From: Aminobacter aminovorans
Lineage (GTDB): Bacteria; Pseudomonadota; Alphaproteobacteria; Rhizobiales; Rhizobiaceae
Direction of reading: 5' to 3'
Assembly: GCF_900445235.1 (NCBI RefSeq)
Contig: NZ_UFSM01000001.1
Span: 124,001-188,000, forward strand
Length of the DNA: 64,000 nt
Both the position numbers and the translations under genes were made by a program. The notes beneath the pieces were generated by a model. It ran no database searches. It had not been told where the DNA came from and saw nothing but the letters and a program-made list of their open reading frames with translations. Below, in pieces: positions 1 through 64,000 of the stretch; within the stretch, counting starts at the first letter, position 1; every line of letters starts with the position of its first letter.

Positions 1-1107
1 AGATCGTGGACTGACACTGGCGAAGATGCCCTGGATCGTCGGCCGGAACATGTTTTCCAGCGCGCCGGCGAACAGGATCACCAAGCCCTGGATGATGACG
101 ATCATGTCGCGGGAGATGTTCGGCATCTCGAAGGCGAGCTCGGCGCCGCCCTGGTAGAGCATGCCGAACAGGATCGCCGCCGGCACGATGCCGGCTGGAT
201 GCGAGCGGCCCATCAGCGCCACCGCGATGCCGACAAAACCGGCGCCGGAAACGAAATCGAGCGGTACATTGTGCTGGTCGCCCATGATCGGGTTGAGCGC
301 CATCATGCCGGCGAGCGCGCCCGAAATCAGCATGGTGACGATGATGATGCGGGTTTCCGAAATGCCGGCGTAACGCGCGGCCTTCGAGCTGAAGCCGAAG
401 GTGCGGATCTCGTAGCCGAGCTTGGTGCGCCAGATCAGCACCCAGACCAGGAAGGCCATGACCAGCGCCAAAAGGAACGAGATGTTGAGCGGCGCCGACG
501 GCCTGACCTTGAGGCCGAACTCGGCGAGCAGCCAGCCGAGCTTGGGCAGTTGCCCGCCCTCGAGGAACTGGCGCGTCTGCGGCGCCATCGAACCCGCCGG
601 CTTCAAGACGTTGACCAGCATGTAGACCATCACCGAAGCGGCGATGAAGTTGAACATGATGGTGGTGATGACGATGTGCGAGCCGCGCTTGGCCTGTAGA
701 TAGGCCGGGATCAGTGCCCACAAAGCGCCAAACAGCGCCGAGGCGATGATCGCCATCGGAAACACGACCCACCATGGCAGCGTGCTGTCGAAGGCCAGGA
801 CAACGATGGCGATGCCGAGGCCGGCGATATAGGCTTGGCCCTCCCCGCCGATATTGAACAGGCCGCAGTGGAAGGCGACCGCGACGGCCAAGCCGGTGAA
901 GATGAAATTGGTGGCGTAAAACAGCGTGTAGGCGAGGCCCTGGCCGCTGCCGAAGGCGCCCTCGACGAGAATGACAGCTGCGCGCAGAGGATTCTCACCG
1001 ACGAGCAGCACGACGAGGCCGGCGACGACGAAGGCGACGAGCAGGTTGATGAGGGGAATGAGCCCGTAATCGGCCCATGCCGGAAGTTTTGCGTAAGGCG
1101 TGCTCAT
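1..1107 (-). CDS. BMP/nucleoside-type ABC transporter permease (3' end outside window)
   Basis: Inner-membrane permease of the branched-chain-amino-acid-permease superfamily, the type paired with BMP lipoproteins for nucleoside or purine uptake (YufP/NupP-like). The frame begins at ATG 1105-1107 with MSTPYAKLPAWADYGLIPLI and stays open for 369 codons to the first base of the window, so the stop lies just outside. Long hydrophobic segments alternate with short loops, and the family motif FNIGGEGQAYIAGLG is present near residue 85. It overlaps the upstream ATPase gene by ATGA, so translation is coupled. Family assignment is firm; the transported compound is not determined by the sequence. Confidence 0.88.
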   Translation of the reverse strand, partial: MSTPYAKLPAWADYGLIPLINLLVAFVVAGLVVLLVGENPLRAAVILVEGAFGSGQGLAYTLFYATNFIFTGLAVAVAFHCGLFNIGGEGQAYIAGLGIAIVVLAFDSTLPWWVVFPMAIIASALFGALWALIPAYLQAKRGSHIVITTIMFNFIAASVMVYMLVNVLKPAGSMAPQTRQFLEGGQLPKLGWLLAEFGLKVRPSAPLNISFLLALVMAFLVWVLIWRTKLGYEIRTFGFSSKAARYAGISETRIIIVTMLISGALAGMMALNPIMGDQHNVPLDFVSGAGFVGIAVALMGRSHPAGIVPAAILFGMLYQGGAELAFEMPNISRDMIVIIQGLVILFAGALENMFRPTIQGIFASVSPRS

Positions 1108-2636
1108 TCGGCGGCCTCCTTGTGTTCGACGCCTGCCATCAGAAGCCCGAGCTCGCCTTCGCCCGTTTCGGGCCCGCGCTCGCCGACGACGCGGCCGGCG
1201 AACATCACCAGGATACGGTCGGATAGCGAGCGGATCTCGTCGAGCTCGACCGAGACCAGCAGAACCGCCTTGCCCTGGTCACGCATGGCGATCAGGCGCT
1301 TGTGGATGAATTCGATGGCGCCGACATCGACGCCGCGGGTCGGCTGGCCGACGATCAGCACCCCGGGGTCCTGTTCGATCTCGCGCGCGAGCACAATCTT
1401 CTGCTGGTTGCCGCCGGAAAAATTGGCGGTCTTGAGCCGCGGATTGGCCGGGCGGATGTCATATTTCTCGATCTTTTCCTGCGCGTCCTTCTGGATCGCA
1501 TCGAGATTGAGGAAGGGGCCTTTGAGATATTGCGGCTTGTCGTGATAGCCGAGGATCGAGTTCTCGCTTTCGTCGAAGGCGAGCACCAGGCCGACATGGT
1601 GCCGGTCCTCCGGCACGTGAGCGAGACCGCGGTCGCGCAATTCGCCGGGATCGGCCTGGCCGGTCAGGTCGATCGGCTTGCCGTCGAGCATGACGGTGCC
1701 CGAAACCGCCTTGCGGATGCCGGACACGGCTTCCATCAGCTCCGACTGGCCGTTGCCGGCGACACCGGCGATGCCGACGATCTCGCCAGCGCGGATGTCG
1801 AAGGAAACGTCGTCGACCATGGTGACGCCGCGCGAATCCTTGACGGTCAGGTTCTTGACCGCGAGCTTGACGGCACCGGGCTTGGCCTCGCCCTTTTCGA
1901 CGCGCAACAGCACGCGGCGGCCGACCATCAGCTCGGCCAATTCCTCGACGGTGGTTTCGCTTGTCTTGCGGGTCGCCACCATCGTTCCCTGGCGCATGAC
2001 CGAGACATTGTCGGTGATCGCCATGATCTCGCGCAGCTTATGAGTGATCAGAACCACCGTCTTGCCCTGCTCCTTCAGCTGCTGGAGGATGCGGAACAGG
2101 TGATCGGCTTCGGCGGGCGTCAAGACGCCGGTTGGCTCGTCGAGAATGAGGATTTCGGCGCCGCGATAGAGCGCCTTGAGGATTTCGACACGCTGCTGCA
2201 GGCCGACCGGCAGCTCTTCGATGAGTGCATCGGGATCGACCTCGAGGCCATATTCCTGCTCCAGTCGACGCAACTCCGAACGCGCCTTGGAAATCGAGTT
2301 CTTGAGCAGAGCCTCGCCTTCGGCGCCGAGGATGATGTTTTCCAGCACCGAGAAATTCTCGACCAGCATAAAATGCTGGTGGACCATGCCGATGCCGGCG
2401 GCGATGGCGTCGTTGGGCGTCTTGATGCTGGTCGGCTTGCCGTTGACGCGGATTTCGCCGCTGTCGGCCTGGTAGAAGCCGTAGAGAATCGACATCAGCG
2501 TCGACTTGCCGGCGCCGTTTTCACCGATGATGCCGTGAATGGTGCCACGCGGTATTTCGAGCGCGATGTCGCGGTTGGCGCGGACAGCACCAAAACTCTT
2601 GTTGATGCCGATCAGTTCGATAGCTGCTTCCGCCAT
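1104..2636 (-). CDS. BMP/nucleoside-type ABC transporter, double ATP-binding protein
   Basis: ATPase subunit with two fused nucleotide-binding domains, about 510 aa, as in sugar and nucleoside importers (YufO/NupO, MglA-like). First domain: Walker A GENGAGKST, Q-loop GMVHQHFMLV, Walker B ILILDEPTGVLTP. Second domain: degenerate Walker A GVAGNGQSEL, intact signature FSGGNQQK, and Walker B VLIVGQPTRG with Gln for the usual Asp/Glu region, normal for the weakly hydrolytic half. A longer frame exists upstream, but ATG 2634-2636 is preferred because GAGGTGGGA lies 6-8 bases before it and the protein then starts MAEAAIELIGINKSFG. It drives the permease that overlaps its 3' end; the substrate-binding protein is at 3506-4495. 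Confidence 0.92.
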   Translation of the reverse strand: MAEAAIELIGINKSFGAVRANRDIALEIPRGTIHGIIGENGAGKSTLMSILYGFYQADSGEIRVNGKPTSIKTPNDAIAAGIGMVHQHFMLVENFSVLENIILGAEGEALLKNSISKARSELRRLEQEYGLEVDPDALIEELPVGLQQRVEILKALYRGAEILILDEPTGVLTPAEADHLFRILQQLKEQGKTVVLITHKLREIMAITDNVSVMRQGTMVATRKTSETTVEELAELMVGRRVLLRVEKGEAKPGAVKLAVKNLTVKDSRGVTMVDDVSFDIRAGEIVGIAGVAGNGQSELMEAVSGIRKAVSGTVMLDGKPIDLTGQADPGELRDRGLAHVPEDRHHVGLVLAFDESENSILGYHDKPQYLKGPFLNLDAIQKDAQEKIEKYDIRPANPRLKTANFSGGNQQKIVLAREIEQDPGVLIVGQPTRGVDVGAIEFIHKRLIAMRDQGKAVLLVSVELDEIRSLSDRILVMFAGRVVGERGPETGEGELGLLMAGVEHKEAAE

Positions 2637-2803
2637 ACGACCGTCCCACCTCAGGTTTCTTATGTTCTTGTTATGGCTTGCCGAAAGAGCTAGCACGCCG
2701 ATACTGCCCTGCCAATCGGCTGGCCTTGCTGCCCCATGGAATTGACCGACCCATGGCCAATTTCGACGCGACGACCGATATGACGGCCCAATGAGGATCG
2801 CCC

Positions 2804-3013
2804 ATGACCACGCCCGATGACCGGCTGACGACGCTGGAAATACGCGCTGCCGAACAGGAGCATACGATCGAGGAACTTTCCGGCCAGATCGCCGAACAGT
2901 GGAAGACCATCGAGCGGATGCAGAAGAAGCTCGACGCCCTTGCCGAGCGCTTCCTGATGCTCGAGGAGCAGACGGCGCCGGATACGCCGGTGACCAAGCC
3001 GCCCCACTGGTGA
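2804..3013 (+). CDS. slyX: SlyX-like protein
   Basis: Small 69-aa coiled-coil protein of the SlyX family. It has a heptad-rich helix through most of its length (LTTLEIRAAEQEHTIEELSG and on) and the family C-terminal tail ending PPHW. GAGGA lies 7 bases before ATG 2804. The gene sits alone on the plus strand between two minus-strand genes of the BMP transporter locus. SlyX has no agreed biochemical function; the name comes from lysis suppression genetics in E. coli. The family call is confident, the role is not. Confidence 0.85.
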   Translation: MTTPDDRLTTLEIRAAEQEHTIEELSGQIAEQWKTIERMQKKLDALAERFLMLEEQTAPDTPVTKPPHW

Positions 3014-3050
3014 ACCCAACTTTCCGATCAAGATCCAGACTGCCGAGGGT

Positions 3051-3422
3051 TCAGGCCAGACCGGCCGCGTCGGATGGCTGCCACAGCTCGATCGGATTGC
3101 CCTCGGGGTCATGAATCCGACAGAACCGGCCGACTTCCGAGTCCCATTCCGCTCGCGTCTCCACCGCGATACCGGCTGCCTTCAGGTCGGACATAGCGGC
3201 ATCGAGGTCGTCGACGCGCAGATTGATCAACCACTGTTGCTCCGGGCGGCCGAAATATTCTGTGTCCTGGCTGAACGGCGTCAGGATCGTCGGCCCCGCC
3301 TGCTGTTTCCAGACCGTGCGCGAAATGTCCGAGATGCCGAGGTGCTTTTCATACCAGCCAGCGAGTGCCTGGGGGTCATTGGCGCGAAAGAAGAAGCCGC
3401 CAATTCCGGTCACGGTGAACAT
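3051..3422 (-). CDS. VOC-superfamily (glyoxalase/bleomycin-resistance fold) protein
   Basis: 123-aa single-domain vicinal-oxygen-chelate protein. Two beta-alpha-beta-beta-beta modules are recognisable: the first begins VTGIGGFFFRANDPQALAGW, and the second contains LINLRVDDLDAAMSDLKAAG and ends with the family signature HDPEGNPIELWQP, whose Glu is a metal ligand in this fold. The classical first-strand His is replaced in GGFFFRA, so metal binding is uncertain. I chose ATG 3420-3422; an in-frame GTG at 3447-3449 would add nine residues and neither start has a strong ribosome site. It probably acts on a small metabolite; reaction unknown. Confidence 0.82.
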   Translation of the reverse strand: MFTVTGIGGFFFRANDPQALAGWYEKHLGISDISRTVWKQQAGPTILTPFSQDTEYFGRPEQQWLINLRVDDLDAAMSDLKAAGIAVETRAEWDSEVGRFCRIHDPEGNPIELWQPSDAAGLA

Positions 3423-3455
3423 TGACTGCCGTCCCAAAGACTGAGCCACAATGAC

Positions 3456-3486
3456 CCACGCCGCCGGACGATGCCCGGCGGCGTGG
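3456..3486 (-). terminator. Hairpin after the BMP substrate-binding gene
   Basis: A perfect 12-bp inverted repeat (arms CCACGCCGCCGG and its complement at 3456-3467 and 3475-3486) with a 7-base loop begins 20 bases past the stop of the BMP gene. No good U-tract follows on the minus strand, so it may terminate inefficiently or protect the mRNA end of the abundant binding-protein transcript. Confidence 0.55.
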
Positions 3487-3505
3487 ATTTGATCAGCCTA
3501 ACCGA

Positions 3506-4495
3506 TCAATAGGGGCACTTGTCGTCCGAGGTGTAGTCATGCACCTGGATGGTGCCGGCGATGATGTCGGCCTTGGCCTTTTCGACCGCTGCCTTCATCT
3601 CGTCGGTGACGAGCGCCTTGTTGTTGTCGTCCATGGCGTAGTCGACGCCACCTTCCTTGAGGCCGAGATTGTTGATGCCGCCTTCGAACTTGTCGTTCTT
3701 GGCATCCATGAAGGCGTTGTAGACGGCGACGTCGACGCGCTTAAGCATCGAGGTCAGCACCTTGCCCGGCTGCAGGCCGTTCTGGTTGGAATCGACGCCG
3801 ATGCCGAGCTTGCCGCCGTCGGCAGCAGCCTGGAGCACGCCGACGCCGGTGCCGCCGGCTGCTGCGTAGATGACGTCAGCACCCTGCGAGATCTGGGTCT
3901 TGGTGATTTCGCCACCCTTGGTCGGGTCGTTCCAGGCAGCAGGCGTGTCGCCGGTCATGTTCTGGATGACTTCGGTCGCGCCGGCAGCCTTGGCGCCGCC
4001 GACATAACCGCAGCCGAACTTGCGGATCAGCGGAACGTCCATGCCGCCGACAAAGCCGACCTTCTTGGTCTGGGAGGCAAGGGCAGCCATGACGCCGACG
4101 AGGTAGGAGCCTTCGTGCTCCTTGAACACGATCGACTTCACATTGGGCTTCTCGACAACCATGTCGATGATGGCGAACTTGAGGTCGGGATAGTCGGCAG
4201 CGACCTTGGCAAGCGCCTCGGACCATGCAAATCCGGCCATGACGATCGGATTGCGGCCATCCTCGGCGAAGCGGCGCAATGCCTGGTCACGCTGCGAGGC
4301 GTTGGAGACTTCGAACTCGACATAAGCAATGCCGGTCTCGGCCTTGAACTTCTCGGCGCCGTTGAAGGACGCTTCGTTGAACGACTTGTCGAACTTGCCA
4401 CCGAGATCGTAGAGCAGCGCCGGCTGAACATCAGCAGCGAACGCCGGAAGGCACATGGCGGTAGCCGCCAGAAGGCCGAGGACGATACGTTTCAT
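3506..4495 (-). CDS. BMP-family ABC transporter substrate-binding protein
   Basis: Periplasmic binding protein, 329 aa, of the basic membrane protein (BMP/PnrA-like) family that binds nucleosides or purines. It starts at ATG 4493-4495 with a clear signal peptide (MKRIVLGLLAATAMCLPAFA, cleavage after AFA) and an AGGGTG ribosome site. The family hallmark GKFDKSFNEASFNGAEKF follows at about residues 30-50, with GGMDVPLIRKFGCGYVGGAK and GVDSNQNG further on. The upstream in-frame extension is rejected because it would bury the signal peptide. It serves the ATPase and permease at 1-2636 although two unrelated genes lie between. Exact ligand unknown. Confidence 0.92.
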   Translation of the reverse strand: MKRIVLGLLAATAMCLPAFAADVQPALLYDLGGKFDKSFNEASFNGAEKFKAETGIAYVEFEVSNASQRDQALRRFAEDGRNPIVMAGFAWSEALAKVAADYPDLKFAIIDMVVEKPNVKSIVFKEHEGSYLVGVMAALASQTKKVGFVGGMDVPLIRKFGCGYVGGAKAAGATEVIQNMTGDTPAAWNDPTKGGEITKTQISQGADVIYAAAGGTGVGVLQAAADGGKLGIGVDSNQNGLQPGKVLTSMLKRVDVAVYNAFMDAKNDKFEGGINNLGLKEGGVDYAMDDNNKALVTDEMKAAVEKAKADIIAGTIQVHDYTSDDKCPY

Positions 4496-4689
4496 GTGAT
4501 CCACACCCTGTCGGTTGTCTTTTTTGCAATCGCCGCGCGAGCCGTTCCTCCGGCTGCCGCATGGCGTATGGCGAGGATCTCTCCCCCCGCACATGGCCAT
4601 ATCTTGCACGGGCCAAGACAAAATTCACGCGGAATCTTGACCTTTTGGAAAAATGCACAGGCGTTGCAAATGGCCTGTGAAACGAATGT

Positions 4690-5355
4690 CTAAACGGCGG
4701 CCTTCTCGGGGATTACGCAAGCAACGCCGGTGCCCTTCAGGCCACAATAGCCATGAGGATTCTTGGCCAGGTATTGCTGGTGATCGTCTTCGGCGAAGTA
4801 GAACTGAGGTGCCGTGGCGATCTCGGTGGTGATCTTTTCGCGGCCGGCAGCCTTTAGCGCTGACTGATAGGCATCACGCGAAGCGCTCGCCTCTGCCTGC
4901 TGGGCATCGGAGAAGGCGTAGATCGCCGAGCGGTAGGTGGTGCCGACGTCGTTGCCCTGGCGCATGCCCTGGGTCGGGTCGTGGCTCTCCCAGAAGATCT
5001 GCAGCAGTTCACCGAAGCTAACCTGCGTCGGGTCGAACACGACGAGCACCACTTCGGCATGGCCTGTGAGCCCGGTGCAGGTCTCCTGGTAAGTCGGATT
5101 GGGCGTCAGGCCACCGGCATAGCCGACAGCCGTCACCCACACGCCCGGCGTCTGCCAGAACAGGCGCTCGGCACCCCAGAAGCAGCCGAGACCAAACAGC
5201 ACCTGCTCGAAGCCTTCGGGATATGGTGCCTTGAGCGGGCGCCTGGAGACGTAATGCTTGGAGGCGGTCGGGATGGCCCGCTCGCGGCCGGGCAGCGCTT
5301 CAGCAGGGGTCGGAAGCTTGAGCTTCTTGTTCAGCATGTCACTCAGGAAAAACAT
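4690..5355 (-). CDS. msrA: Peptide-methionine (S)-S-oxide reductase MsrA
   Basis: Repairs S-sulfoxides of methionine in proteins using thioredoxin-supplied electrons. The 221-aa protein carries the catalytic motif [13 protein letters not shown] (nucleophilic Cys at about residue 58), VGYAGG, HAEVV, and the C-terminal resolving region [12 protein letters not shown]. Length and N-terminal extension [20 protein letters not shown] match the longer alphaproteobacterial MsrA form. It is a single gene; the 194 bases after it hold the promoter region of the BMP binding-protein gene. Confidence 0.96.
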
Positions 5356-5400
5356 CTGCCTTCTTTCCTTGTCCTTGCGCCGAACAATGTTGCCGTGGCG

Positions 5401-5721
5401 TCAGACCTCGGCGGTGAAGCGGCCCGGGCGACGCCGATGACCTATCGCGTAGAGCAGAAAGGCAAGGACGGCGAAGACCGCGAAGCCCGGCTGGTTGAGC
5501 ACCGGCACGACGACGCTGTCCCAAACGGCTGGTCCGGTCTTTTCGCGCACGAATGTTTCGGTTGCCGCCAATGTGGTGGGCGAGGCCGTCGACCAGCTGG
5601 TGTCGAGCGGGGTCATGACCAACCGCGACACCGCGACGGTGCGGGTGGCGTCGAGCACGGCCATGATGACGGCGACCGAGAGCGCGATTGCGGCGGCAAG
5701 ACGGAACACGAAGCGGATCAT
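5401..5721 (-). CDS. Small inner-membrane protein, unknown function
   Basis: 106-aa protein starting at ATG 5719-5721 (AGGA seven bases upstream). It has two predicted membrane segments, residues about 5-24 (FRLAAAIALSVAVIMAVLDA) and 78-98 (QPGFAVFAVLAFLLYAIG), separated by a polar loop of some 50 residues rich in Thr and Ser, and ends in a basic tail HRRRPGRFTAEV. I do not recognise a named family. It precedes msrA on the same strand with a 45-base gap and may be cotranscribed. Confidence 0.7.
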   Translation of the reverse strand: MIRFVFRLAAAIALSVAVIMAVLDATRTVAVSRLVMTPLDTSWSTASPTTLAATETFVREKTGPAVWDSVVVPVLNQPGFAVFAVLAFLLYAIGHRRRPGRFTAEV

Positions 5722-5791
5722 CTGCGGTCCTGAATATCGGTTTCGAACGAGAAATAGGCCGCGTGAGGGACGGGCGCAATCGCCGACACGG

Positions 5792-6505
5792 CTAATTGAC
5801 AGGCGTTTGCGGCCGGCCTGCTGGCTTCTGCTTGCGACGATTGACCCGCCAGACCGCGAAGATGCCGCCGGCAACAGCGCCGACAATGAGACCGCCAAGG
5901 CCAAGCAGCACCACGAAATAGCCGCAGGCGCCTTCGAAGCAGCTCATGTCGGTGATCTCGGAAATCGCCGAGCCAACCGCGAGCCCGAGACCGGCGCCGA
6001 GTGCCGCACCGACAATGACGCCGATGATGGCGGCAACCACCGAGACCAGCAGCCGCGGCCGCTCGCGCTCGGCGTTGCTCAACAAGGCGCTCGGTTGTCC
6101 CCGCCGGCCAACCAGCCAGATCATGGCAAGCCCGATCACTATCTCGCCGCCGTCCCAAGCGAGACCGACGAGGCCGAAGGCGAAGTCGGGCATGACAAGA
6201 ATATAAATCTGCTTGAGGACGAGGAAGACGATGATCGTCCACTGCCAGATGGTGAAGTTGCGCGGGAAGCGAACATCGCGGTTGTAGGCAAGGACAAGCA
6301 GGTGGACGCCCCAGGCGATCGTCACCGCGCTGAAGGCGACCGAGGCATAAATCAGCCAGGTGACCGCCGCCGGCATCGAGAAATCCAGCATGATGGCGGT
6401 GCTGGCGTCGATGCCGCGCGCGCTCAGTGCCATGACGAGGCACAGCCAGGCCACCGGCAGCCAGCGCCAGATGTCCCAACCGGACGGTTCGTTCTCGGCC
6501 GACAT
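5792..6505 (-). CDS. Polytopic membrane protein, unknown function
   Basis: 237-aa protein starting at ATG 6503-6505, preceded by GGGGAGATTCG; the in-frame extension upstream is rejected for lack of a ribosome site. Five or six hydrophobic segments: near residues 15-33, 42-62, 76-95, 100-125, then a Gly/Ala-rich pair after residue 150 (VVAAIIGVIVGAALGAGLGL and GLGGLIVGAVAGGIFAVW), resembling glycine-zipper transmembrane helices. Two Cys bracket a short loop (SCFEGACGY). No family recognised. Confidence 0.7.
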   Translation of the reverse strand: MSAENEPSGWDIWRWLPVAWLCLVMALSARGIDASTAIMLDFSMPAAVTWLIYASVAFSAVTIAWGVHLLVLAYNRDVRFPRNFTIWQWTIIVFLVLKQIYILVMPDFAFGLVGLAWDGGEIVIGLAMIWLVGRRGQPSALLSNAERERPRLLVSVVAAIIGVIVGAALGAGLGLAVGSAISEITDMSCFEGACGYFVVLLGLGGLIVGAVAGGIFAVWRVNRRKQKPAGRPQTPVN

Positions 6506-6848
6506 CGAATCTCCCCTGCCCCTGGAGGCACTTTGTGACAGAGCGCCGGGCAGTTGCAAGGAGGGTAACCGTAGCATAGGCAACCCGCCCGTCGGCCGCT
6601 GCCCGCCACGTTGCCGGCTCAGTATGCCGCCACGATCATTTGCCCGATAACATTTGCCACGTCAGCGCTTGGCAAGCGGCGCAGGATCGACTAGATGAGC
6701 CCCGCAGCCGAACGCTAACGTGTTCGGCGGCAGGCGATGGGTGCCCGGCAGGTTGACTGCACCCGAATGACGGCTTTGAGCCGACGCCAAGGAGATGCGT
6801 GCACTCCCAACCGGCCCGGCATAACCAGCCGGCGCACATTGCGCATGC
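6506..6848. other. Intergenic stretch before tRNA-Ser
   Basis: 343 bases with no supportable gene. It should contain the promoter of the leftward membrane-protein gene and of the rightward tRNA gene, but I see no convincing -35/-10 pair or repeat. Confidence 0.5.
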
Positions 6849-6938
6849 GGAGAGGTGGCCGAGTGGTTGAAGGCGCACGCCTGGAAAGTGTGTTTACGGG
6901 AGACCGTAACGCGGGTTCGAATCCCGCTCTCTCCGCCA
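6849..6938 (+). tRNA. tRNA-Ser (anticodon GGA)
   Basis: 90-nt class II tRNA. Acceptor arm GGAGAGG pairs with TCTCTCC before discriminator G and an encoded CCA at 6936-6938. D-loop GGCCGAGTGGTTGAAGG, anticodon loop CTGGAAA (anticodon GGA, reads UCC/UCU), a long variable arm GTTTACGGGAGACCGTAAC as expected for serine, and T-arm GCGGGTTCGAATCCCGC. Confidence 0.97.
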
Positions 6939-6979
6939 GCAGCTTTGACCACCTAGGCCACTGATTTTATATCTATTTC

Positions 6980-7204
6980 TTACTTCTTGACGGATGCGCG
7001 CGCACGAACGGAAGATGGGCCGGCGGCAAGCTCGGTGGCTTCCCTTTCCAACCGCAGAGCGCGCAGGCGCAACGTCTTTTCTTCGCGCTGCTGAACGACC
7101 GCGTCGATCTCCGAGTTGATCCGGTTGCGGGCAAGAGATTGCGACTGCGTCTTGCCGAAGGCTGACTCGGCTTGCTCTCGTGCCTTGCTCTGGGAATCAG
7201 TCAT
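6980..7204 (-). CDS. Small charged helical protein, unknown function (paralogue of 61228-61455)
   Basis: 74 aa from ATG 7202-7204 with AGGGA nine bases upstream. Almost entirely Lys/Arg/Glu/Gln/Ala, predicted to be one or two helices with coiled-coil character, ending in basic VRARASVKK. Its second half (EKTLRLRALRLEREATELAA) lines up with the small protein at 61228-61455 (IKTAKLRELRLAKDEADRAA), and both N-termini share a Gln/Ser/Ala-rich stretch. It lies just past the cspA terminator, so it needs its own promoter in the roughly 45 bases before it or depends on read-through. Function unknown. Confidence 0.7.
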   Translation of the reverse strand: MTDSQSKAREQAESAFGKTQSQSLARNRINSEIDAVVQQREEKTLRLRALRLEREATELAAGPSSVRARASVKK

Positions 7205-7250
7205 GCTTGTTATCCCTACAGTTTCGAAAAGAGGACTGAACGCTGCCAAC

Positions 7251-7277
7251 AAAAAAGCCAGGCAAACTGCCTGGCTT
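7251..7277 (-). terminator. Rho-independent terminator of cspA
   Basis: On the minus strand a perfect 10-bp stem (AAGCCAGGCA / TGCCTGGCTT, 7255-7277) with a 3-base loop runs directly into a T tract (TTTTTTGTTGG). It is 67 bases past the cspA stop. Confidence 0.88.
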
Positions 7278-7322
7278 CTGTAGTCGCTCGCGCCCTGTGA
7301 CGGTGCCAGTACATCCGTGGTC
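7278..7322 (-). other. Conserved 45-nt element ahead of the cspA terminator
   Basis: On the minus strand the transcript reads GACCACGGATGTACTGGC and then 27 more bases before the terminator stem. The same arrangement, GACCACGAATGTACCGGC and exactly 45 bases to a terminator stem, recurs at 60887-60931. It may be the 3' part of a small RNA or a 3'-UTR-derived RNA. Inference only. Confidence 0.4.
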
Positions 7323-7343
7323 ACCGAAGGGCACTAAGACCGG

Positions 7344-7553
7344 TCAGGCCGCCTGCAGCTGGCCGGCAGACATCTTGCCCGACTTGTTGTCGCGCTCCAT
7401 CTCGTAGGCGATCTTCTGGCCTTCGACGATTTCACGCATGCCGGCCCGCTCTACAGCGGAAATATGGACGAACACGTCCGGACCACCGTTGTCAGGCTGG
7501 ATGAAGCCGAAGCCCTTGGTAGCATTGAACCATTTCACTGTGCCAGTGGTCAT
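7344..7553 (-). CDS. cspA: Cold-shock protein (CspA family)
   Basis: 69-aa single cold-shock domain, an RNA chaperone that binds single-stranded nucleic acids. RNP1 KGFGFI (residues 13-18) and RNP2 VFVHI (27-31) are intact, and the N-terminal TGTVKWFNATKGFGFI is canonical. The start at 7553 gives the usual length. A promoter candidate lies around 7702-7728, which implies a 5' leader of roughly 140 nt, in keeping with the long leaders of cold-inducible csp mRNAs; a Rho-independent terminator follows at 7251-7277, so the gene is monocistronic. Confidence 0.96.
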   Translation of the reverse strand: MTTGTVKWFNATKGFGFIQPDNGGPDVFVHISAVERAGMREIVEGQKIAYEMERDNKSGKMSAGQLQAA

Positions 7554-7687
7554 AACAAACCCCTTTCATGGCAATATTCATCGACAGCCAAGCGAGTGCA
7601 CGGCTGTTTTACATCGCGATTTTATTTGAAGGGATGTTCGTTGGCGCACAGCGATTTTGCGCAATAACAAAAATCGAACAAGCAAAT

Positions 7688-7728
7688 ATCGACAGCCGAT
7701 TTTTATATTTATTGGCTGTCGATGTCAA
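7688..7728 (-). promoter_or_regulatory. cspA promoter embedded in a 10-bp inverted repeat
   Basis: Perfect inverted repeat ATCGACAGCC / GGCTGTCGAT (7688-7697 and 7714-7723) around an AT-rich 16-base centre. On the minus strand TTGACA (7728-7723) is followed 15 bases later by TATAAA, or 17 bases later by TAAAAA. The repeat arms therefore flank the -10 region, the geometry of a repressor or bent-DNA site on a sigma-70 promoter. The binding protein is unknown. Confidence 0.6.
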
Positions 7729-7881
7729 CTTTATTATTCTGCCCTCCAGGAGAGACGTTTCTCCGGCTGGAAAAAATCCAGTTACAACCGGGTGCGCGAC
7801 CTTGGTGAGGCCGCCCTCGCGATAGCCGTTCAAACATCAATGCCGGGCGCCGACGCAGCAGTCAGGCCGGGCGAGCCATCG

Positions 7882-8364
7882 CTATTTCAGCAACACGACA
7901 GCCTCGACCTCGAAGAGCATCGGGTCGACCGCGAGCCTGGGAACAGGGATCAGCGTCTGTGCCGGCAGCGTGTCGCCGAACATCTCCTTGACGCTCTCCG
8001 TGAGTACGCCGAGCTTGGACATGTCGTGGTCGACCACGAACACGGTGAGCTTGGCGACCTGATCGGGCTTTGCACCGAGGCTATCGAGGGCGCTGCGCAG
8101 GTTGGCATAGGCTTGCTTCACCTGGACCGCAAATTCGGGCGACAGGCCGCCGCTGGCGTCCTGGCCGCCCTGCCCTGATATATAAGCAAGCCTTGCCCCG
8201 GTGGGAACGATGACCGCCGTGCTGTAGCCGTTCGGCGTCGGGTCGTAGAGATTCTCAGGGTTGACGATGGTCAGCTTGAGATCATTCTCGCTGGCCATCG
8301 TGGTGGTGGGAACTGCCATGGTGATTAGGCCTCCGACAAGCAGATGCTTGATTGTGCGTGACAT
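7882..8364 (-). CDS. Exported RidA-family protein
   Basis: 160 aa from ATG 8362-8364. An N-terminal signal peptide (MSRTIKHLLVGGLITMAVPT, likely cleaved after MAS) precedes a complete YjgF/YER057c/UK114 domain with VPTGARLAYISGQGGQDASG, FAVQVKQAYANLRSALDSLG, VFVVDHD and the C-terminal PRLAVDPMLFEVEAVVLLK. The active-site Arg of true RidA imine deaminases is replaced in the segment LIPVPRLA, though an Arg lies nearby, so deaminase activity is uncertain. Periplasmic location is unusual for RidA. It is divergent from a TetR regulator across a region with a perfect operator-like palindrome, so it is the likely regulatory target. Confidence 0.85.
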   Translation of the reverse strand: MSRTIKHLLVGGLITMAVPTTTMASENDLKLTIVNPENLYDPTPNGYSTAVIVPTGARLAYISGQGGQDASGGLSPEFAVQVKQAYANLRSALDSLGAKPDQVAKLTVFVVDHDMSKLGVLTESVKEMFGDTLPAQTLIPVPRLAVDPMLFEVEAVVLLK

Positions 8365-8471
8365 GATTTTTCTCTTTGGCTCCGCGGCTGGCGAGCAACC
8401 TGCGCTCGCGGCGGCTTGATCGAACTTCAGTCCATCGTCGACACGACTCGTACGATGTGCGATCAATCATA

Positions 8472-8486
8472 TAGTACACTGTACTA
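8472..8486. promoter_or_regulatory. Operator-like palindrome between RidA-like gene and tetR
   Basis: Perfect 15-bp palindrome TAGTACACTGTACTA with a one-base centre, typical in size and symmetry of TetR-family operators. It is 107 bases before the RidA-like start. Confidence 0.6.
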
Positions 8487-8492
8487 GTCAAC

Positions 8493-8507
8493 TGTCGAGC
8501 ATCGACA
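8493..8507. promoter_or_regulatory. Second inverted repeat in the tetR intergenic region
   Basis: TGTCGA-GCA-TCGACA, 6-bp arms with a 3-base spacer, seven bases from the palindrome at 8472-8486. Could be a second operator or chance. Confidence 0.35.
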
Positions 8508-8720
8508 TTCCTGACGTCGCCTGCCAAAATCAAGGCTCCCGACCGGTGCTTCTATTCTGACAATTCGCTTGAATTTCGATAACGGGCGACGGCTGGATAT
8601 CTGCACCGGGGCGACAGCAACTGATTGATTCCAGTGCCGTTTCGATCTCGATGTTCGCCCGGGATACAAATGTCGGCGATGAAGCGAAATTTGATATCGT
8701 GCCGCTAGCGAGGAAGACGA

Positions 8721-9410
8721 ATGGCAGCCAAACCCGGCGGCAAAAAGCAGCCCAAACCCGGCAAACTACCCCGGCCATCGCGAGAGCCACGGAGCGAACC
8801 GCCGTTGTCTCTGGAGCGGATCGTGGCGACGGCGGTGGAACTGCTGGACACCCAGGGCATCGACGGCTTGACAATGCGCCGGCTGGCCGACCGCCTCGGC
8901 TCAGGCGTGATGAGCCTCTACTGGCATGTCGACAACAAGGAGGACGTCTTCGACCTTGCGCTCGACAAGGTGCTCGAGTCCCGCGCGCCGCCCGAGAAGG
9001 CCAAACCCCAGGGGTGGCGCGAAGAGGCCGTATATGTGCTCGAAGACTGGCGAGCCAGCATGCTGCGCCATCCCTGGTCGGCATCGCTGTTGCCGCGCCG
9101 GGCACTCGGCCCGAACATTCTCGGCCGCCTGGAACTGCTTGCCAATACCTTGTCCAAAGCCGGTGTAGCGGATGCAGATCTGAACGTCGCGATCTGGTCG
9201 CTGTGGAACCATGTGATGGGCTCCACCATCACCCGGGCTAGCTTCGACATGTCGGACGACGACAGGGCCGCAGCACAACAGCGCCTCACGAGCCTCAGCG
9301 AACGCTACCCGAAAATCGAACGTTCCCGCCTGCTGCTGGACAACGATTGGGACGGCACCTTCCGCAAGGGCCTCGACTATCTCCTCGATGGTCTTGCCCC
9401 AATACGATGA
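8721..9410 (+). CDS. TetR-family transcriptional regulator (TetR_C type)
   Basis: 229 aa. After a Pro/Lys-rich basic leader of 28 residues, the DNA-binding domain runs from LSLERIVATAVELLDTQGID to SGVMSLYWHVDNKEDVFDLA, with the helix-turn-helix LTMRRLADRLGSGVMSLYWH. The C-terminal half resembles the tetracycline-repressor ligand domain (WREEAVYVLEDWRASMLRHP, SLWNHVMGSTITRASFD). It probably represses the divergent exported RidA-like gene and itself by binding 8472-8486; ligand unknown. GAGGA lies before ATG 8721. Confidence 0.9.
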   Translation: MAAKPGGKKQPKPGKLPRPSREPRSEPPLSLERIVATAVELLDTQGIDGLTMRRLADRLGSGVMSLYWHVDNKEDVFDLALDKVLESRAPPEKAKPQGWREEAVYVLEDWRASMLRHPWSASLLPRRALGPNILGRLELLANTLSKAGVADADLNVAIWSLWNHVMGSTITRASFDMSDDDRAAAQQRLTSLSERYPKIERSRLLLDNDWDGTFRKGLDYLLDGLAPIR

Positions 9411-9423
9411 ACGTTGATTCCCG

Positions 9424-9624
9424 CTAGCGCAGCATGCACCAGTTCTTGGGCAGATGTTTTGGTCTGGCCATGGACAGGCCGGCGCGGAGGGCTTCATCGA
9501 GGTCCGGTGTGACGTATGCCGTCTCCGGGCCGCCACCGAAATGATTGACCCGATGGCTTCCGCCCCTCTTGCTCATGAGAATTCCAACCAGCCGTAGCTG
9601 TTCCTGTACTTCCCGATACCTCAT
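9424..9624 (-). CDS. Small hypothetical protein
   Basis: 66 aa from ATG 9622-9624. The pattern VQEQLRLVGILMSKRGGSHR followed by an aromatic turn (NHFGGG), a short strand (ETAYVTPDLDEAL) and a helix (RAGLSMARPK) reads like a genuine small alpha/beta domain resembling HicA-type toxins in outline, but the key motif is not convincing. It faces the tetR gene, with 13 bases between stops. No function assigned. Confidence 0.55.
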   Translation of the reverse strand: MRYREVQEQLRLVGILMSKRGGSHRVNHFGGGPETAYVTPDLDEALRAGLSMARPKHLPKNWCMLR

Positions 9625-10071
9625 TGTCTGCAATCCCGCCGGAGAACCCCTCAGTCATATGAGTGAGCACTAAAATTACATAATGAGCAAGGCTTGGGTT
9701 AACGAATGGTAAACACCTGACTGCACCCGAGGCCAAGACATCGTCCCTTTCGCCGAGAGGATGCTCGGCCTTTGCTCCGTCTCACATACGATCGCCAGCG
9801 TGAAGAGCACCTTGCGTATACCGGGGAAGGGCAGCTACCAGCCAGTTCACTGGACGCCACGCTGCACTGTTGCGTGGACAGAAACGGCACCCGGCTTGCA
9901 TCATCCCACTGGCTTCAATTGAAAACGTTATTTGCCGATGCTGAGAGGAACTCTGCGCGGCCCAGCGGGTTGAGGTGCTGGAGCGAAGATCCAGAACCAC
10001 CTTTTCGCTTCATCAGCGGGGCCTGCCGCGACCCCCTCCCGGCAGGCCTTCGCTGTTCCAGCACGCGCGTT
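9625..10071. other. Intergenic stretch with no recognised gene
   Basis: 447 bases. The first 100 are AT-rich and include ATGAGTGAGCACTAAAATTA. Frames that cross it have compositions typical of non-coding GC-rich DNA (runs of Arg, Ser, Cys) and no family resemblance. Nothing else seen. Confidence 0.5.
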
Positions 10072-10452
10072 TCATGGGTTCACAGCAGGCGCCGCGATGC
10101 GGGAATGGTCGAGATAATCGATCAGTGCCTCGCGGAACCTGGCAGCCATGCGCGTGACGGCGTTGTGGTCCCGAAAAATGCTGCCGTCGTCGAACATGGC
10201 ATCCTCCATGAGGTCTTCGCCCTTGCGACAAGAGGCGATCGCCCTGTCGGCGATGGCAGGCGAGTTCAGGGCAGGAGCCGTGGCCAGCAGCTCTTCGGCG
10301 GTGTTCAGCGCGCAATTCATCCAGGCTCTTTGAGACGCTGCAAGGCTCGGCCTCACGACGGCATCGAGCTCGACGATGGCATGCGCCATGGGCGGGGCCG
10401 CGAGGCTCAAGCCCAAACCCAGCATTGTCGAAGCAAAACGTGCCGCTGCCAT
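10072..10452 (-). CDS. Exported hypothetical protein
   Basis: 126 aa from ATG 10450-10452, with GGTGGGGGA six bases upstream. Signal peptide MAAARFASTMLGLGLSLAAP then PMAHA, cleavage after AHA. The mature part is mostly helical with two Cys (MNCALNT, ASCRKGE) that could form a disulfide. No family recognised. It sits upstream of and divergent from the polyamine-type ABC operon, but its start is 228 bases from the shared operator sequence, so it may not be part of that regulon. Confidence 0.65.
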   Translation of the reverse strand: MAAARFASTMLGLGLSLAAPPMAHAIVELDAVVRPSLAASQRAWMNCALNTAEELLATAPALNSPAIADRAIASCRKGEDLMEDAMFDDGSIFRDHNAVTRMAARFREALIDYLDHSRIAAPAVNP

Positions 10453-10679
10453 GGATTCCCCCACCGAGGCAGGCATGGTGCAACCAGACCTCGGCTCAAC
10501 TATGGCGGGAACATCGGCTTGCAGGCCTCGCAAGCCTGGCGATGGCTTCGCCTCCTAACCTTGGCCTGTCGCGACAAGATGGACCGGCGCAGCCTTCCCC
10601 GGTGACGCCTCATCGACGTGACGGGCCCGCGGCGCTTGCGGAGGCCGCCGGCGAGACTTGGGAAATAGCGAGAACAAAA

Positions 10680-10705
10680 TTATCGATAAGCCGATCGATA
10701 AATCG
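10680..10705. promoter_or_regulatory. Operator candidate upstream of the polyamine-type ABC operon
   Basis: TTATCGATAAGCCG (10680-10693) contains the perfect palindrome TTATCGATAA. A second ATCGATAA starts 12 bases further on (10694). The sequence recurs as TTATTGATAAGCCG at 22713-22726 in front of the catabolic operon, again with a half-site TTATCG 12 bases away. It lies about 150 bases before the ATG at 10856. Likely target of the GntR-type fusion regulator at 14829-16532; inference. Confidence 0.55.
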
Positions 10706-10855
10706 CGGATACCTGCCCAACATGCCCTACGGTAATTCTGGAACTGGCCCTGGCGACACAGCCAAGGGCGCTGAACACCGGGCAAACCAAGCCTTACAGT
10801 GCTGTTCAGGGAAAATAAAACTGCTGGACGAAAACCAGCCCCGTGGGGAATTGTC

Positions 10856-11917
10856 ATGATCCGGAAAAATGTGAGGAACTCTCTTTCTGCCTGTGCGCTG
10901 CTTGCCGCGTGGGGCATTGCAGGCCAGGCCGCCCAGGCGGCTGAGGTGACGGTCGCCGTCGGCGGCGGCGTGATCCAGGAGGTCGGCCGCGAGACCTTGT
11001 GGGGACCGGCGGCCAAGACGCTCGGCAACAGCGTGCGCGAGGAAACCATCAACGACGCCTATGCCTCAGTGAAACTGCAGGCGGCGGCCAATGCGGTGAC
11101 CTTCGACCTCGTCCAGACCAACGCCTTCCAGGCTGAAAAGGGCGGCCGCGAGGGCCTGTTCATGCCGCTCGACTACGGCGTCATCGACTCCAAGGACTTC
11201 ATCGAAGGCACGGCGCAGAAATACTGCATCTCGGCGCTGATCTTCTCCTGGGTCATGGCCTGGAACACCGACGCCTACAAGGACAAGGCGCCGCAGAGCT
11301 GGGCCGACTTCTGGGACGTCGAGAAGTTCCCTGGTCGCCGCGCCATGCGCAACGACGCCGAGGCGCAACTCGAGATCGCGCTGCTCGCCGATGGCGTGCC
11401 GATGGACAAGGTCTACGAGGTGCTGGGATCGGAGGGCGGCATGCAGCGCGCGCTCGACAAGATCGAGCAGTTGCGTCCGCACATCGCGGTGTGGTGGAAT
11501 TCGGGTGCCCAGCATGCGCAGCTGATGAAGGACAAGGAAGTGGACATGTCGGTGGGCTGGAATGCCCGTTTCGAAGCCGCCAAGAAGGACGGTGCCAAGA
11601 TCGACTACACCTTCAACCAGGGCGTCATGAGCATGGATTGCTGGGCGGTGCCGGTCGGAGCCCCGCATGCCGCCGAAGCGATGAAGATGATCAACGAGAT
11701 GTCCAAGCCGGAAGCCCAGGCCAAGTTCTCGGTCGGGGTGAAATATGGTGCGGCCAACAAGCGCGCCTATGAGACCGGCCTCATCCCCGACGACGTCTCG
11801 AAGAAGCTTCCGACCTATCCCGACAATGCCGCGCACCAGCTTGCCCAGCGCAATGAATGGTGGGTCGAACATGTCGGCGAAGCCCAGCTCGGCTTCCAGG
11901 AAATGATGTCGCGCTGA
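10856..11917 (+). CDS. Polyamine-type ABC transporter substrate-binding protein (PotD/PotF-like)
   Basis: Periplasmic binding protein of 353 aa, starting at ATG 10856 with GGGGAA six bases upstream. Signal peptide ends AQAAE (cleavage after QAA). The mature protein has the family-1 type II fold features FDLVQTNAFQAEKGGREG, PQSWADFWDVEKFPGRR, the WWNSGAQHAQLMKDKEVDMS segment, and a C-terminal APHAAEAMKMINEMSKPEAQ region like PotD/PotF and opine-type binding proteins. First gene of a four-gene importer with the ATPase 30 bases downstream. The ligand is probably a cationic or amine-bearing compound but is not shown by the sequence. Confidence 0.9.
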   Translation: MIRKNVRNSLSACALLAAWGIAGQAAQAAEVTVAVGGGVIQEVGRETLWGPAAKTLGNSVREETINDAYASVKLQAAANAVTFDLVQTNAFQAEKGGREGLFMPLDYGVIDSKDFIEGTAQKYCISALIFSWVMAWNTDAYKDKAPQSWADFWDVEKFPGRRAMRNDAEAQLEIALLADGVPMDKVYEVLGSEGGMQRALDKIEQLRPHIAVWWNSGAQHAQLMKDKEVDMSVGWNARFEAAKKDGAKIDYTFNQGVMSMDCWAVPVGAPHAAEAMKMINEMSKPEAQAKFSVGVKYGAANKRAYETGLIPDDVSKKLPTYPDNAAHQLAQRNEWWVEHVGEAQLGFQEMMSR

Positions 11918-11947
11918 GCGCGGCAGGAACAGGTCGGCTCAAGCGAC

Positions 11948-12997
11948 ATGACAAGTGCTGCGTTCATCGAAATCCGCAATCTTTGGAAAGCCTACGGATC
12001 CTTCCGTGCCCTCAACGACGTCGACCTCGATGTTGGGCGCGGCGAGTTCCTGAGCATTCTCGGCCCCTCGGGCTCCGGCAAGACCACGCTTCTGATGGCG
12101 CTTGCCGGGTTCGTCAGGCCCGATCGCGGACAGATCTCTGTCGATGGACGCGACCTTGTCCGCCTGCCCGCCAACAAGCGTGGCATCGGCGTGGTGTTCC
12201 AGAACTACGCCCTGTTTCCGCACATGAATGTTGCTGCCAACGTCATGTTTCCCCTGCGCGTCCGCGGTATCGGCCGCGCAGAGGCTTCCGAGCGTGCCAG
12301 AAAGGCGCTCGACATCGTCGATCTCGCCAGCATGGCCGAACGTGACATCGCCACCCTGTCGGGCGGGCAGAAGCAGCGCGTGGCGCTCGCCCGCGCCGTG
12401 GTGTTCGAGCCCCGGCTGATGCTGATGGACGAGCCGCTGTCGGCGCTCGACAAGAACCTGCGCGAGCAGATGCAGTACGAAATCCGCAAGCTGCACGACC
12501 GGCTTGGGCTGACCACCGTCTATGTCACGCACGACCAGCGCGAAGCGCTGACTATGTCGGACCGCATTGCCGTGATGCGCGACGGCGTCATCCGGCAACT
12601 CGGCACGCCGGCTTCGCTGTATCACCGGCCAACCTCACGCTTCGTCGCCGAGTTCCTGGGCGAGGCCAACATTCTCGAGCTCGACGCGGTGGACAGCTTC
12701 GTTGCCCCTGAGCCGGATGTCGGCGGACCGGGCCGCAAGCTGATGATCCGCGCCGAGAGGCTGTCGCTTTCCGATGCCAGCGGCCATGACAACGTGTCAC
12801 TGGATGGCGTGCTGACGCGCTCTGTGTTCCAGGGCGACAGCTGGCTCATCTCCGTCGCTCTGGCGAACGGCGGAGCCGTCTCGGCGCGCATCGCCGCAGC
12901 CGAGGCGGCGAATTTCAGTCTCGAGGCGCTGACCGAAGGTGCGGCGCTCAAGCTGCATGTGCGGCGCGATGCGGTGATCGCGGTGACCGACGCATGA
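11948..12997 (+). CDS. Polyamine-type ABC transporter ATP-binding protein (PotA-like)
   Basis: 349 aa. Complete nucleotide-binding domain: Walker A GPSGSGKTT, Q-loop VVFQNYALFPHM, signature LSGGQKQR, Walker B LMLMDEPLSALD, H-loop VTHDQ. The C-terminal 110 residues form a TOBE-type regulatory domain (FLGEANILELDAVDSF, KLMIRAERLSLSD). It overlaps the next permease gene by four bases, so the operon is translationally coupled. Confidence 0.95.
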   Translation: MTSAAFIEIRNLWKAYGSFRALNDVDLDVGRGEFLSILGPSGSGKTTLLMALAGFVRPDRGQISVDGRDLVRLPANKRGIGVVFQNYALFPHMNVAANVMFPLRVRGIGRAEASERARKALDIVDLASMAERDIATLSGGQKQRVALARAVVFEPRLMLMDEPLSALDKNLREQMQYEIRKLHDRLGLTTVYVTHDQREALTMSDRIAVMRDGVIRQLGTPASLYHRPTSRFVAEFLGEANILELDAVDSFVAPEPDVGGPGRKLMIRAERLSLSDASGHDNVSLDGVLTRSVFQGDSWLISVALANGGAVSARIAAAEAANFSLEALTEGAALKLHVRRDAVIAVTDA

Positions 12998-13914
12998 GCG
13001 CGCCTGCCATGACCTTGCCGGCGGCAGCCGGTGCCACAGACAACTCGGCCCTGCTGCGGCGCGACGGCATGCTGGCACAGCTTGGCTTTTTTGGGCTCGC
13101 GCTGCCGGCGGTGCTGCTGGTGACCATTGCCATCGTCGTGCCGCTCGCCGCCATGTTGTGGATATCGATCGCCCGGCCTGACGGAACTGTGTCGCTCGAC
13201 ACCTATCTCAAGATCATGAGCACGCCGGTCTATACGCGCTCGGTGCTGACGACGTTCCAGGTCAGCGGCATGACGGTGCTGACCTGCGCGCTGTTGGGCA
13301 CACCATTTGCGCTGGTCATGGCCAGTGTCGGCCGGCGGCTCGCTTCGATCCTGCTGCTGGTTGTCATGCTCCCGTTCTGGACGGCCCTTCTGGTCCGCAC
13401 CTACGCGCTCTCGGTGCTGTTGCAGCGCAACGGACTGGTCAACAGGTTCCTGACTGACACCGGGCTGGTTTCCGAACCCTTGCCGCTGATCAACAATTTC
13501 TTCGGCACCATCGTCGGCATGACCCATGTGATGCTGCCGCTGTTCATCCTGCCTGTCTATGCGGCGATCAAGCAGATCGACCAGAACATTATCCGCGCCG
13601 CCGCCAGCCTCGGCGCCAGCAAGCTCCTGACCCTGCGGGCGGTGATCCTGCCGCTGGCCGCCAACGGCATCTTCGCCGGCGCCGTGCTGGTGTTCGTGCT
13701 CAGTCTCGGCTTCTACGTCACCCCGGCTATCCTCGGCGGCGGCCGCGTGCCGATGATCTCGACCCGCATCGAGCAGAACGTCTCGGTGCTTTCCGACTGG
13801 CCGGCGGCAAGTGCGCTCGGCGTGCTGTTGCTGCTGTCGGTCGGGCTGGTGTTCCTGGTCACCTTCCTGCTCCGCCGCAGCATCAAGGCCCTCGGAGGAG
13901 CTGCCAATGTTTGA
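12994..13914 (+). CDS. Polyamine-type ABC transporter permease 1 (PotB-like)
   Basis: 306-aa integral membrane protein with six predicted helices and the EAA-type cytoplasmic loop ASLGASKLLTLRAVILPLAA that docks onto the ATPase. A polar N-terminal stretch of about 35 residues precedes the first helix. Start overlaps the preceding stop (ATGA); its end overlaps the second permease by eight bases. Confidence 0.93.
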   Translation: MSAPAMTLPAAAGATDNSALLRRDGMLAQLGFFGLALPAVLLVTIAIVVPLAAMLWISIARPDGTVSLDTYLKIMSTPVYTRSVLTTFQVSGMTVLTCALLGTPFALVMASVGRRLASILLLVVMLPFWTALLVRTYALSVLLQRNGLVNRFLTDTGLVSEPLPLINNFFGTIVGMTHVMLPLFILPVYAAIKQIDQNIIRAAASLGASKLLTLRAVILPLAANGIFAGAVLVFVLSLGFYVTPAILGGGRVPMISTRIEQNVSVLSDWPAASALGVLLLLSVGLVFLVTFLLRRSIKALGGAANV

Positions 13915-14707
13915 CGGGTTCGATGTCTCATGGCCGTTGCGCCTGGCGGTCGGCCTGTTCACCGCGCTGGTGGCGACCTTCCTGTTGGCACCTTCACTGA
14001 TCGTGGTGCCGATGTCGTTCTCGGCCTCCGAACTGCTGCAGTTCCCGCCGACCGAATTTTCGCTGCGCTGGTGGCAGCAGTACTGGCAGTCCGACCTGTG
14101 GATGCCGGCGACCAAGATCAGCCTGCTTCTGGCCACCGTCACCGCCGCGGTTGCCGTGCCGATCGCCTTTGCCGCGGCTTACGCCACCACGCGTTCGCTC
14201 GGCTGGGCCAGGCTGCCGCTCTATGGGGTACTCCTGATGCCGGCCACCGTGCCGCCGATCCTCGTCGCCATCGGCCTGTTTTTCGTTCTGGCACGCATGC
14301 ATCTCGTCGGCTCGTTCCCGGGCCTTTGGCTGGGCCATACGGTCATCGCCATCCCGACCGCCTATGTCATCCTTTCCGCCGGTTTCGCCCGCTTCGACTT
14401 CGCCCAGGAAAAGGCGGCCCGCAGTCTCGGCGCCGGCTGGTGGCGGACGATGGTCTCCGTCGTCATCCCGCAGATGCGTTTTTCGTTGCTGTCAGCCGCC
14501 CTGCTTTCCTTCCTGACGTCGCTCGACGAAGTGATCGTGTCGATGTTCGTCGGCGGTGGCGCCAACACGACACTGACCAAGGTGATGTTCCTCGGCCTGC
14601 GCGACCGCGTCGATCCTCAGGCCGCAGTGATCTCGACGATCTGGATCGTGCTTGTCGCCATCGTGGTCACGGTGGTGTTCGGGCGCCAGCGGCAGGAGCC
14701 GTCGTGA
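13907..14707 (+). CDS. Polyamine-type ABC transporter permease 2 (PotC-like)
   Basis: 266 aa from ATG 13907, chosen for the strong GGAGGAG seven bases upstream and because the protein then begins directly with its first membrane helix. Six helices, EAA loop AARSLGAGWWRTMVSVVIPQ, and the family segment SLDEVIVSMFVGGGANTTLT. Completes the importer. 121 bases of non-coding sequence follow before the NagZ-GntR fusion gene. Confidence 0.93.
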   Translation: MFDGFDVSWPLRLAVGLFTALVATFLLAPSLIVVPMSFSASELLQFPPTEFSLRWWQQYWQSDLWMPATKISLLLATVTAAVAVPIAFAAAYATTRSLGWARLPLYGVLLMPATVPPILVAIGLFFVLARMHLVGSFPGLWLGHTVIAIPTAYVILSAGFARFDFAQEKAARSLGAGWWRTMVSVVIPQMRFSLLSAALLSFLTSLDEVIVSMFVGGGANTTLTKVMFLGLRDRVDPQAAVISTIWIVLVAIVVTVVFGRQRQEPS

Positions 14708-14828
14708 TCGGCAGACGGTGGGCATGCGCACCGGCCCCGCCTGCCCTTCCGTGCCGGCAGCTTTTCTGCCAAGCTGATGGCTGTGGTGGCGACAAGCGGT
14801 CTTGTGCAGTCCGCCGAGAGTGATGACC

Positions 14829-16532
14829 ATGCCGCTGACAATTGACCGAACCCAACCGAAGGCCGTGGTGTTCGGCTGCGCGGGCACCAGCCTGAACGCT
14901 GCCGAACGCAGCTTCTTCCGCGCCGCCCAGCCCTGGGGCTTCATCCTGCACAAGCGCAATTGCGCCGACCCGGCGCAATTGCGCACGCTGGTGGCGGAAC
15001 TGCGCGAAAGCGTCGGCCGCAGCGACGTGCGCGTGCTGATCGACCAGGAGGGCGGCCGCGTCGCCCGGCTGGCGCCACCGCACTGGCGCGCGCCCCCGCC
15101 GGCCTCGCTGTTCGCTCAGATCGCCCGCACCGACGTCAAGCGGGCACTCGATGCCGTGCGCCTCAACGCACGCCTCGTCGCAGCCGAACTGTTCGATCTC
15201 GGCATCGACATCAACATCGCGCCTGTGCTCGACCTGCCGATCGGTAAGGGCGACCTGGTGATCGGCGACCGGGCGCTGGGAGACACGCCGGAGATGGCAA
15301 GCATTCTCGGCCGCGCCACCTGCGAGGGGCTGCTGGCCGGCGGCGTGCTGCCCGTCATCAAGCATATCCTCGGCCATGGCCGTGCCCGGCAGGACAAGTC
15401 CGAGGCGCTGCTGGTGGTCAACGCCTCGCTCGACGAGATGCAGTCGGCCGACTTCGTGCCGTTCCGCTCGTTGCAGGACATGCCCTGCGCCATGGCGGCA
15501 CACGTCATCTACCGCGCCATCGACCGCGACGCGCCGGCTACCGCATCGCGCACCGTCATCGATGAGATCATCCGTGGCATGATCCGCTTCGACGGCGTGC
15601 TGATGAGCGACGATGTCTCGGATATCAGCCGCACCCATCCGATCGATGCCCAGGTCAGCGCGACGCAAGAAGCCGGCTGCGACGTCATCCTGCACGGCAG
15701 CGGCGACATGGACGAGATGCAGCGCGTCGCCGATGCTGCCATGCCGTTGTCAGAGAATGCGGTCGAGCGTCTGCACCGCGCCGAGCGCATGCGTCGCCGG
15801 CCTTCGGCGATCGACCTGGCCGAAACCGCCCGAAAACTGGAGGAACTGCTCAAGCCGCTTGGGGCGCGAGCCCGCCAGTCCGGCACGACGCGCTCGTCCG
15901 AAATCGTCGGCAATGTCGCCAAGAAGATCGAACGCGACATCGTTCTGGGCCGCATCCTGCCCAAGGAGCGGATCATGGAGGACGAGCTGGTCTACGGGCT
16001 CGGCGTCAAGCGCCACGTCGCGCGCGCCGTGCTGCAGGAACTGGCACGCACCGGGCTGGTCAAGCTCGAACCCTATCGGGGTGCGGTGGTGCGCCACCTG
16101 TCGCCGGACGACCTTGTCAAGCTGCACGACGTGCGCCAGCTCTTGATCGCCGCCGCCGTGCAGCGCATTCGCCTGCCGGTGTCGCCGGTGCTGATGAACA
16201 AGCTCGAACATGCAAGGCAGATCCATCGCTCGGCCATTTCGGTCGGCGATCTCGAACTGGCTTATGTCCAGGACCGCGCATTCCACGACCTGTTGCTCGA
16301 AGCGACGGGTAACGAGTTCATTGCCCGCTCGATCAATGATTGCGATGCCGGCATGCGCAGCATAGATGCCGCGAGCCTGATGGCCGACAACCTCGTCGAG
16401 CCGGCGCTCGTCGAACATGACGAGATGGTGAAGGCACTGGAGGACCAGGACCTCCAACGCCTTGGAAAATTGTGCGCGGCGCATTTCGACCGACCGTTCG
16501 CCCATCACATGGCGAACGGCGTCCGGCACTGA
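14829..16532 (+). CDS. NagZ-like (GH3) domain fused to a GntR/FCD transcriptional regulator
   Basis: 567-aa two-part protein in one unbroken frame. Residues 1-330 are a family 3 beta-N-acetylhexosaminidase (NagZ) TIM barrel: VLIDQEGGRVARL (68-81), LFDLGIDINIAPVLD (121-135), VIGDRALG, VIKHILGHGRARQDKS (177-191) and VLMSDDVSDIS (258-268). The nucleophile Asp of MSDD is kept, but the catalytic Asp-Ser-His of NagZ reads Asp-Lys-Ser (189-191) and PGHG reads LGHG, so hydrolysis is probably lost. Residues 355-425 are a GntR winged helix (VAKKIERDIVLGRILPKERI, LGVKRHVARAVLQELARTGL) and 430-560 an FCD ligand domain. ATG 14829 has GAGAG eight bases upstream. It follows the importer genes on the same strand and converges on the amidase gene with three bases between stops. 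Inferred role: regulator of this locus whose barrel senses an amino-sugar-like ligand. Confidence 0.88.
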   Translation: MPLTIDRTQPKAVVFGCAGTSLNAAERSFFRAAQPWGFILHKRNCADPAQLRTLVAELRESVGRSDVRVLIDQEGGRVARLAPPHWRAPPPASLFAQIARTDVKRALDAVRLNARLVAAELFDLGIDINIAPVLDLPIGKGDLVIGDRALGDTPEMASILGRATCEGLLAGGVLPVIKHILGHGRARQDKSEALLVVNASLDEMQSADFVPFRSLQDMPCAMAAHVIYRAIDRDAPATASRTVIDEIIRGMIRFDGVLMSDDVSDISRTHPIDAQVSATQEAGCDVILHGSGDMDEMQRVADAAMPLSENAVERLHRAERMRRRPSAIDLAETARKLEELLKPLGARARQSGTTRSSEIVGNVAKKIERDIVLGRILPKERIMEDELVYGLGVKRHVARAVLQELARTGLVKLEPYRGAVVRHLSPDDLVKLHDVRQLLIAAAVQRIRLPVSPVLMNKLEHARQIHRSAISVGDLELAYVQDRAFHDLLLEATGNEFIARSINDCDAGMRSIDAASLMADNLVEPALVEHDEMVKALEDQDLQRLGKLCAAHFDRPFAHHMANGVRH

Positions 16533-16535
16533 CTG

Positions 16536-18005
16536 TCAGAACCTGCCGCTAGCTCCATTGGCGGCATGGAAGGGCGCGCGCCGGTCGTACCAGGGGCGTG
16601 CCCGTTCAAGCGATGCCGCGAGTTCGATCAGCGTGGCCTCGCCGGCCGGCGGAGCGACAAGCTGGACACCAAGCGGCAGGCCCGAGCGGTCCATGCCGAG
16701 CGGCAGCGACAAGGCCGGCTGTCCCGAGACGTTGAACGGCATCATGTAGACCGTGTCCTCGCCCATCGCCGCGGCGTCATAGGCGTCGATGTCCTTGGAC
16801 ATGTCGTAATAGCCGAGCGGGCGTGTACCCTGCGGCAAGACCGGCAGCAGCACGACGTCGTAGCGCGAGGTCAGCGTGGCAATGTGGCGGGAATGCCGGC
16901 GCATCGCCTCGATGTCGCGGCTGTGCTGGATGGCGCTGGTCGCCCGACCGCGTTCGATCGTCGTCCAGATCGTCGTTGACATGTCGGACGGCTTGTTGGA
17001 AACGCCCCGCGCCCGGGCATGATCGTCGAACTGAGCCGCGGTCTGGACCCGGATCATCCCCGTATAGGCCCGCCACAAGCCTTCGAAATCATAGTCGAAA
17101 TCGAAAGGCTCGACCTCGTGCCCGAGCGCGCCGCAGAGCCGCGCCGCATCGCAGACCGCCTCGTCGACGACTGCGCTGTTGGCATCGCCGCGTGGGTTGT
17201 TGAGGCTGAAGCCGATGCGCAGACGCCGGTTGACCGGAGCTGTGTTGTCGAGGAACGAGGGGCGCTCCCTGATGTAATAGGGCTCACCCGGATAGCCGCC
17301 CTGCAACGCGTCGAGCATGGCCGCGCTGTCGCGCACGGTCTTCGATACGCATGAGGACTGTCCGCCGCCGAACCAGAAGTCGGCCGCCTCGGGTCCCGGC
17401 GAAATCCGGCCGCGCGACGGCTTGAGACCGACGAGCCCGTTGATTGCTGCCGGCACGCGGGTGGAACCCGCGCCGTCGCCGGCGTCGGCCAGTGGAAGAT
17501 ATCCCGCCGCGACCGCCACTGCCGCCCCGCCGCTCGAACCGCCTGGCGTCCTGTCGAAGGCCCAGGGGTTTCGCGCCGGGCCATGCATCGGCGACTCTGT
17601 GGTCAGCGACCAGCCCCATTCCGGCGCGTTGGTCTTGCCGAGCAGGATGAATCCGGCGTTCTTGGTCCGCTGGGTGATCAGCGAATCCGACTGGGAAACA
17701 GTGCCGGCGAAGGACGAGATGCTGTTTGTCGAGGGAATGCCGGCCCATGAGGTATGCAGGTCCTTGGCCAGATAGGGCACGCCGGCAAAGGGTCCGGCGG
17801 GCGGCGCGGTCTCGGCAAGGGCGAGCGCCTGCTCGAAACAGCGGATGACGACGGCATTCAGCACCCCGTCGAGCGCTTCGATGCGGGCGATCGACGTTTC
17901 AACGAGTTCGCGGGAGCTGACCTCGCGGCGGCGCACCAGATCGGCAAGGCCGAGCGCGTCGTAGTCGTCGAACTCCTTGAACGGCCCGATAGGCGAGCGC
18001 GACAT
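16536..18005 (-). CDS. Amidase (amidase-signature family)
   Basis: 489-aa hydrolase of amide bonds. The Ser-cisSer-Lys triad is visible: Lys in PYLAKDLHTS (about residue 80), cis-Ser in TPGGSSGGAAVAVAAG (about 155), nucleophile Ser in DGAGSTRVPAAINGLVGLKP (about 181). The C-terminal half holds MPFNVSGQPALSLPLGMDRS as in AtzF/GatA-type amidases. GGAGA seven bases before ATG 18005. Last gene of the leftward operon, 12 bases after the isomerase-like gene. A role in releasing an acyl or carbamoyl group from the imported compound is inference. Confidence 0.93.
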   Translation of the reverse strand: MSRSPIGPFKEFDDYDALGLADLVRRREVSSRELVETSIARIEALDGVLNAVVIRCFEQALALAETAPPAGPFAGVPYLAKDLHTSWAGIPSTNSISSFAGTVSQSDSLITQRTKNAGFILLGKTNAPEWGWSLTTESPMHGPARNPWAFDRTPGGSSGGAAVAVAAGYLPLADAGDGAGSTRVPAAINGLVGLKPSRGRISPGPEAADFWFGGGQSSCVSKTVRDSAAMLDALQGGYPGEPYYIRERPSFLDNTAPVNRRLRIGFSLNNPRGDANSAVVDEAVCDAARLCGALGHEVEPFDFDYDFEGLWRAYTGMIRVQTAAQFDDHARARGVSNKPSDMSTTIWTTIERGRATSAIQHSRDIEAMRRHSRHIATLTSRYDVVLLPVLPQGTRPLGYYDMSKDIDAYDAAAMGEDTVYMMPFNVSGQPALSLPLGMDRSGLPLGVQLVAPPAGEATLIELAASLERARPWYDRRAPFHAANGASGRF

Positions 18006-18017
18006 GGGCGTCTCCGT

Positions 18018-18845
18018 TCAGATGCCGAGCCCGCGCAGGAAGGCGCGGCTGTCGCGGATGACATCATCAGCCGGGATCTCCCAACCGAACAGGTGCGATT
18101 CATATTCGACCGAGGCGGAACCAGCGTAGCCAAGGCGCCTCAAGGTGTCGGTGACGGCCTTCAGGTCGACCTCGCCGGTGCCGAGCGGCACGCATTTGAA
18201 GTCGGGGTAGAGTCCGACCGAATCCTTGACGTGGAAGTTGCTGATGCGGTCGAACAGCAGTTCCGCCGCCCTGACCGGATCCTCGCCGCGGAGCTGGAAA
18301 TGGGTCGGATCGAAAGCGACGCGGACATCGGAGCCGGGGATCGCCCGGAACAGGTCGAGATATTCGTCGGCCTTGGCGACGATGTGCATCGAGCAGCCCT
18401 CGATGCCGAACTTGACGCCTCGATCCCTGGCGTGGTCGCAAACCTCTTCCAGTGCCGCCGCCAGGTACTTTCGCGCCGTAGCTATGTCGATGCCGCCGAA
18501 GGCGCGACCGGTGAAGACCCAGACGACTGGAGCGCCGATGTCGCGCGCCAGGTCCACCGATGCCTTGAGATAGTCGATGCCGGCGCGGCGTTCCTCAGCG
18601 GTCTCCTTGGCGAGATGCAGGCAGGCGCTCAATGCCGAGATGCTCATGCCGGCATCCGATATGGCTCGGGCGACATCCGCTCGGCCGGCGGCATCGAGCG
18701 ACGGCGTCACATGCGGCACGAAGCCGTTGCTCCACAGGTCGCCATTGAGCTCGACCGAGCTGTAGCCGGCCTGCGACAGCTTGCCCGCCAACTCAGTGAC
18801 GGGCAGCTGGTGCAGGAAGGTGCTGTAGAAGCCGGCGCTGATCAT
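18018..18845 (-). CDS. Sugar phosphate isomerase/epimerase-like TIM barrel protein
   Basis: 275 aa of the AP-endonuclease-2/xylose-isomerase-like TIM barrel superfamily. Metal-site segments typical of this family are present: KFGIEGCSMHIV (Glu), VRVAFDPTHFQLRGEDP (Asp, His), ISNFHVKDS (His, Asp) and SASVEYESHLFGWE (Glu). ATG 18843-18845 overlaps the stop of the upstream dehydrogenase gene (ATGA). It likely isomerises or dehydrates a keto-sugar produced by the neighbouring dehydrogenase; substrate unknown. Confidence 0.88.
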   Translation of the reverse strand: MISAGFYSTFLHQLPVTELAGKLSQAGYSSVELNGDLWSNGFVPHVTPSLDAAGRADVARAISDAGMSISALSACLHLAKETAEERRAGIDYLKASVDLARDIGAPVVWVFTGRAFGGIDIATARKYLAAALEEVCDHARDRGVKFGIEGCSMHIVAKADEYLDLFRAIPGSDVRVAFDPTHFQLRGEDPVRAAELLFDRISNFHVKDSVGLYPDFKCVPLGTGEVDLKAVTDTLRRLGYAGSASVEYESHLFGWEIPADDVIRDSRAFLRGLGI

Positions 18846-20017
18846 GACCGGCCCGCCTTGGCATCGGAGCCGTGGCCCTCGAAATCGGGAAATGCGAAGG
18901 GCGCGTTGTCGGCCAAAGGCAGCGACACCCAGGCGCGGGCAATCTGCGAGCTGTAGGCGGCATGGACCAGCTCGGTGGCGCGGGCGCCGTCGAAGCCTGT
19001 GGCGCCGATACCGTCGCGGGTGCCGGAGAGGATTTCCTCGGCCATGCCGGCGAGCTGCTCGGCATAGGTGTCCCATTCGTTGCGCGGCGGCCAGATCGAC
19101 AGCCAGCCATCCCAGGCATGGCGGTTCTGCTTGGAGCGCGCGGTCGGATAGACGGCCTTGCGGATCGGCTCCGGCAGCTCGTTCATCGGCACGGTGGTGT
19201 TGATGGCGAGCGGCACGTCGAAGAAGGGCGAGCCGGCATTGGTCCAGAACGACAGCGAGCCCTTGGTGCCGTAGAGTTCGGTGGCGTCGCCGAGCACCGG
19301 CGAATAGCGGTCGGCAATGAAGGAACCGCGCGCGCCCTTGTTGGTACGCACCATCAGATGGACGTTGTCGTCGACGACGGGCGGGATGACGCAATGGCTG
19401 ACATCGGCCACGACCTCGGCATAGTCGTCGTCGAGCAGGTAACGCAGCATGTCGAAGCGGTGGATCAGGTTGTCGTTGGTGGTGGCGCCGCCCGACCGTT
19501 CGAGATCCCAGCGGAAGTTGCTGCCGTCGACCCAGTTGTCCCATTTCGCCGAGAACACCGTGCGGAAGGAAAACACCTCGCCGATCAGGCCGGCCTCGAT
19601 GGCGAGCTTGGCCATGCGGATCTGGTTGAGGTAGCGCTGGTTGAAACCGGTCTTGAGCACGATCTTGTGCTCTTCGGCGATCCTGGCCATGGCGATCGCG
19701 TCGGGATAGGTGACGGCCAGCGGCTTCTCGCACAGCACATGCTTGCCGGCACGGGCGCAGGCCTCGAAGTCGCGGCGATGCAGGTTGTTGGGCGTCGCCA
19801 TGATGACGATGTCGACGGACGGGTCGGCGAGCATCTTGTCCAGGCTGGTGTAGATGTTGGCGCCGCCATAGGCGTCGGCCAGCGTCCGGGCGCGCGCCTC
19901 ATCGATGTCGCACACCGCGGCGAGCCTGGTCGAGGCACCAGCCGCCACGGCCGGCGCATGGCCGTCGTGGACAATATTTCCGGCCCCGTAGAGCCCCACT
20001 CCCAATTGACGTGACAT
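18842..20017 (-). CDS. Gfo/Idh/MocA-family oxidoreductase
   Basis: 391-aa NAD(P)-dependent sugar or inositol-type dehydrogenase. N-terminal Rossmann motif GVGLYGAGNIVHDGH, the family signature HVLCEKPLAVTYPDA (Lys of EKP at about residue 98), TGFNQRYLNQ, and a C-terminal beta-sheet domain from VFSFRTVFSAKWDNW, with the conserved catalytic-type segment TNDNLIHRFDMLRYL (Asp and His). GGAAGAAC before ATG 20017. Second-last coupled pair of the operon; it probably oxidises a ring hydroxyl of the imported sugar-like compound. Confidence 0.92.
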   Translation of the reverse strand: MSRQLGVGLYGAGNIVHDGHAPAVAAGASTRLAAVCDIDEARARTLADAYGGANIYTSLDKMLADPSVDIVIMATPNNLHRRDFEACARAGKHVLCEKPLAVTYPDAIAMARIAEEHKIVLKTGFNQRYLNQIRMAKLAIEAGLIGEVFSFRTVFSAKWDNWVDGSNFRWDLERSGGATTNDNLIHRFDMLRYLLDDDYAEVVADVSHCVIPPVVDDNVHLMVRTNKGARGSFIADRYSPVLGDATELYGTKGSLSFWTNAGSPFFDVPLAINTTVPMNELPEPIRKAVYPTARSKQNRHAWDGWLSIWPPRNEWDTYAEQLAGMAEEILSGTRDGIGATGFDGARATELVHAAYSSQIARAWVSLPLADNAPFAFPDFEGHGSDAKAGRS

Positions 20018-20124
20018 GGCAGTTCTTCCGTTTTCTCTGGCCGCAGGCCGGCATTCCCGCTCGACAGGTCGAGCAAGCGCTTGCCGGTTCGGACCGGGTT
20101 TTCAGTTGAGGTTTGGCGCGGCGC

Positions 20125-20475
20125 TCAACGCGCCGCGATGACGGCGATTTCGACCAGGTTCTTCGGCCGCGCCAGCGGCGAGCCAACTGTTGCCCTCACC
20201 GGCGTATTGCCCTTGGCGACCCAGGCATCCCAGACGGCATTCATCTCCTCGAAGTTGGCGACGTCGGTGAGCCAGATGTTGGCCGACAGGATCTTCGACT
20301 TGTCGGTGCCGGCCTCAGTGAGATAGGTGTCGATCTTGTCGAGGATCTGCCGGGTCTGCTCGGCGACCGACGGCACCGGGTCGGTGGCCGTCTGGCCGGC
20401 GAGATAGACAGTGTCGCCGTGGATGACGATCTGCGACATGCGCTCGCCCTGGCGCAGCCGTTCAATCTTGCTCAT
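20125..20475 (-). CDS. RidA-family protein
   Basis: 116-aa cytoplasmic YjgF/UK114-family protein: VYLAGQTATDPVPS, QTRQILDKIDTYLTEAGTDK, IWLTDVANFEEMNAVWDAW and GNTPVRATVGSPLARPKNLV; the Arg of PVRATV matches the substrate-carboxylate Arg of RidA. Its start overlaps the aldolase stop by four bases. In amino-compound catabolism such proteins hydrolyse reactive enamine or imine intermediates, which suggests a nitrogenous substrate for this operon. Confidence 0.92.
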   Translation of the reverse strand: MSKIERLRQGERMSQIVIHGDTVYLAGQTATDPVPSVAEQTRQILDKIDTYLTEAGTDKSKILSANIWLTDVANFEEMNAVWDAWVAKGNTPVRATVGSPLARPKNLVEIAVIAAR

Positions 20476-21164
20476 GTGTTGCTCTCTTTCATTATGTGCC
20501 GGAAGTCGTTGGCTCCGGTGATCAGGAAGTTGTTGGCGTGCTCGTAGAGGAAGCGGCAGCCGCCGCGGACGAAGGCGGCGACCGTGTCGCGCGTCACCAG
20601 CGTGCCCGGCACCTTGCCTGCGGCGCGAATCCTTGCGGCGCAGTCGAGGACGAGCCGCTTGACGTCGGGATGATGGGTCTGGCCGTTCAGGCCCATCGAG
20701 TGCGACAGGTCGTTGGGGCCCATGAAGAACACGTCGACGCCTTCGACAGCGACGATGGCGTCGAGGTTGTCGACCGCTTCAAGGGACTCGATCATCGCCA
20801 CCACCACGGTATCGCCATGGTTCTGCGGTCGGGCCCGGCGCACGGCCGCAACGATGCTGCGGGCGCTGTCGGCATCATCGACATGCGGCACGATCAGGCC
20901 GCCGGCGCCGGCATCGAGGTAACGCGTGAGCAGATGGTCGAGATTGGCTTCCGGCCGGACGATGGACTGCAGGCCGGCGGCACGCGCCGCGCGGCACATG
21001 TCCTGCACGGTCTGGATCGAGGCCGTGCCATGCTCGCAATCGATGAACACGCCGTCGACGCCGAGGCGGCCGAGAAACTCGGTCAGCGCCGGCGACGGAT
21101 GGTCGGGATTGACGACGACGACGGGTTCGTCCCGCTGCAGACGCTGTTTGAACAGATTTACCAT
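20472..21164 (-). CDS. HpcH/HpaI-family aldolase
   Basis: 230-aa class II pyruvate-type aldolase of the HpcH/HpaI (citrate-lyase beta superfamily) fold. FIDCEHGTASIQTV, IVRPEANLDHLLTRYLDAGA, GLIVPHVDDADSARSIV, VVAMIESLEAVDNLDAI and FFMGPNDLSHSMGL carry the usual Arg, Glu and Asp metal ligands and Pro-Asn-Asp-Leu signature. Start at ATG 21162-21164; the family is normally about 250 aa. It would cleave a 2-keto-3-deoxy acid to pyruvate plus an aldehyde as the final carbon step. Confidence 0.92.
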   Translation of the reverse strand: MVNLFKQRLQRDEPVVVVNPDHPSPALTEFLGRLGVDGVFIDCEHGTASIQTVQDMCRAARAAGLQSIVRPEANLDHLLTRYLDAGAGGLIVPHVDDADSARSIVAAVRRARPQNHGDTVVVAMIESLEAVDNLDAIVAVEGVDVFFMGPNDLSHSMGLNGQTHHPDVKRLVLDCAARIRAAGKVPGTLVTRDTVAAFVRGGCRFLYEHANNFLITGANDFRHIMKESNT

Positions 21165-21174
21165 GATGCGCCCC

Positions 21175-22170
21175 TCAGCCGATGGCGATGGAAAAGACAT
21201 GGCCGATGCCACGGGGAAGCGGATGCGCACGCCAGCTGTCGCCGGCATCGTCGCTCAGGAAAACGTGGCCGAACTTGTCCGAGCAGACGAGCCGCTTCGG
21301 GTCGGTCGGGTCGACAGCCATGGCAAAGACTGTGCTCTTCAGGGGCGCGCCGAGATCAAGGCGCTGGAAGCTCGCGCCGCCATCTGTAGAACGGAAGAAG
21401 TCGCCGAGGTCACCGTCGAAGTCGTTGCCGGCGCCGAGGTAGATCGTGTCAGCCGGGCCCTGGCCGAGGACGCGGCAATAGGAGCCCTTTTCGCGTAGCG
21501 CCGGCACCGGCAGCTTGTGCCAGCGGCAACCATTGTCACGGCTCTGGAAAGCGCCGACACGTGTCGTCACCGACACATTGCCCTCCGCATCAACAAGCAC
21601 CGAGTGCAGGTCGACGGCATCCTCGACGACATAGAGCCCGTCGAGCGCCTGGCGCCAGCTGCGGCCGCCGTCGTCCGACATGATCAGGCCGCCGATCTCG
21701 ATGCTGGCGTAGATCCTGTCGGCATTGGTGGGGTCGACTGCAATGCGGGTGATGCGCCTTGGCATGCCGGCCGTGATGTCGGGGTAGCCGACCGAGACGT
21801 CGAGGTTGCGCCAGCTGCGGCCATTGTCGGTCGACTTGAAGATCGCCGTCGGCTCGTAGCCGGCGAACAGCGTATCCGGCTCATGCGGATGACGGGTCAG
21901 CGACCACACCACGAACTCCGGCTTCGGCGCGTCGAGCCGGGACCAGCTGTCGCCATGGTCGGCGCTGTGGAAAATGCCGTCCTGCGTGGCGGCGAAAACT
22001 TCGCCCGGACGCCCGGGATCGGCGAGCAGTGCGAATGTCTGCGGTACTGCGGGAAAGCCTTTCTCGATCCGCTCCCAGACGCCGCCATCGCGGCTGCGCA
22101 GCAGGCCTGAACTCATGAAGCGGCCGGGATCGGTGTCGCCGGCGAGCCCGGCATAAAGGGTGATGGTCAT
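21175..22170 (-). CDS. Asp-box (BNR repeat) beta-propeller, sialidase/Ycf48-like
   Basis: 331 aa, no signal peptide. Seven Asp-box motifs of the type S-x-D-x-G-x-x-W occur at regular spacing (SRDGGVWE, SADHGDSW, STDNGRSW, SDDGGRSW, SRDNGCRW, STDGGASF, SDDAGDSW), predicting a seven-bladed propeller. Start ATG 22168-22170 follows the cupin stop by 29 bases; the ribosome site is weak. No sialidase arginine triad is evident, so catalytic activity is open: it may be a lyase, lactonase or binding protein. Its place in the operon suggests action on the imported sugar derivative. Confidence 0.85.
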   Translation of the reverse strand: MTITLYAGLAGDTDPGRFMSSGLLRSRDGGVWERIEKGFPAVPQTFALLADPGRPGEVFAATQDGIFHSADHGDSWSRLDAPKPEFVVWSLTRHPHEPDTLFAGYEPTAIFKSTDNGRSWRNLDVSVGYPDITAGMPRRITRIAVDPTNADRIYASIEIGGLIMSDDGGRSWRQALDGLYVVEDAVDLHSVLVDAEGNVSVTTRVGAFQSRDNGCRWHKLPVPALREKGSYCRVLGQGPADTIYLGAGNDFDGDLGDFFRSTDGGASFQRLDLGAPLKSTVFAMAVDPTDPKRLVCSDKFGHVFLSDDAGDSWRAHPLPRGIGHVFSIAIG

Positions 22171-22199
22171 TGTCGTGGTCGCAGCCTGGGTGAAAGGGG

Positions 22200-22595
22200 T
22201 CAGTAGCTTTCCGGGTCGGTCGAATAGTCGACGACGGGCGCGTCCTTGACACCGAAGGCCATGGCGAGCGCACGGATGCCGTTGTGCTCGTGCGCCGGCT
22301 TGATCGAGTGCCGCGCATTGGGCGGAATCTTGACCAGGTCTCCGGGGCCGATCTCGCGGGTCTCGTCCTCGATGGTCATCAGCGCCCGGCCGGAGAGCAT
22401 GAAATAGAACTCGTAGGTGGGGTGGTGGTGGGTGTTGACCTCTCCGCCGGCGCGGATCTCGAACTCGCTGATCAGTTCGAGATGGCCGCCCAGCGTCTCG
22501 TCCCGCATCTCGCGCGGCGGCACCAGCCACCACACCGGCGTGGTGCCCTGGTGCTCGAGTGTCGGTCGCGTGAAATCGCTCGAGCGGATGTCCAT
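22200..22595 (-). CDS. Cupin-domain protein
   Basis: 131-aa single cupin barrel. Metal-site motif 1 is EVNTHHHPTYEFYFMLSGRA (His-His-His and Glu) and motif 2 is GDLVKIPPNARHSIKPAHEH. Probably a metal-dependent isomerase or dioxygenase-like protein, or a sensor. First gene of the leftward catabolic operon, preceded at 22701-22726 by the operator sequence shared with the importer operon. Confidence 0.88.
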   Translation of the reverse strand: MDIRSSDFTRPTLEHQGTTPVWWLVPPREMRDETLGGHLELISEFEIRAGGEVNTHHHPTYEFYFMLSGRALMTIEDETREIGPGDLVKIPPNARHSIKPAHEHNGIRALAMAFGVKDAPVVDYSTDPESY

Positions 22596-22700
22596 CGGAG
22601 CGCTCCTTTAGCCGGCCAATGCTGATCTTTTTGTCTGGGCCTCAAGGCCCTGCGATGGACCGGACCTTACGAACGGCCCTCGGCGCTGGCCAGAAATGGG

Positions 22701-22726
22701 TTATCGCCAACTTTATTGATAAGCCG
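22701..22726. promoter_or_regulatory. Operator candidate upstream of the cupin-led catabolic operon
   Basis: TTATTGATAAGCCG at 22713-22726 matches TTATCGATAAGCCG at 10680-10693 in 13 of 14 positions, and a half-site TTATCG lies 12 bases before it, the same 12-base period as at the other site. It is 106-131 bases upstream of the cupin ATG. Confidence 0.55.
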
Positions 22727-22860
22727 CAGCGCGCTCGGGCGAACGTCGAAAGCGGTCAGCCGAGCCTCCGATTTCCCTGCGCCGCAGCCCTTTCGATGGC
22801 GCTTCGTCCTCGACGCATGAATTCTGGTGTGTCATTCTCATGTTTCTTTGGCGCTTTTCT

Positions 22861-22875
22861 TGATTAAAGAAGTCA
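22861..22875. promoter_or_regulatory. Iron-responsive operator (RirA-type IRO) before exbB
   Basis: TGATTAAAGAAGTCA fits the rhizobial IRO rule TGA-N9-TCA, with the symmetry extended one base each side (TTGA...TCAA). It lies 66 bases before the exbB start, as expected for repression of TonB-system genes by RirA under iron sufficiency. Confidence 0.65.
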
Positions 22876-22941
22876 ACAATGTTAGAGGCCCGGCAAGATA
22901 CCTGCCTTTGAGTCATTTGCGTGCGATCGGAGACCGCGGAC

Positions 22942-24159
22942 ATGAGAAGCATCTGGGGCATCACAAGCACCGGGACGGCTTTCGGGTCGCAAGCTCAGTA
23001 TCGGTCCGGACGCATCATGGCAGCGGCGCTGTGCATCACTCTGAGCGCGGGCGCGGCTTTCGCCCAGCAGACCGCGCCGACTGAGGTGGAGCCCACAGCA
23101 CCCGCAACGAGCGCTCCAACGGCTCCGGCAAATCCGACGGCAGCCGTCGCCACGCCGACCGCCCAGCCAGCAGCGCAGGCAGCGCCCGGCGACGCTCCCA
23201 ATGCGGCCGCCCCCGCAGCCGAAGCAACGCAGCCACGTATCAACGCCCTGCCGCAGCCAGGCACCAACGTCGCACCACAACCGGACCAGGCTGCCCGTGA
23301 GCCGACAGTCGCACCGGCGGCCACGGCGCCCGCAACCGGGCAGCCTGCTGCGTCCGCGCCGATCGACACGACCGTCGGTGCACCTGCCGGCACGGACGTT
23401 CCCAAGAGCCTGTTGCCGCACGACCTCTCGCCCTGGGGCATGTTCATGGCCGCCGACTGGGTGGTCAAAGGCGTGATGATCGGCCTTGCCTTCGCCTCGC
23501 TGATCACCTGGACCGTGTGGCTGGCCAAATCACTCGAGATCGCCGCCAGCAAGGCGCGGCTGAAAAAGGCGCTGCGCGGTATCCTGCACGCCCGCAGGCT
23601 CGCCGACGCCTCGCAGGCGCTCGGCGAACGCGCCGGCATCGGCGGCGTACTTGTTCGCGCCGCCGTCGACGAGCTCGAGATGTCGGGCCACGAATTCGGC
23701 CATGCCGACGCCTCCGGTATCAAGGAGCGCGTCGAGTCCAGGCTGATGCGCATTCAGGCGCAGGCCGGCCGCCGCCTCAGCCGCGGCACCGGCGTGCTCG
23801 CCACGATCGGCTCGACGGCACCCTTCGTCGGCCTGTTCGGCACCGTTTGGGGCATCATGAACTCGTTCATCGGCATCTCGGAATCGCAGACGACCAACCT
23901 CGCTGTCGTCGCTCCCGGCATCGCCGAAGCGCTTCTCGCAACCGCCGTCGGCCTGATCGCCGCCATTCCGGCGGTGGTGATCTACAACGTCTTCGCACGT
24001 TCGATCACCGGTTACCGCCAGGGCCTGGCCGACGCCGCAGCAGGCGTGCAGCGCCTGGTCAGCCGCGATCTCGATCGCCAGCCACAGCGCAGTGAGCGCT
24101 TGCCGGCCAATGAAGCCATGCGCGGCAACGGGCGTGGCGCGCCCGCCGTCGCTGTCTAG
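22942..24159 (+). CDS. exbB: TonB-system biopolymer transport protein ExbB
   Basis: 405 aa. A signal-like hydrophobic segment (MAAALCITLSAGAAFAQQ) is followed by about 120 residues very rich in Ala, Pro, Thr and Gln, the extended leader of rhizobial ExbB. The MotA/TolQ/ExbB core starts near residue 150: first helix WVVKGVMIGLAFASLITWTV, and the paired helices GVLATIGSTAPFVGLFGTVW and LLATAVGLIAAIPAVVIYNV. With ExbD it forms the proton-driven motor for TonB. Start ATG 22942 is preferred over an in-frame GTG at 22921 because GGAG lies before it. First gene of exbB-exbD-tonB, behind an iron box. Confidence 0.93.
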   Translation: MRSIWGITSTGTAFGSQAQYRSGRIMAAALCITLSAGAAFAQQTAPTEVEPTAPATSAPTAPANPTAAVATPTAQPAAQAAPGDAPNAAAPAAEATQPRINALPQPGTNVAPQPDQAAREPTVAPAATAPATGQPAASAPIDTTVGAPAGTDVPKSLLPHDLSPWGMFMAADWVVKGVMIGLAFASLITWTVWLAKSLEIAASKARLKKALRGILHARRLADASQALGERAGIGGVLVRAAVDELEMSGHEFGHADASGIKERVESRLMRIQAQAGRRLSRGTGVLATIGSTAPFVGLFGTVWGIMNSFIGISESQTTNLAVVAPGIAEALLATAVGLIAAIPAVVIYNVFARSITGYRQGLADAAAGVQRLVSRDLDRQPQRSERLPANEAMRGNGRGAPAVAV

Positions 24160-24170
24160 GAGTCGGGACC

Positions 24171-24632
24171 ATGGCCGGCGGCATCAGACAATCCGTTGAC
24201 GAGGACGATCTCCAGGAAAACCACGAGATCAACGTGACGCCGTTCATCGACGTCATGCTGGTGCTCTTGATCATCTTCATGGTGGCAGCACCACTGGCCA
24301 CCGTCGACGTCAATGTCGACCTACCGGCCTCGACCGCGACCGCCACGCCGCGCCCGGAAGAACCGCTCTATGTGACGCTGAAGGAAGACCTCAGCATCTC
24401 GATCGGCCAGGACGCGGTTGCCCGCACCGCCTTCCAGCAGCAGCTCGATACCGCCGCCAAGGCCGACAAGGAAACCCGCATCTTCCTGCGCGCCGACCGC
24501 GGCGTCGACTATGGCGAGCTGATGGAAGTGATGAACCTGATGCGCGGCGCGGGCTACCTCAAGATAGCGCTCGTCGGGCTGGAGCAGGTGCAGGCCACTC
24601 CGCCTGCGGTCAGCGAGGGGCAGGTGCAATGA
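24171..24632 (+). CDS. exbD: TonB-system biopolymer transport protein ExbD
   Basis: 153 aa with one N-terminal membrane helix, EINVTPFIDVMLVLLIIFMV, containing the proton-path Asp, then a periplasmic domain ending GYLKIALVGLEQ. Lies 11 bases after exbB and overlaps tonB by four bases. Confidence 0.96.
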   Translation: MAGGIRQSVDEDDLQENHEINVTPFIDVMLVLLIIFMVAAPLATVDVNVDLPASTATATPRPEEPLYVTLKEDLSISIGQDAVARTAFQQQLDTAAKADKETRIFLRADRGVDYGELMEVMNLMRGAGYLKIALVGLEQVQATPPAVSEGQVQ

Positions 24633-25531
24633 GTGCTGCAACGCATGACCAGTTCAGCTTCGGCGGCATCAGCCGCAGCGAGGCGTTGCTGTGGTCGACG
24701 GCGGCGGCCGTCATCCTCTCCGTCCACATGGCCGGCGCCTGGTATCTCAACCAGCAACCGCCAATGATGATGGAAGACATGCAGGCGCAGTCCGCCGTGA
24801 TGATCGACCTCGCGCCGATGGCAATGGCCCCGGAAGCCGTTGAGCAGGACGCGACCGACATGGTCGACAGTGCGGCGGCCGAAAACGTCGAGGAAATGAC
24901 CGAGACCATTCCGCCCGATCCAGTCGAGCCGGTGACCGAGCCGGTCGAGCAGGTCGCGGAGCTGACGCCGGAGCCTCTGGAAGAAGTCACCGAGGCCGAG
25001 CCGATCGAGGACGTGATCCCCGACCTCGTCGAGGCACCGCTGCCCGAAGTGGCGATGGCGATCCCCGAACCGCGTCCCGAGATCAAGAAGCCGAAGCCGG
25101 TGGAAAAGCCGGTGCGCGAAAAGAAGCCGGTGCAGAAGAAGCCCGAGCCGATCAAGGAAGCCAAGATCGAGAAGAAGCCGTCGCAGCAGAGCGCCGCGGC
25201 GAAGAAGTCGGCGCAGAACTCCGACAGCGTGCGCGCGCCCGCACCCGGCCAGGGCGGCGGCAAGGCAATGTCGCCGGCGCGCTGGCAGTCGCGCGTCTTC
25301 GCCCATCTGAACAGGCACAAGCCGCGCAACGTGCGCAACCGGGGCGTTGCCGCAGTTCAGTTTTCGTTCAATTCCGGCGGCGACGTGCTGTCGGTCAAAC
25401 TTATCAATTCGTCTGGCGACCCGGCCCTCGACGAAGCTGCGGTCAGCCTGGTGCGCCGGTCCTCGCCGATCCCGGCGCCGCCGCCGGCGGTGCCGTCAGT
25501 GATCGTTGTCCCGATCGACTTCAAGCGCTGA
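24629..25531 (+). CDS. tonB: TonB energy transducer
   Basis: 300 aa. One N-terminal membrane anchor (ALLWSTAAAVILSVHMAGAW), a long Pro/Glu/Lys-rich rigid linker spanning the periplasm (residues about 70-200, many Glu-Pro and Lys-Pro), and the conserved C-terminal domain from SRVFAHLNRHKPRNVRN through FNSGGDVLSVKLINSSGDPA to PIDFKR, which contacts the TonB box of receptors. It can serve both TonB-dependent receptors in the window. Confidence 0.95.
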   Translation: MSAATHDQFSFGGISRSEALLWSTAAAVILSVHMAGAWYLNQQPPMMMEDMQAQSAVMIDLAPMAMAPEAVEQDATDMVDSAAAENVEEMTETIPPDPVEPVTEPVEQVAELTPEPLEEVTEAEPIEDVIPDLVEAPLPEVAMAIPEPRPEIKKPKPVEKPVREKKPVQKKPEPIKEAKIEKKPSQQSAAAKKSAQNSDSVRAPAPGQGGGKAMSPARWQSRVFAHLNRHKPRNVRNRGVAAVQFSFNSGGDVLSVKLINSSGDPALDEAAVSLVRRSSPIPAPPPAVPSVIVVPIDFKR

Positions 25532-25893
25532 CGGGCGCCTCCCTGTCAGGTGCAGTCCCTCATCGAAACGCCTCGTGGTTCACGTCCGGCCGCCATGGTC
25601 GGCTGGCGATCGCTTTGCGCCTGCAAGCATCGTGTGTTGTTTCTGCTACACCCGTAAGACTTTCTTGCTGCGACAATTCATGCGGGCCGCGATGCGACTG
25701 CCGCCGTTAGTTCAGCAGAATCAAACACTAAATATGATAAAAATAGGAAGGTTTTAACCCGCAACCCCGGCAGTGCCGTGTTTTTCCCTAAGGTGTTGGG
25801 GTTGCAGGCACTTTTTTGATGGCCTATCGAACGTCCGTCGCGGCCGCCCCCCAGGCATGCGCGATCGGAACTGGTGCAAACAAGAGTGAAAAA
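25532..25893. other. Intergenic region between tonB and the ECF sigma gene
   Basis: 362 bases. A short imperfect hairpin (CTGACGGG ... CCCTGTCAG, 25528-25549) overlaps the tonB stop and could be a terminator without U-tract. The last 120 bases are AT-rich and should hold the sigma-factor promoter. I found no TGA-N9-TCA iron box here. Confidence 0.4.
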
Positions 25894-26397
25894 ATGACAC
25901 TCACCAGGCTGATGACCAGCTTTGCGACGTTGCGTCCGCGCATCGAGGCGCTGACGCGTGGCCGCGTCGGTTGCAGCGCGACCGCCGAGGACATCGTTCA
26001 GGACACGTGGATCAGGCTGTCCAACGTCCGTCATGACGACGCCATCGACAATCACGCCGCCTTCACCATGCAGGCGGCGAAGAATGCTGCCATCGGGCAC
26101 TTCCGCAAACAGCAGCGGCGCAACGAGATCGACGCCGAGGTCAATGAGCTTCTGTCGGCGTCGGTCGACGAGATCTCGCCCGAACGCATCGTCATGGGTC
26201 GCGACATGCTGCGCGCCGTCGACAAGGCATTGCAGACGATGCCGGAGAGAAGCCGGCGCATCTTCCTGATGAACCGGGTCAACGGCGTCTCGCACCGCGA
26301 GATCGCCCGCCAGCTCGGCATCAGCGACGAGGCCGTCTATTACCATATCCGCCGGGTGGTCGAACGCCTGGCCGAACTGCGCGACAGCAACGGCTGA
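25894..26397 (+). CDS. fecI: ECF sigma factor, FecI-like
   Basis: 167 aa from ATG 25894 (AGAG upstream); in-frame starts further up would add a non-homologous leader. Region 2: FATLRPRIEALTRGRVGCSA, EDIVQDTWIRL and the -10-recognising segment. Region 4: MPERSRRIFLMNRVNGVSHR then EIARQLGISDEAVYYHIRRV, a clear helix-turn-helix. Adjacent to fecR and a TonB receptor with a signalling domain, the standard cell-surface signalling trio; its targets probably include the receptor gene and perhaps the asb operon. Confidence 0.9.
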   Translation: MTLTRLMTSFATLRPRIEALTRGRVGCSATAEDIVQDTWIRLSNVRHDDAIDNHAAFTMQAAKNAAIGHFRKQQRRNEIDAEVNELLSASVDEISPERIVMGRDMLRAVDKALQTMPERSRRIFLMNRVNGVSHREIARQLGISDEAVYYHIRRVVERLAELRDSNG

Positions 26398-26509
26398 CCT
26401 GTTCCAAGATTTATTTTGCCGTGACGCTTAGGCGTGGTGCCATCTCGCGTGTCTATGATAGCAAGATGGTTAGTGTGCCCGAACGGATGGGCACGTACTG
26501 CGTGTGGCG

Positions 26510-27481
26510 ATGGGCAAAGGGCAACAACGATCCGAGATCGACCGTAGCGTCGCACTGGATGCGCGCGACTGGATCGTTCGACTAAGCGCCGGCAATGTCA
26601 GCCGGCAGGATCTCGACCGATTCAACGCCTGGCGGGCCCAGTCGCCGGCGCATGCGCGGGCCTTCGCCCGCGAAAAGGAATTCTGGCAGCTGCTGCAGAA
26701 CGTGGATGGCAGCGACCTGGATACCGCTCCCGTTGCCGCGCCGAAACAGCCTCAGATCTTCAGCCGGCGCACGTTTCTGGTTGGAGGCGCGCTGGCCGCC
26801 TCTGCGGCGGCTGTCGTTGCCCCGCGCGTCCTGACCTGGATGCGGTCGGACTTCGCCACCGGTGCTGGCGTACAGGCAACCGCCACCCTGCCCGACGGGT
26901 CGACGATGCTGCTCAACACCAACAGCGCCGTCGACGTCGATTTCCAGCCGGGTCTGCGGCTGGTGAACCTGCTCTCGGGCGAGGTGGAATTCTCGGTCAG
27001 GCCCGATACCCGCGCACCGTTCCGTGTCGCGGCCCTCGGCGGCAACAGCGATGCCGTCGAAGGCACCTATGCTGTTCGTTCCATTGCAGACGAAGTGACG
27101 GTCACGGCATCGGCAGGACGCATTTCCGTCTCGGGCGGCGCCAAGGCCGATGCGGCCAACACCGTGTCGCTCGCCCCCGGCCAACGGACGCGCTACCTCA
27201 CGGGCAAGGCGCCGCTCGCAGTTGCCGACGTCAATCTCGAGAGCGAACTCGCCTGGCGTGGCGGCCGCGTGGTATTCGAGGGCAAGCCCTTCGGCAGTGC
27301 CATCGGCGAGCTTGGCCGCTACGTGCCCGAACGCCTCGTGATCGCTACGCACACCCATGATGCGAGCCCTGTCAGCGCCGTGTTCCTGACGCGCGACGCC
27401 CATGACGCGATCGAGGCCCTGGCCCAGACGCAAGGGATGTCGGTGCATCGGGTTCCGGGCGTCGTCATCGTCATCTCCTGA
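26510..27481 (+). CDS. fecR: FecR-type anti-sigma / signal transducer
   Basis: 323 aa. The N-terminal cytoplasmic domain (DUF4880-type: DARDWIVRLSAGNVSRQDLD, FNAWRAQSPAHARAFAREKE) binds the ECF sigma. A single membrane segment follows at about residue 87 (SRRTFLVGGALAASAAAVVA), with twin Arg just before it, suggesting Tat-dependent insertion. The periplasmic FecR domain starts at TGAGVQATATLPDGSTMLLN and the C-terminal part resembles the STN fold that meets the receptor. ATG 26510 is chosen; GTG 26504 is possible. Confidence 0.9.
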   Translation: MGKGQQRSEIDRSVALDARDWIVRLSAGNVSRQDLDRFNAWRAQSPAHARAFAREKEFWQLLQNVDGSDLDTAPVAAPKQPQIFSRRTFLVGGALAASAAAVVAPRVLTWMRSDFATGAGVQATATLPDGSTMLLNTNSAVDVDFQPGLRLVNLLSGEVEFSVRPDTRAPFRVAALGGNSDAVEGTYAVRSIADEVTVTASAGRISVSGGAKADAANTVSLAPGQRTRYLTGKAPLAVADVNLESELAWRGGRVVFEGKPFGSAIGELGRYVPERLVIATHTHDASPVSAVFLTRDAHDAIEALAQTQGMSVHRVPGVVIVIS

Positions 27482-27611
27482 GCCCGACGAAGTCGATCCA
27501 ACTTATTTCAGAAAAATCGCAACTGGCTCTTTAGGCAGTTGGCCCGTTCGCGCGTCACACCATCGAGGGCGCGCGGTGGATGCGTGCGCCAGACCTTTGG
27601 GGACCAGCACG

Positions 27612-29888
27612 ATGGGCAACAGCAACATGGATCTTGGCAGCAGGGCGTCGGGGCGCCTGCTGGCACGGCTTCTTGTGGGCACGGCGCTTGGCGCCGGTAT
27701 GCTGACGGCTGGCACGGCAATGAGTGTTGCCCATGCACAATCGGCGACGCGCGCGCAGAGCATCAGCCTGCCGGCACAGTCGCTCGGCCAGTCGTTGAGG
27801 CAGCTGGCGGCTCAGACCGGCCTGCAGATCGCCTTCGGAACCGCTGACATCGGCGGGGCAGCCGCCCCTGCCGTCTCGGGTAACTTTTCGCCGGAACAGG
27901 CGCTGCAGCGCCTGCTCGCGGGCAGTGGCCTCAACTACCGCTTTACCGGGCCCAATACGGTTTCGGTCCAGTCGGCCTCCGCCAGCGCGGCTACAGGCGG
28001 GCTTAGCGTCTCGGCCAATGGCGCGGTGGTTCTCGACACCATCGACGTGACCACGCTGGGCTCCGGCGGCAGCGTCAACAATGTGCAGATCACAGCCGAG
28101 GATCTGGCGCAGAAGGCGCCTGCCGATCTGCAGGAAGTGTTCGCCAACGAACCCAAGGTCGCCGTCGGCGGCTCGACCACCACATCGCAGAAGGTCTACG
28201 TCCAGGGCATCGAGGAAAACAACCTTGCCGTGACCGTCGATGGCGCGCGCCAGAACAACAAGGTCTTCCACCACAACGCGACCAACCTGATCGACCCTTC
28301 GCTGCTGAAAGCCGTCAGCGTCGACGCCGGCGTGGCTCCGGCGGATGCCGGCCCCGGCGCGCTCGGCGGCTCGATCGCTTACGAGACCAAAGACGCGCGC
28401 GACCTGCTCGAGCCGGGCAAAAGCCTCGGCGGCCTGGTCACCGGCACCTACGACTTCAACAGCAAGACCTCGACTGTCGGTCTCGCCGCATATGGCATGA
28501 AGGACGGCTTCGAGTTCCTCGGCTATCTGAACTTTGCCAAGGGCGACAACTACACCGCCGGCGACGGCAGCATCGTCGACGGCACCAGCGCCAACCTTTT
28601 GAGCGGCCTCGGCAAAGTCGCCTACCAGGCCGAAAGCGGCCACCGCTTCGAGCTCAGCCACGAACAGTCGCGCGACGATGCGCCGAGGCCGTTCCGCGCC
28701 AATATGAGAGAACTGGTTCCCAATCCGAAGCCTTGGGAGCCGCTGATCCGCGACTACAAGCTCGATCGCCGCAGCACAGTCTTCACCTACACCGACGAGT
28801 CCCCCGAGGGATGGTGGGACCCCAAGGTGGTGATCGCCTATACCAGCAGCAAGGTGGAAACGACCGTCTATCCGAAGCCTGCAGTTTCCGCGCCATACAC
28901 CGCAATCGGTCTGACCGAGAGCTTCAACGGCAAGGCGGAAAACCGCTTCGCGCTCGACATCGGCAGCATCACCGCCGGCTTCGACTTCTACAAGGACACC
29001 GCCGATCTCGAAGACAAGTTCGAACCGGCAACCGAGCACGCCAGCAATGTCGGCATCTATGCTCAGGCTCGTCTCGAGCCATGGGAGCGGACGCGGCTGT
29101 CATTCGGCGCACGCGGCGACAACCAGTGGTTCGAGGGAACGACGGGACAGGAATGGACCAATGCCGGTCTGAGCGGCAACATCTCGGGCGAATATGACCT
29201 CGTTCCCGAATTCCTCACTGCCAAGGCCGGATATTCGCATGTCTGGGCCGGCGTGCCGCTGGCCGAGAACTTCATCTTCAATCCGAACTGGAACTATGGC
29301 GCCGGCCCGAAGCCGGTGACATCGGACAATCTGACGGCCGGCCTTCTCGCGACCTATGAAGGTTTCACTCTGGAAGGCAGCATCTTCCGCACCGACATCT
29401 ACGATGCCCGCACCGCCCGCTACCAGGTGCCGCGAGGCATCGAGACCCATGACGTGCGTTCCCAGGGCTTCACCATCGCCGGCGGCTACGACTGGGGTGC
29501 GGGCAATGTCAGCGTCAAATACGCCAATATCGACGTCACCATTGACGGCAAGCCTGCCGATTCCGACCTCGGCACCTACCTGGTAACGCCGGTCGGCCAG
29601 ATCATCACGCTCTCGGCGGTGCACCGTTTCGACGACTGGGGCGTCAAGCTCGGCGGCGATGTCGAGATCGCGCTCAAGGACGATGTTTTCAAGGGGCACG
29701 AGGTCGTCAACATCTTCGCCGAGTACCAGCCGGAGTCGAACCCGAACCTGACCTTCCGCGGTGAGGTGAAGAACCTGTTCGACGAGAACTATGCCGGCCG
29801 GGCCACATATGGACAGGAGTTCGTCACCGTGAAGCCGTTGCTGGAGCCGGGCCGATCATTCCGGCTGAGCGCGACGGCCAAGTTCTGA
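27612..29888 (+). CDS. TonB-dependent receptor with STN signalling domain
   Basis: 758-aa outer-membrane receptor, start ATG 27612 with GGGGA seven bases before. Signal peptide ends AHAQS. Residues about 45-120 form a secretin/TonB short N-terminal (STN) domain (LPAQSLGQSLRQLAAQTGLQ, FSPEQALQRLLAGSGLNYRF), so it can signal through FecR/FecI. The plug follows (VYVQGIEENNLAVTVDGARQ, GPGALGGSIAY), then the barrel, with NPNL and a final aromatic (ATAKF). The overall style is that of haem/haemoglobin-type receptors, but its position next to the petrobactin-type operon argues for a siderophore ligand; both remain possible. Confidence 0.9.
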   Translation: MGNSNMDLGSRASGRLLARLLVGTALGAGMLTAGTAMSVAHAQSATRAQSISLPAQSLGQSLRQLAAQTGLQIAFGTADIGGAAAPAVSGNFSPEQALQRLLAGSGLNYRFTGPNTVSVQSASASAATGGLSVSANGAVVLDTIDVTTLGSGGSVNNVQITAEDLAQKAPADLQEVFANEPKVAVGGSTTTSQKVYVQGIEENNLAVTVDGARQNNKVFHHNATNLIDPSLLKAVSVDAGVAPADAGPGALGGSIAYETKDARDLLEPGKSLGGLVTGTYDFNSKTSTVGLAAYGMKDGFEFLGYLNFAKGDNYTAGDGSIVDGTSANLLSGLGKVAYQAESGHRFELSHEQSRDDAPRPFRANMRELVPNPKPWEPLIRDYKLDRRSTVFTYTDESPEGWWDPKVVIAYTSSKVETTVYPKPAVSAPYTAIGLTESFNGKAENRFALDIGSITAGFDFYKDTADLEDKFEPATEHASNVGIYAQARLEPWERTRLSFGARGDNQWFEGTTGQEWTNAGLSGNISGEYDLVPEFLTAKAGYSHVWAGVPLAENFIFNPNWNYGAGPKPVTSDNLTAGLLATYEGFTLEGSIFRTDIYDARTARYQVPRGIETHDVRSQGFTIAGGYDWGAGNVSVKYANIDVTIDGKPADSDLGTYLVTPVGQIITLSAVHRFDDWGVKLGGDVEIALKDDVFKGHEVVNIFAEYQPESNPNLTFRGEVKNLFDENYAGRATYGQEFVTVKPLLEPGRSFRLSATAKF

Positions 29889-29893
29889 CCCTG

Positions 29894-29920
29894 ATGGCCA
29901 CGGGCGTTGTCCGTGGCCAT
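29894..29920 (+). terminator. Hairpin after the STN-type receptor gene
   Basis: Perfect 10-bp stem ATGGCCACGG / CCGTGGCCAT with a 7-base loop, five bases past the receptor stop. Only two T follow, so it may be an attenuator or mRNA-stabilising hairpin between receptor and DUF2218-asb genes. Confidence 0.55.
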
Positions 29921-29947
29921 TTCAACCGAAGCACGGACGGAGAGAGC

Positions 29948-30232
29948 ATGTTTCAATCGACGGGACGGTTCGAGACCGAGCACGGCGTGAAGTATCTGAC
30001 CCAGCTGTGCAAGCATTTTGCCCACAAGGTCGAGGTGAGCCATGGCGGCGGACATGGCGAATGCCACTTCCCGTTCGGCCATGCCGTCATGAATGCCGAT
30101 GCCACCGCCCTGACCATCGAGGTGGATGCGCCCGACGCCGAACAGTTGGCGCGGACCAAGGCCGTCATCGACGACCACCTCGTCCGCTTCGCCTTCCGCG
30201 AGCCGGAACGCAGCATCGCGTGGAGTGCCTGA
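29948..30232 (+). CDS. DUF2218-family protein
   Basis: 94 aa starting ATG 29948 with GGAGAGA upstream. Matches the small DUF2218 family: TGRFETEHGVKYLTQLCKHF, an unusually His-rich stretch KVEVSHGGGHGECHFPFGHA (five His and a Cys, a plausible metal site), then a C-terminal helix. Such genes are often found beside siderophore genes; function unproven, metal handling is inference. Confidence 0.8.
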   Translation: MFQSTGRFETEHGVKYLTQLCKHFAHKVEVSHGGGHGECHFPFGHAVMNADATALTIEVDAPDAEQLARTKAVIDDHLVRFAFREPERSIAWSA

Positions 30233-30324
30233 GGCGCCAGGCAGCGCCTACGTTCCCGAGAAAATCCGTCAGATACCTAGCTGCTGCAAGGGACTCTATC
30301 GGTCAAACCATGTGGTGACGACAG

Positions 30325-32106
30325 ATGAAGCTCACGCAGCGGCAGGTTGCCGAACACGCGACGTTCCAGAATTTCGCCAACTGCTATGTCCGCGAAATCT
30401 CGCCCGGCAGGGTGACCCAACACAGGGTCGGACCAGAAGACCCGATCAACTGCATCGAACTGGTTCTGGCAGCACAGCAGCTGGTGCTGCGCGCCGAGCT
30501 TCGGTCGCACTCGCTCTGCGGCCCGCACCGCTTCGGACAGGTCTGGCAGCGCCGGGCGACGGAAGGCGGCTGGCGCAATGTCGAGCCCTTCGCCGCACTC
30601 CAGCTTTTGTTGCAGGAGGCCTACAGGCAGCTGCATGACGAGCGCGGCGATGCGATGCGCGGCTGCGAACTCGAACTGCTCGGGCGGGCGCTGCAGAGCT
30701 ACCAGCAGACGCTGCGCTACATCGAGGCGCATCGCGTCGACGAAGACGACGACAGCTTCATCGCAGCCGAACAGTCGCTGGTGTTCGGCCATTCGCTGCA
30801 CCCGACGCCGAAGAGCCGGCAAGGCATGAGCTGGTGGCAGGAGCCGAGCTACGCGCCTGAGCTGCGCGGCAATTTCCAGCTTGTCTATTTCGCCGTCGAT
30901 GCGTCCCTCGTCAGCCACAAGTCGGCCGCCAGGCAATCGGCACCCGAGATCGTCGCGTCGCTTGCAGGCCAGGACGAGATCGAGACCCGGCGTGGTGAGA
31001 TGCTGCTGCCGATGCATCCGCTGCAGGGCGAAGCGCTCTTGCTCGACGACGGGATCCGCGACCTGCAGGCATCGGGCAAGCTGCGCCTCGTCGGTCCGGC
31101 CGGCCCGGCATTCACCGCTACGTCCTCCGTACGCACGGTCTACAACCAGGACCTGCCGTGGATGCTGAAATTCTCGCTGCCAGTGCGAATCACCAACTCG
31201 CTCAGGGTCAACAGCCGCAAGGAGCTGGAGGCCGGCGTCGCCATGGCCAAGCTCGTGCAGCGGGCAGGCATCGGCGGCGACGACGGCCGCTTCAGAATCA
31301 TTTCCGATCCGGCCTACATCACGCTCGACCTGCCCGGTCGCTCCGAAAGCGGCTTCGAGGTAATCCTGCGCGAGAATCCGTACTTCGCCTGCAAGGGGCG
31401 CGGCAAGATCACCATCGCAGCACTCACGGCCGAACCTTTGCCAGGCGAACAGTCGCGGCTCGAACGCATCATCCGCAGGCTCTGCCTCAGGGACGGCACA
31501 CATCAGGAGCTTGTCTGCCAGTACTGGTTCCAGCGCTATCTCGACTGCGCGCTCGACCCGCTGGTCTGCCTCTATGACGATTTCGGCCTGGCGCTCGAAG
31601 CGCACCAGCAGAACAGCCTGATCGACATCAGCCAGGGCTATCCGAGCACGGGTTATTATCGCGACAATCAAGGCTTCTACCTGTCGAAACGCTATCGCGC
31701 CTGCCTCAGCCAGCATGTACCGGAGGCGGCGGAGATCGCCTCGCTCTATTACGACGACCGCGATATCCAGGACCGCTTCGCCTACTATCTGATCGTCAAC
31801 CAGATCTTCTCGGTCATCGCCCGCATGGGACATGACGGCCTGATCGACGAGGAGGTTCTGCTGCACATGCTGCGGGACCGGCTGGAGGTGCTGTCACGAA
31901 CGACATCGGGCGTCGGCCGCGAATTCGTCCGCAGCGTGCTCGACCGTCCGACGTTAGCGTTCAAGGCCAATCTGATGACGCGGCTGTTCGACGTCGACGA
32001 GTTGCAGACCAGCAACGAGCGCTCGCTCTACGCCCGCCAGCCCAATCCACTCTTCGCCGCGATCGCGGGCCTCTATCACGGAGATGGCAGTGCCCTTGCC
32101 TCTTGA
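30325..32106 (+). CDS. asbA: NIS siderophore synthetase (IucA/IucC family), AsbA-like
   Basis: 593-aa ATP-dependent synthetase that adenylates a citrate carboxylate and couples it to an amine. Family motifs: GHSLHPTPKSRQGM (residues 155-168), TATSSVRTVYNQDLPWMLKF with the ATP-binding region, LKFSLPVRITNSLRVNSRKE, and the C-terminal FhuF-like region (QYWFQRYLDCALDPLVCLYD, EAHQQNSLIDI). First of five asb genes; its end overlaps asbB by 23 bases. By order and partner genes it corresponds to AsbA of petrobactin synthesis, which joins citrate and spermidine. Which of the two synthetases is A or B is assigned from order only. Confidence 0.85.
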   Translation: MKLTQRQVAEHATFQNFANCYVREISPGRVTQHRVGPEDPINCIELVLAAQQLVLRAELRSHSLCGPHRFGQVWQRRATEGGWRNVEPFAALQLLLQEAYRQLHDERGDAMRGCELELLGRALQSYQQTLRYIEAHRVDEDDDSFIAAEQSLVFGHSLHPTPKSRQGMSWWQEPSYAPELRGNFQLVYFAVDASLVSHKSAARQSAPEIVASLAGQDEIETRRGEMLLPMHPLQGEALLLDDGIRDLQASGKLRLVGPAGPAFTATSSVRTVYNQDLPWMLKFSLPVRITNSLRVNSRKELEAGVAMAKLVQRAGIGGDDGRFRIISDPAYITLDLPGRSESGFEVILRENPYFACKGRGKITIAALTAEPLPGEQSRLERIIRRLCLRDGTHQELVCQYWFQRYLDCALDPLVCLYDDFGLALEAHQQNSLIDISQGYPSTGYYRDNQGFYLSKRYRACLSQHVPEAAEIASLYYDDRDIQDRFAYYLIVNQIFSVIARMGHDGLIDEEVLLHMLRDRLEVLSRTTSGVGREFVRSVLDRPTLAFKANLMTRLFDVDELQTSNERSLYARQPNPLFAAIAGLYHGDGSALAS

Positions 32107-33802
32107 CCTGCCCGGCCGTCCGGACGAGCGCGTGGCCAGGCAGTTGGTCGAGGCAGCGCTGTATGAAGGGCTGTTCGACACGCTGGTTGCCGGCGACGGC
32201 ACGCAGCTCACCTTCACCTGGTCGCAAGGCGCCAAGCGGTTTCGCTGCGATGGCGCGAAGGGCGCGTTCGGCCGCATCCGCCTTTCGGCGGGCTCGATCG
32301 AGAGCGAGAGCCGTGATGGGGCGTGGCAAGCAGCAACGCTCGACGAGCTGGTCGCGAGCCTGCCGGCCTCAGTGGAGGACAAGCGCCGGCTGCTGGGCGA
32401 ACTGTACAGCACGGTGGCGCATTGCAGCTGGAACGACCGCAATTTGCAGCAAGAGTCGCGCCGCGACCTCGGCTTCGCCGCGCTCGAAAGCGCGCTGCAT
32501 GAGGGCCATGCCTACCACCCGTGCTTCAAGGCGCGGACGGGGTTCAGCGAAAGCGATCACCGCGATTTCGGCCCCGAAGCCGGCAACAGCTTCCAACTCG
32601 CCTGGCTGCTGGTCAAGCGCAGCAAGGTAAGCCAGCGCCTGCCGGCGGACGAAGCCGCGTTCTGGATCGCCGAGCTTGGCAAGAATGTCTTCGCCCAGCT
32701 CGACCGCGAGCGTGTCAACCTTGGCCTTGCCTGGGACGACTACGGCCTGCTGCCGCTGCACCCATGGCAATGGCAGTCGCTGCGGGACACGCTGCTTTCG
32801 CCATGGTTTGCGGACGGAACCGCGCATTTCGCTGGCATTGCCGGCGACCGCTACACGGCGAGCCAGTCAATCCGAACGCTGCTCAACGCAGACCGGCCCG
32901 AAGCGGCCAACGTCAAGCTGTCGATGAACATGAGCAACTCGTCGTCGCTGCGAACGATCGCGCCGCATTCAGTGTGCACGGCACCAGTGATCTCGCGCTG
33001 GCTCGGCGACATCGTTGCCAGCGATCCGCTGTTCGAGACGGCATATCCGCTTGTCGTGCTCGACGAATATGCCGGCATGATCGCCGACCGCGATGGGCCG
33101 CTGGCTGGACAGCTTGCGGCGATATGGCGACGCAGCGTCACCTCGGTTCTGGCCGACGGCGAACAGGCGGTGCCGTTCAACGCTTTGATGGCTGTCGAGC
33201 ATGACGGACGCCCGTTCATCGACGCGTGGGTGCGCCGCCATGGCTTCCGCAACTGGCTGGGACAATTGCTTGAAGTCGCCATCCTGCCGGTCTGGCACCT
33301 GCTTGTCGGGCATGGCATCGCCACCGAGGCGCATGGCCAGAACATGGTGCTTATCCACCGCAACGGCTGGCCGGGGCGGCTGGTGCTGCGCGACTTCCAC
33401 GACAGCGTCGAATATGTGCCCGGATTCCTCAGCCAGCCGGACAAGGTGCCCGATTTCCTGGCCCTCGATCCGGCCTATCGGGACGCGCTGCCCGACCAGT
33501 ACTACTGGATGGAGGATGTCGAGACACTCGGCGAACTGGTGACGGACGCGCTGTTCGTCTTCAATCTCGCCGAGGTCTCGCACCTTTTGCAGACATTCTA
33601 CGGCCTGCGCGAAGCCGACTTCTGGACAGCCATCAGGCGGATGCTGACCGACTATGCTGCCACCCACGGGCTTGGCGCGCGCCAGGACCAGCTCGCGCTC
33701 TGGCGGCCGACATTGACGGCTGAAGCCCTGCTCGCCCGCAAGCTGAACACCGGCCGTTCGAGCCACGCCGTTCCCAACCCCCTCTCCACCCCCGACACCT
33801 GA
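32084..33802 (+). CDS. asbB: NIS siderophore synthetase (IucA/IucC family), AsbB-like
   Basis: 572 aa. Motifs GHAYHPCFKARTGF (141-154), LPLHPWQWQSLRDTL, SQSIRTLLNADRPEAANVKL, SMNMSNSSSLRTIAPHSVC and EAHGQNMVLIHRNGWPGRL are all intact. It begins inside the 3' end of asbA, so translation is coupled. Expected role: second condensation of citrate with (dihydroxybenzoyl)polyamine. Adjacent AMP-ligase, carrier protein and DHS dehydratase support the petrobactin assignment. Confidence 0.85.
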   Translation: MAVPLPLDLPGRPDERVARQLVEAALYEGLFDTLVAGDGTQLTFTWSQGAKRFRCDGAKGAFGRIRLSAGSIESESRDGAWQAATLDELVASLPASVEDKRRLLGELYSTVAHCSWNDRNLQQESRRDLGFAALESALHEGHAYHPCFKARTGFSESDHRDFGPEAGNSFQLAWLLVKRSKVSQRLPADEAAFWIAELGKNVFAQLDRERVNLGLAWDDYGLLPLHPWQWQSLRDTLLSPWFADGTAHFAGIAGDRYTASQSIRTLLNADRPEAANVKLSMNMSNSSSLRTIAPHSVCTAPVISRWLGDIVASDPLFETAYPLVVLDEYAGMIADRDGPLAGQLAAIWRRSVTSVLADGEQAVPFNALMAVEHDGRPFIDAWVRRHGFRNWLGQLLEVAILPVWHLLVGHGIATEAHGQNMVLIHRNGWPGRLVLRDFHDSVEYVPGFLSQPDKVPDFLALDPAYRDALPDQYYWMEDVETLGELVTDALFVFNLAEVSHLLQTFYGLREADFWTAIRRMLTDYAATHGLGARQDQLALWRPTLTAEALLARKLNTGRSSHAVPNPLSTPDT

Positions 33803-33812
33803 AGGAAAATCG

Positions 33813-35081
33813 ATGTTCCAGATCGACGACAGGTACTATGACCGACAGAAGTTCGAGCAGATGTTGGCGCAGAGCGCCGACCGGGCCGGACTTGACCCGA
33901 ACGGGCGCTATGCCGTCTGTTTCAGCGACACGGTGGCCTGGCTGGCGCTGTTCTTCGCCATCCGCAACATCGGCGCCAGCGTCTTCCCGATCCATCCGGC
34001 AACGCCGCATGCCGCGGCACGCCGCCTGGCCGTCGCGGCGGGCTGCCACGCGCTCTATTTCAACAGCCTCGACGCCGAGACGCTGTCGAGCGAAACCGTG
34101 CCCGGCGCCACCGGTCAGCTCCTGCAGATGAGCTCGGGCACGACGGGCGCGCCGAAATGCATCGCCCGCGGCTGGGCCGAGATCGACGCCGAGGTGGCAA
34201 GCTATGTCACGACCTTCCGCAAGCCGGAAGACATGACGCCCGTCATCGCTTGCCCGACGACGCATTCCTACGGGCTGATCTGCGGTATTCTCGTCGCCCT
34301 GAAGCGCGGCCGCACACCCGTCATCGTCGATGCCGGCAATCCGAAATACCTGCTCAGGACCCTGCGCGGTATCGAGCGGCCATTGCTCTATTCGTCGCCG
34401 GCGGTGCTGCACACGCTGGCCCGGCTGATGCCCGAGGGCGAGAAGCTCCATGCGGCGATGACCTCGGGCACGGTGCTGCCTGAGCCGTGGTTCGCCCGCA
34501 TCCGGGCACGGACGACGTATCTGTTCCAGCAATATGGCTGCTCGGAAACCGGCTGCATCGCCGTCAATCCAGATGTCACCGACGCCGCCGACATGGGCTT
34601 CGTGCTGCCCCATCACGCGGTCAGATGCAGCAACAGCGCGGTTGCGCCATCCGAAATTGTCGTCAGCGGCCCGAATGGCGCCGTCGCTACCCGCGACCTC
34701 GGCTACTACAGGCCTGATGGCATGCTGGTGTTTGTCTCCCGGCTCGACGACACGATCAATGTCTCCGGCCTCAACGTCTATCCGCGCGAGGTCGAGGACG
34801 TGGTGATGTCTATGCCCGCCATCACCGACGCCGTCGCTTTCCGCAAGGCCGATACGCTGGCCGGCGAGCGGGTCGGCCTGCTGTTCAGCGCCACCGAGCG
34901 GCTGGAGGGGCCCGTCGTGCGGCAATGGTGCGCCCAGAACCTCGCCAGCCACCAGTTGCCGATGGAGATCGTCCAGGTCGACGCGATACCACGCCAGGCC
35001 AACGGCAAGATCAGCCGGCGCGAAGTGGCGGCACAGCATGCCGCCGGCCAGTTCACGGCAGTGGCGAGGGAGGTCGCGTGA
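33813..35081 (+). CDS. asbC: Aryl-AMP ligase, AsbC-like (3,4-dihydroxybenzoate activating)
   Basis: 422-aa adenylate-forming enzyme. ATP motif MSSGTTGAPKCIARG (106-120), YGCSETGCIAVNPD (A5 type), RDLGYYRPDGMLVFVSRLDD (A7/A8) and the C-terminal Lys in RQANGKISRREV (A10). The N-terminal segment GASVFPIHPATPHAAARRLA is as I remember it for AsbC of Bacillus anthracis. It activates an aromatic acid and loads it on the AsbD carrier domain encoded next. Stop and next start share one base (TGATG). Confidence 0.88.
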   Translation: MFQIDDRYYDRQKFEQMLAQSADRAGLDPNGRYAVCFSDTVAWLALFFAIRNIGASVFPIHPATPHAAARRLAVAAGCHALYFNSLDAETLSSETVPGATGQLLQMSSGTTGAPKCIARGWAEIDAEVASYVTTFRKPEDMTPVIACPTTHSYGLICGILVALKRGRTPVIVDAGNPKYLLRTLRGIERPLLYSSPAVLHTLARLMPEGEKLHAAMTSGTVLPEPWFARIRARTTYLFQQYGCSETGCIAVNPDVTDAADMGFVLPHHAVRCSNSAVAPSEIVVSGPNGAVATRDLGYYRPDGMLVFVSRLDDTINVSGLNVYPREVEDVVMSMPAITDAVAFRKADTLAGERVGLLFSATERLEGPVVRQWCAQNLASHQLPMEIVQVDAIPRQANGKISRREVAAQHAAGQFTAVAREVA

Positions 35082-36382
35082 TGAACACCGAACAGGTGAT
35101 CGAAGCGATCGGCACAGTGCTACACGATCACATGAAGCACGCCCATGTCGACCGTTTCGGACCCGATGCACGGCTCAACGAGGACCTCTATCTCGACTCG
35201 GTGCTGATTCTCGAGATCTTCCTCAGCCTGGAGCTCGAGTTCGGCCTGTCCGCGCCGGAGGAAGCAATCAACCGCCAGGACATCGAGACGGTACGCGAGT
35301 TGGCGCAGCTGTTCACCGGCGAGGCGAGTGTCGCTGCAGAGCGCTCCGCGCCGGCCGGTGAAGGCGTGCATGGCGAGGACTATATCGACATCAAGGTGCA
35401 TTGCTTCGTCAGCAGCGTTTGCGACGCGCTGAAGCGCTCCGGCATCGACCAGCGGCCATTCTATTTCAGCGTCTGGGACGCCGGCTTCGCCATCAACGAG
35501 CGCTGGCAGCTCGCCTATCACGACAAGTCGATCAACCACGATTTCTTCCACGCCTGGTACCAGCGGCTCTACGGCGTCGGCATGCATTGTTGGTACGACC
35601 CGGCACGGTCGAAGGACCAGAACATCGTCGTCATGCTCGACCTGCTCGAGCGCAAACGCGACAGCGAATATCTGATGGTGATGCTGGACCTGTTCCACCT
35701 GCCGGAGCGGGAGAACAAGTTCAACCAGAACCCCTTCCCGCATTATCTGATGATCGAGAAGACCGACGATCCGAAGATCTGGCAGGTCAACGATCCCGAC
35801 TTCCGCTGGGAAGGTCAGATCGCCCGCGACAAGGTCATCCACGCGATCCGCCAGCCGACCGTCGGCGGCGGCTACATCTTCGACCGGCTGGAGGCGCACG
35901 TCCCCGCCGCATCCGACCTGCGCGACTTCTTCCTCGCCTGCTACCAGCCTGACCACAATCCGCTGGTCGACGGCGTGCGCCGCATCGTTTCCGCTCATCT
36001 CGAAGGCCGGGATGGTGTGAAGCTCGCCGATCTCGGCGCGGCACTGCGCGAGGTGCCGGTCATCTCGATCCGCAAATATGCCTATGAGCACGGCTTCGCC
36101 TTCTTCTGGCGCGAGATGAAGCTGGCCAATGCCGATTTCGACCACTGGTGCGACGAGATCGAGCGCGTGATCCAGGACTTCAAGGCCCTGCACTACGCCG
36201 TCATGAAGCTGGCCCAGACCGAAGACCGCAGCCTGGTCGACGACGTCCTGCGCCGGCTCGACACGCTGGACGGGTTCGAACGGCGGATCAAGGCTAGGCT
36301 CGGCGAGGCCTTCCAGGCCTGGTGCGCCAGCAAAGGCATCCCCCACATAACCCCCACCGAACTGCTCGGAGCAGCCGAATGA
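35081..36382 (+). CDS. asbDE: Fused aryl carrier protein and petrobactin-type condensing enzyme (AsbD-AsbE)
   Basis: 433 aa in one frame. Residues 1-80 are an acyl carrier domain with the phosphopantetheine Ser40 in DLYLDSVLILEIFLSLELEF. After a linker of about 20 residues, residues 100-433 form a DUF6005-like domain as in AsbE, the enzyme that transfers 3,4-dihydroxybenzoate from the carrier to spermidine: IKVHCFVSSVCDALKRSGID, INHDFFHAWYQRLYG, HYLMIEKTDDPKIWQVNDPD, FRWEGQIARDKV. In Bacillus asbD and asbE are separate genes. The start ATG 35081 follows GGGAGG. Overlaps asbF by four bases. Confidence 0.85.
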   Translation: MNTEQVIEAIGTVLHDHMKHAHVDRFGPDARLNEDLYLDSVLILEIFLSLELEFGLSAPEEAINRQDIETVRELAQLFTGEASVAAERSAPAGEGVHGEDYIDIKVHCFVSSVCDALKRSGIDQRPFYFSVWDAGFAINERWQLAYHDKSINHDFFHAWYQRLYGVGMHCWYDPARSKDQNIVVMLDLLERKRDSEYLMVMLDLFHLPERENKFNQNPFPHYLMIEKTDDPKIWQVNDPDFRWEGQIARDKVIHAIRQPTVGGGYIFDRLEAHVPAASDLRDFFLACYQPDHNPLVDGVRRIVSAHLEGRDGVKLADLGAALREVPVISIRKYAYEHGFAFFWREMKLANADFDHWCDEIERVIQDFKALHYAVMKLAQTEDRSLVDDVLRRLDTLDGFERRIKARLGEAFQAWCASKGIPHITPTELLGAAE

Positions 36383-37224
36383 AGATCTCGCTCTGCACCA
36401 TCACCTTTCGCCATCACCTCCTGTCGCTGGAAGACATCGCCAGATGGGCGCGCGCCAACGACTTCCAGGGCATCGAGCTTTGGGGGGCGCATGCCCGCAA
36501 CCTGGCCTACCAGCCACATTGCGAGGCTGACTGGCTGGCAGAGCAAGGGCTTTATGTGCCGATGGTCAGCGACTACCTGCCGCTCGACGGCGATGCCGAA
36601 GTGTTGCGCAACAAGACCATCGACCTGTGCCGTCTCGCCCGGCACTGGCGGGCCGGCAAGATCCGCACTTTCGCCGGCAGCCGCGGCAGCCGCGACACGC
36701 CGGTCGACGCCAGGCGCATCATCACGGCGCGGCTGCGCGAGATTTCCGAGATCGCCGCGGACTTCGAGCTGGACCTCCTGGCCGAGACGCATCCCGGCAC
36801 GCTGGCCGACTGCGGCGCCTCGACGCTCAGGCTCGTTGCGGAGGTCGACCATCCCGCGTTCAAGCTCAATTTCGATACGCTGCATGTCTGGGAAGGCGGC
36901 GACGACCCGGTTGCCGCCCATGCCGCGATGCGCCCGCATATCCGCCACTACCATCTCAAGAACGTACGCTCGCGCGCCGACCTCCGGGTGTTCGAGCCGG
37001 CAAACGTCTATGCCGCGGCCGGAAGCCGCGAAGGCATGACGCCGCTGTTCGACGGCAAGGTCGACTACCGGCGTTTCCTCGCCGAGCTTCGCTGCGACCC
37101 CGATGTCGAGGCTTCGCTCGAATGGTTCGGCAATGATTGCTTCAACGTGCTGCGCAGCGACCGGCAAGCAATAAAGCGCTTGAAGGGCCGCGACGAAGTC
37201 TTGCTGCGCACCGGCAGCTTCTGA
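36379..37224 (+). CDS. asbF: 3-dehydroshikimate dehydratase AsbF
   Basis: 281-aa TIM-barrel enzyme converting 3-dehydroshikimate to 3,4-dihydroxybenzoate. The sequence follows AsbF of B. anthracis as I recall it closely throughout: SLCTITFRHHLLSLEDIARW, FQGIELWGAHARNL, KIRTFAGSRGS, LLAETHPGTLAD with metal Glu, LKLNFDTLHVWEGG, HIRHYHLKN, FEPANVYAAAGSREGM and ASLEWFGND. The match over all metal-ligand regions makes this the strongest single marker that the cluster makes a 3,4-catecholate siderophore. ATG 36379 with GGAG upstream, coupled to asbDE. Confidence 0.95.
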   Translation: MKISLCTITFRHHLLSLEDIARWARANDFQGIELWGAHARNLAYQPHCEADWLAEQGLYVPMVSDYLPLDGDAEVLRNKTIDLCRLARHWRAGKIRTFAGSRGSRDTPVDARRIITARLREISEIAADFELDLLAETHPGTLADCGASTLRLVAEVDHPAFKLNFDTLHVWEGGDDPVAAHAAMRPHIRHYHLKNVRSRADLRVFEPANVYAAAGSREGMTPLFDGKVDYRRFLAELRCDPDVEASLEWFGNDCFNVLRSDRQAIKRLKGRDEVLLRTGSF

Positions 37225-37296
37225 TATGCACCAAAGAAGAGTATATTGCGAAGGTTTTAAGCAACCGACGCAAATCGACGAGGACGGAGACAAAAG

Positions 37297-38202
37297 ATGA
37301 AGATTGTTCGGCTGCTGGCCAATCTTGCGGCGGCACTGGCTATAGCCACGGCACCCGCCTTCGCCGTCGAGATCACCACCGCGACCGGCCCCAAGACCAT
37401 CGACAAGGTTCCGGCCAAGGTCGCCGTCTTTGACATCGCCGCGATCGACACGCTGAACCGCCTCGGCATCCAGCCGGCCGGCATTCCCGACAAGCTGTTC
37501 GTGCCGGAACTCGCAGACGTCGCCAAGGGCGCCACCGTCGTCGGCACACTGTTCGAACCGAACCTCGAAGCGCTGAATGAACTTGCCCCCGACCTGGTGA
37601 TCGTCGGCGGCCGCTCCTCGACGCAGGTCGAGGCAACGTCGCGTGTTGCCCCGACCATCGACATGACCATGGATGGCGACGACCTCGTAGCCCAGGCCAA
37701 GACGCGCCTCGCCGCCTATGGCGAACTGTTCGCCAAGCAGGACGAAGCCGCCGCCGCCGCCAAGGAACTGGACGCCGCCGTCGAAGCCGCAAGGCAGGCG
37801 GTCAAGGGGAAGGGCAAGGCGCTGATCCTGATGACCAACGGCCCCAAGATCACTGCCTACGGTCCCGGTTCGCGCTTCGGCTGGGTGCATACGACGCTCG
37901 ACCTCGAGCCGGCCGTTGCCGACGTCGAAGCGGCGACGCATGGCGAAGCGATCTCGTTCGAATTCATCAGCAAGGCCAATCCCGACTGGCTGCTGGTACT
38001 CGACCGCGCAGCTGCCATCGGCTCGGGCGATCAAGGTGCCAAGGCGACGCTCGACAACGAACTGGTGGCGCAGACGACCGCGTGGAAAAAGGGCCAGGTG
38101 ATCTTCCTGCCGTCGCCCGACGTCTACATCGCCGCCGGTGGCGTGCAGTCGACGCAGCGCGTGCTCAAGACCATCGAACAAGCCTTCACCAAGGCGAAGT
38201 AA
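37297..38202 (+). CDS. Siderophore ABC transporter substrate-binding protein (YclQ/FatB-like)
   Basis: 301-aa periplasmic binding protein with signal peptide MKIVRLLANLAAALAIATAP then AFA. TroA/FecB fold with VAVFDIAAIDTLNRLGI, LNELAPDLVIVGGRSSTQVE, a long helical linker and PDWLLVLDRAAAIGSG. In this family (YclQ, FpuA, FatB) the ligands are petrobactin and its 3,4-dihydroxybenzoyl precursors, in agreement with the upstream asb genes. The stop overlaps the permease start by one base. Confidence 0.9.
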   Translation: MKIVRLLANLAAALAIATAPAFAVEITTATGPKTIDKVPAKVAVFDIAAIDTLNRLGIQPAGIPDKLFVPELADVAKGATVVGTLFEPNLEALNELAPDLVIVGGRSSTQVEATSRVAPTIDMTMDGDDLVAQAKTRLAAYGELFAKQDEAAAAAKELDAAVEAARQAVKGKGKALILMTNGPKITAYGPGSRFGWVHTTLDLEPAVADVEAATHGEAISFEFISKANPDWLLVLDRAAAIGSGDQGAKATLDNELVAQTTAWKKGQVIFLPSPDVYIAAGGVQSTQRVLKTIEQAFTKAK

Positions 38203-39167
38203 TGTCAGCGGCAATGCCCAGTACGCGGCTGGTGGTCGCCACCAGCCTCGTGGGGCTGTTCGCGCTCAGCCTCGGCATCGGCGTCGACGACCTGCCCATG
38301 GGCAGCGTGCTCACCGATGCCGGCGCCTTGCAGCTTCTGCTGGTCAGCCGCCTGCCGAGAACGGTGGCCGTGGTGCTGACGGGTGCTGGCCTGGCGATTG
38401 CCGGCCTGGTGCTGCAGGTCCTGGTGCGCAACCGGTTCGTCGAGCCGATCACCACGGGCACCGGCCAAAGTGCCGCCCTTGGTGTGCTGGCAGTGACGTT
38501 GCTTTTTCCGACCGCCTCGATCGCCATGAAGACGCTTGGCGCCAGCGTGACCGCGCTTGCCGGAACATCGATTTTCCTCACCATCGCGCATCGGCTGCCG
38601 CCGACGCAGCCGTTCCTCATCCCGCTGTTCGGCCTCGTCTATGGCGGGGTCATCGGGGCGGCAGTGACCTTCATCGCCTGGCAGACCGATCTGCTGCAAT
38701 ATGTCGATATCTGGACCAACGGCGAATTCTCCGGCGTGCTGCGCGGCCGCTATGAACTGCTGTGGATTCTTGCCGGCATGGTGGCGCTGGCATGGTGGGT
38801 CGCCGATCGGCTGACGATCGCCTCGATGGGTCGAGAGGTCAGCGTCGGTCTCGGACTCGACTACCAGCGCATCGTCCAACTCGGCCTGGTCATGGTGGCG
38901 GTGATCTCGTCGCTGGCCGTCGTCGTCGTCGGCATGATCCCGTTTGTCGGACTGGTGGTGCCCAATCTCGTGTCCCGCCTGATGGGCGACAATTTGAAAA
39001 GCGCCCTGCCCTGGGTGGCGATGACAGGTGCGGTGCTGCTGCTCGCCTGCGATATCATCGGACGCGTCATCCGCTATCCCTACGAAATCCCTGTCGGCAC
39101 CGTGCTCGGGGTCGTCGGTTCGGGCTTGTTCCTGTGGATCCTGTTCGGGCGGACCCAGCGTGCCTGA
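38202..39167 (+). CDS. Iron-siderophore ABC transporter permease 1
   Basis: 321-aa FecCD/BtuC-family permease with about nine helices. Family motifs RLPRTVAVVLTGAGLAIAGL and MIPFVGLVVPNLVSRLMGDN are present. Start ATG 38202 (TAATG overlap); end overlaps the second permease by eight bases. Corresponds to YclN-type subunit by order. Confidence 0.92.
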   Translation: MSAAMPSTRLVVATSLVGLFALSLGIGVDDLPMGSVLTDAGALQLLLVSRLPRTVAVVLTGAGLAIAGLVLQVLVRNRFVEPITTGTGQSAALGVLAVTLLFPTASIAMKTLGASVTALAGTSIFLTIAHRLPPTQPFLIPLFGLVYGGVIGAAVTFIAWQTDLLQYVDIWTNGEFSGVLRGRYELLWILAGMVALAWWVADRLTIASMGREVSVGLGLDYQRIVQLGLVMVAVISSLAVVVVGMIPFVGLVVPNLVSRLMGDNLKSALPWVAMTGAVLLLACDIIGRVIRYPYEIPVGTVLGVVGSGLFLWILFGRTQRA

Positions 39168-40101
39168 CAAACGTCTCCTGATACTGGCGGCCCTGGCCCT
39201 GGTCGTGGCAATCGCCTTCATGACCGTCGGATTGCGTGGCAATGTCGGCTTCGCGCTCGAACTGCGCGCGGTGCGGCTGGTGACGCTGATCCAGGTCGGC
39301 GTGGCCATCGCGATCTCGACCGTAGTGTTCCAGACGGTGACGGCGAACAGGGTGCTGACGCCGCAGATCATGGGGCTCGATGCGCTCTATTTGTTTGGTC
39401 AGATGGCGCTTGTGCTGACGCTCGGCAGCGTTGGCTACGTCGCGCTCGACCCGCGCCTGAAATTCGCCGGCGAAGCCGGCCTGATGATGGTCATGGCGCT
39501 GTTGCTGTTTTTGCCGATGCTGCGCCGGCGTTTCGACGTCGGGTTGTTGCTGTTGACTGGCGTGGTACTCGGCGTGCTGTTCCGCAGCCTTGCCATGCTG
39601 ATCGCGCGGCTGATCGACCCGAACGAATTCGCCGTCGTCCAGGGGTCGAGCTTCGCCGATTTCAATACCGTACGGCCAGACCTCGTCATCGTCGGCCTTA
39701 TGGTGACAACCATTGCGGCCGTCATCATCTGGCGCCTGCGTCATACGCTCGACATCGTTGCCCTTGGCGCTGACAGCGCCACCGGACTCGGCGTCGACTG
39801 GTCCAAGGCGCTGGCCGGTCTGCTGCTGCTGGTGGCGGCGCTGGTTGCGGTATCAACGGCTTTGGTCGGGCCGGTGACGTTCTTCGGGCTCCTGGTCGTG
39901 GCGCTCGCCGAGCGCATCGTCAACAGCCGGCGCCACCGCCTGCTGCTGCCGGCGGCGATGCTGACGGCAATCATCGTTCTGCTCGGCGGCCAGATGATGC
40001 TGCAGCACGTGCTGGGCGGTGCTGCGACGCTCGGCGTCGTCATCGAATTCGTGGGGGGCCTGGTGTTCCTGGTTATGCTGATCACAACGAGCAAACGATG
40101 A
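39160..40101 (+). CDS. Iron-siderophore ABC transporter permease 2
   Basis: 313 aa, FecCD family. Start assigned to GTG 39160 with GGCGGA upstream; the preceding in-frame ATG at 39028 would lie deep inside the first permease. Motifs: TANRVLTPQIMGLDALYLFG (a variant of the R-x-P-R region, as in YclO-type permeases) and GPVTFFGLLVVALAERIVNS. Overlaps the ATPase gene by four bases. Confidence 0.9.
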   Translation: MPDKRLLILAALALVVAIAFMTVGLRGNVGFALELRAVRLVTLIQVGVAIAISTVVFQTVTANRVLTPQIMGLDALYLFGQMALVLTLGSVGYVALDPRLKFAGEAGLMMVMALLLFLPMLRRRFDVGLLLLTGVVLGVLFRSLAMLIARLIDPNEFAVVQGSSFADFNTVRPDLVIVGLMVTTIAAVIIWRLRHTLDIVALGADSATGLGVDWSKALAGLLLLVAALVAVSTALVGPVTFFGLLVVALAERIVNSRRHRLLLPAAMLTAIIVLLGGQMMLQHVLGGAATLGVVIEFVGGLVFLVMLITTSKR

Positions 40102-40856
40102 TCGAGATCAACAACGTTTCGCTCCGCCTCGGCGACACGCAGATCCTGCAGGATGTATCGCTGACCATGCCGAAGGGCGGGGTGACGGCGCTCGTCGGGC
40201 CGAACGGCGCCGGCAAGTCGAGCCTCTTGTCGCTGATCGCCCGGCTGCAGCCGCTGCAGAGCGGGTCCATATCGGTCGACGGCCTGCCGGTGGACACGAC
40301 ACCTAGCCGCAGGCTGGCCAAGACCCTCGCCATCCTGCGCCAGGACCCGGCGGTGGCAAGCCGGCTCAAGGTGCGCGAACTTGTCGGCTTCGGCCGCTTT
40401 CCGCACCAGCGTGGCCGCATCGATGCAAACGACCTGAAGCTGATCGAGGCAGCGCTCCAGCAGTTCGGCCTGACGGACCTCGCCGACCGCTTCCTCGACA
40501 ATCTTTCAGGCGGCCAGCGCCAGCGCGCCATGGTCGCCATGGCCTTCTGCCAGGGCACCGACTACATGCTGCTCGACGAGCCGCTGAACAATCTCGACAT
40601 GTTGTCTGCCCGCCAGTTGATGCGTGACCTGCGCACGGCAGCGGACAGCGACAGGCGCACAGTCATCGTGGTGCTGCACGACATCAACCACGCCGCCGTC
40701 TATGCCGACAGGATCGTGGCGATGAAGGACGGGCGCATTATCGCCGACGGACCGCCGGCGGCGGTGTTGCGGCCGGACGTGCTCGCCCAGGTTTTCGGCT
40801 ACGACATGAACGTCATCGACGTCGGTGGCGCGCCGCTGGTGCTGCATCACCGCTGA
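40098..40856 (+). CDS. Iron-siderophore ABC transporter ATP-binding protein
   Basis: 252-aa FecE/YclP-like ATPase: Walker A GPNGAGKSS, Q-loop LRQDPAVASRLKVRELVGFG, signature LSGGQRQRAMVAM, Walker B YMLLDEPLNNLD, H-loop VLHDINHA. Last gene of the iron island; converges on gbcB with 12 bases between and no clear terminator. Confidence 0.95.
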   Translation: MIEINNVSLRLGDTQILQDVSLTMPKGGVTALVGPNGAGKSSLLSLIARLQPLQSGSISVDGLPVDTTPSRRLAKTLAILRQDPAVASRLKVRELVGFGRFPHQRGRIDANDLKLIEAALQQFGLTDLADRFLDNLSGGQRQRAMVAMAFCQGTDYMLLDEPLNNLDMLSARQLMRDLRTAADSDRRTVIVVLHDINHAAVYADRIVAMKDGRIIADGPPAAVLRPDVLAQVFGYDMNVIDVGGAPLVLHHR

Positions 40857-40868
40857 CGGCACTGCGCG

Positions 40869-41972
40869 CTATGCTTCGACCTCGATGGCCGACAGCGGCT
40901 TCGAGCAGCAGGCGAGGATGAAGCCGTCTTCGATCTCGTGATCGAGGATGCCGCCATTGTGGCTCATCTCGACCTCGCCGGAGAGTTTCCTGACCTTGCA
41001 GGTGCCACACAGGCCGAACTCACACGCCGCCGGGATGCGCACGCCCGAGGCCCGCGCCGTCTGCAGCACGGTCTGGCCGGCCAGGCAGTGGGCGTCGATG
41101 TCCGACAGCGAAAAGCGGACCGGGATGACGGCTGCTGCCTCGGACCCGCCCTCGCCCGGAGCTGCGAAAGGTGCCGGGACCTCCTCGACGATTGGTGCGG
41201 CGAAGCTCTCCTGATGGTAGCGGGCCATGTCGAAGCCCGAAGCTTCCAGCATGCCGCGCACGGCGCGCATGAAAGGATCGGGGCCGCAGCAGAACACCTC
41301 GCGCTCGCGGAAATCGGGTGACAGCAGCGGCAGGCGCACCGCATCGATGCGCCCCATATGGCCGAACCAGCCCTCGCGGCTCGACCGTTCTTCGATCATG
41401 AAGCCGAGCGACAGGCCGGGCATATGGGTGCCGAGAAGTTCAAGCTCCTTGCGGAAGATGATCTCTTCGGGACGCCGCGCACAATTGACGAAAGAGACGT
41501 CCGTCCAGGGCGCGCAGTCGTTGAGCCAGCGCAGCATCGACATCATCGGCGTGATGCCGGAGCCCGCCGAGACGAACAGATATTTGGCGGCCGGATGCTG
41601 GTGCAGCGAAAAATCGCCTGATGGACCGTATGCCTTGATCCGGACGCCCGGCTTGAGCTGGTCGAACATCCAGCGCGTGCCGACACTGCCCGCCTGCGCC
41701 TTGACGGTGACGGCGATGGAGAACGGCCGCGACGGGCTGGACGACAGCGTGTAGGTGCGCATGACAGGCACCGGGTCGACGGGCAGCTCGAGCGTCACGA
41801 ACTGGCCGGGCTTGTAGCGGAACCAGGTCTGGTTGTCGGAGCGGAAGGTGAAGGTCTTGACGTCGGGGGCCTCGTCGGTGACGCCGATGACCTCCAGAAC
41901 CTGAAGCCTGTCGTTCCAGGGCACCATCTCGTCGAGGTTGCGGTAAAGGCCGAGATCGGACATCGCGTTCAT
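40869..41972 (-). CDS. gbcB: Ferredoxin-NAD(P)H reductase component of glycine betaine demethylase (GbcB-like)
   Basis: 367-aa electron-transfer partner. FAD domain RYKPGQFVTLELPVDPVPVM and RTYTLSSSPS, NAD domain VSAGSGITPMMSMLRWL and CCGPDPFM, and a C-terminal plant-type [2Fe-2S] domain ACEFGLCGTCKVRKLSGEVE with a later CC (ILACCSKP). This domain order is that of GbcB and related Rieske-oxygenase reductases. ATG 41970-41972 has GGAGGAGG before it. It follows the oxygenase gene by 12 bases. Confidence 0.85.
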   Translation of the reverse strand: MNAMSDLGLYRNLDEMVPWNDRLQVLEVIGVTDEAPDVKTFTFRSDNQTWFRYKPGQFVTLELPVDPVPVMRTYTLSSSPSRPFSIAVTVKAQAGSVGTRWMFDQLKPGVRIKAYGPSGDFSLHQHPAAKYLFVSAGSGITPMMSMLRWLNDCAPWTDVSFVNCARRPEEIIFRKELELLGTHMPGLSLGFMIEERSSREGWFGHMGRIDAVRLPLLSPDFREREVFCCGPDPFMRAVRGMLEASGFDMARYHQESFAAPIVEEVPAPFAAPGEGGSEAAAVIPVRFSLSDIDAHCLAGQTVLQTARASGVRIPAACEFGLCGTCKVRKLSGEVEMSHNGGILDHEIEDGFILACCSKPLSAIEVEA

Positions 41973-41984
41973 GCCTCCTCCTGC

Positions 41985-43232
41985 TCAGGCGACGTTGCGC
42001 AATGCCGGCTTGCCGTCATCGGCCAGCCGCGGCTCGATGAAATTGGCGTACCATTCGATGAACTGCATGACCCCGCCCTCGTGCTCGACCGAATAGGGCC
42101 CGGGCTCGTAGGCCGGCGATTTGATGCCGAAGGCATTTTCCTCGACGATGCGGCGGTCCTGATCGTTGGTCTCGGTCCAGACATGGGTCAGTTCGGCGAG
42201 GTCGTAGTCGACGCCCTCGACGGCATCCTTGTGAACCAGCCACTTGGTGGTGACTGCCGTTTCGGTGGCGCTGATCGGCAGCACGCGGAAGGTGACGGCG
42301 TGGTCGCCGAGCACATGGTTCCAGGTGGTCGGATAGTGATAGAGCAGAAGCGTGCCGATCCTGTCGGCCGAGACGCTGTCGGAGAGATTTCGTTGCACGG
42401 CGCGCTTGCCTGATATGGTGTAGCTCACCGCATCTCGCAGCAACGGGGCGCGCGTCGCCCGGTATTGGCCGGCGGCGTCGATACGGAACTTGCTCGGCAG
42501 CCCCACCGCCTCGCACTTGGCCCAGTGCGCCAGCATTTCGGGATCGCTCTCGGCGCCGTTGACGCCGGTGACAGTTGGCGCCTCGGGGAAAGTCTTGCAC
42601 AGCTCGGGATGGTTTGCGGCGCAATGATAGCACTCGCGGTTGTTTTCCCAGACCAGCTTCCAGTTGCCCTTCTCGATGATGGTGCTTTCAAACGCGACCT
42701 TGGCCTCGCGCAACCGGTGCGGCAGAAGATAGGGCTCGACCAAAGACCGCATCGGCGCAAAGTCGGCCGGCTCGTCGGCAAGGCAGATGAAGATGTAGCC
42801 GCCGACGGTTTCGCAAGCGACCGGCTTCAGGCCAAACTGGCTCTTGTCGAAGCCTTCCGCCATCTGGCGCGCGAACAGCAGCCGGCCGTCGAGCTCATAG
42901 GTCCACTGGTGGTAGGGACAGACAAGCTTGGCCGCCGTGCCCTTTTCCGTCGCGCAGACACGGCTGCCGCGATGGCGGCAGGAATTGTGGAAGGCACGAA
43001 GCTCGCCCTTCTGGTCGCGGACAAGCACGACGGGATAGTCGCCGATCTGGACGGTGAAGAAGCTGCCCGGCTTGGCCAGTTCGCAGTCATGCCCGACAAA
43101 CAGCCAGTCGCGATACCAGATCAGCTCCATGTCGACCCGGTAGAAATCCTGGTCGGTGTAGAAGGGCTGTTCCAGGCTGAACCCGTCGCGGCGTCCGCGC
43201 AGCAGCCTCAGCATTTCGTTCTTCGTGTCCAT
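41985..43232 (-). CDS. gbcA: Rieske oxygenase, glycine betaine demethylase GbcA-like
   Basis: 415 aa. Rieske [2Fe-2S] site NSCRHRGSRVC ... CPYHQWTYELDG, and mononuclear iron site NNRECYHCAANHPELCKTFP with the two His. These are typical of the quaternary-ammonium demethylases (GbcA, stachydrine and carnitine oxygenases). With GbcB it removes a methyl group from glycine betaine as formaldehyde, giving dimethylglycine. Proline betaine is an alternative substrate. The gene is directly downstream of a cobalamin riboswitch on the same strand, 128 bases from the aptamer end to ATG 43230-43232, which has AGGACAGGA before it. Confidence 0.82.
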   Translation of the reverse strand: MDTKNEMLRLLRGRRDGFSLEQPFYTDQDFYRVDMELIWYRDWLFVGHDCELAKPGSFFTVQIGDYPVVLVRDQKGELRAFHNSCRHRGSRVCATEKGTAAKLVCPYHQWTYELDGRLLFARQMAEGFDKSQFGLKPVACETVGGYIFICLADEPADFAPMRSLVEPYLLPHRLREAKVAFESTIIEKGNWKLVWENNRECYHCAANHPELCKTFPEAPTVTGVNGAESDPEMLAHWAKCEAVGLPSKFRIDAAGQYRATRAPLLRDAVSYTISGKRAVQRNLSDSVSADRIGTLLLYHYPTTWNHVLGDHAVTFRVLPISATETAVTTKWLVHKDAVEGVDYDLAELTHVWTETNDQDRRIVEENAFGIKSPAYEPGPYSVEHEGGVMQFIEWYANFIEPRLADDGKPALRNVA

Positions 43233-43290
43233 GTCCTGTCCTCATGCCAAGGACTGAACTGGTGGTGATGTCGGGAAGAACGACTGCCCG

Positions 43291-43307
43291 GCGGACGTAG
43301 GGTCCGC
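43291..43307 (-). promoter_or_regulatory. Hairpin between cobalamin aptamer and gbcA
   Basis: GCGGAC-CCTAC-GTCCGC on the minus strand, about 55 bases past the aptamer. It could be part of the riboswitch expression platform. No U-tract follows, so a translational rather than termination mechanism is more likely. Confidence 0.4.
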
Positions 43308-43360
43308 GCAGCAACGATCCGCCTCTTGACCGCCCACCGCGATCAGTCGAGTTGTTTCAG

Positions 43361-43543
43361 GTTCAAGGCTGGTTTCCGGGCTCCGGAGCTGTCCCTTCGG
43401 ACTGTCTCGACACCTTCCCAGGCCTTCAGGCCCAGTGGTCTCCCGTCGAAACAACAAACTCCGCCACCGTTGCGGGGGCAGCGCCGGCATCTAACCGGCT
43501 TCCCAATTCTCTGCTTCGTCTCACGCGAAGCAGCACCTTGAAC
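43361..43543 (-). ncRNA. Cobalamin riboswitch upstream of gbcA
   Basis: Aptamer on the minus strand. P1 arms GTTCAAGG (43543-43536) and CCTTGAAC (43368-43361) close it. Inside are GGGAAGCCGGTTAGATGCCG, the core GCTGCCCCCGCAACGGT, CCACTGGGCCTGAAGGCCTG with GGGAAGG, and the B12-box-like GAGCCCGGAAACCAGCC. All landmarks of the AdoCbl aptamer are in order. metH ends 98 bases upstream and gbcA starts 128 bases downstream, so gbcAB is the controlled unit. Confidence 0.93.
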
Positions 43544-43641
43544 ATGTCTGATCAGACCACGGAAAGCTGGCCGGACACGAGCACGAAAACGACACCGGCT
43601 CAGCGCAAAGGCGACAGAGCCCCTGTGATATCATTGTGTTG

Positions 43642-46600
43642 CTATTCGGCCGCCTGGGCGTATGAGGCCGGTATGTAGTTGAGGATCGGCCCGAGCCAGC
43701 GTTCGACTTCGGCGATGGTCATGTCCTTGCGCCGGGCATAGTCCTCGACCTGGTCGCGCTCGATCTTGGCGACGCCGAAATAGTAGCTCTCGGGATGCGC
43801 CAGATAGATGCCCGAGACCGAGGAGCCCGGCCACATCGCCATGCTCTCGGTCAGGCTGACACTGGCGTTTTTCTCAGCGTCGAGCAGGCGGAACAGCGTC
43901 ACCTTTTCGGTATGGTCGGGCTGGGCCGGATAGCCCGGCGCCGGGCGGATGCCACGATAGGGCTCGCCGATCAGCTCATCCGGCGCCAGGCTTTCATCGG
44001 GTGCGTAACCCCAGAACTCCTTGCGCACCTTCTCGTGCATGCGCTCGGCAAAAGCCTCGGCGAAGCGGTCGGCCAGCGCCTTGACCATGATCGAGGAATA
44101 ATCGTCGTTGGCACGTTCGAAGCGTTCGGCGATCGCCACTTCCTCGATGCCGGCGGTCACCACAAAGCCGCCGAGATAGTCCGGCTTGCCGCTGTCGAGC
44201 GGAGCGATGAAATCGGCCAGTGCGACATTGGCCTTGCCGTCGCGCTTGGTCAGTTGCTGGCGCAGGGTGAAGAAGGTGCCAAGTTCCTTTTTACGCGCCT
44301 CGTCGGTGAACAGCCTGACGTCGTCGCCGACTGAATGAGCCGGCCAGAAGCCAATGACGGCCTTGGGCGCGAACCACTTCTCGTCGATGATCTTCTTCAG
44401 CATCGCCTGCGCGTCCTCGAACAGCTGGCGGGCCGCGGCACCTTGCTTCTCGTCATCGAGGATCTTGGGGTAACGGCCCTTGAGCTCCCAGGTCTGGAAG
44501 AACGGCGTCCAGTCGATATAGCGGGCAAGCTCGGCCAGATCCCAGCCTTCGAAAACCCTGGTGCCGAGGAAGGACGGCTTCGGCGGCGTGTAGGACACCC
44601 AGTCGACCTTGTGCGCATTGGCACGCGCCTTGGCCAGCGGCAGGCGTTGCTTGTCGGCCTCCGAGCGGTGATGGGCGTCGGCGACCTTCTGGTATTCAGC
44701 CTGAATGGTTTCGACGTAGCCGCCCTTGGCCTCCGACGACAACAGATTGGACACCACGCCGACCGCACGGCTGGCGTCGGTGACGTAGACGGTCTGGCCG
44801 CTCGAATAGCGCGGATGGATCTTCACCGCCGTATGGACGCGGCTGGTGGTGGCACCACCGATGAGCAACGGAATGTCGAAACCTTCGCGCTCCATTTCGG
44901 CAGCGACATGCGCCATCTCGTCGAGCGACGGCGTGATCAGGCCGGAAAGGCCGATGATGTCGACCTTTTCGTCCCTGGCGACCTGCAGGATCTTGGTTGC
45001 CGGCACCATGACGCCGAGGTCGATGATCTCGTAATTGTTGCAGGCGAGCACGACACCGACGATGTTCTTGCCGATATCGTGGACGTCGCCTTTGACCGTC
45101 GCCATCAGGATCTTGCCGGCGGTCTGGCGTTCGCCATTGTCGATGCCATTGGCGGCGTTGGCGAGCTTCTCCGCCTCCATGTGCGGCAGGAGACCTGCAA
45201 CGGCCTGCTTCATGACGCGGGCCGACTTGACCACCTGCGGCAGGAACATCTTGCCAGCGCCGAACAGGTCGCCAACGACGTTCATGCCGGCCATCAGCGG
45301 GCCCTCGATGACATGCAGCGGGCGCTCCGCCCTCAGCCGCGCCTCGTCGGTGTCGGCATCGATGAACTCGGTAATGCCATTGACCAGCGCGTGGCTGATG
45401 CGCTGTTCGACCGGCCAATCACGCCAGGCGAGATCGCGTTCCTTGGCTTCCTTGCCAGCGGTGCCCTTGTAGCGTTCCGCCAGTTCCAGCAACCGCTCGG
45501 TGGCGGTGCCGCCGGCCTTGGGCGCGCGGTTGAGCACAACGTCCTCGCAGGCCTCGCGCAGCTCCGGGTCGATCGATTCGTAGACGGCGAGCTGGCCGGC
45601 ATTGACGATGCCCATGTCCATGCCGACCTGGATGCAGTGGTAGAGGAACACGGCATGCATGGCCTCGCGCACCGGCTCATTGCCGCGGAACGAGAACGAC
45701 AGGTTCGACACGCCGCCCGAGATATGGACATGCGGCAGGGTCTCGGTGATCTCCCGCGTCGCCTCGATGAAGTCGACGCCGTAATTGTCGTGCTCCTCGA
45801 TGCCGGTGGCGACGGCGAAGATGTTGGGATCGAAGATGATGTCTTCGGGCGCGAAGCCGGCCTGCTCGGTCAAAAGCTTGTAGGCGCGGGTGCAGATCTC
45901 GACCTTGCGCGCCTTGGTGTCAGCCTGGCCCTGCTCGTCGAATGCCATGACGACGACGGCGGCACCATAGGCGCGGCAGAGCCTGGCGTGATGCAGGAAG
46001 GCCTCTTCGCCTTCCTTCATCGAGATCGAGTTGACGATCGGCTTGCCCTGGACGCATTTCAGCCCGGCCTCGATCACCTCCCATTTCGAGCTGTCGATCA
46101 TGACAGGCACACGCGCAATGTCAGGCTCGGCGGCGATCAGGTTGAGATATTCGACCATCGCCTTCTTCGAGTCGATCAGGCCCTCATCCATGTTGATGTC
46201 GATGATCTGGGCGCCGTTGACGACCTGGTCGCGGGCGACATCAAGGGCGGCGGCGTAGTCGCCGGCAGTCACCAGTTTGCGGAACTTGGCCGAGCCGGTG
46301 ACGTTGGTGCGTTCGCCGACATTGACGAAAGGAATCTCGTCGGTGAGCGTGAACGGCTCGAGACCCGACAGGCGCATCTGCGGCTTGAGTTCCGGCACCT
46401 GGCGCGGCGGATACTTGGCAACAGCCTGCGCGATGGCGCGGATATGCTCGGGTGTCGAGCCACAGCAACCACCGACGATGTTGATGAAGCCTTCGCGTGC
46501 GAACTCCTCGACCTGGGCGGCCATGAATTCGGGGCTCTCGTCATACTGGCCGAAGGCGTTGGGCAGGCCGGCATTGGGATAGGCGCAGATGAAGGTCTCG

Positions 46601-47451
46601 GCGACATCGGACAGCTCGGCCAGATGCGGGCGCATGGCGGCAGCGCCAAGCGCGCAGTTGAGCCCGACCGTGAACGGGTCGGCATGGCGGATGGAGTTCC
46701 AGAAAGCGGACGGCGTCTGGCCCGACAGGGTGCGGCCGGACAGGTCGGTGATGGTGCCCGAAATCATCACCGGCAGGCGCACGCCCTTTTCGATGAATAT
46801 CTCGTCGCAGGCAAAGATCGCCGCCTTGGCGTTGAGCGTGTCGAAGATGGTCTCGATCAGGATGATGTCGGCGCCACCGTCGATCAGGCCGCGCAGCTGT
46901 TCGCCGTAGGCGATGCGCAAGTCGTCGAAGGTGACAGCGCGATAGCCGGGATTGTTGACGTCTGGCGAGATCGAGGCGGTGCGGTTGGTCGGCCCGAGTG
47001 CTCCTGCAACGAAACGACGCTTGCCGTCCTCCTGCTGGGCGCGGATTGCGGCGCGGCGGACCAGCCGCGCACCATCGCGGTTGAGCTCGTAGACCATGTC
47101 CTCCATGCCGTAGTCGGCCTGGGCGATGGAGGTCGACGAAAAGGTGTTGGTCTCGATGATGTCGGCGCCGGCGATGGCGTATTTGTAGTGGATCTCCTCG
47201 ATCGCCTTGGGCTGCGACAGGATCAGAAGGTCGTTGTTGCCCTGCTGATGGCAGGCGCAACCGGTGAACTTATCGCCGCGGAAATGGTCCTCGTTGAAGC
47301 CCAGGCCCTGGATCTGCGTGCCCATCGCGCCATCGAGGATCAGGATGCGTTCGCGCGCCGCAGCTTTCAGCGCCGCAAGCACCTCCGAGCCGTCGGGCTT
47401 GGCGGCAACCGACCCAAACAGGGCGTCGAGCGAGGTGGCGTTTTGCGACAC
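43642..47451 (-). CDS. metH: B12-dependent methionine synthase MetH
   Basis: 1269-aa modular enzyme transferring methyl from methyltetrahydrofolate to homocysteine. In order: homocysteine/Zn domain ([26 protein letters not shown]), folate-binding barrel ([34 protein letters not shown]), B12 cap and Rossmann domain with the lower-ligand motif [20 protein letters not shown], and the AdoMet activation domain ([11 protein letters not shown] near the C-terminus). Full length for the family. A 20-base palindrome of SahR type lies 34-53 bases before ATG 47451. No riboswitch precedes it. Confidence 0.97.
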
Positions 47452-47484
47452 TTTTCATCCTTTCGGCGACAAAGCCGTCAGGTC

Positions 47485-47504
47485 ACATAAAGACATCTTT
47501 ATGT
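47485..47504. promoter_or_regulatory. SahR-like operator before metH
   Basis: Perfect inverted repeat ACATAAAGACATCTTTATGT (8-bp arms, 4-base centre). In proteobacteria, methionine-cycle genes are controlled by the ArsR-family SahR regulator binding AT-rich palindromes of this general form; I assign it by resemblance and location only. Confidence 0.55.
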
Positions 47505-47550
47505 CAATATGTCGAGCACGCATTTGCCGCCGCGGACGGCGCCGCCGCAG

Positions 47551-48309
47551 CTAGTCCGGGCGCTTCAGCAGGTAGGTATCCATGATCCAGCCTTTGTCTG
47601 CGCGTGCCTGGGCGCGGATGCGCTCGATGTCGCCGACAACCTCGCGCAGCTTGCCCGACACCAGAATCTCGTCTGATGTGCCGACATAAGCGCCCCACCA
47701 GATGTCGAGATCGCCATCGAGGCGGTCGAAAGCGCCTTCTCCGTCGAGCATGACGACGACGCTGTCGGCATTGTTGGGAAAGCCCTCAGTTAGCTTGCGG
47801 CCGGTGGTGATGGCGATGGACTGGCCGATCTTGTTGAGCGCGACTTTGTGCTGGGCGGCGAGCGCCTGGACGCTCGATATTCCGGGGATGACATCATATT
47901 CGAGCTCGAAGCCGCCTTTGGCCTGCAACCGGTCGAGAATGCGCATGGTGCTGTCGTAAAGCGTCGGATCGCCCCAGACGAGGAAGGCGCCGCACTCATC
48001 CTCTTCAAGTTCTTCCATCAGCAGCTGTTGGTAGACGTCCTCGACCGCATCGTGCCAAGCCGAGACGGCAGCGCCATAATCCTCCATCGCCGGCCTGCGG
48101 CGAGGCACGTCGAACCCGACGGTGCGGTAGCTCTGGTCGCGGATGAAGCGTTCGCAGATCTCGCGCCTGACACGCGCCAGCCCGTCCTTCTCGATACCCT
48201 TGTCGGGGACGAAAAAGACGTTGACACGGTTGAGCGCATCGACCGCCTGGATGGTGACATAGTCGGGATTGCCGGCGCCGATGCCGATGACAAGTATTTT
48301 TCGCTTCAT
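47551..48309 (-). CDS. cobF: Precorrin-6A synthase (deacetylating) CobF
   Basis: 252-aa SAM-dependent methyltransferase of the aerobic cobalamin pathway; it methylates precorrin-5 at C1 with loss of acetate. Tetrapyrrole-methylase signature ILVIGIGAGNPDYVTIQAVD at the N-terminus, FFVPDKG, DYGAAVSAWH, GAFLVWGDPTLYDS and VIPGISSVQALAA. It stands apart from any cob operon in this window, between metH and nrdB, all B12-related. Its start overlaps the stop of a small upstream frame by four bases. Confidence 0.95.
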   Translation of the reverse strand: MKRKILVIGIGAGNPDYVTIQAVDALNRVNVFFVPDKGIEKDGLARVRREICERFIRDQSYRTVGFDVPRRRPAMEDYGAAVSAWHDAVEDVYQQLLMEELEEDECGAFLVWGDPTLYDSTMRILDRLQAKGGFELEYDVIPGISSVQALAAQHKVALNKIGQSIAITTGRKLTEGFPNNADSVVVMLDGEGAFDRLDGDLDIWWGAYVGTSDEILVSGKLREVVGDIERIRAQARADKGWIMDTYLLKRPD

Positions 48310-48479
48310 GACGACATGGCCCTGCCGCCGGCAGTGCCACGGCCAAGCTCGGCGGCGAGGTCGAGGAACAATTGCCTGAGCTGGCGCGGCCCCGGATGCC
48401 CACCGCCATACTCGGCCAGGCGATTGGCCTGCCGCGACGCCGCCTCGCGTAGATTGCCGTCCTCAGGTTGGGCGATCAC
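48306..48479 (-). CDS. Possible small protein coupled to cobF
   Basis: 57 codons from GTG 48477-48479, ending in TGA that overlaps the cobF ATG (ATGA). Composition is like a real protein (REAASRQANRLAEYGGGHPG, RQLRQLFLDLAAELGRG), helical and amphipathic, with the tight coupling seen elsewhere here. No family recognised. Could be only a leader that couples translation. Confidence 0.45.
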   Translation of the reverse strand: MIAQPEDGNLREAASRQANRLAEYGGGHPGPRQLRQLFLDLAAELGRGTAGGRAMSS

Positions 48480-48539
48480 ATGCCAGGAACACCTGTTCGG
48501 GTTCGGGCATGACCGGCGCGACGGTGGCGCGGTTCCAGT

Positions 48540-49658
48540 TCAGTCCCATGCCAGCGCTCCGCCATTCTGGTATTCGATGACACGGGTCTCGAAGAAGTTC
48601 TTCTCCTTCTTGAGGTCCATCGCCTCCGACATCCATGGGAACGGATTCTCGACCTCGGCGAAGACCGGCTGCAAGCCGAGCTGGGCGCAGCGCCGGTTGG
48701 CGATGAAGTGCATGTAGGTTTCGCAAAGCGCTGCATTGAGCCCAAGGAAACCGCGCGGCATCGTATCACGGCCATACGAGGCCTCGAGCTCGGCCGCCGT
48801 GCGGATCATGCCGCGGATCTCGTCCCGGAACGCCGCCGTCCACAGATGCGGGTTCTCGTGCTTGATCTGGTTGATGACATCGATGCCGAAGTTGAGATGG
48901 ATCGACTCGTCGCGCAGGATGTACTGATACTGCTCGGCGATGCCGACCATCTTGTTGCGCCGGCCGAGCGACAGGATCTGGGCAAAGCCGGTGTAGAACC
49001 ACATGCCCTCGAAGATGACGTAGAAGGCGACGAGGTCGCGCATGAAGGCCTGGTCGGTCTCGGGCGTGCCGGTGCGGAAATCCGGATCGTCGAGATGCTG
49101 GGTGTGCTTCAGCGCCCACGCCGCCTTGTCGGTGATCGACGGCACCTCGCGGTACATGTTGAACAGTTCGCCCTCGTCCAGGCTGAGGCTCTCGACGATG
49201 TACTGGAAGGTGTGGGTGTGGACCGCCTCCTCGAAGGCCTGGCGCAGCAGATATTGCCGGCATTCAGGATTGGTCAGATGGCGGTAGATCGCCAGCACGA
49301 TGTTGTTGGCAACCAGGCTCTCCGAAGCGGCGAAGAAACCGAGATTGCGCTTGATCATGCGCCTTTCGTCGTCGGTCAGCCCGTCTTTCGACTTCCACAA
49401 GGCGATGTCGGCCTGCATCGACACTTCGGTCGGCATCCAGTGATTGTTGCAGCCGGCGAGATACTTCTCCCAGGCCCAGCGGTATTTGAGCGGCAGAAGC
49501 TGGTTGACGTCGGCACGCGCATTGATCATGCGCTTGTCGTCGACGCGGACGCGGCCGCCGCCGCGCTCGATCGCGCCGAGCCCGGTGGCGTCGGCGACAG
49601 GTGCACCGGCAAGTGGCGGGACGATGGGTGTGGACTTCGGTTCGGACCAGTCGAGCAT
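48540..49658 (-). CDS. nrdB: Ribonucleotide reductase small subunit, class Ic type
   Basis: 372-aa radical-generating subunit. Metal ligands: Glu113 in [12 protein letters not shown], Glu144 and His147 in [17 protein letters not shown], and Glu/His in the later helix [10 protein letters not shown]. The residue at the radical-tyrosine place, four after His147, is Phe151, and the first ligand is Glu rather than Asp. Both are hallmarks of the Chlamydia-type class Ic R2 that uses a Mn/Fe cofactor instead of a tyrosyl radical. C-terminus [20 protein letters not shown] and [11 protein letters not shown] fits subunit binding. 69 bases after nrdA, one operon under the cobalamin riboswitch. Confidence 0.94.
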
Positions 49659-49727
49659 TTTCGTTTTCCTTGATTTGTTCTGCGCCCTCGGCGCTACGGC
49701 GCCCGCGTTGACGGCTTTCGATGATGT

Positions 49728-52613
49728 CTACTGGCAGGCTTCGCATTCGGGATCGTCGATGGCGCAGGCTTTGCCCCAGGCAGCATCGGCGTTGACGACG
49801 ATTGGCGCGGACGCTGTCATGGTGACGGCGGACACCGAATTCAGTCTGCCGTCGGTGCCCTTCAGCGTCGATTTCTCGACATGAGAGGCCGAGCGCGAGC
49901 GCAGGTAGTAGGTCGTCTTCAAGCCCTTGTTCCAGGCCAGACGATAGAGCGCGTCGAGCTTCTTGCCGCTCGGATTGGCGATGTAGAGATTGAGCGACTG
50001 GGCCTGGTCGATCCACTTCTGCCGGCGCGACGCCGCCTCGATCAGCCAGGCACTGTCGATCTCGAAAGCAGTGGCGAACAGCGCCTTGAGATCGTCGGGG
50101 ATGCGGTCGATCTGGCCGATCGAGCCGTCGAAATATTTGAGGTCGGAGACCATGACCTCGTCCCACAGGCCGCGCGCCTTGAGCTCATGCACCAGTGCTG
50201 CGTTGACCACGGTGAAGTCGCCGGACATGTTCGATTTGACGAACAGGTTCTGGTAGGCCGGCTCGATCGACTGCGCCACGCCGCAGATGTTGGAGATGGT
50301 TGCCGTCGGCGCGATCGCCATGGTGTTGGAGTTGCGCATGCCGGTCTTGCTGACGCGCTTGCGCAAGGCATCCCAGTCGAGCGTCGAGCCCCGGTCCATG
50401 TCGACGCCGGGGCGCGCCTTGGCCAGCAGGTCGATGGAATCGATCGGCAGGATGCCCTTCGACCACAGCGAACCGTCGAAGCTCGGATAACGGCCGCGCT
50501 CGGCGGCGAGGTCGCAGGATGCCGAGATCGCGTTGTAGGAGATCGCCTCCATGCTGGCGTCGGCGAAGGCCACCGCCTGATCGGAGGCATAGGGGATCTT
50601 CAGCACCTGCAAGGCATCCTGGAAACCCATCATGCCGAGGCCGACCGGGCGATGCTGCAGGTTCGAGCGCCTGGCTTCGGGAATGGTGTAGAAATTGATG
50701 TCGATGACATTGTCGAGCATGCGCATCGCCGTCTTTACGGTGCGAGCCAGACGGTCGAGGTCGAGACCTTCAGCGCCGATGTGATTGGCGAGATTGACCG
50801 AGCCGAGATTGCAGACTGCCACTTCGTCCTTCGAGGTGTTGAGGGCGATTTCGGTGCACAGGTTCGACGAATGCACGACGCCGATGTGGCTCTGCGGCGA
50901 GCGGATATTGCAGGGATCCTTGAAGGTGATCCAGGGATGCCCGGTTTCAAACAGCATCGTCAGCATCCTGCGCCACAGGTCGAGCGCCCGGACCTTGCGG
51001 AACACCTTGATGCCACCGGCCAGAGCCTTTGCCTCGTAGGCTTCGTAGGCCGCCTTGAAGGCCGTGCCATAGAGATCGTGCAGGTCGGGCGTTTCATCGG
51101 GCGAAAACAGCGTCCATTCGCCATCGGCCTCGACCCGCTCCATGAACAGGTCCGGCACCCAGTTGGCGGTGTTCATGTCGTGGGTGCGGCGGCGGTCGTC
51201 GCCGGTGTTCTTCCTGAGGTCAAGGAATTCCTCGATGTCGACATGCCAGGTCTCGAGATAGGCGCAGACAGCACCCTTGCGTTTGCCACCCTGATTGACG
51301 GCGATCGCCGTGTCGTTGGCCACCTTCAGGAACGGCACCACACCCTGGCTCTCGCCATTGGTGCCCTTGATGTGGGCGCCGAGGCCACGCACCGGGGTCC
51401 AGTCATTGCCGAGCCCACCGGAATATTTGGCGAGCAGCGCATTGTCCTTCACCGCCTTGAAGATGCCGTCGAGATCGTCGGCGACGGTGGTGAGGAAACA
51501 GGACGACAATTGCGGGCGTAGCGTGCCGGAGTTGAACAAAGTCGGCGTCGAGGCCATGAAATCGAAGGACGACAACAGGTCATAGAACTCGATTGCGCGG
51601 CTCTCGCGGTCGATCTCGCGGCCTGCCAGGCCCATCGCCACCCGCATGAAGAAGGCCTGCGGCAGTTCGAAACGCTTGCCCCTGCTGTGCAGGAAGTAGC
51701 GATCATAAAGCGTCTGCAGACCAAGATACTGGAACTGCAGATCGCGCTCGGGTTTTAGCGCGGCACTCAGCCTGGCAAGGTCGAAACGGCCAAGTTCGGG
51801 GTCGATCAATTCAGCCTTGATGCCGGTGGCGATGAAGGCGGAAAAATAGGTGGCATAACGCGCGGTCATTTCGGCCTGGGTGGCCTGCTCGGGCCTGCCG
51901 GAGACGAAGCTCAGTGCCTCACGCCGCAGCCGGTCCAGCAACAGCCGCGCGCTGACGAAGGCGTAGTTCGGCTCGGTTTCGACAAGCGTACGCGCGGACA
52001 GGATCGGCGCCAGCGAAAGCTCGTCCACGGTGATGCCGTCATAGAGATTGCGCCTCGTCTCGGCCAGGATGGCATCCGCCGAGACCGCCTCTAGTCCGGC
52101 GCAGGCCTCATCGACGATACGGGCCAGACGCCTCTCATCCAGCGGCGCCAGGCTGCCGTCATCGGCCTTGACCTGGAGCGCCGGTGCGGCGACTTCGACC
52201 GACGCGACCTTGGCGGCAGCGCGTTCGCGTGCACGTTCCTCTCGGTAAAGTACATAGGCGCGGGCGACCTTGTGGTGCTCGGAGCGCATCAGCGCCAGTT
52301 CGACCTGGTCCTGGATTTCTTCGATGTGGAAGATGCGGCCCGTGTCGGCCCGGCGCGTCAGTGCGGCCAACACTTGCCCGGCCAGCTCCTCGACGAGGTC
52401 GTGGACGCGGCGCGAACCTGCAGCCACCGAACCCTCGGCGGCGAGAAACGCCTTGGTCAGCGCCACAGTGATCTTGGTCGCGTCGAACGGCGTCACCGAG
52501 CCGTTGCGCCGGATGACACGGTAGCCAGGCTCGGACGCGGTCTCGGAACCGTGGCTGAGGGCGGACAGAATCCTGTCGGTTCCGCTTGATAGAATGGTAG
52601 AAGTCGCCGGCAT
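49728..52613 (-). CDS. nrdA: Ribonucleotide reductase large subunit NrdA
   Basis: 961-aa catalytic subunit reducing ribonucleoside diphosphates. The N-terminus carries one clear ATP-cone (IRRNGSVTPFDATKITVALT to about residue 115) and a second cone-like repeat (KADDGSLAPLDERRLARIVD), an extended regulatory region as in class Ic enzymes. Catalytic domain: SCFLTTVADDLDGIF, NLCTEIALN, KRKGAVCAYLETWHVDIEEF, MAIAPTATISNICG. The C-terminal thiol pair is in DPECEACQ. ATG 52611-52613 is preferred (GGGGA five bases before it); ATG 52614-52616 is adjacent. Expression is expected to fall when AdoCbl is high. Confidence 0.95.
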   Translation of the reverse strand: MPATSTILSSGTDRILSALSHGSETASEPGYRVIRRNGSVTPFDATKITVALTKAFLAAEGSVAAGSRRVHDLVEELAGQVLAALTRRADTGRIFHIEEIQDQVELALMRSEHHKVARAYVLYREERARERAAAKVASVEVAAPALQVKADDGSLAPLDERRLARIVDEACAGLEAVSADAILAETRRNLYDGITVDELSLAPILSARTLVETEPNYAFVSARLLLDRLRREALSFVSGRPEQATQAEMTARYATYFSAFIATGIKAELIDPELGRFDLARLSAALKPERDLQFQYLGLQTLYDRYFLHSRGKRFELPQAFFMRVAMGLAGREIDRESRAIEFYDLLSSFDFMASTPTLFNSGTLRPQLSSCFLTTVADDLDGIFKAVKDNALLAKYSGGLGNDWTPVRGLGAHIKGTNGESQGVVPFLKVANDTAIAVNQGGKRKGAVCAYLETWHVDIEEFLDLRKNTGDDRRRTHDMNTANWVPDLFMERVEADGEWTLFSPDETPDLHDLYGTAFKAAYEAYEAKALAGGIKVFRKVRALDLWRRMLTMLFETGHPWITFKDPCNIRSPQSHIGVVHSSNLCTEIALNTSKDEVAVCNLGSVNLANHIGAEGLDLDRLARTVKTAMRMLDNVIDINFYTIPEARRSNLQHRPVGLGMMGFQDALQVLKIPYASDQAVAFADASMEAISYNAISASCDLAAERGRYPSFDGSLWSKGILPIDSIDLLAKARPGVDMDRGSTLDWDALRKRVSKTGMRNSNTMAIAPTATISNICGVAQSIEPAYQNLFVKSNMSGDFTVVNAALVHELKARGLWDEVMVSDLKYFDGSIGQIDRIPDDLKALFATAFEIDSAWLIEAASRRQKWIDQAQSLNLYIANPSGKKLDALYRLAWNKGLKTTYYLRSRSASHVEKSTLKGTDGRLNSVSAVTMTASAPIVVNADAAWGKACAIDDPECEACQ

Positions 52614-52736
52614 CATCTTCCCCGATGGTTTGGGGGGCGAAGGGCCTCGAGCGGACGCGTGCCGAATTTCGACCGGCGCAAGCCGGCAGAACGCAAGCGC
52701 ACCACCGGACACCCCGCCCGTGGACGTTCAGAATCG

Positions 52737-52923
52737 ATCGCGGCAGGTCTCCTGGCTCACAGGTCATTGCCGCTGTCTGGCCTTCCCAGCGCCCATTGGC
52801 ACCAGTGGCACTACGCGACAGCAACTCACTGCTTACAGTTGCGGGGGCAGCGCCGGCATTGCGAAATCGCTCACCGGCTTCCCTCTTAGCTCCCGAGCTG
52901 GAATCAACTCGGAAGACCACGAT
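52737..52923 (-). ncRNA. Cobalamin riboswitch upstream of nrdA
   Basis: Minus-strand AdoCbl aptamer. P1 arms ATCGTGG (52923-52917) and CCGCGAT (52743-52737). Inside: GGGAAGCCGGTGAGC, core GCTGCCCCCGCAACTGTAAG, GCCACTGG with GGGAAGGCC, and the full B12 box GAGCCAGGAGACCTGCC. It ends 123 bases before the nrdA start. AdoCbl control of class I reductase genes is known from actinobacteria. Confidence 0.96.
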
Positions 52924-52931
52924 GTCTACAT

Positions 52932-52959
52932 GTAGTATGACCGCCCGGTGTCATGTCAA
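52932..52959 (-). promoter_or_regulatory. Promoter of the nrdA riboswitch transcript
   Basis: TTGACA (52959-52954 on the minus strand) and, 16 bases on, TACTAC as a weak -10. Transcription would begin about 52925, immediately before P1 of the aptamer, which supports the call. Confidence 0.6.
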
Positions 52960-53010
52960 CAGGTGGATGGATCATTTCCACCTCGTCGACAGGTCAACGC
53001 CGGCGTCCGA

Positions 53011-54771
53011 TCAATCCCTGACGTAGTCGCGCCACAGCGCCTGATAGACCGGGCATTCGGCAGTGAGAGCCTCATGGCTGCCCGTGCCGACGATCCTGCT
53101 ATCGTCGAGCACGACGATCATGTCGGCCGAACGCGCCGAAAAGAGATGATGCGTGACGATGATGACGAGGCGGTCGCGGCCGAAGGCCAACAGCTCACGC
53201 TCGAGCGCCATCGCCGATTCGGCGTCGAGCGCCGAGGTCGGTTCGTCGAAGACGGCGATGTGCGGATCGCGCAGCACGGCGCGCGAAATCGCCAGGCGCT
53301 GGCGCTGGCCGCCGGACAGGTTCTGCCCTGCCTGCACCAGTTCGGTGTCGATACCTTTGGGCAGGCCGGCGGTGAACTTGTCGGCGGAGGAAAACGCCAG
53401 CGCCTTGTCGATCTCGTCGTCGCGAAGCGGGCGCGGCAGCGACGCCTGAAGGTTCTCGCGGATGGTACCCGAAAACAGCGACGTCTCCTGGTCGACAACA
53501 CCGATGCGGCCGCGCAGCCAGCGCGGATTGTAGGCGCGGACGTCGAGGCCGCCGATCGCCACCTTGCCGGCATAATCGCGCTCTAGTCCCAAAAGCACGC
53601 GCAGCAGGCTGGACTTGCCGGAACCATTGCGGCCAACGATCGCGACGACGCCGGTCGCCGGCAGCACCAGGCTGACACCGTTGAGTGCCGCAGCCGTCGC
53701 CTCGGGATAGCGGAAGGTCAGATCCTCGACCGTGATCGGGCCGAAATCGGCAGCACGCAGCGCCGGGGCAACGACGGCGCGCTCCGGCTGGCGCTTGAGG
53801 AAAGCCGCGAGGGCAGAGACGGTGACGCTCACCGAATGGAACTGGATCAGAATGCCGGCACTGGTCAGCATCGGCATGGTCGCCCGGGTGACGAGCAGCT
53901 GCAGCGCAAGCAGGCCACCGATCGTGAGATCGCCGCGTAGGATGCGCCAGCAGCCGACGAGGACGACGAGCAGCGTCAGGATCTCGCTCAGCAGCCCAAG
54001 CGTGAACGAATAGGAGTGTGAGAGGTCGAGGATGCGCCAGCGCGCCTTGATGGCTTGGGCCGACTTCGCGGACCAGCGCCCGATGAAGAAGCGCTCCACC
54101 GCATTCGACTTGATGCCGCGGATGTTGCCTACCGTTTCAGCGGTTGCCCCCTGCAGGGCGCCGTTGAGGCGAAACGAGCTGCGGCTCGCCTCGCCCAGCT
54201 GGGCATTGGTCTTACGGGCAAAGACGGCGAAGATCAGGGCAACGACAAAGGCGAGCAGGCAGATGAGATAGTCGTAGTACAGCGCCACGGCGAACGAGAC
54301 GGCAGCACCCAAAATGGTGAGGAAGAAATTCGGCGCGGCGCTCAGCATGAAGCTGGCGACACGCTGGGATTCGTTGAGCAGGTTGATCGTGCTGCCGCCC
54401 GCGGATGCCGAACTCTCATAGGGGATGCGCATGAGGCGGAAGTAGATGCGTCTCGACAGTCGGGCGGTGAACCTTGCGTCCACATCATTGATCAGCGAGT
54501 TGTGCCAGCGTGAGGTCATGTGCCTGATAACCGCCGCCACGATGGCGATGGCGGCGAACTGGGTCGCTGCCCAACCGTCCTTGCCGACCATGACGCTATC
54601 GACGATCTTCTGCGAAAGGATCGGAACCGTCACCGAAAGGACGATTCCGGCCAGCGAAAGCGCAATGGCAAGAAAAAATTTTCGGCGGTAGATGCCCATG
54701 ATCCGCATCAGTATCCGCCAGTCGCCGAGCGGTATCTTGCGCAAGGCGTTCAGTTTCTCTCGAAATTTCAT
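53011..54771 (-). CDS. ABC exporter (fused membrane and ATPase domains), iron-box controlled
   Basis: 586 aa. Type IV exporter fold: six helices in residues about 20-330, then the nucleotide-binding domain from ITVEDLTFRYPEATAAALNG, with Walker A GRNGSGKSS, signature LSGGQRQRLAISRAV, Walker B IAVFDEPTSALD and H-loop VTHHLFSA. No C39 peptidase domain. It is divergent from the haem-type TonB receptor, and a TGA-N9-TCA box lies 72-86 bases before its start. The combination suggests export of a haemophore, siderophore or peptide under iron starvation; cargo unknown. Confidence 0.9.
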   Translation of the reverse strand: MKFREKLNALRKIPLGDWRILMRIMGIYRRKFFLAIALSLAGIVLSVTVPILSQKIVDSVMVGKDGWAATQFAAIAIVAAVIRHMTSRWHNSLINDVDARFTARLSRRIYFRLMRIPYESSASAGGSTINLLNESQRVASFMLSAAPNFFLTILGAAVSFAVALYYDYLICLLAFVVALIFAVFARKTNAQLGEASRSSFRLNGALQGATAETVGNIRGIKSNAVERFFIGRWSAKSAQAIKARWRILDLSHSYSFTLGLLSEILTLLVVLVGCWRILRGDLTIGGLLALQLLVTRATMPMLTSAGILIQFHSVSVTVSALAAFLKRQPERAVVAPALRAADFGPITVEDLTFRYPEATAAALNGVSLVLPATGVVAIVGRNGSGKSSLLRVLLGLERDYAGKVAIGGLDVRAYNPRWLRGRIGVVDQETSLFSGTIRENLQASLPRPLRDDEIDKALAFSSADKFTAGLPKGIDTELVQAGQNLSGGQRQRLAISRAVLRDPHIAVFDEPTSALDAESAMALERELLAFGRDRLVIIVTHHLFSARSADMIVVLDDSRIVGTGSHEALTAECPVYQALWRDYVRD

Positions 54772-54842
54772 TGCCCACCCGACGCCGCTCGAACAACAGG
54801 GACGGGTTCGCTAGGTCATTCGCGCTTTCCTGTCAAATAATA

Positions 54843-54857
54843 TGACAATAACAGTCA
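54843..54857. promoter_or_regulatory. Iron-responsive operator before the ABC exporter gene
   Basis: TGACAATAACAGTCA obeys TGA-N9-TCA, symmetrical over ATGAC...GTCAT, 72 bases before the exporter start. A neighbouring TGTCA...TGACA repeat (54832-54848) overlaps it. Confidence 0.62.
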
Positions 54858-55048
54858 TATTTTCATGAACCGCTTCGGCGAAAATCACCCACCACGCGGA
54901 ACGACGCGCGAAACAAGTCTTCCAAATCCTCGCAAGCGGTAGCTGGGCGACGCCGGAATGTGTCCGTTCCGGGTGAGACCAGGTGTCGCGCTGCGCATCC
55001 CCCGGCTTGCACACACCGCAGGGCCCATTATACAGCCATCAATAATCT

Positions 55049-55063
55049 TGAGTCATAGACTCA
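55049..55063. promoter_or_regulatory. Iron-responsive operator before the haem-type receptor gene
   Basis: TGAGTCATAGACTCA, a TGA-N9-TCA site that is also a perfect 6-bp-arm palindrome, 67 bases before ATG 55130. Confidence 0.65.
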
Positions 55064-55129
55064 TATTAACTTGCGCCAGCCCTTCGTTCGCGGACAGCCA
55101 GCTTTTCCAGATTTTTCAAGGGGGCTGTC

Positions 55130-57439
55130 ATGTCTAACGTTCACACCGGCCGCGGTTCGCGGTCCCAAATACTTCTGGCCGGCGTTTCGCTGCTGTTGCT
55201 GCAATCGGCGGGCATTGCCAGCGCCCAGACGGCAACCACGCCGCCGCCGGCCAAGAAGGCAGAGGAAGCCAAGCCGCTGCTGAGCAATGAAGAGCGCATC
55301 GTGCTCGACAGGCTCGTCGTCACCTCGGCGCGCACCACCGGCAAGGTGCTCGACATTCCGATGTCGGTCTCGGTCATCGACCGCGAAACGCTGCAGCGCC
55401 ATGTCGTCCGCGACATTCAGGATATGGTTCGCTACGAGCCAGGCGTCACCGTCTCACGCACGACATCGCTGACCAATCCGTTCGGCCAGCTCACCGGCTT
55501 CAACATTCGCGCCATGGGCGGCAACCGCGTCCAGATGACCGTCGACGGCAGCCGCATCCAGGAGCAGATCATCGACGGCAGCCGCGACTTCGTCGACCCG
55601 TTCAACATGCGCAGCGCCGAGATCGTGCGCGGCCCGAACTCGGTGCTCCAGGGCGCCGATGCGCTGGGTGGCGCCGTCGCCTTCCGCACGCTCGACCCCG
55701 ACGATCTTCTCAACGGCTCGAAGCCATGGGCGGTGGAGATGAAGACCGCCTATGACAGCTACGACGATTCATTCCGCAAGCAGGTCAGTGCGGCCGCTGA
55801 ATCCGGCGACTTCAAGTTCCTCGGCAGTTTCGGTCATCTCGGGGCGTCGGAAGGCGATTTCAGCAACAGCCGCGCCGATGGCGGCCAGTGGGGCTGCCCA
55901 CGCCAAGCGATCTGGCCGTGCAACAAGGCGTTTCCAGCCGACACCGACGCCTTCAACGGCCTGATGAAGCTGCAGTGGAACCCGACCCAGGATCACGAGG
56001 TCAAGCTGACCGGCGAGTGGTTCAACCGCAACACGACGATCCAGCAGATGTACGATTCGAGCGCGGCACTCGGCGGCTATGCCAACACCAGCTGGCAGCG
56101 CGAGCTGGAGATGGAGCGCTACAGGCTTGCCATCTCGCATAACTGGAAGGTCGACGCGCCCTGGCTCGACGAGATCAAGTGGCAGATCTCCTATTCACCG
56201 CAGAAGCGCGACACCTACAGCAATCAGCTGCGCACCTACCCAACCCGTCGCCAGCAGAACATCCAGGTCCGCAACTATGGCGAGGATTTCCTCGAGGCGG
56301 ACGTTCAGGCCAATTCGTCCTTTGAACTGGGAGGTCTTTCGCACAAGCTGACCTATGGCTTCGACGGTGACCTGACCAACAGCAGCTATTCCGGCTACAA
56401 CATCACCAACAACCTGACGACCGGCACCTCGACCACCGCCAACAACCAGGGTTTCAATTTCCCCGAAGTCGACACCGTGCGCGCCGACCTCTACCTGCAG
56501 GACGAGATCAAGCTGCTCGACGACCGGCTGACCATCACGCCCGGCGCCCGCCTGGCGCACTATTCGATCGATCCGACCGGCGACAAAGACTACGTTCCTC
56601 TGCCCGGCTTCCAGCCCAAGAAGATCGACGAGACCAGGCTGATCAAGCGGATCAGCGCGATGTATGAGCTGAACGACACCTATTCGCTCTATGCCGGCTA
56701 TGGCGAGGGCTTCAAGATGCCGACGTCGCAGCAGCTGTTCGTGTCGTCGCTGTCGATCGGTTCCACCGGGCTGGTCGAGGTGATCCCCAATCCGAATTTG
56801 AAGCCAGAATTCGTCCGCAGCTACGAGGTGGGCGTGCGCGGGGAGCTCGACAAGGGCTACTTCAGCCTCACCGGCTTCTATGCCGACTACAAGGATTTCA
56901 TCCGCTCGCTCCAGCCCGTCCCTGGCCCAACCGAGCGATACACCTCGGACAATGTCGAGGACGTGAAGGTCTGGGGCATCGAGTTCGGCGGCGAATACGA
57001 GGTCTACGACAACCTCTTCCTCCATGCCTCGATCTCCTACCAAAAGGGCACGCAGCGGATTTCAGCGGGTGCAGCGGAAACGGCCTTCGACGGTGCGGTA
57101 CCGCTGACCGCGGTGCTGGGCGGGCGTTACCTCATCCCCGACTGGAACCTCGAAACCGAGCTCGTCGCGACCTTCGCCCATCGCGTCACCGAACGCGCCG
57201 ACCCCAACGCCTTCAAGCCGGGCGGCTATGCGGTGTTCGACGCCTATGCCCGCTGGAAGCCGACCGAAAATGTCGATGTCGACTTCGGCATCCAGAACAT
57301 CTTCGACCGCCGCTATTTCCCCAATACTCTCACTGGCGTCACCAACGTGATCTCGGGGCCGGTGGCCAACGCCAACAATCCGGAAATGCAGGTGGCTCCA
57401 GGTCGCACCTTCAAGCTCGGCGCGACGGTGCGCTTCTGA
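55130..57439 (+). CDS. TonB-dependent haem/haemoglobin-type outer membrane receptor
   Basis: 769 aa. Signal peptide to ASAQT, no STN domain. TonB-box-like LDRLVVTSAR, plug features GFNIRAMGGNRVQMTVDGSR and GPNSVLQGADALGGAVAF, and in the barrel the haem-receptor pair FKMPTSQQLF (FRAP box variant) and NPNLKPE, which bracket the His of known haem receptors, though I do not see that His clearly. Final aromatic Phe. It is followed by three genes of apparent haem handling and is preceded by its own iron box. Confidence 0.9.
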   Translation: MSNVHTGRGSRSQILLAGVSLLLLQSAGIASAQTATTPPPAKKAEEAKPLLSNEERIVLDRLVVTSARTTGKVLDIPMSVSVIDRETLQRHVVRDIQDMVRYEPGVTVSRTTSLTNPFGQLTGFNIRAMGGNRVQMTVDGSRIQEQIIDGSRDFVDPFNMRSAEIVRGPNSVLQGADALGGAVAFRTLDPDDLLNGSKPWAVEMKTAYDSYDDSFRKQVSAAAESGDFKFLGSFGHLGASEGDFSNSRADGGQWGCPRQAIWPCNKAFPADTDAFNGLMKLQWNPTQDHEVKLTGEWFNRNTTIQQMYDSSAALGGYANTSWQRELEMERYRLAISHNWKVDAPWLDEIKWQISYSPQKRDTYSNQLRTYPTRRQQNIQVRNYGEDFLEADVQANSSFELGGLSHKLTYGFDGDLTNSSYSGYNITNNLTTGTSTTANNQGFNFPEVDTVRADLYLQDEIKLLDDRLTITPGARLAHYSIDPTGDKDYVPLPGFQPKKIDETRLIKRISAMYELNDTYSLYAGYGEGFKMPTSQQLFVSSLSIGSTGLVEVIPNPNLKPEFVRSYEVGVRGELDKGYFSLTGFYADYKDFIRSLQPVPGPTERYTSDNVEDVKVWGIEFGGEYEVYDNLFLHASISYQKGTQRISAGAAETAFDGAVPLTAVLGGRYLIPDWNLETELVATFAHRVTERADPNAFKPGGYAVFDAYARWKPTENVDVDFGIQNIFDRRYFPNTLTGVTNVISGPVANANNPEMQVAPGRTFKLGATVRF

Positions 57440-57461
57440 GCCAGATCGACAGCGATCCGAC

Positions 57462-57480
57462 GCAGGGCATCAAGCCCTGC
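57462..57480 (+). terminator. Hairpin after the haem-type receptor gene
   Basis: GCAGGGC-ATCAA-GCCCTGC, 7-bp perfect stem, 22 bases past the receptor stop and close before the next gene. No U-tract. It may attenuate expression of the downstream transporter relative to the receptor. Confidence 0.45.
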
Positions 57481-57503
57481 TTCCTGCATGAAAGGTGCTC
57501 GCG

Positions 57504-59240
57504 GTGACCAACGTCCTCAGGCAGTTCGTTCGCCTGCTCAAGCTCTGCATTGCCGGCAAGGGCGGCAAGACGAGCCTCGTCTACCTCACCGCAGTCATCG
57601 CGCTGCAGCTGGCTGGCATCTACTTTACCATCCGGCTGGTGAGCTGGACCTCGGAATTCTACGGCGCGCTGGAGAAGGTCGACGCCAAGGCCGCGGTCTG
57701 GCAGATCTGGATTTTTGCAGGCATCGTCGCGGCCAATTCGGTGCGCTCACTGACGGCAGATTACCTGCAGAAAATGTTGCATATCAGGTGGCGCAAGTCG
57801 CTGACCGAGGCAGCACTCGGCTCGTGGTTCGCCGACCGCGCCTATTGGCGGCTGACCCAGGGCGACTGCCCGCGCGAGGTCGACAATCCCGACCAGCGCA
57901 TCGCCGACGATTGCGGCCTGTTCGTCAAGGGCATCCTCGACGAAGGCATCGAGCTGATCACCAGGATCGTCGGTATCTTCTCCTTTCTCGCACTGCTGTG
58001 GGGGCTGTCGACCTTCGCGCTCAACTTCTCGCTGTTCGGTTTCGACGTCTCGATCCCGCGCTACATGGTCTGGGCTGCGTTCATCTATGTCGCGCTGTCG
58101 AGCGGGCTGACGCATCTGCTCGGTCGGCCGCTGAAGTCGCTGTTCTACACGCAGCAGAAGCGCGAGGGCGACTTCCGCTTCGCCATGGCGCGCATCCGCC
58201 AGTCGGCGGACGAGATCGCGCTGATTGGCGGCGAGAATGTCGAGCGCGCCGGGCTCGACCGCCGCTTCGACGGCATCACGCAGAACTGGCGCAAGCTCGC
58301 CGGTCGCGAGTTCCTGCTCGGCTGCTTCACCTTCCCCTACCAGCACACCGTGCTGCGCATTCCGCTGTTCGTTGCCCTGCCCGGCTTCCTCGCCGGCAGC
58401 ATCGCGCTTGGCGGCCTGATGCAGATCGCCATGGCGTTTTCTAATGTGGTCACCACGCTGTCGTGGTTCATCTTCTCCTACAAGCCGCTGTCGAATCTCG
58501 TCGCCGCCTCGTCCCGTCTCGACGGCTTCCTTGCCGCAACCGAGGCTGTACGCGGCCGGCCTTCCGGCATCGTCGTCGAGGCGTCGTCAGACGGCCTCCA
58601 TCTCCGTGATCTGAAGCTCAGGACACCCCAGGGCCGCGCGCTGCTGTCGATAGCGCGCCTCGATATTCGCGCTGGCGAGACAGTGTGGCTGCGCGGCCAG
58701 TCGGGGCTCGGCAAGACCACGCTGCTGAAGGCGATGGCCGGCGGCTGGGATCATGGCGATGGATGCATCAAGATGCCTTCGGCAAGCAAGTTGTTCCTGT
58801 CGCAGAATACCTATTTCCCTCAGGGCGACGTCTTCGGTGCGGTCGCTTATCCCGCGCCGGCAGAGGCCTTTGCCCCGCAGGATCTGCGCCGCGCCATCGA
58901 GGCCGTCGGCTTCGGCGACAGCGTCATCCTGCGGCTCGAAGATGCAGCGCAAGGCCATCCGCTGGTGCTGTCGGGCCTCTCCGGTGGCGAACTGCAACGC
59001 TTGGCGTTGGCCCGCGCACTGGTGCTCAAGCCGGATTGGCTGTTCCTCGACGAAGCGACAAGCGCGCTCGACGAGGCTGCCGAGGCTGAGCTCTTCGCGG
59101 TGCTCAAGACGCATCTGCCGGCAACGACATTCGTCATCGTTTCGCACGGCACCCCCAAGGCACTGGGGACCCTGCGTGTCATCGATCTCGAGCCGAAAGA
59201 CGAAGCGGCAAACGAAAATCCAGTCCTGCAATTCGCATAG
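57504..59240 (+). CDS. SbmA/BacA-like ABC transporter with fused ATPase
   Basis: 578 aa from GTG 57504, chosen because AAAGG lies eight bases upstream; GTG 57495 is in frame and possible. The membrane domain is of the SbmA/BacA (ABC_membrane_2) type: YFTIRLVSWTSEFYGALEKV, SLTADYLQKMLHIRWRKSLT, NPDQRIADDCGLFVKG, FSNVVTTLSWFIFSYKPLSN. The ATPase has Walker A GQSGLGKTT, signature LSGGELQRLALARA and Walker B LFLDEATSALD. The relatives YddA and mycobacterial Rv1819c import hydrophilic compounds including B12. Here it sits between a haem-type receptor and HemS/ChaN-like genes, so haem is a plausible cargo. Confidence 0.88.
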   Translation: MTNVLRQFVRLLKLCIAGKGGKTSLVYLTAVIALQLAGIYFTIRLVSWTSEFYGALEKVDAKAAVWQIWIFAGIVAANSVRSLTADYLQKMLHIRWRKSLTEAALGSWFADRAYWRLTQGDCPREVDNPDQRIADDCGLFVKGILDEGIELITRIVGIFSFLALLWGLSTFALNFSLFGFDVSIPRYMVWAAFIYVALSSGLTHLLGRPLKSLFYTQQKREGDFRFAMARIRQSADEIALIGGENVERAGLDRRFDGITQNWRKLAGREFLLGCFTFPYQHTVLRIPLFVALPGFLAGSIALGGLMQIAMAFSNVVTTLSWFIFSYKPLSNLVAASSRLDGFLAATEAVRGRPSGIVVEASSDGLHLRDLKLRTPQGRALLSIARLDIRAGETVWLRGQSGLGKTTLLKAMAGGWDHGDGCIKMPSASKLFLSQNTYFPQGDVFGAVAYPAPAEAFAPQDLRRAIEAVGFGDSVILRLEDAAQGHPLVLSGLSGGELQRLALARALVLKPDWLFLDEATSALDEAAEAELFAVLKTHLPATTFVIVSHGTPKALGTLRVIDLEPKDEAANENPVLQFA

Positions 59241-59249
59241 GAAATACCC

Positions 59250-59975
59250 ATGACCGCCCGCACGCCCCACAAACGCGAACGCCTCGACGTCACACCCGCC
59301 GCCCTGCTTGCGCGGCTGCCGGCCATCGGCCGGGTTATGATCAATTCGGAACGCCGGGGCGCCACCCACGAACGTATCGGATCGGTCGAGAAGGTTCGCA
59401 TCGAGGATGGCTGGCTGGTTTGCGAAGGCGCCGAGCACGACTCCCGCATCGAGCTGGCGGCGATCGCCACCGTCATCGTCGACCGCACGTCGGTGATGCG
59501 TGAGAAATCCTATCCGCGTATCGAACTGCGTGGCGCCGACGGTGAGAGCATCGCCAACGTCACCGGCTTCGAGGGGCTCGACCCGTTCGACGCCGTGCTT
59601 GCGGCTTTCCCGCAGGGCACCGATCTTCCTGTCGAAGAGCGCAAAGGCAACGGCCTGGACGAGCGCAAGGAGCTCGACGCCGACGATGCCGGTCTCGCGC
59701 CGTTCGCGGCTGCCGAGCGCAGCGGCGGCCGCGTCAGGATCGAGTTCAGCCGTACGTCCTTCTGGCAGGCCTGGGAAGGCGACATGCCGGCGGTCAAGCC
59801 CGTCATGGGCTACGTCAACGTCATGCGGCCGGACTTCCATCTTCATCTCAAGGGCGGTTCGGTCGGCGGCTGGCGCCGCGAAGACGGCACCGATCAGCTG
59901 CGCTTTGTCGCCCTGGCCGCTGACGGCGCCGAGACGGGGCTCACCGTCAGCGGCGCGCCGGCGAGCTTCGGGTGA
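59250..59975 (+). CDS. HemS/HmuS-like haem-utilisation protein, short form
   Basis: 241 aa, nine bases after the transporter. Residues about 15-125 match one HemS/ChuS half: LLARLPAIGRVMINSERRGA, THERIGSVEKVRIEDGWLVC, and SIANVTGFEGLDPFDAVLAA. The second half is weaker (YVNVMRPDFHLHLKGGSVGG, WRREDGTDQL), recalling the C-terminal HemS strands. Family members usually have about 340 aa in two repeats, so this one is shortened. Likely binds or degrades haem in the cytoplasm; assignment rests on the N-terminal half and on context. Confidence 0.72.
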   Translation: MTARTPHKRERLDVTPAALLARLPAIGRVMINSERRGATHERIGSVEKVRIEDGWLVCEGAEHDSRIELAAIATVIVDRTSVMREKSYPRIELRGADGESIANVTGFEGLDPFDAVLAAFPQGTDLPVEERKGNGLDERKELDADDAGLAPFAAAERSGGRVRIEFSRTSFWQAWEGDMPAVKPVMGYVNVMRPDFHLHLKGGSVGGWRREDGTDQLRFVALAADGAETGLTVSGAPASFG

Positions 59976-59979
59976 CGCC

Positions 59980-60825
59980 ATGACCAAGACTTGGAACCAC
60001 CCTGTCGCCAGTTGGCTCGACCCCGACAGCGGAGCGCTGCTCGATCATCCCACGCTGATGCGGGAGGTTGCGCAGAGCAACGTGCTGCTGCTCGGCGAAA
60101 CGCACGACCGCTACGACATCCATCGGTGGCAGTTGCAGGTCTGCACGGCGATGCGGACGTTGCGCAACGACATCGCCATCGGCTTCGAGATGTTTCCGCG
60201 CCGGTTGCAGCCGGTGCTCGACCAATGGGTCGCAGGCAGCCTCGAGCGGGATGAATTTCTGAAGGCTGCCGAATGGGGCAAGGTCAGGGGGTTCCCGGCC
60301 GAGCTCTACCTGCCGATCTTCCATTTCTGCCGCGAGTTTGGCGTGCCGATGCTGGCGCTCAATTGCTACCGCGAACTGGTGACGCGGGTCGGCAAGGAAG
60401 GCTGGGACGCCGTTCCTGTCGACGAGCGTGACGGGCTCACGCCTTCGGCGAGTGCCACGCCGGCCTACCGGCAATATCTGTTTGACATCACCGGCGGCGG
60501 GTCGCCTAGGCGCAAGGTGACTTCGCCCCAAGCGCCGGACTTCGACCGGTTCGTCAGGGCGCAGCAGACATGGGATCGGGCGTTTGCCTGCAACATCGCC
60601 AGGATGCAGGCGACCGACAGTCCGCCTCTGGTGATCGGCATCATCGGACGCGGACATCTCGAATTCGGCCACGGCACGCCGTTCCAGCTCAAGGATCTCG
60701 GCATCGACAAGGTGACGACGCTGATGCCCAACGACGCGTCGCAAGTGGACCGGGACAAGGTCAGGGGAATTGCCCGGGCGCTGTTTCGGCTGCAGCCGAA
60801 AGCCGACGCCAGACCAGGCACTTGA
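59980..60825 (+). CDS. ChaN-like haem-regulated protein
   Basis: 281 aa from ATG 59980, GGGTGA just upstream. ChaN/Tiki-superfamily fold with the hallmark VLLLGETHDRYDIHRWQLQV (Glu and two His), AIGFEMFPRRLQPVLDQWVA, LALNCYRELVTRVGKEG and VIGIIGRGHLEFGHGTPFQL. Known ChaN binds haem and is iron-regulated; family members are often lipoproteins, but I see no signal peptide or lipobox here, so it is probably cytoplasmic. Last gene of the receptor-led operon. Confidence 0.85.
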   Translation: MTKTWNHPVASWLDPDSGALLDHPTLMREVAQSNVLLLGETHDRYDIHRWQLQVCTAMRTLRNDIAIGFEMFPRRLQPVLDQWVAGSLERDEFLKAAEWGKVRGFPAELYLPIFHFCREFGVPMLALNCYRELVTRVGKEGWDAVPVDERDGLTPSASATPAYRQYLFDITGGGSPRRKVTSPQAPDFDRFVRAQQTWDRAFACNIARMQATDSPPLVIGIIGRGHLEFGHGTPFQLKDLGIDKVTTLMPNDASQVDRDKVRGIARALFRLQPKADARPGT

Positions 60826-60866
60826 GGCGGGCACAACAGTCGGGAAAAGCGCTCCAGAAAAGGAAA

Positions 60867-60886
60867 AAGCGGGCATAGGCCCGCTT
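60867..60886 (-). terminator. Rho-independent terminator between chaN-like gene and 60887 element
   Basis: AAGCGGGC / GCCCGCTT, 8-bp perfect stem with a 4-base loop. On the minus strand TTTTTCC follows, so it terminates leftward transcripts best; it may also act for the chaN-side operon. Confidence 0.72.
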
Positions 60887-60931
60887 CCCTCTGGCTCCTG
60901 AGACTTGCATGCCGCCGGTACATTCGTGGTC
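60887..60931 (-). other. Second copy of the conserved 45-nt pre-terminator element
   Basis: On the minus strand GACCACGAATGTACCGGC then 27 bases to the terminator stem. Matches 7278-7322 at 13 of the 14 positions of GACCACGxATGTAC, with the same 45-base length. Candidate small RNA 3' part. Confidence 0.4.
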
Positions 60932-61227
60932 GGCCAGCTGTCAATCAGGGCAAATGCAGCATTCCGCGGCAAAACCCACCATCGTATCTCGATGAGCGTT
61001 TCGCTCCCGGCGGAGTGCCGATGGTCCCCATATGGGGAGGGATGTTCTACAAAACAATAGGCTAGCTGACAGCAAGGCCGGCATTCTCGATCGTACATCG
61101 ACCGACTGGCATCCTGCCTCGCTCATCAGCCCGAAAATCGGAGTCGTTTTTCGGAAAGCACGACGCCCAGGTGCGTACACATGGGCTGACGCTCCAGGCA
61201 GGATTGGCAGTCAGGAGATGCCGGTTG

Positions 61228-61455
61228 CTACTTTGCAGCGCGCGCCACGCGCTTCTTCTTCGCTTCCACGGGTTTCAGCGCCTCGGCAGCGCGGTCAGCC
61301 TCGTCCTTGGCCAAGCGCAATTCCCGTAACTTTGCTGTCTTGATGGCCCGGGCTTTTGCTTCTGACTGATAATCGGCCATGGCGCTGTTGCGCTCCGCTG
61401 CCTTCTTCTGTGCCTCGATCGAACGGGACTGCGCTTTTTCCAGAAAATTTTCCAT
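61228..61455 (-). CDS. Small basic helical protein, unknown function (paralogue of 6980-7204)
   Basis: 75 aa from ATG 61453-61455 (GGA eight bases upstream). Lys/Ala/Arg/Glu-rich, predicted continuous helix, ending AKKKRVARAAK. The segment IKTAKLRELRLAKDEADRAA resembles EKTLRLRALRLEREATELAA of the protein at 6980-7204. No named family recognised; strongly basic C-terminus would allow nucleic-acid binding. Confidence 0.7.
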   Translation of the reverse strand: MENFLEKAQSRSIEAQKKAAERNSAMADYQSEAKARAIKTAKLRELRLAKDEADRAAEALKPVEAKKKRVARAAK

Positions 61456-61632
61456 GACTACATCCAATATCTGAATCCTCTTCGTGCGCGGAAAATAAAA
61501 ATTCCACTGCGCCTTAAATAAGGTTTCTCCGCCCAGAATTCAAATTTCTTGCCTATTTTGTCACTGAGTCAAACTTTGAGCCGCCACTGGCGCCTGTTAT
61601 TTTTGAATACTCTCGTGCATAGCGAATAATTT

Positions 61633-61659
61633 TTGGCACTCCTGTCATTCGAGTGCCAA
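61633..61659. promoter_or_regulatory. CIRCE element (HrcA operator)
   Basis: TTGGCACTC-N9-GAGTGCCAA, a perfect 9-bp inverted repeat with the standard nine-base spacer. The usual TTAGCACTC is changed symmetrically at one position in each arm. 55 bases before groES. Confidence 0.92.
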
Positions 61660-61713
61660 AGGGCGTACATAGGTGATGCGGTCCCCTATGCGCCGGCTGC
61701 AGAAAGAACATTC

Positions 61714-63694
<1,981 letters not shown>

Positions 63695-63706
63695 GCGACA
63701 CCTGAA

Positions 63707-63733
63707 CCATCTGGCCGCGATGCGGCTGGATGG
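63707..63733 (+). terminator. Hairpin after groEL
   Basis: CCATC-TG-GCCGC-GAT-GCGGC-TG-GATGG, a long stem with one small internal loop, 12 bases past groEL and 31 bases before the next start. No U-tract. Confidence 0.4.
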
Positions 63734-63764
63734 TGACTTCCCACTATCAACAAGGAACGTTTCC

Positions 63765-64000
63765 ATGGCTATGCAGAGCAACCAGAAGCAGTCCCTCGCC
63801 GCACGTTGGGAAAGCTACCAGCCGTCCAAATCAACGCTTGTCTGGACATGCGTCGGCACCGCCGTCGCCACGATGATCGTCGGCTTCAGCTGGGGCGGCT
63901 GGGTCACCGGCGGCACTTCGCAGACACTTGCGCAGACGGCCGGCGACGTGGCGCGCGGTCAGCTCGCCTCGACCATCTGCGTCGAGCGGTTCAATGCGGC
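63765..64000 (+). CDS. Membrane protein, unknown function (3' end outside window)
   Basis: Starts ATG 63765 with AAGGAA nine bases before; 78 full codons are visible. N-terminal charged segment with QSLAARWESYQPSKSTLVWT, one membrane helix (TCVGTAVATMIVGFSWGGWV) with a Gly-Trp-rich end, then a polar periplasmic-like part ARGQLASTICVERFNA. I recall similar small proteins beside groEL in rhizobia but know no function. Confidence 0.65.
   Translation, partial: MAMQSNQKQSLAARWESYQPSKSTLVWTCVGTAVATMIVGFSWGGWVTGGTSQTLAQTAGDVARGQLASTICVERFNA

Follow-up and report, generated by a model that had tools for sequence, protein, structure and literature searches.

NagZ, the beta-N-acetylglucosaminidase of glycoside hydrolase family 3 (GH3), uses an Asp-His dyad as acid/base, which is located in the loop following the KHxPGHG motif, as stated in the available parts of two papers (PMC5104943, PMC6572805). 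In the FadR subfamily of GntR regulators the winged helix is followed by an FCD domain. According to the accessible part of PMC4494728, the common operator of this subfamily consists of TKGT/ACMA boxes, which are not universal (BioR and NanR are exceptions), and extra half-sites occur 7–12 nt from the centre. BioR, a FadR-subfamily regulator with a biotin regulon, recognizes TTATMKATAA sites, which are sometimes tandem (available parts of PMC4494728 and PMC4554459). That a GntR protein can use an enzyme fold as effector domain is known from MocR/GabR, which, in the sources as far as available, carry the winged helix first and then an aminotransferase fold with PLP. A GH3 barrel joined to GntR and FCD was not described in the accessible portions of the open-access literature, outside which subscription journals mostly lie.

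Such a protein is encoded in the 64-kb stretch of DNA analysed here (the window) by an uninterrupted frame with the following features:

14829..16532, plus strand: fusion regulator of 567 aa, NagZ-type GH3 barrel + GntR + FCD (frame, Pfam, structure model)
14850..15854, plus strand: GH3/NagZ-type barrel, residues 8–342, acid/base His lost (Pfam, alignment, fold search)
15360..15413, plus strand: altered catalytic loop, residues 178–195 (KHILGHG...DKS), with the D189-K190-S191 codons at 15393–15401
15897..16103, plus strand: GntR winged helix, residues ~357–425 (Pfam, model, alignment)
16122..16490, plus strand: FCD domain, residues 432–554, with D482, H486, H530 and H552 (Pfam, alignment)

All three Pfam domains scored above the curated cut-offs (Glyco_hydro_3 at residues 37–310, E 5.7e-39; GntR at 362–421, E 2.9e-9; FCD at 432–554, E 2.4e-14), and these hits, together with the open frame, bore out the original prediction that a single frame joins a complete barrel to a GntR and an FCD domain. 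The barrel is complete as claimed, but its end had been placed too early, at residue 330: the best aligned range of the fold search was 8–342, so the linker comprises only residues ~343–356. Among the matches listed, fold searches of the fusion gave GH3-type chains only, since the barrel accounts for that listing. Residues 75–84 of the model, located in the conserved GGR loop, had a pLDDT below 50. The protein shares the order of winged helix and FCD domain with the FadR subfamily and differs from it by the 342-residue barrel in front. His486, His530 and His552 are kept in all nine fusions described below and Asp482 in eight of them; we take these three His and one Asp to be the FCD metal-site residues. 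All nine fusions carry the HTH stretch KRHVARA unchanged. The fusion is MocR-like in principle and not a member of MocR, as the effector fold is a GH3 barrel that comes first, an FCD domain is present, and the Pfam hits, listed to E 0.1, include no domain of aminotransferase type.

A database search for the domain pair, proposed along with the original prediction, revealed eight fusions beyond the window protein, P0001. In this search 7695 of the 8000 scored candidates were above the cut-off, and the best 120 of the 7695 contained the eight fusions, each with the three Pfam domains of P0001 (P0002–P0009, 51–97% identity), and 112 stand-alone barrels (50–59% identity), the latter named beta-N-acetylhexosaminidase in the source where a name was given. 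The GntR-FCD part, used as query in two further protein searches, retrieved 4 and 8 proteins, each a known fusion; these searches were word-based, by which distant fusions may be missed. Genome searches found the fused frame in Aminobacter ciceronei and A. anthyllidis, too, as well as in a Mesorhizobium MAG. Since the same frame occurs in eight database protein clusters and these three further genomes, and is open in the window, an origin by frameshift or artefact was ruled out; the fusion of a NagZ-type barrel with GntR-FCD is real. The fusions fall into two clades, P0001–P0005 and P0006–P0009. In a quick tree of the nine fusions, 80 of the 112 listed stand-alone barrels and the genome's own NagZ, the fusions together occupied one side of a branch with an SH-aLRT of 100, and the root was unsure because of the very long branch of the own NagZ. 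A single fusion event fits this tree, which does not prove it.

The fusion regulator is rare, and its host is a soil bacterium. Fusions were found in three of the 10 genomes of the genus, while the window's own genome was the only carrier among 297 sampled genomes of the family and among 397 of the order. In the class sample, nine of 385 genomes exceeded the threshold, namely the own genome and eight in which the match was confined to the barrel. When contigs of GTDB species were scanned with two peptide patterns taken from GntR, fusion loci were detected in A. ciceronei, A. anthyllidis and the MAG Mesorhizobium sp. 65-26, along with one 33% GntR match lacking the cluster genes. Among plasmid records, none covered 80% of the fusion, and the dehydrogenase of the neighbouring cluster had no match at E 1e-60. 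A separate intact NagZ is encoded elsewhere in the genome (C1:325027–325713), which makes it unlikely that the fusion replaces the housekeeping enzyme. With the fusion barrel this NagZ shares only 35% identity, as against 50–59% for the listed stand-alone barrels, so that the resident nagZ is probably not the source of the barrel.

The catalytic region was compared in 121 sequences, that is, the nine fusions (window protein included) and the 112 stand-alone barrels listed as closest. Where NagZ has its catalytic His, five fusions have Ser and four Asn, whereas all 112 stand-alone barrels have His. The residue before it is Lys or Arg in every fusion and Ser or Thr in every stand-alone barrel, so the loop triplets read DKS, DRS, ERS or DRN versus D[S/T]H, with Asp189 kept in eight of the nine fusions. 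The proline of KHxPGHG is replaced by Leu or Val in all nine (Pro in 112/112), and position 195 is Leu in all nine (Pro in 111/112). On the other hand, D72, E74, R80, R148, K178, H179, H225, D261 and D262 are identical in all 121 sequences. The residues named in the original prediction (D72 of DQEGGR, K178-H179, KHILGHG, D189-K190-S191 and D261) were all found as claimed, and its central observation, an altered Asp-Ser-His loop with the substrate side retained, now extends to all nine fusions. Of 99 columns conserved at 95% or more in the stand-alone barrels, 81 are unchanged in every fusion, 10 are changed in each of them and eight in some; residues 181–204 hold four of the 10 all-changed columns and 11 of the 99 conserved ones (Fisher p 0.013, for a span picked after the data had been seen). 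The barrel scored 198 bits, below the NCBIfam cut-off of 207 for beta-N-acetylhexosaminidase. Compared with NagZ, the fusion shares the GH3 barrel, the nucleophile Asp and the sugar-side residues, but the acid/base His and the original loop are missing and GntR-FCD is attached; judged by the alignment, the barrel lacks the Asp-His dyad that defines catalytic NagZ.

The loss of the acid/base His combined with the retention of the sugar-side residues suggests that the barrel senses a ligand and no longer works as an enzyme. One could also imagine a trigger enzyme, in which the barrel would still act, slowly or in altered form, as a glycosidase or phosphorylase. Glu192 or some other residue would then provide the acid/base, and turnover of the ligand would reset the switch. 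Glu192, which lies beside the lost His, is present in all nine fusions and in only 12 of the 112 listed stand-alone barrels, the nucleophile D261 is invariant and Asp189 is mostly retained, so residual catalysis is possible. However, the 12 stand-alone barrels with Glu192 also retain the catalytic His, hence Glu is not its replacement there, and the KHxPGHG proline, S/T190, His191 and Pro195 are all changed in every fusion; a trigger enzyme therefore appears unlikely. All nine fusions also carry a His at position 41 (14949–14951 of the window), where the 112 listed stand-alone barrels have Phe. Either of the two, Glu192 or His41, could have a role in residual catalysis or for a new ligand.

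Selection was estimated by the Nei-Gojobori method, with the barrel taken as residues 8–330. The barrel gave a dN/dS of 0.0111/0.313 = 0.036 between the window and A. anthyllidis and 0.0119/0.422 = 0.028 between A. ciceronei and A. anthyllidis, and there was no nonsynonymous change between the window and A. ciceronei at a dS of 0.143. The corresponding values of the FCD domain were 0.0604/0.573 = 0.105 (window and A. anthyllidis) and 0.0570/0.425 = 0.134 (A. ciceronei and A. anthyllidis). Purifying selection on the barrel is strong (dN/dS ~0.03) and tighter than on the FCD domain, which rules out a decaying pseudoenzyme. Between the window and A. anthyllidis, six other cluster genes showed dN/dS values of 0.016–0.156, a range that includes the barrel; the dS of potA was a mere 0.038. 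Pseudoenzymes can act as scaffolds, and the barrel could likewise be a structural or protein-binding module without a small-molecule ligand, leaving the FCD domain, whose His residues are kept, as the sole sensor. This is rather improbable, as the sugar-side residues, needless for a scaffold, are invariant in the nine fusions and the FCD domain changes faster than the barrel, which between the clades (window and Mesorhizobium MAG) is 60.6% identical, as opposed to 42.7% for the GntR-FCD part.

The fusion gene is the last gene of a plus-strand operon, which encodes a solute-binding protein (SBP), an ATPase and two permeases and converges with a minus-strand operon running from the cupin to the amidase; the stop codons of the fusion and amidase genes are 3 nt apart. 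The other genes of the two operons are:

10856..11917, plus strand: SBP, nearest solved structures of opine/polyamine type (MotA, agropine permease) (profile and structure search)
11948..12997, plus strand: ABC transporter ATPase, PotA-like (profile scan)
12994..13914, plus strand: ABC permease, PotB-like (profile scan)
13907..14707, plus strand: ABC permease, PotC-like (profile scan)
16536..18005, minus strand: amidase, nearest solved structure 6-aminohexanoate-cyclic-dimer hydrolase (profile and structure search)
18018..18845, minus strand: xylose-isomerase-like TIM barrel (epimerase/isomerase)
18842..20017, minus strand: Gfo/Idh/MocA dehydrogenase
20125..20475, minus strand: RidA-family protein
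20472..21164, minus strand: HpcH/HpaI aldolase
21175..22170, minus strand: BNR/Vps10-type propeller
22200..22595, minus strand: cupin

In the Mesorhizobium MAG, the 20-kb locus of the 53%-identical fusion contains a match for each of the 11 other cluster genes (38–75% identity; that of the amidase is partial, at the locus end). Their order is rearranged, with the SBP and cupin operons diverging from one intergenic region. The SBP is closest to an uncharacterised SBP (4i1d) and to MotA, which we take to be a binder of opine-type compounds, and agropine, GABA, polyamine and mannopine proteins follow further off. The pathway would appear to import and break down a sugar derivative that contains an amine or amide linkage, and this context points to an opine-like or amide-linked derivative of a sugar, taken up from outside, as ligand of the fusion. 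The amino sugar or anhydromuropeptide proposed originally finds no support: the conserved neighbours form an importer of opine/polyamine type and a pathway for a sugar derivative. Peptidoglycan recycling did not figure in the names given to the cluster proteins that were scanned (9 + 10). The idea of an enzyme turned sensor otherwise stood, given the His lost in all nine fusions, the retained substrate side, the purifying selection and the attached GntR-FCD. A TetR gene just outside the cluster (8721–9410, plus strand) was rejected as the cluster regulator, having no match in the 20-kb Mesorhizobium locus.

Motif search revealed an operator-like element at the outer end of each operon:

10680..10701, minus strand: TTATCG-N6-TTATCGATAA, ~155 nt upstream of the SBP gene
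22701..22722, plus strand: TTATCG-N6-TTATTGATAA, ~105 nt upstream of the cupin gene

With one mismatch allowed, TTATCGATAA has two sites in the 64-kb window, one before each operon, while shuffled windows had a mean of 0.30 and reached two sites in five of 100 shuffles. Each decamer is paired with a TTATCG box 12 nt away, and both genome occurrences of TTATYGATAAGCYG are at the element sites before the two operons. Exact TTATCGN6TTATYGATAA was present in two copies in each of the three fusion-bearing genomes of the genus and absent from the other seven; when two mismatches were allowed, some match was found in seven of the 10. This association is not independent of the cluster, because three of the seven that carry no exact copy were included in the propeller search and lack the propeller too. 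The divergent promoter of the Mesorhizobium MAG contains three 12-nt units, of which the middle one has two mismatches and the first agrees in its first half only. Promoter scans detected no sigma-70-like promoter in either operator region. The element deviates from the common GT/AC consensus of the FadR subfamily and resembles that of BioR, for which reason BioR was considered as the owner of the sites. If they belonged to this or another GntR regulator, the fusion would not control the cluster. TTATCGATAA does fit TTATMKATAA, and tandem BioR sites are on record (accessible parts of PMC4494728 and PMC4554459, respectively). Nevertheless, TTATTGATAA at the cupin lies outside this consensus, the elements flank a cluster whose scanned genes are not biotin genes and recur with the 53%-identical fusion, and of the two exact genome sites of TTATAGATAA, one falls within an mnmG-like frame and the other right at the start of a yebC-like one (both frames identified by eye, by their ORF starts). 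Control by BioR or its like is thus very improbable.

Considering these results, we favour, with a probability of roughly two in three, a local transcription factor that uses its non-catalytic barrel as a sensor of a sugar-type ligand and controls both operons. A FadR/FCD-type GntR transcription factor would have acquired a whole NagZ barrel by fusion, and the barrel, its Asp-His acid/base function gone and its sugar-side residues retained, would have become a sensor. The protein would act as a dimer whose GntR domains bind the tandem TTATYGATAA-type sites located at the outer end of each converging operon, one for the importer and the regulator, the other from the cupin to the amidase. The imported sugar-like substrate or its intermediate would occupy the barrel, and this binding would relieve the repression of both operons; the fusion probably senses a sugar-like nutrient in this way and controls the neighbouring import and breakdown genes. 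A metal-bound carboxylate in the FCD domain may join as a second ligand. Such a two-input regulator is plausible, and its fuller form, in which two pockets (the non-catalytic GH3 barrel and the metal-FCD) integrate two metabolites of one pathway and govern the uptake and breakdown of an opine-like or amide-linked sugar derivative, has in our estimate a chance a little short of even. MocR provides a precedent for recruiting an enzyme as GntR effector domain, and a glycosidase barrel would be a further case. Here the catalytic loop is visibly dismantled while the sugar side is kept, and because many structures of the enzyme form are solved, the before/after comparison is unusually clear. One regulator, two candidate operators and one catabolic cluster also make a compact test system.

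A second RidA-family protein is encoded just outside the cluster (7882–8367, minus strand), without a match in the Mesorhizobium locus. The propeller is encoded within the catabolic operon, and its relatives occur at 29–41% identity in 21 other genomes of the 385 in the class sample. The stretches of four of these 21 contained no fusion-free cluster; one of the four (L047) had weak ATPase and amidase matches in addition to the propeller, the amidase match adjoining it.
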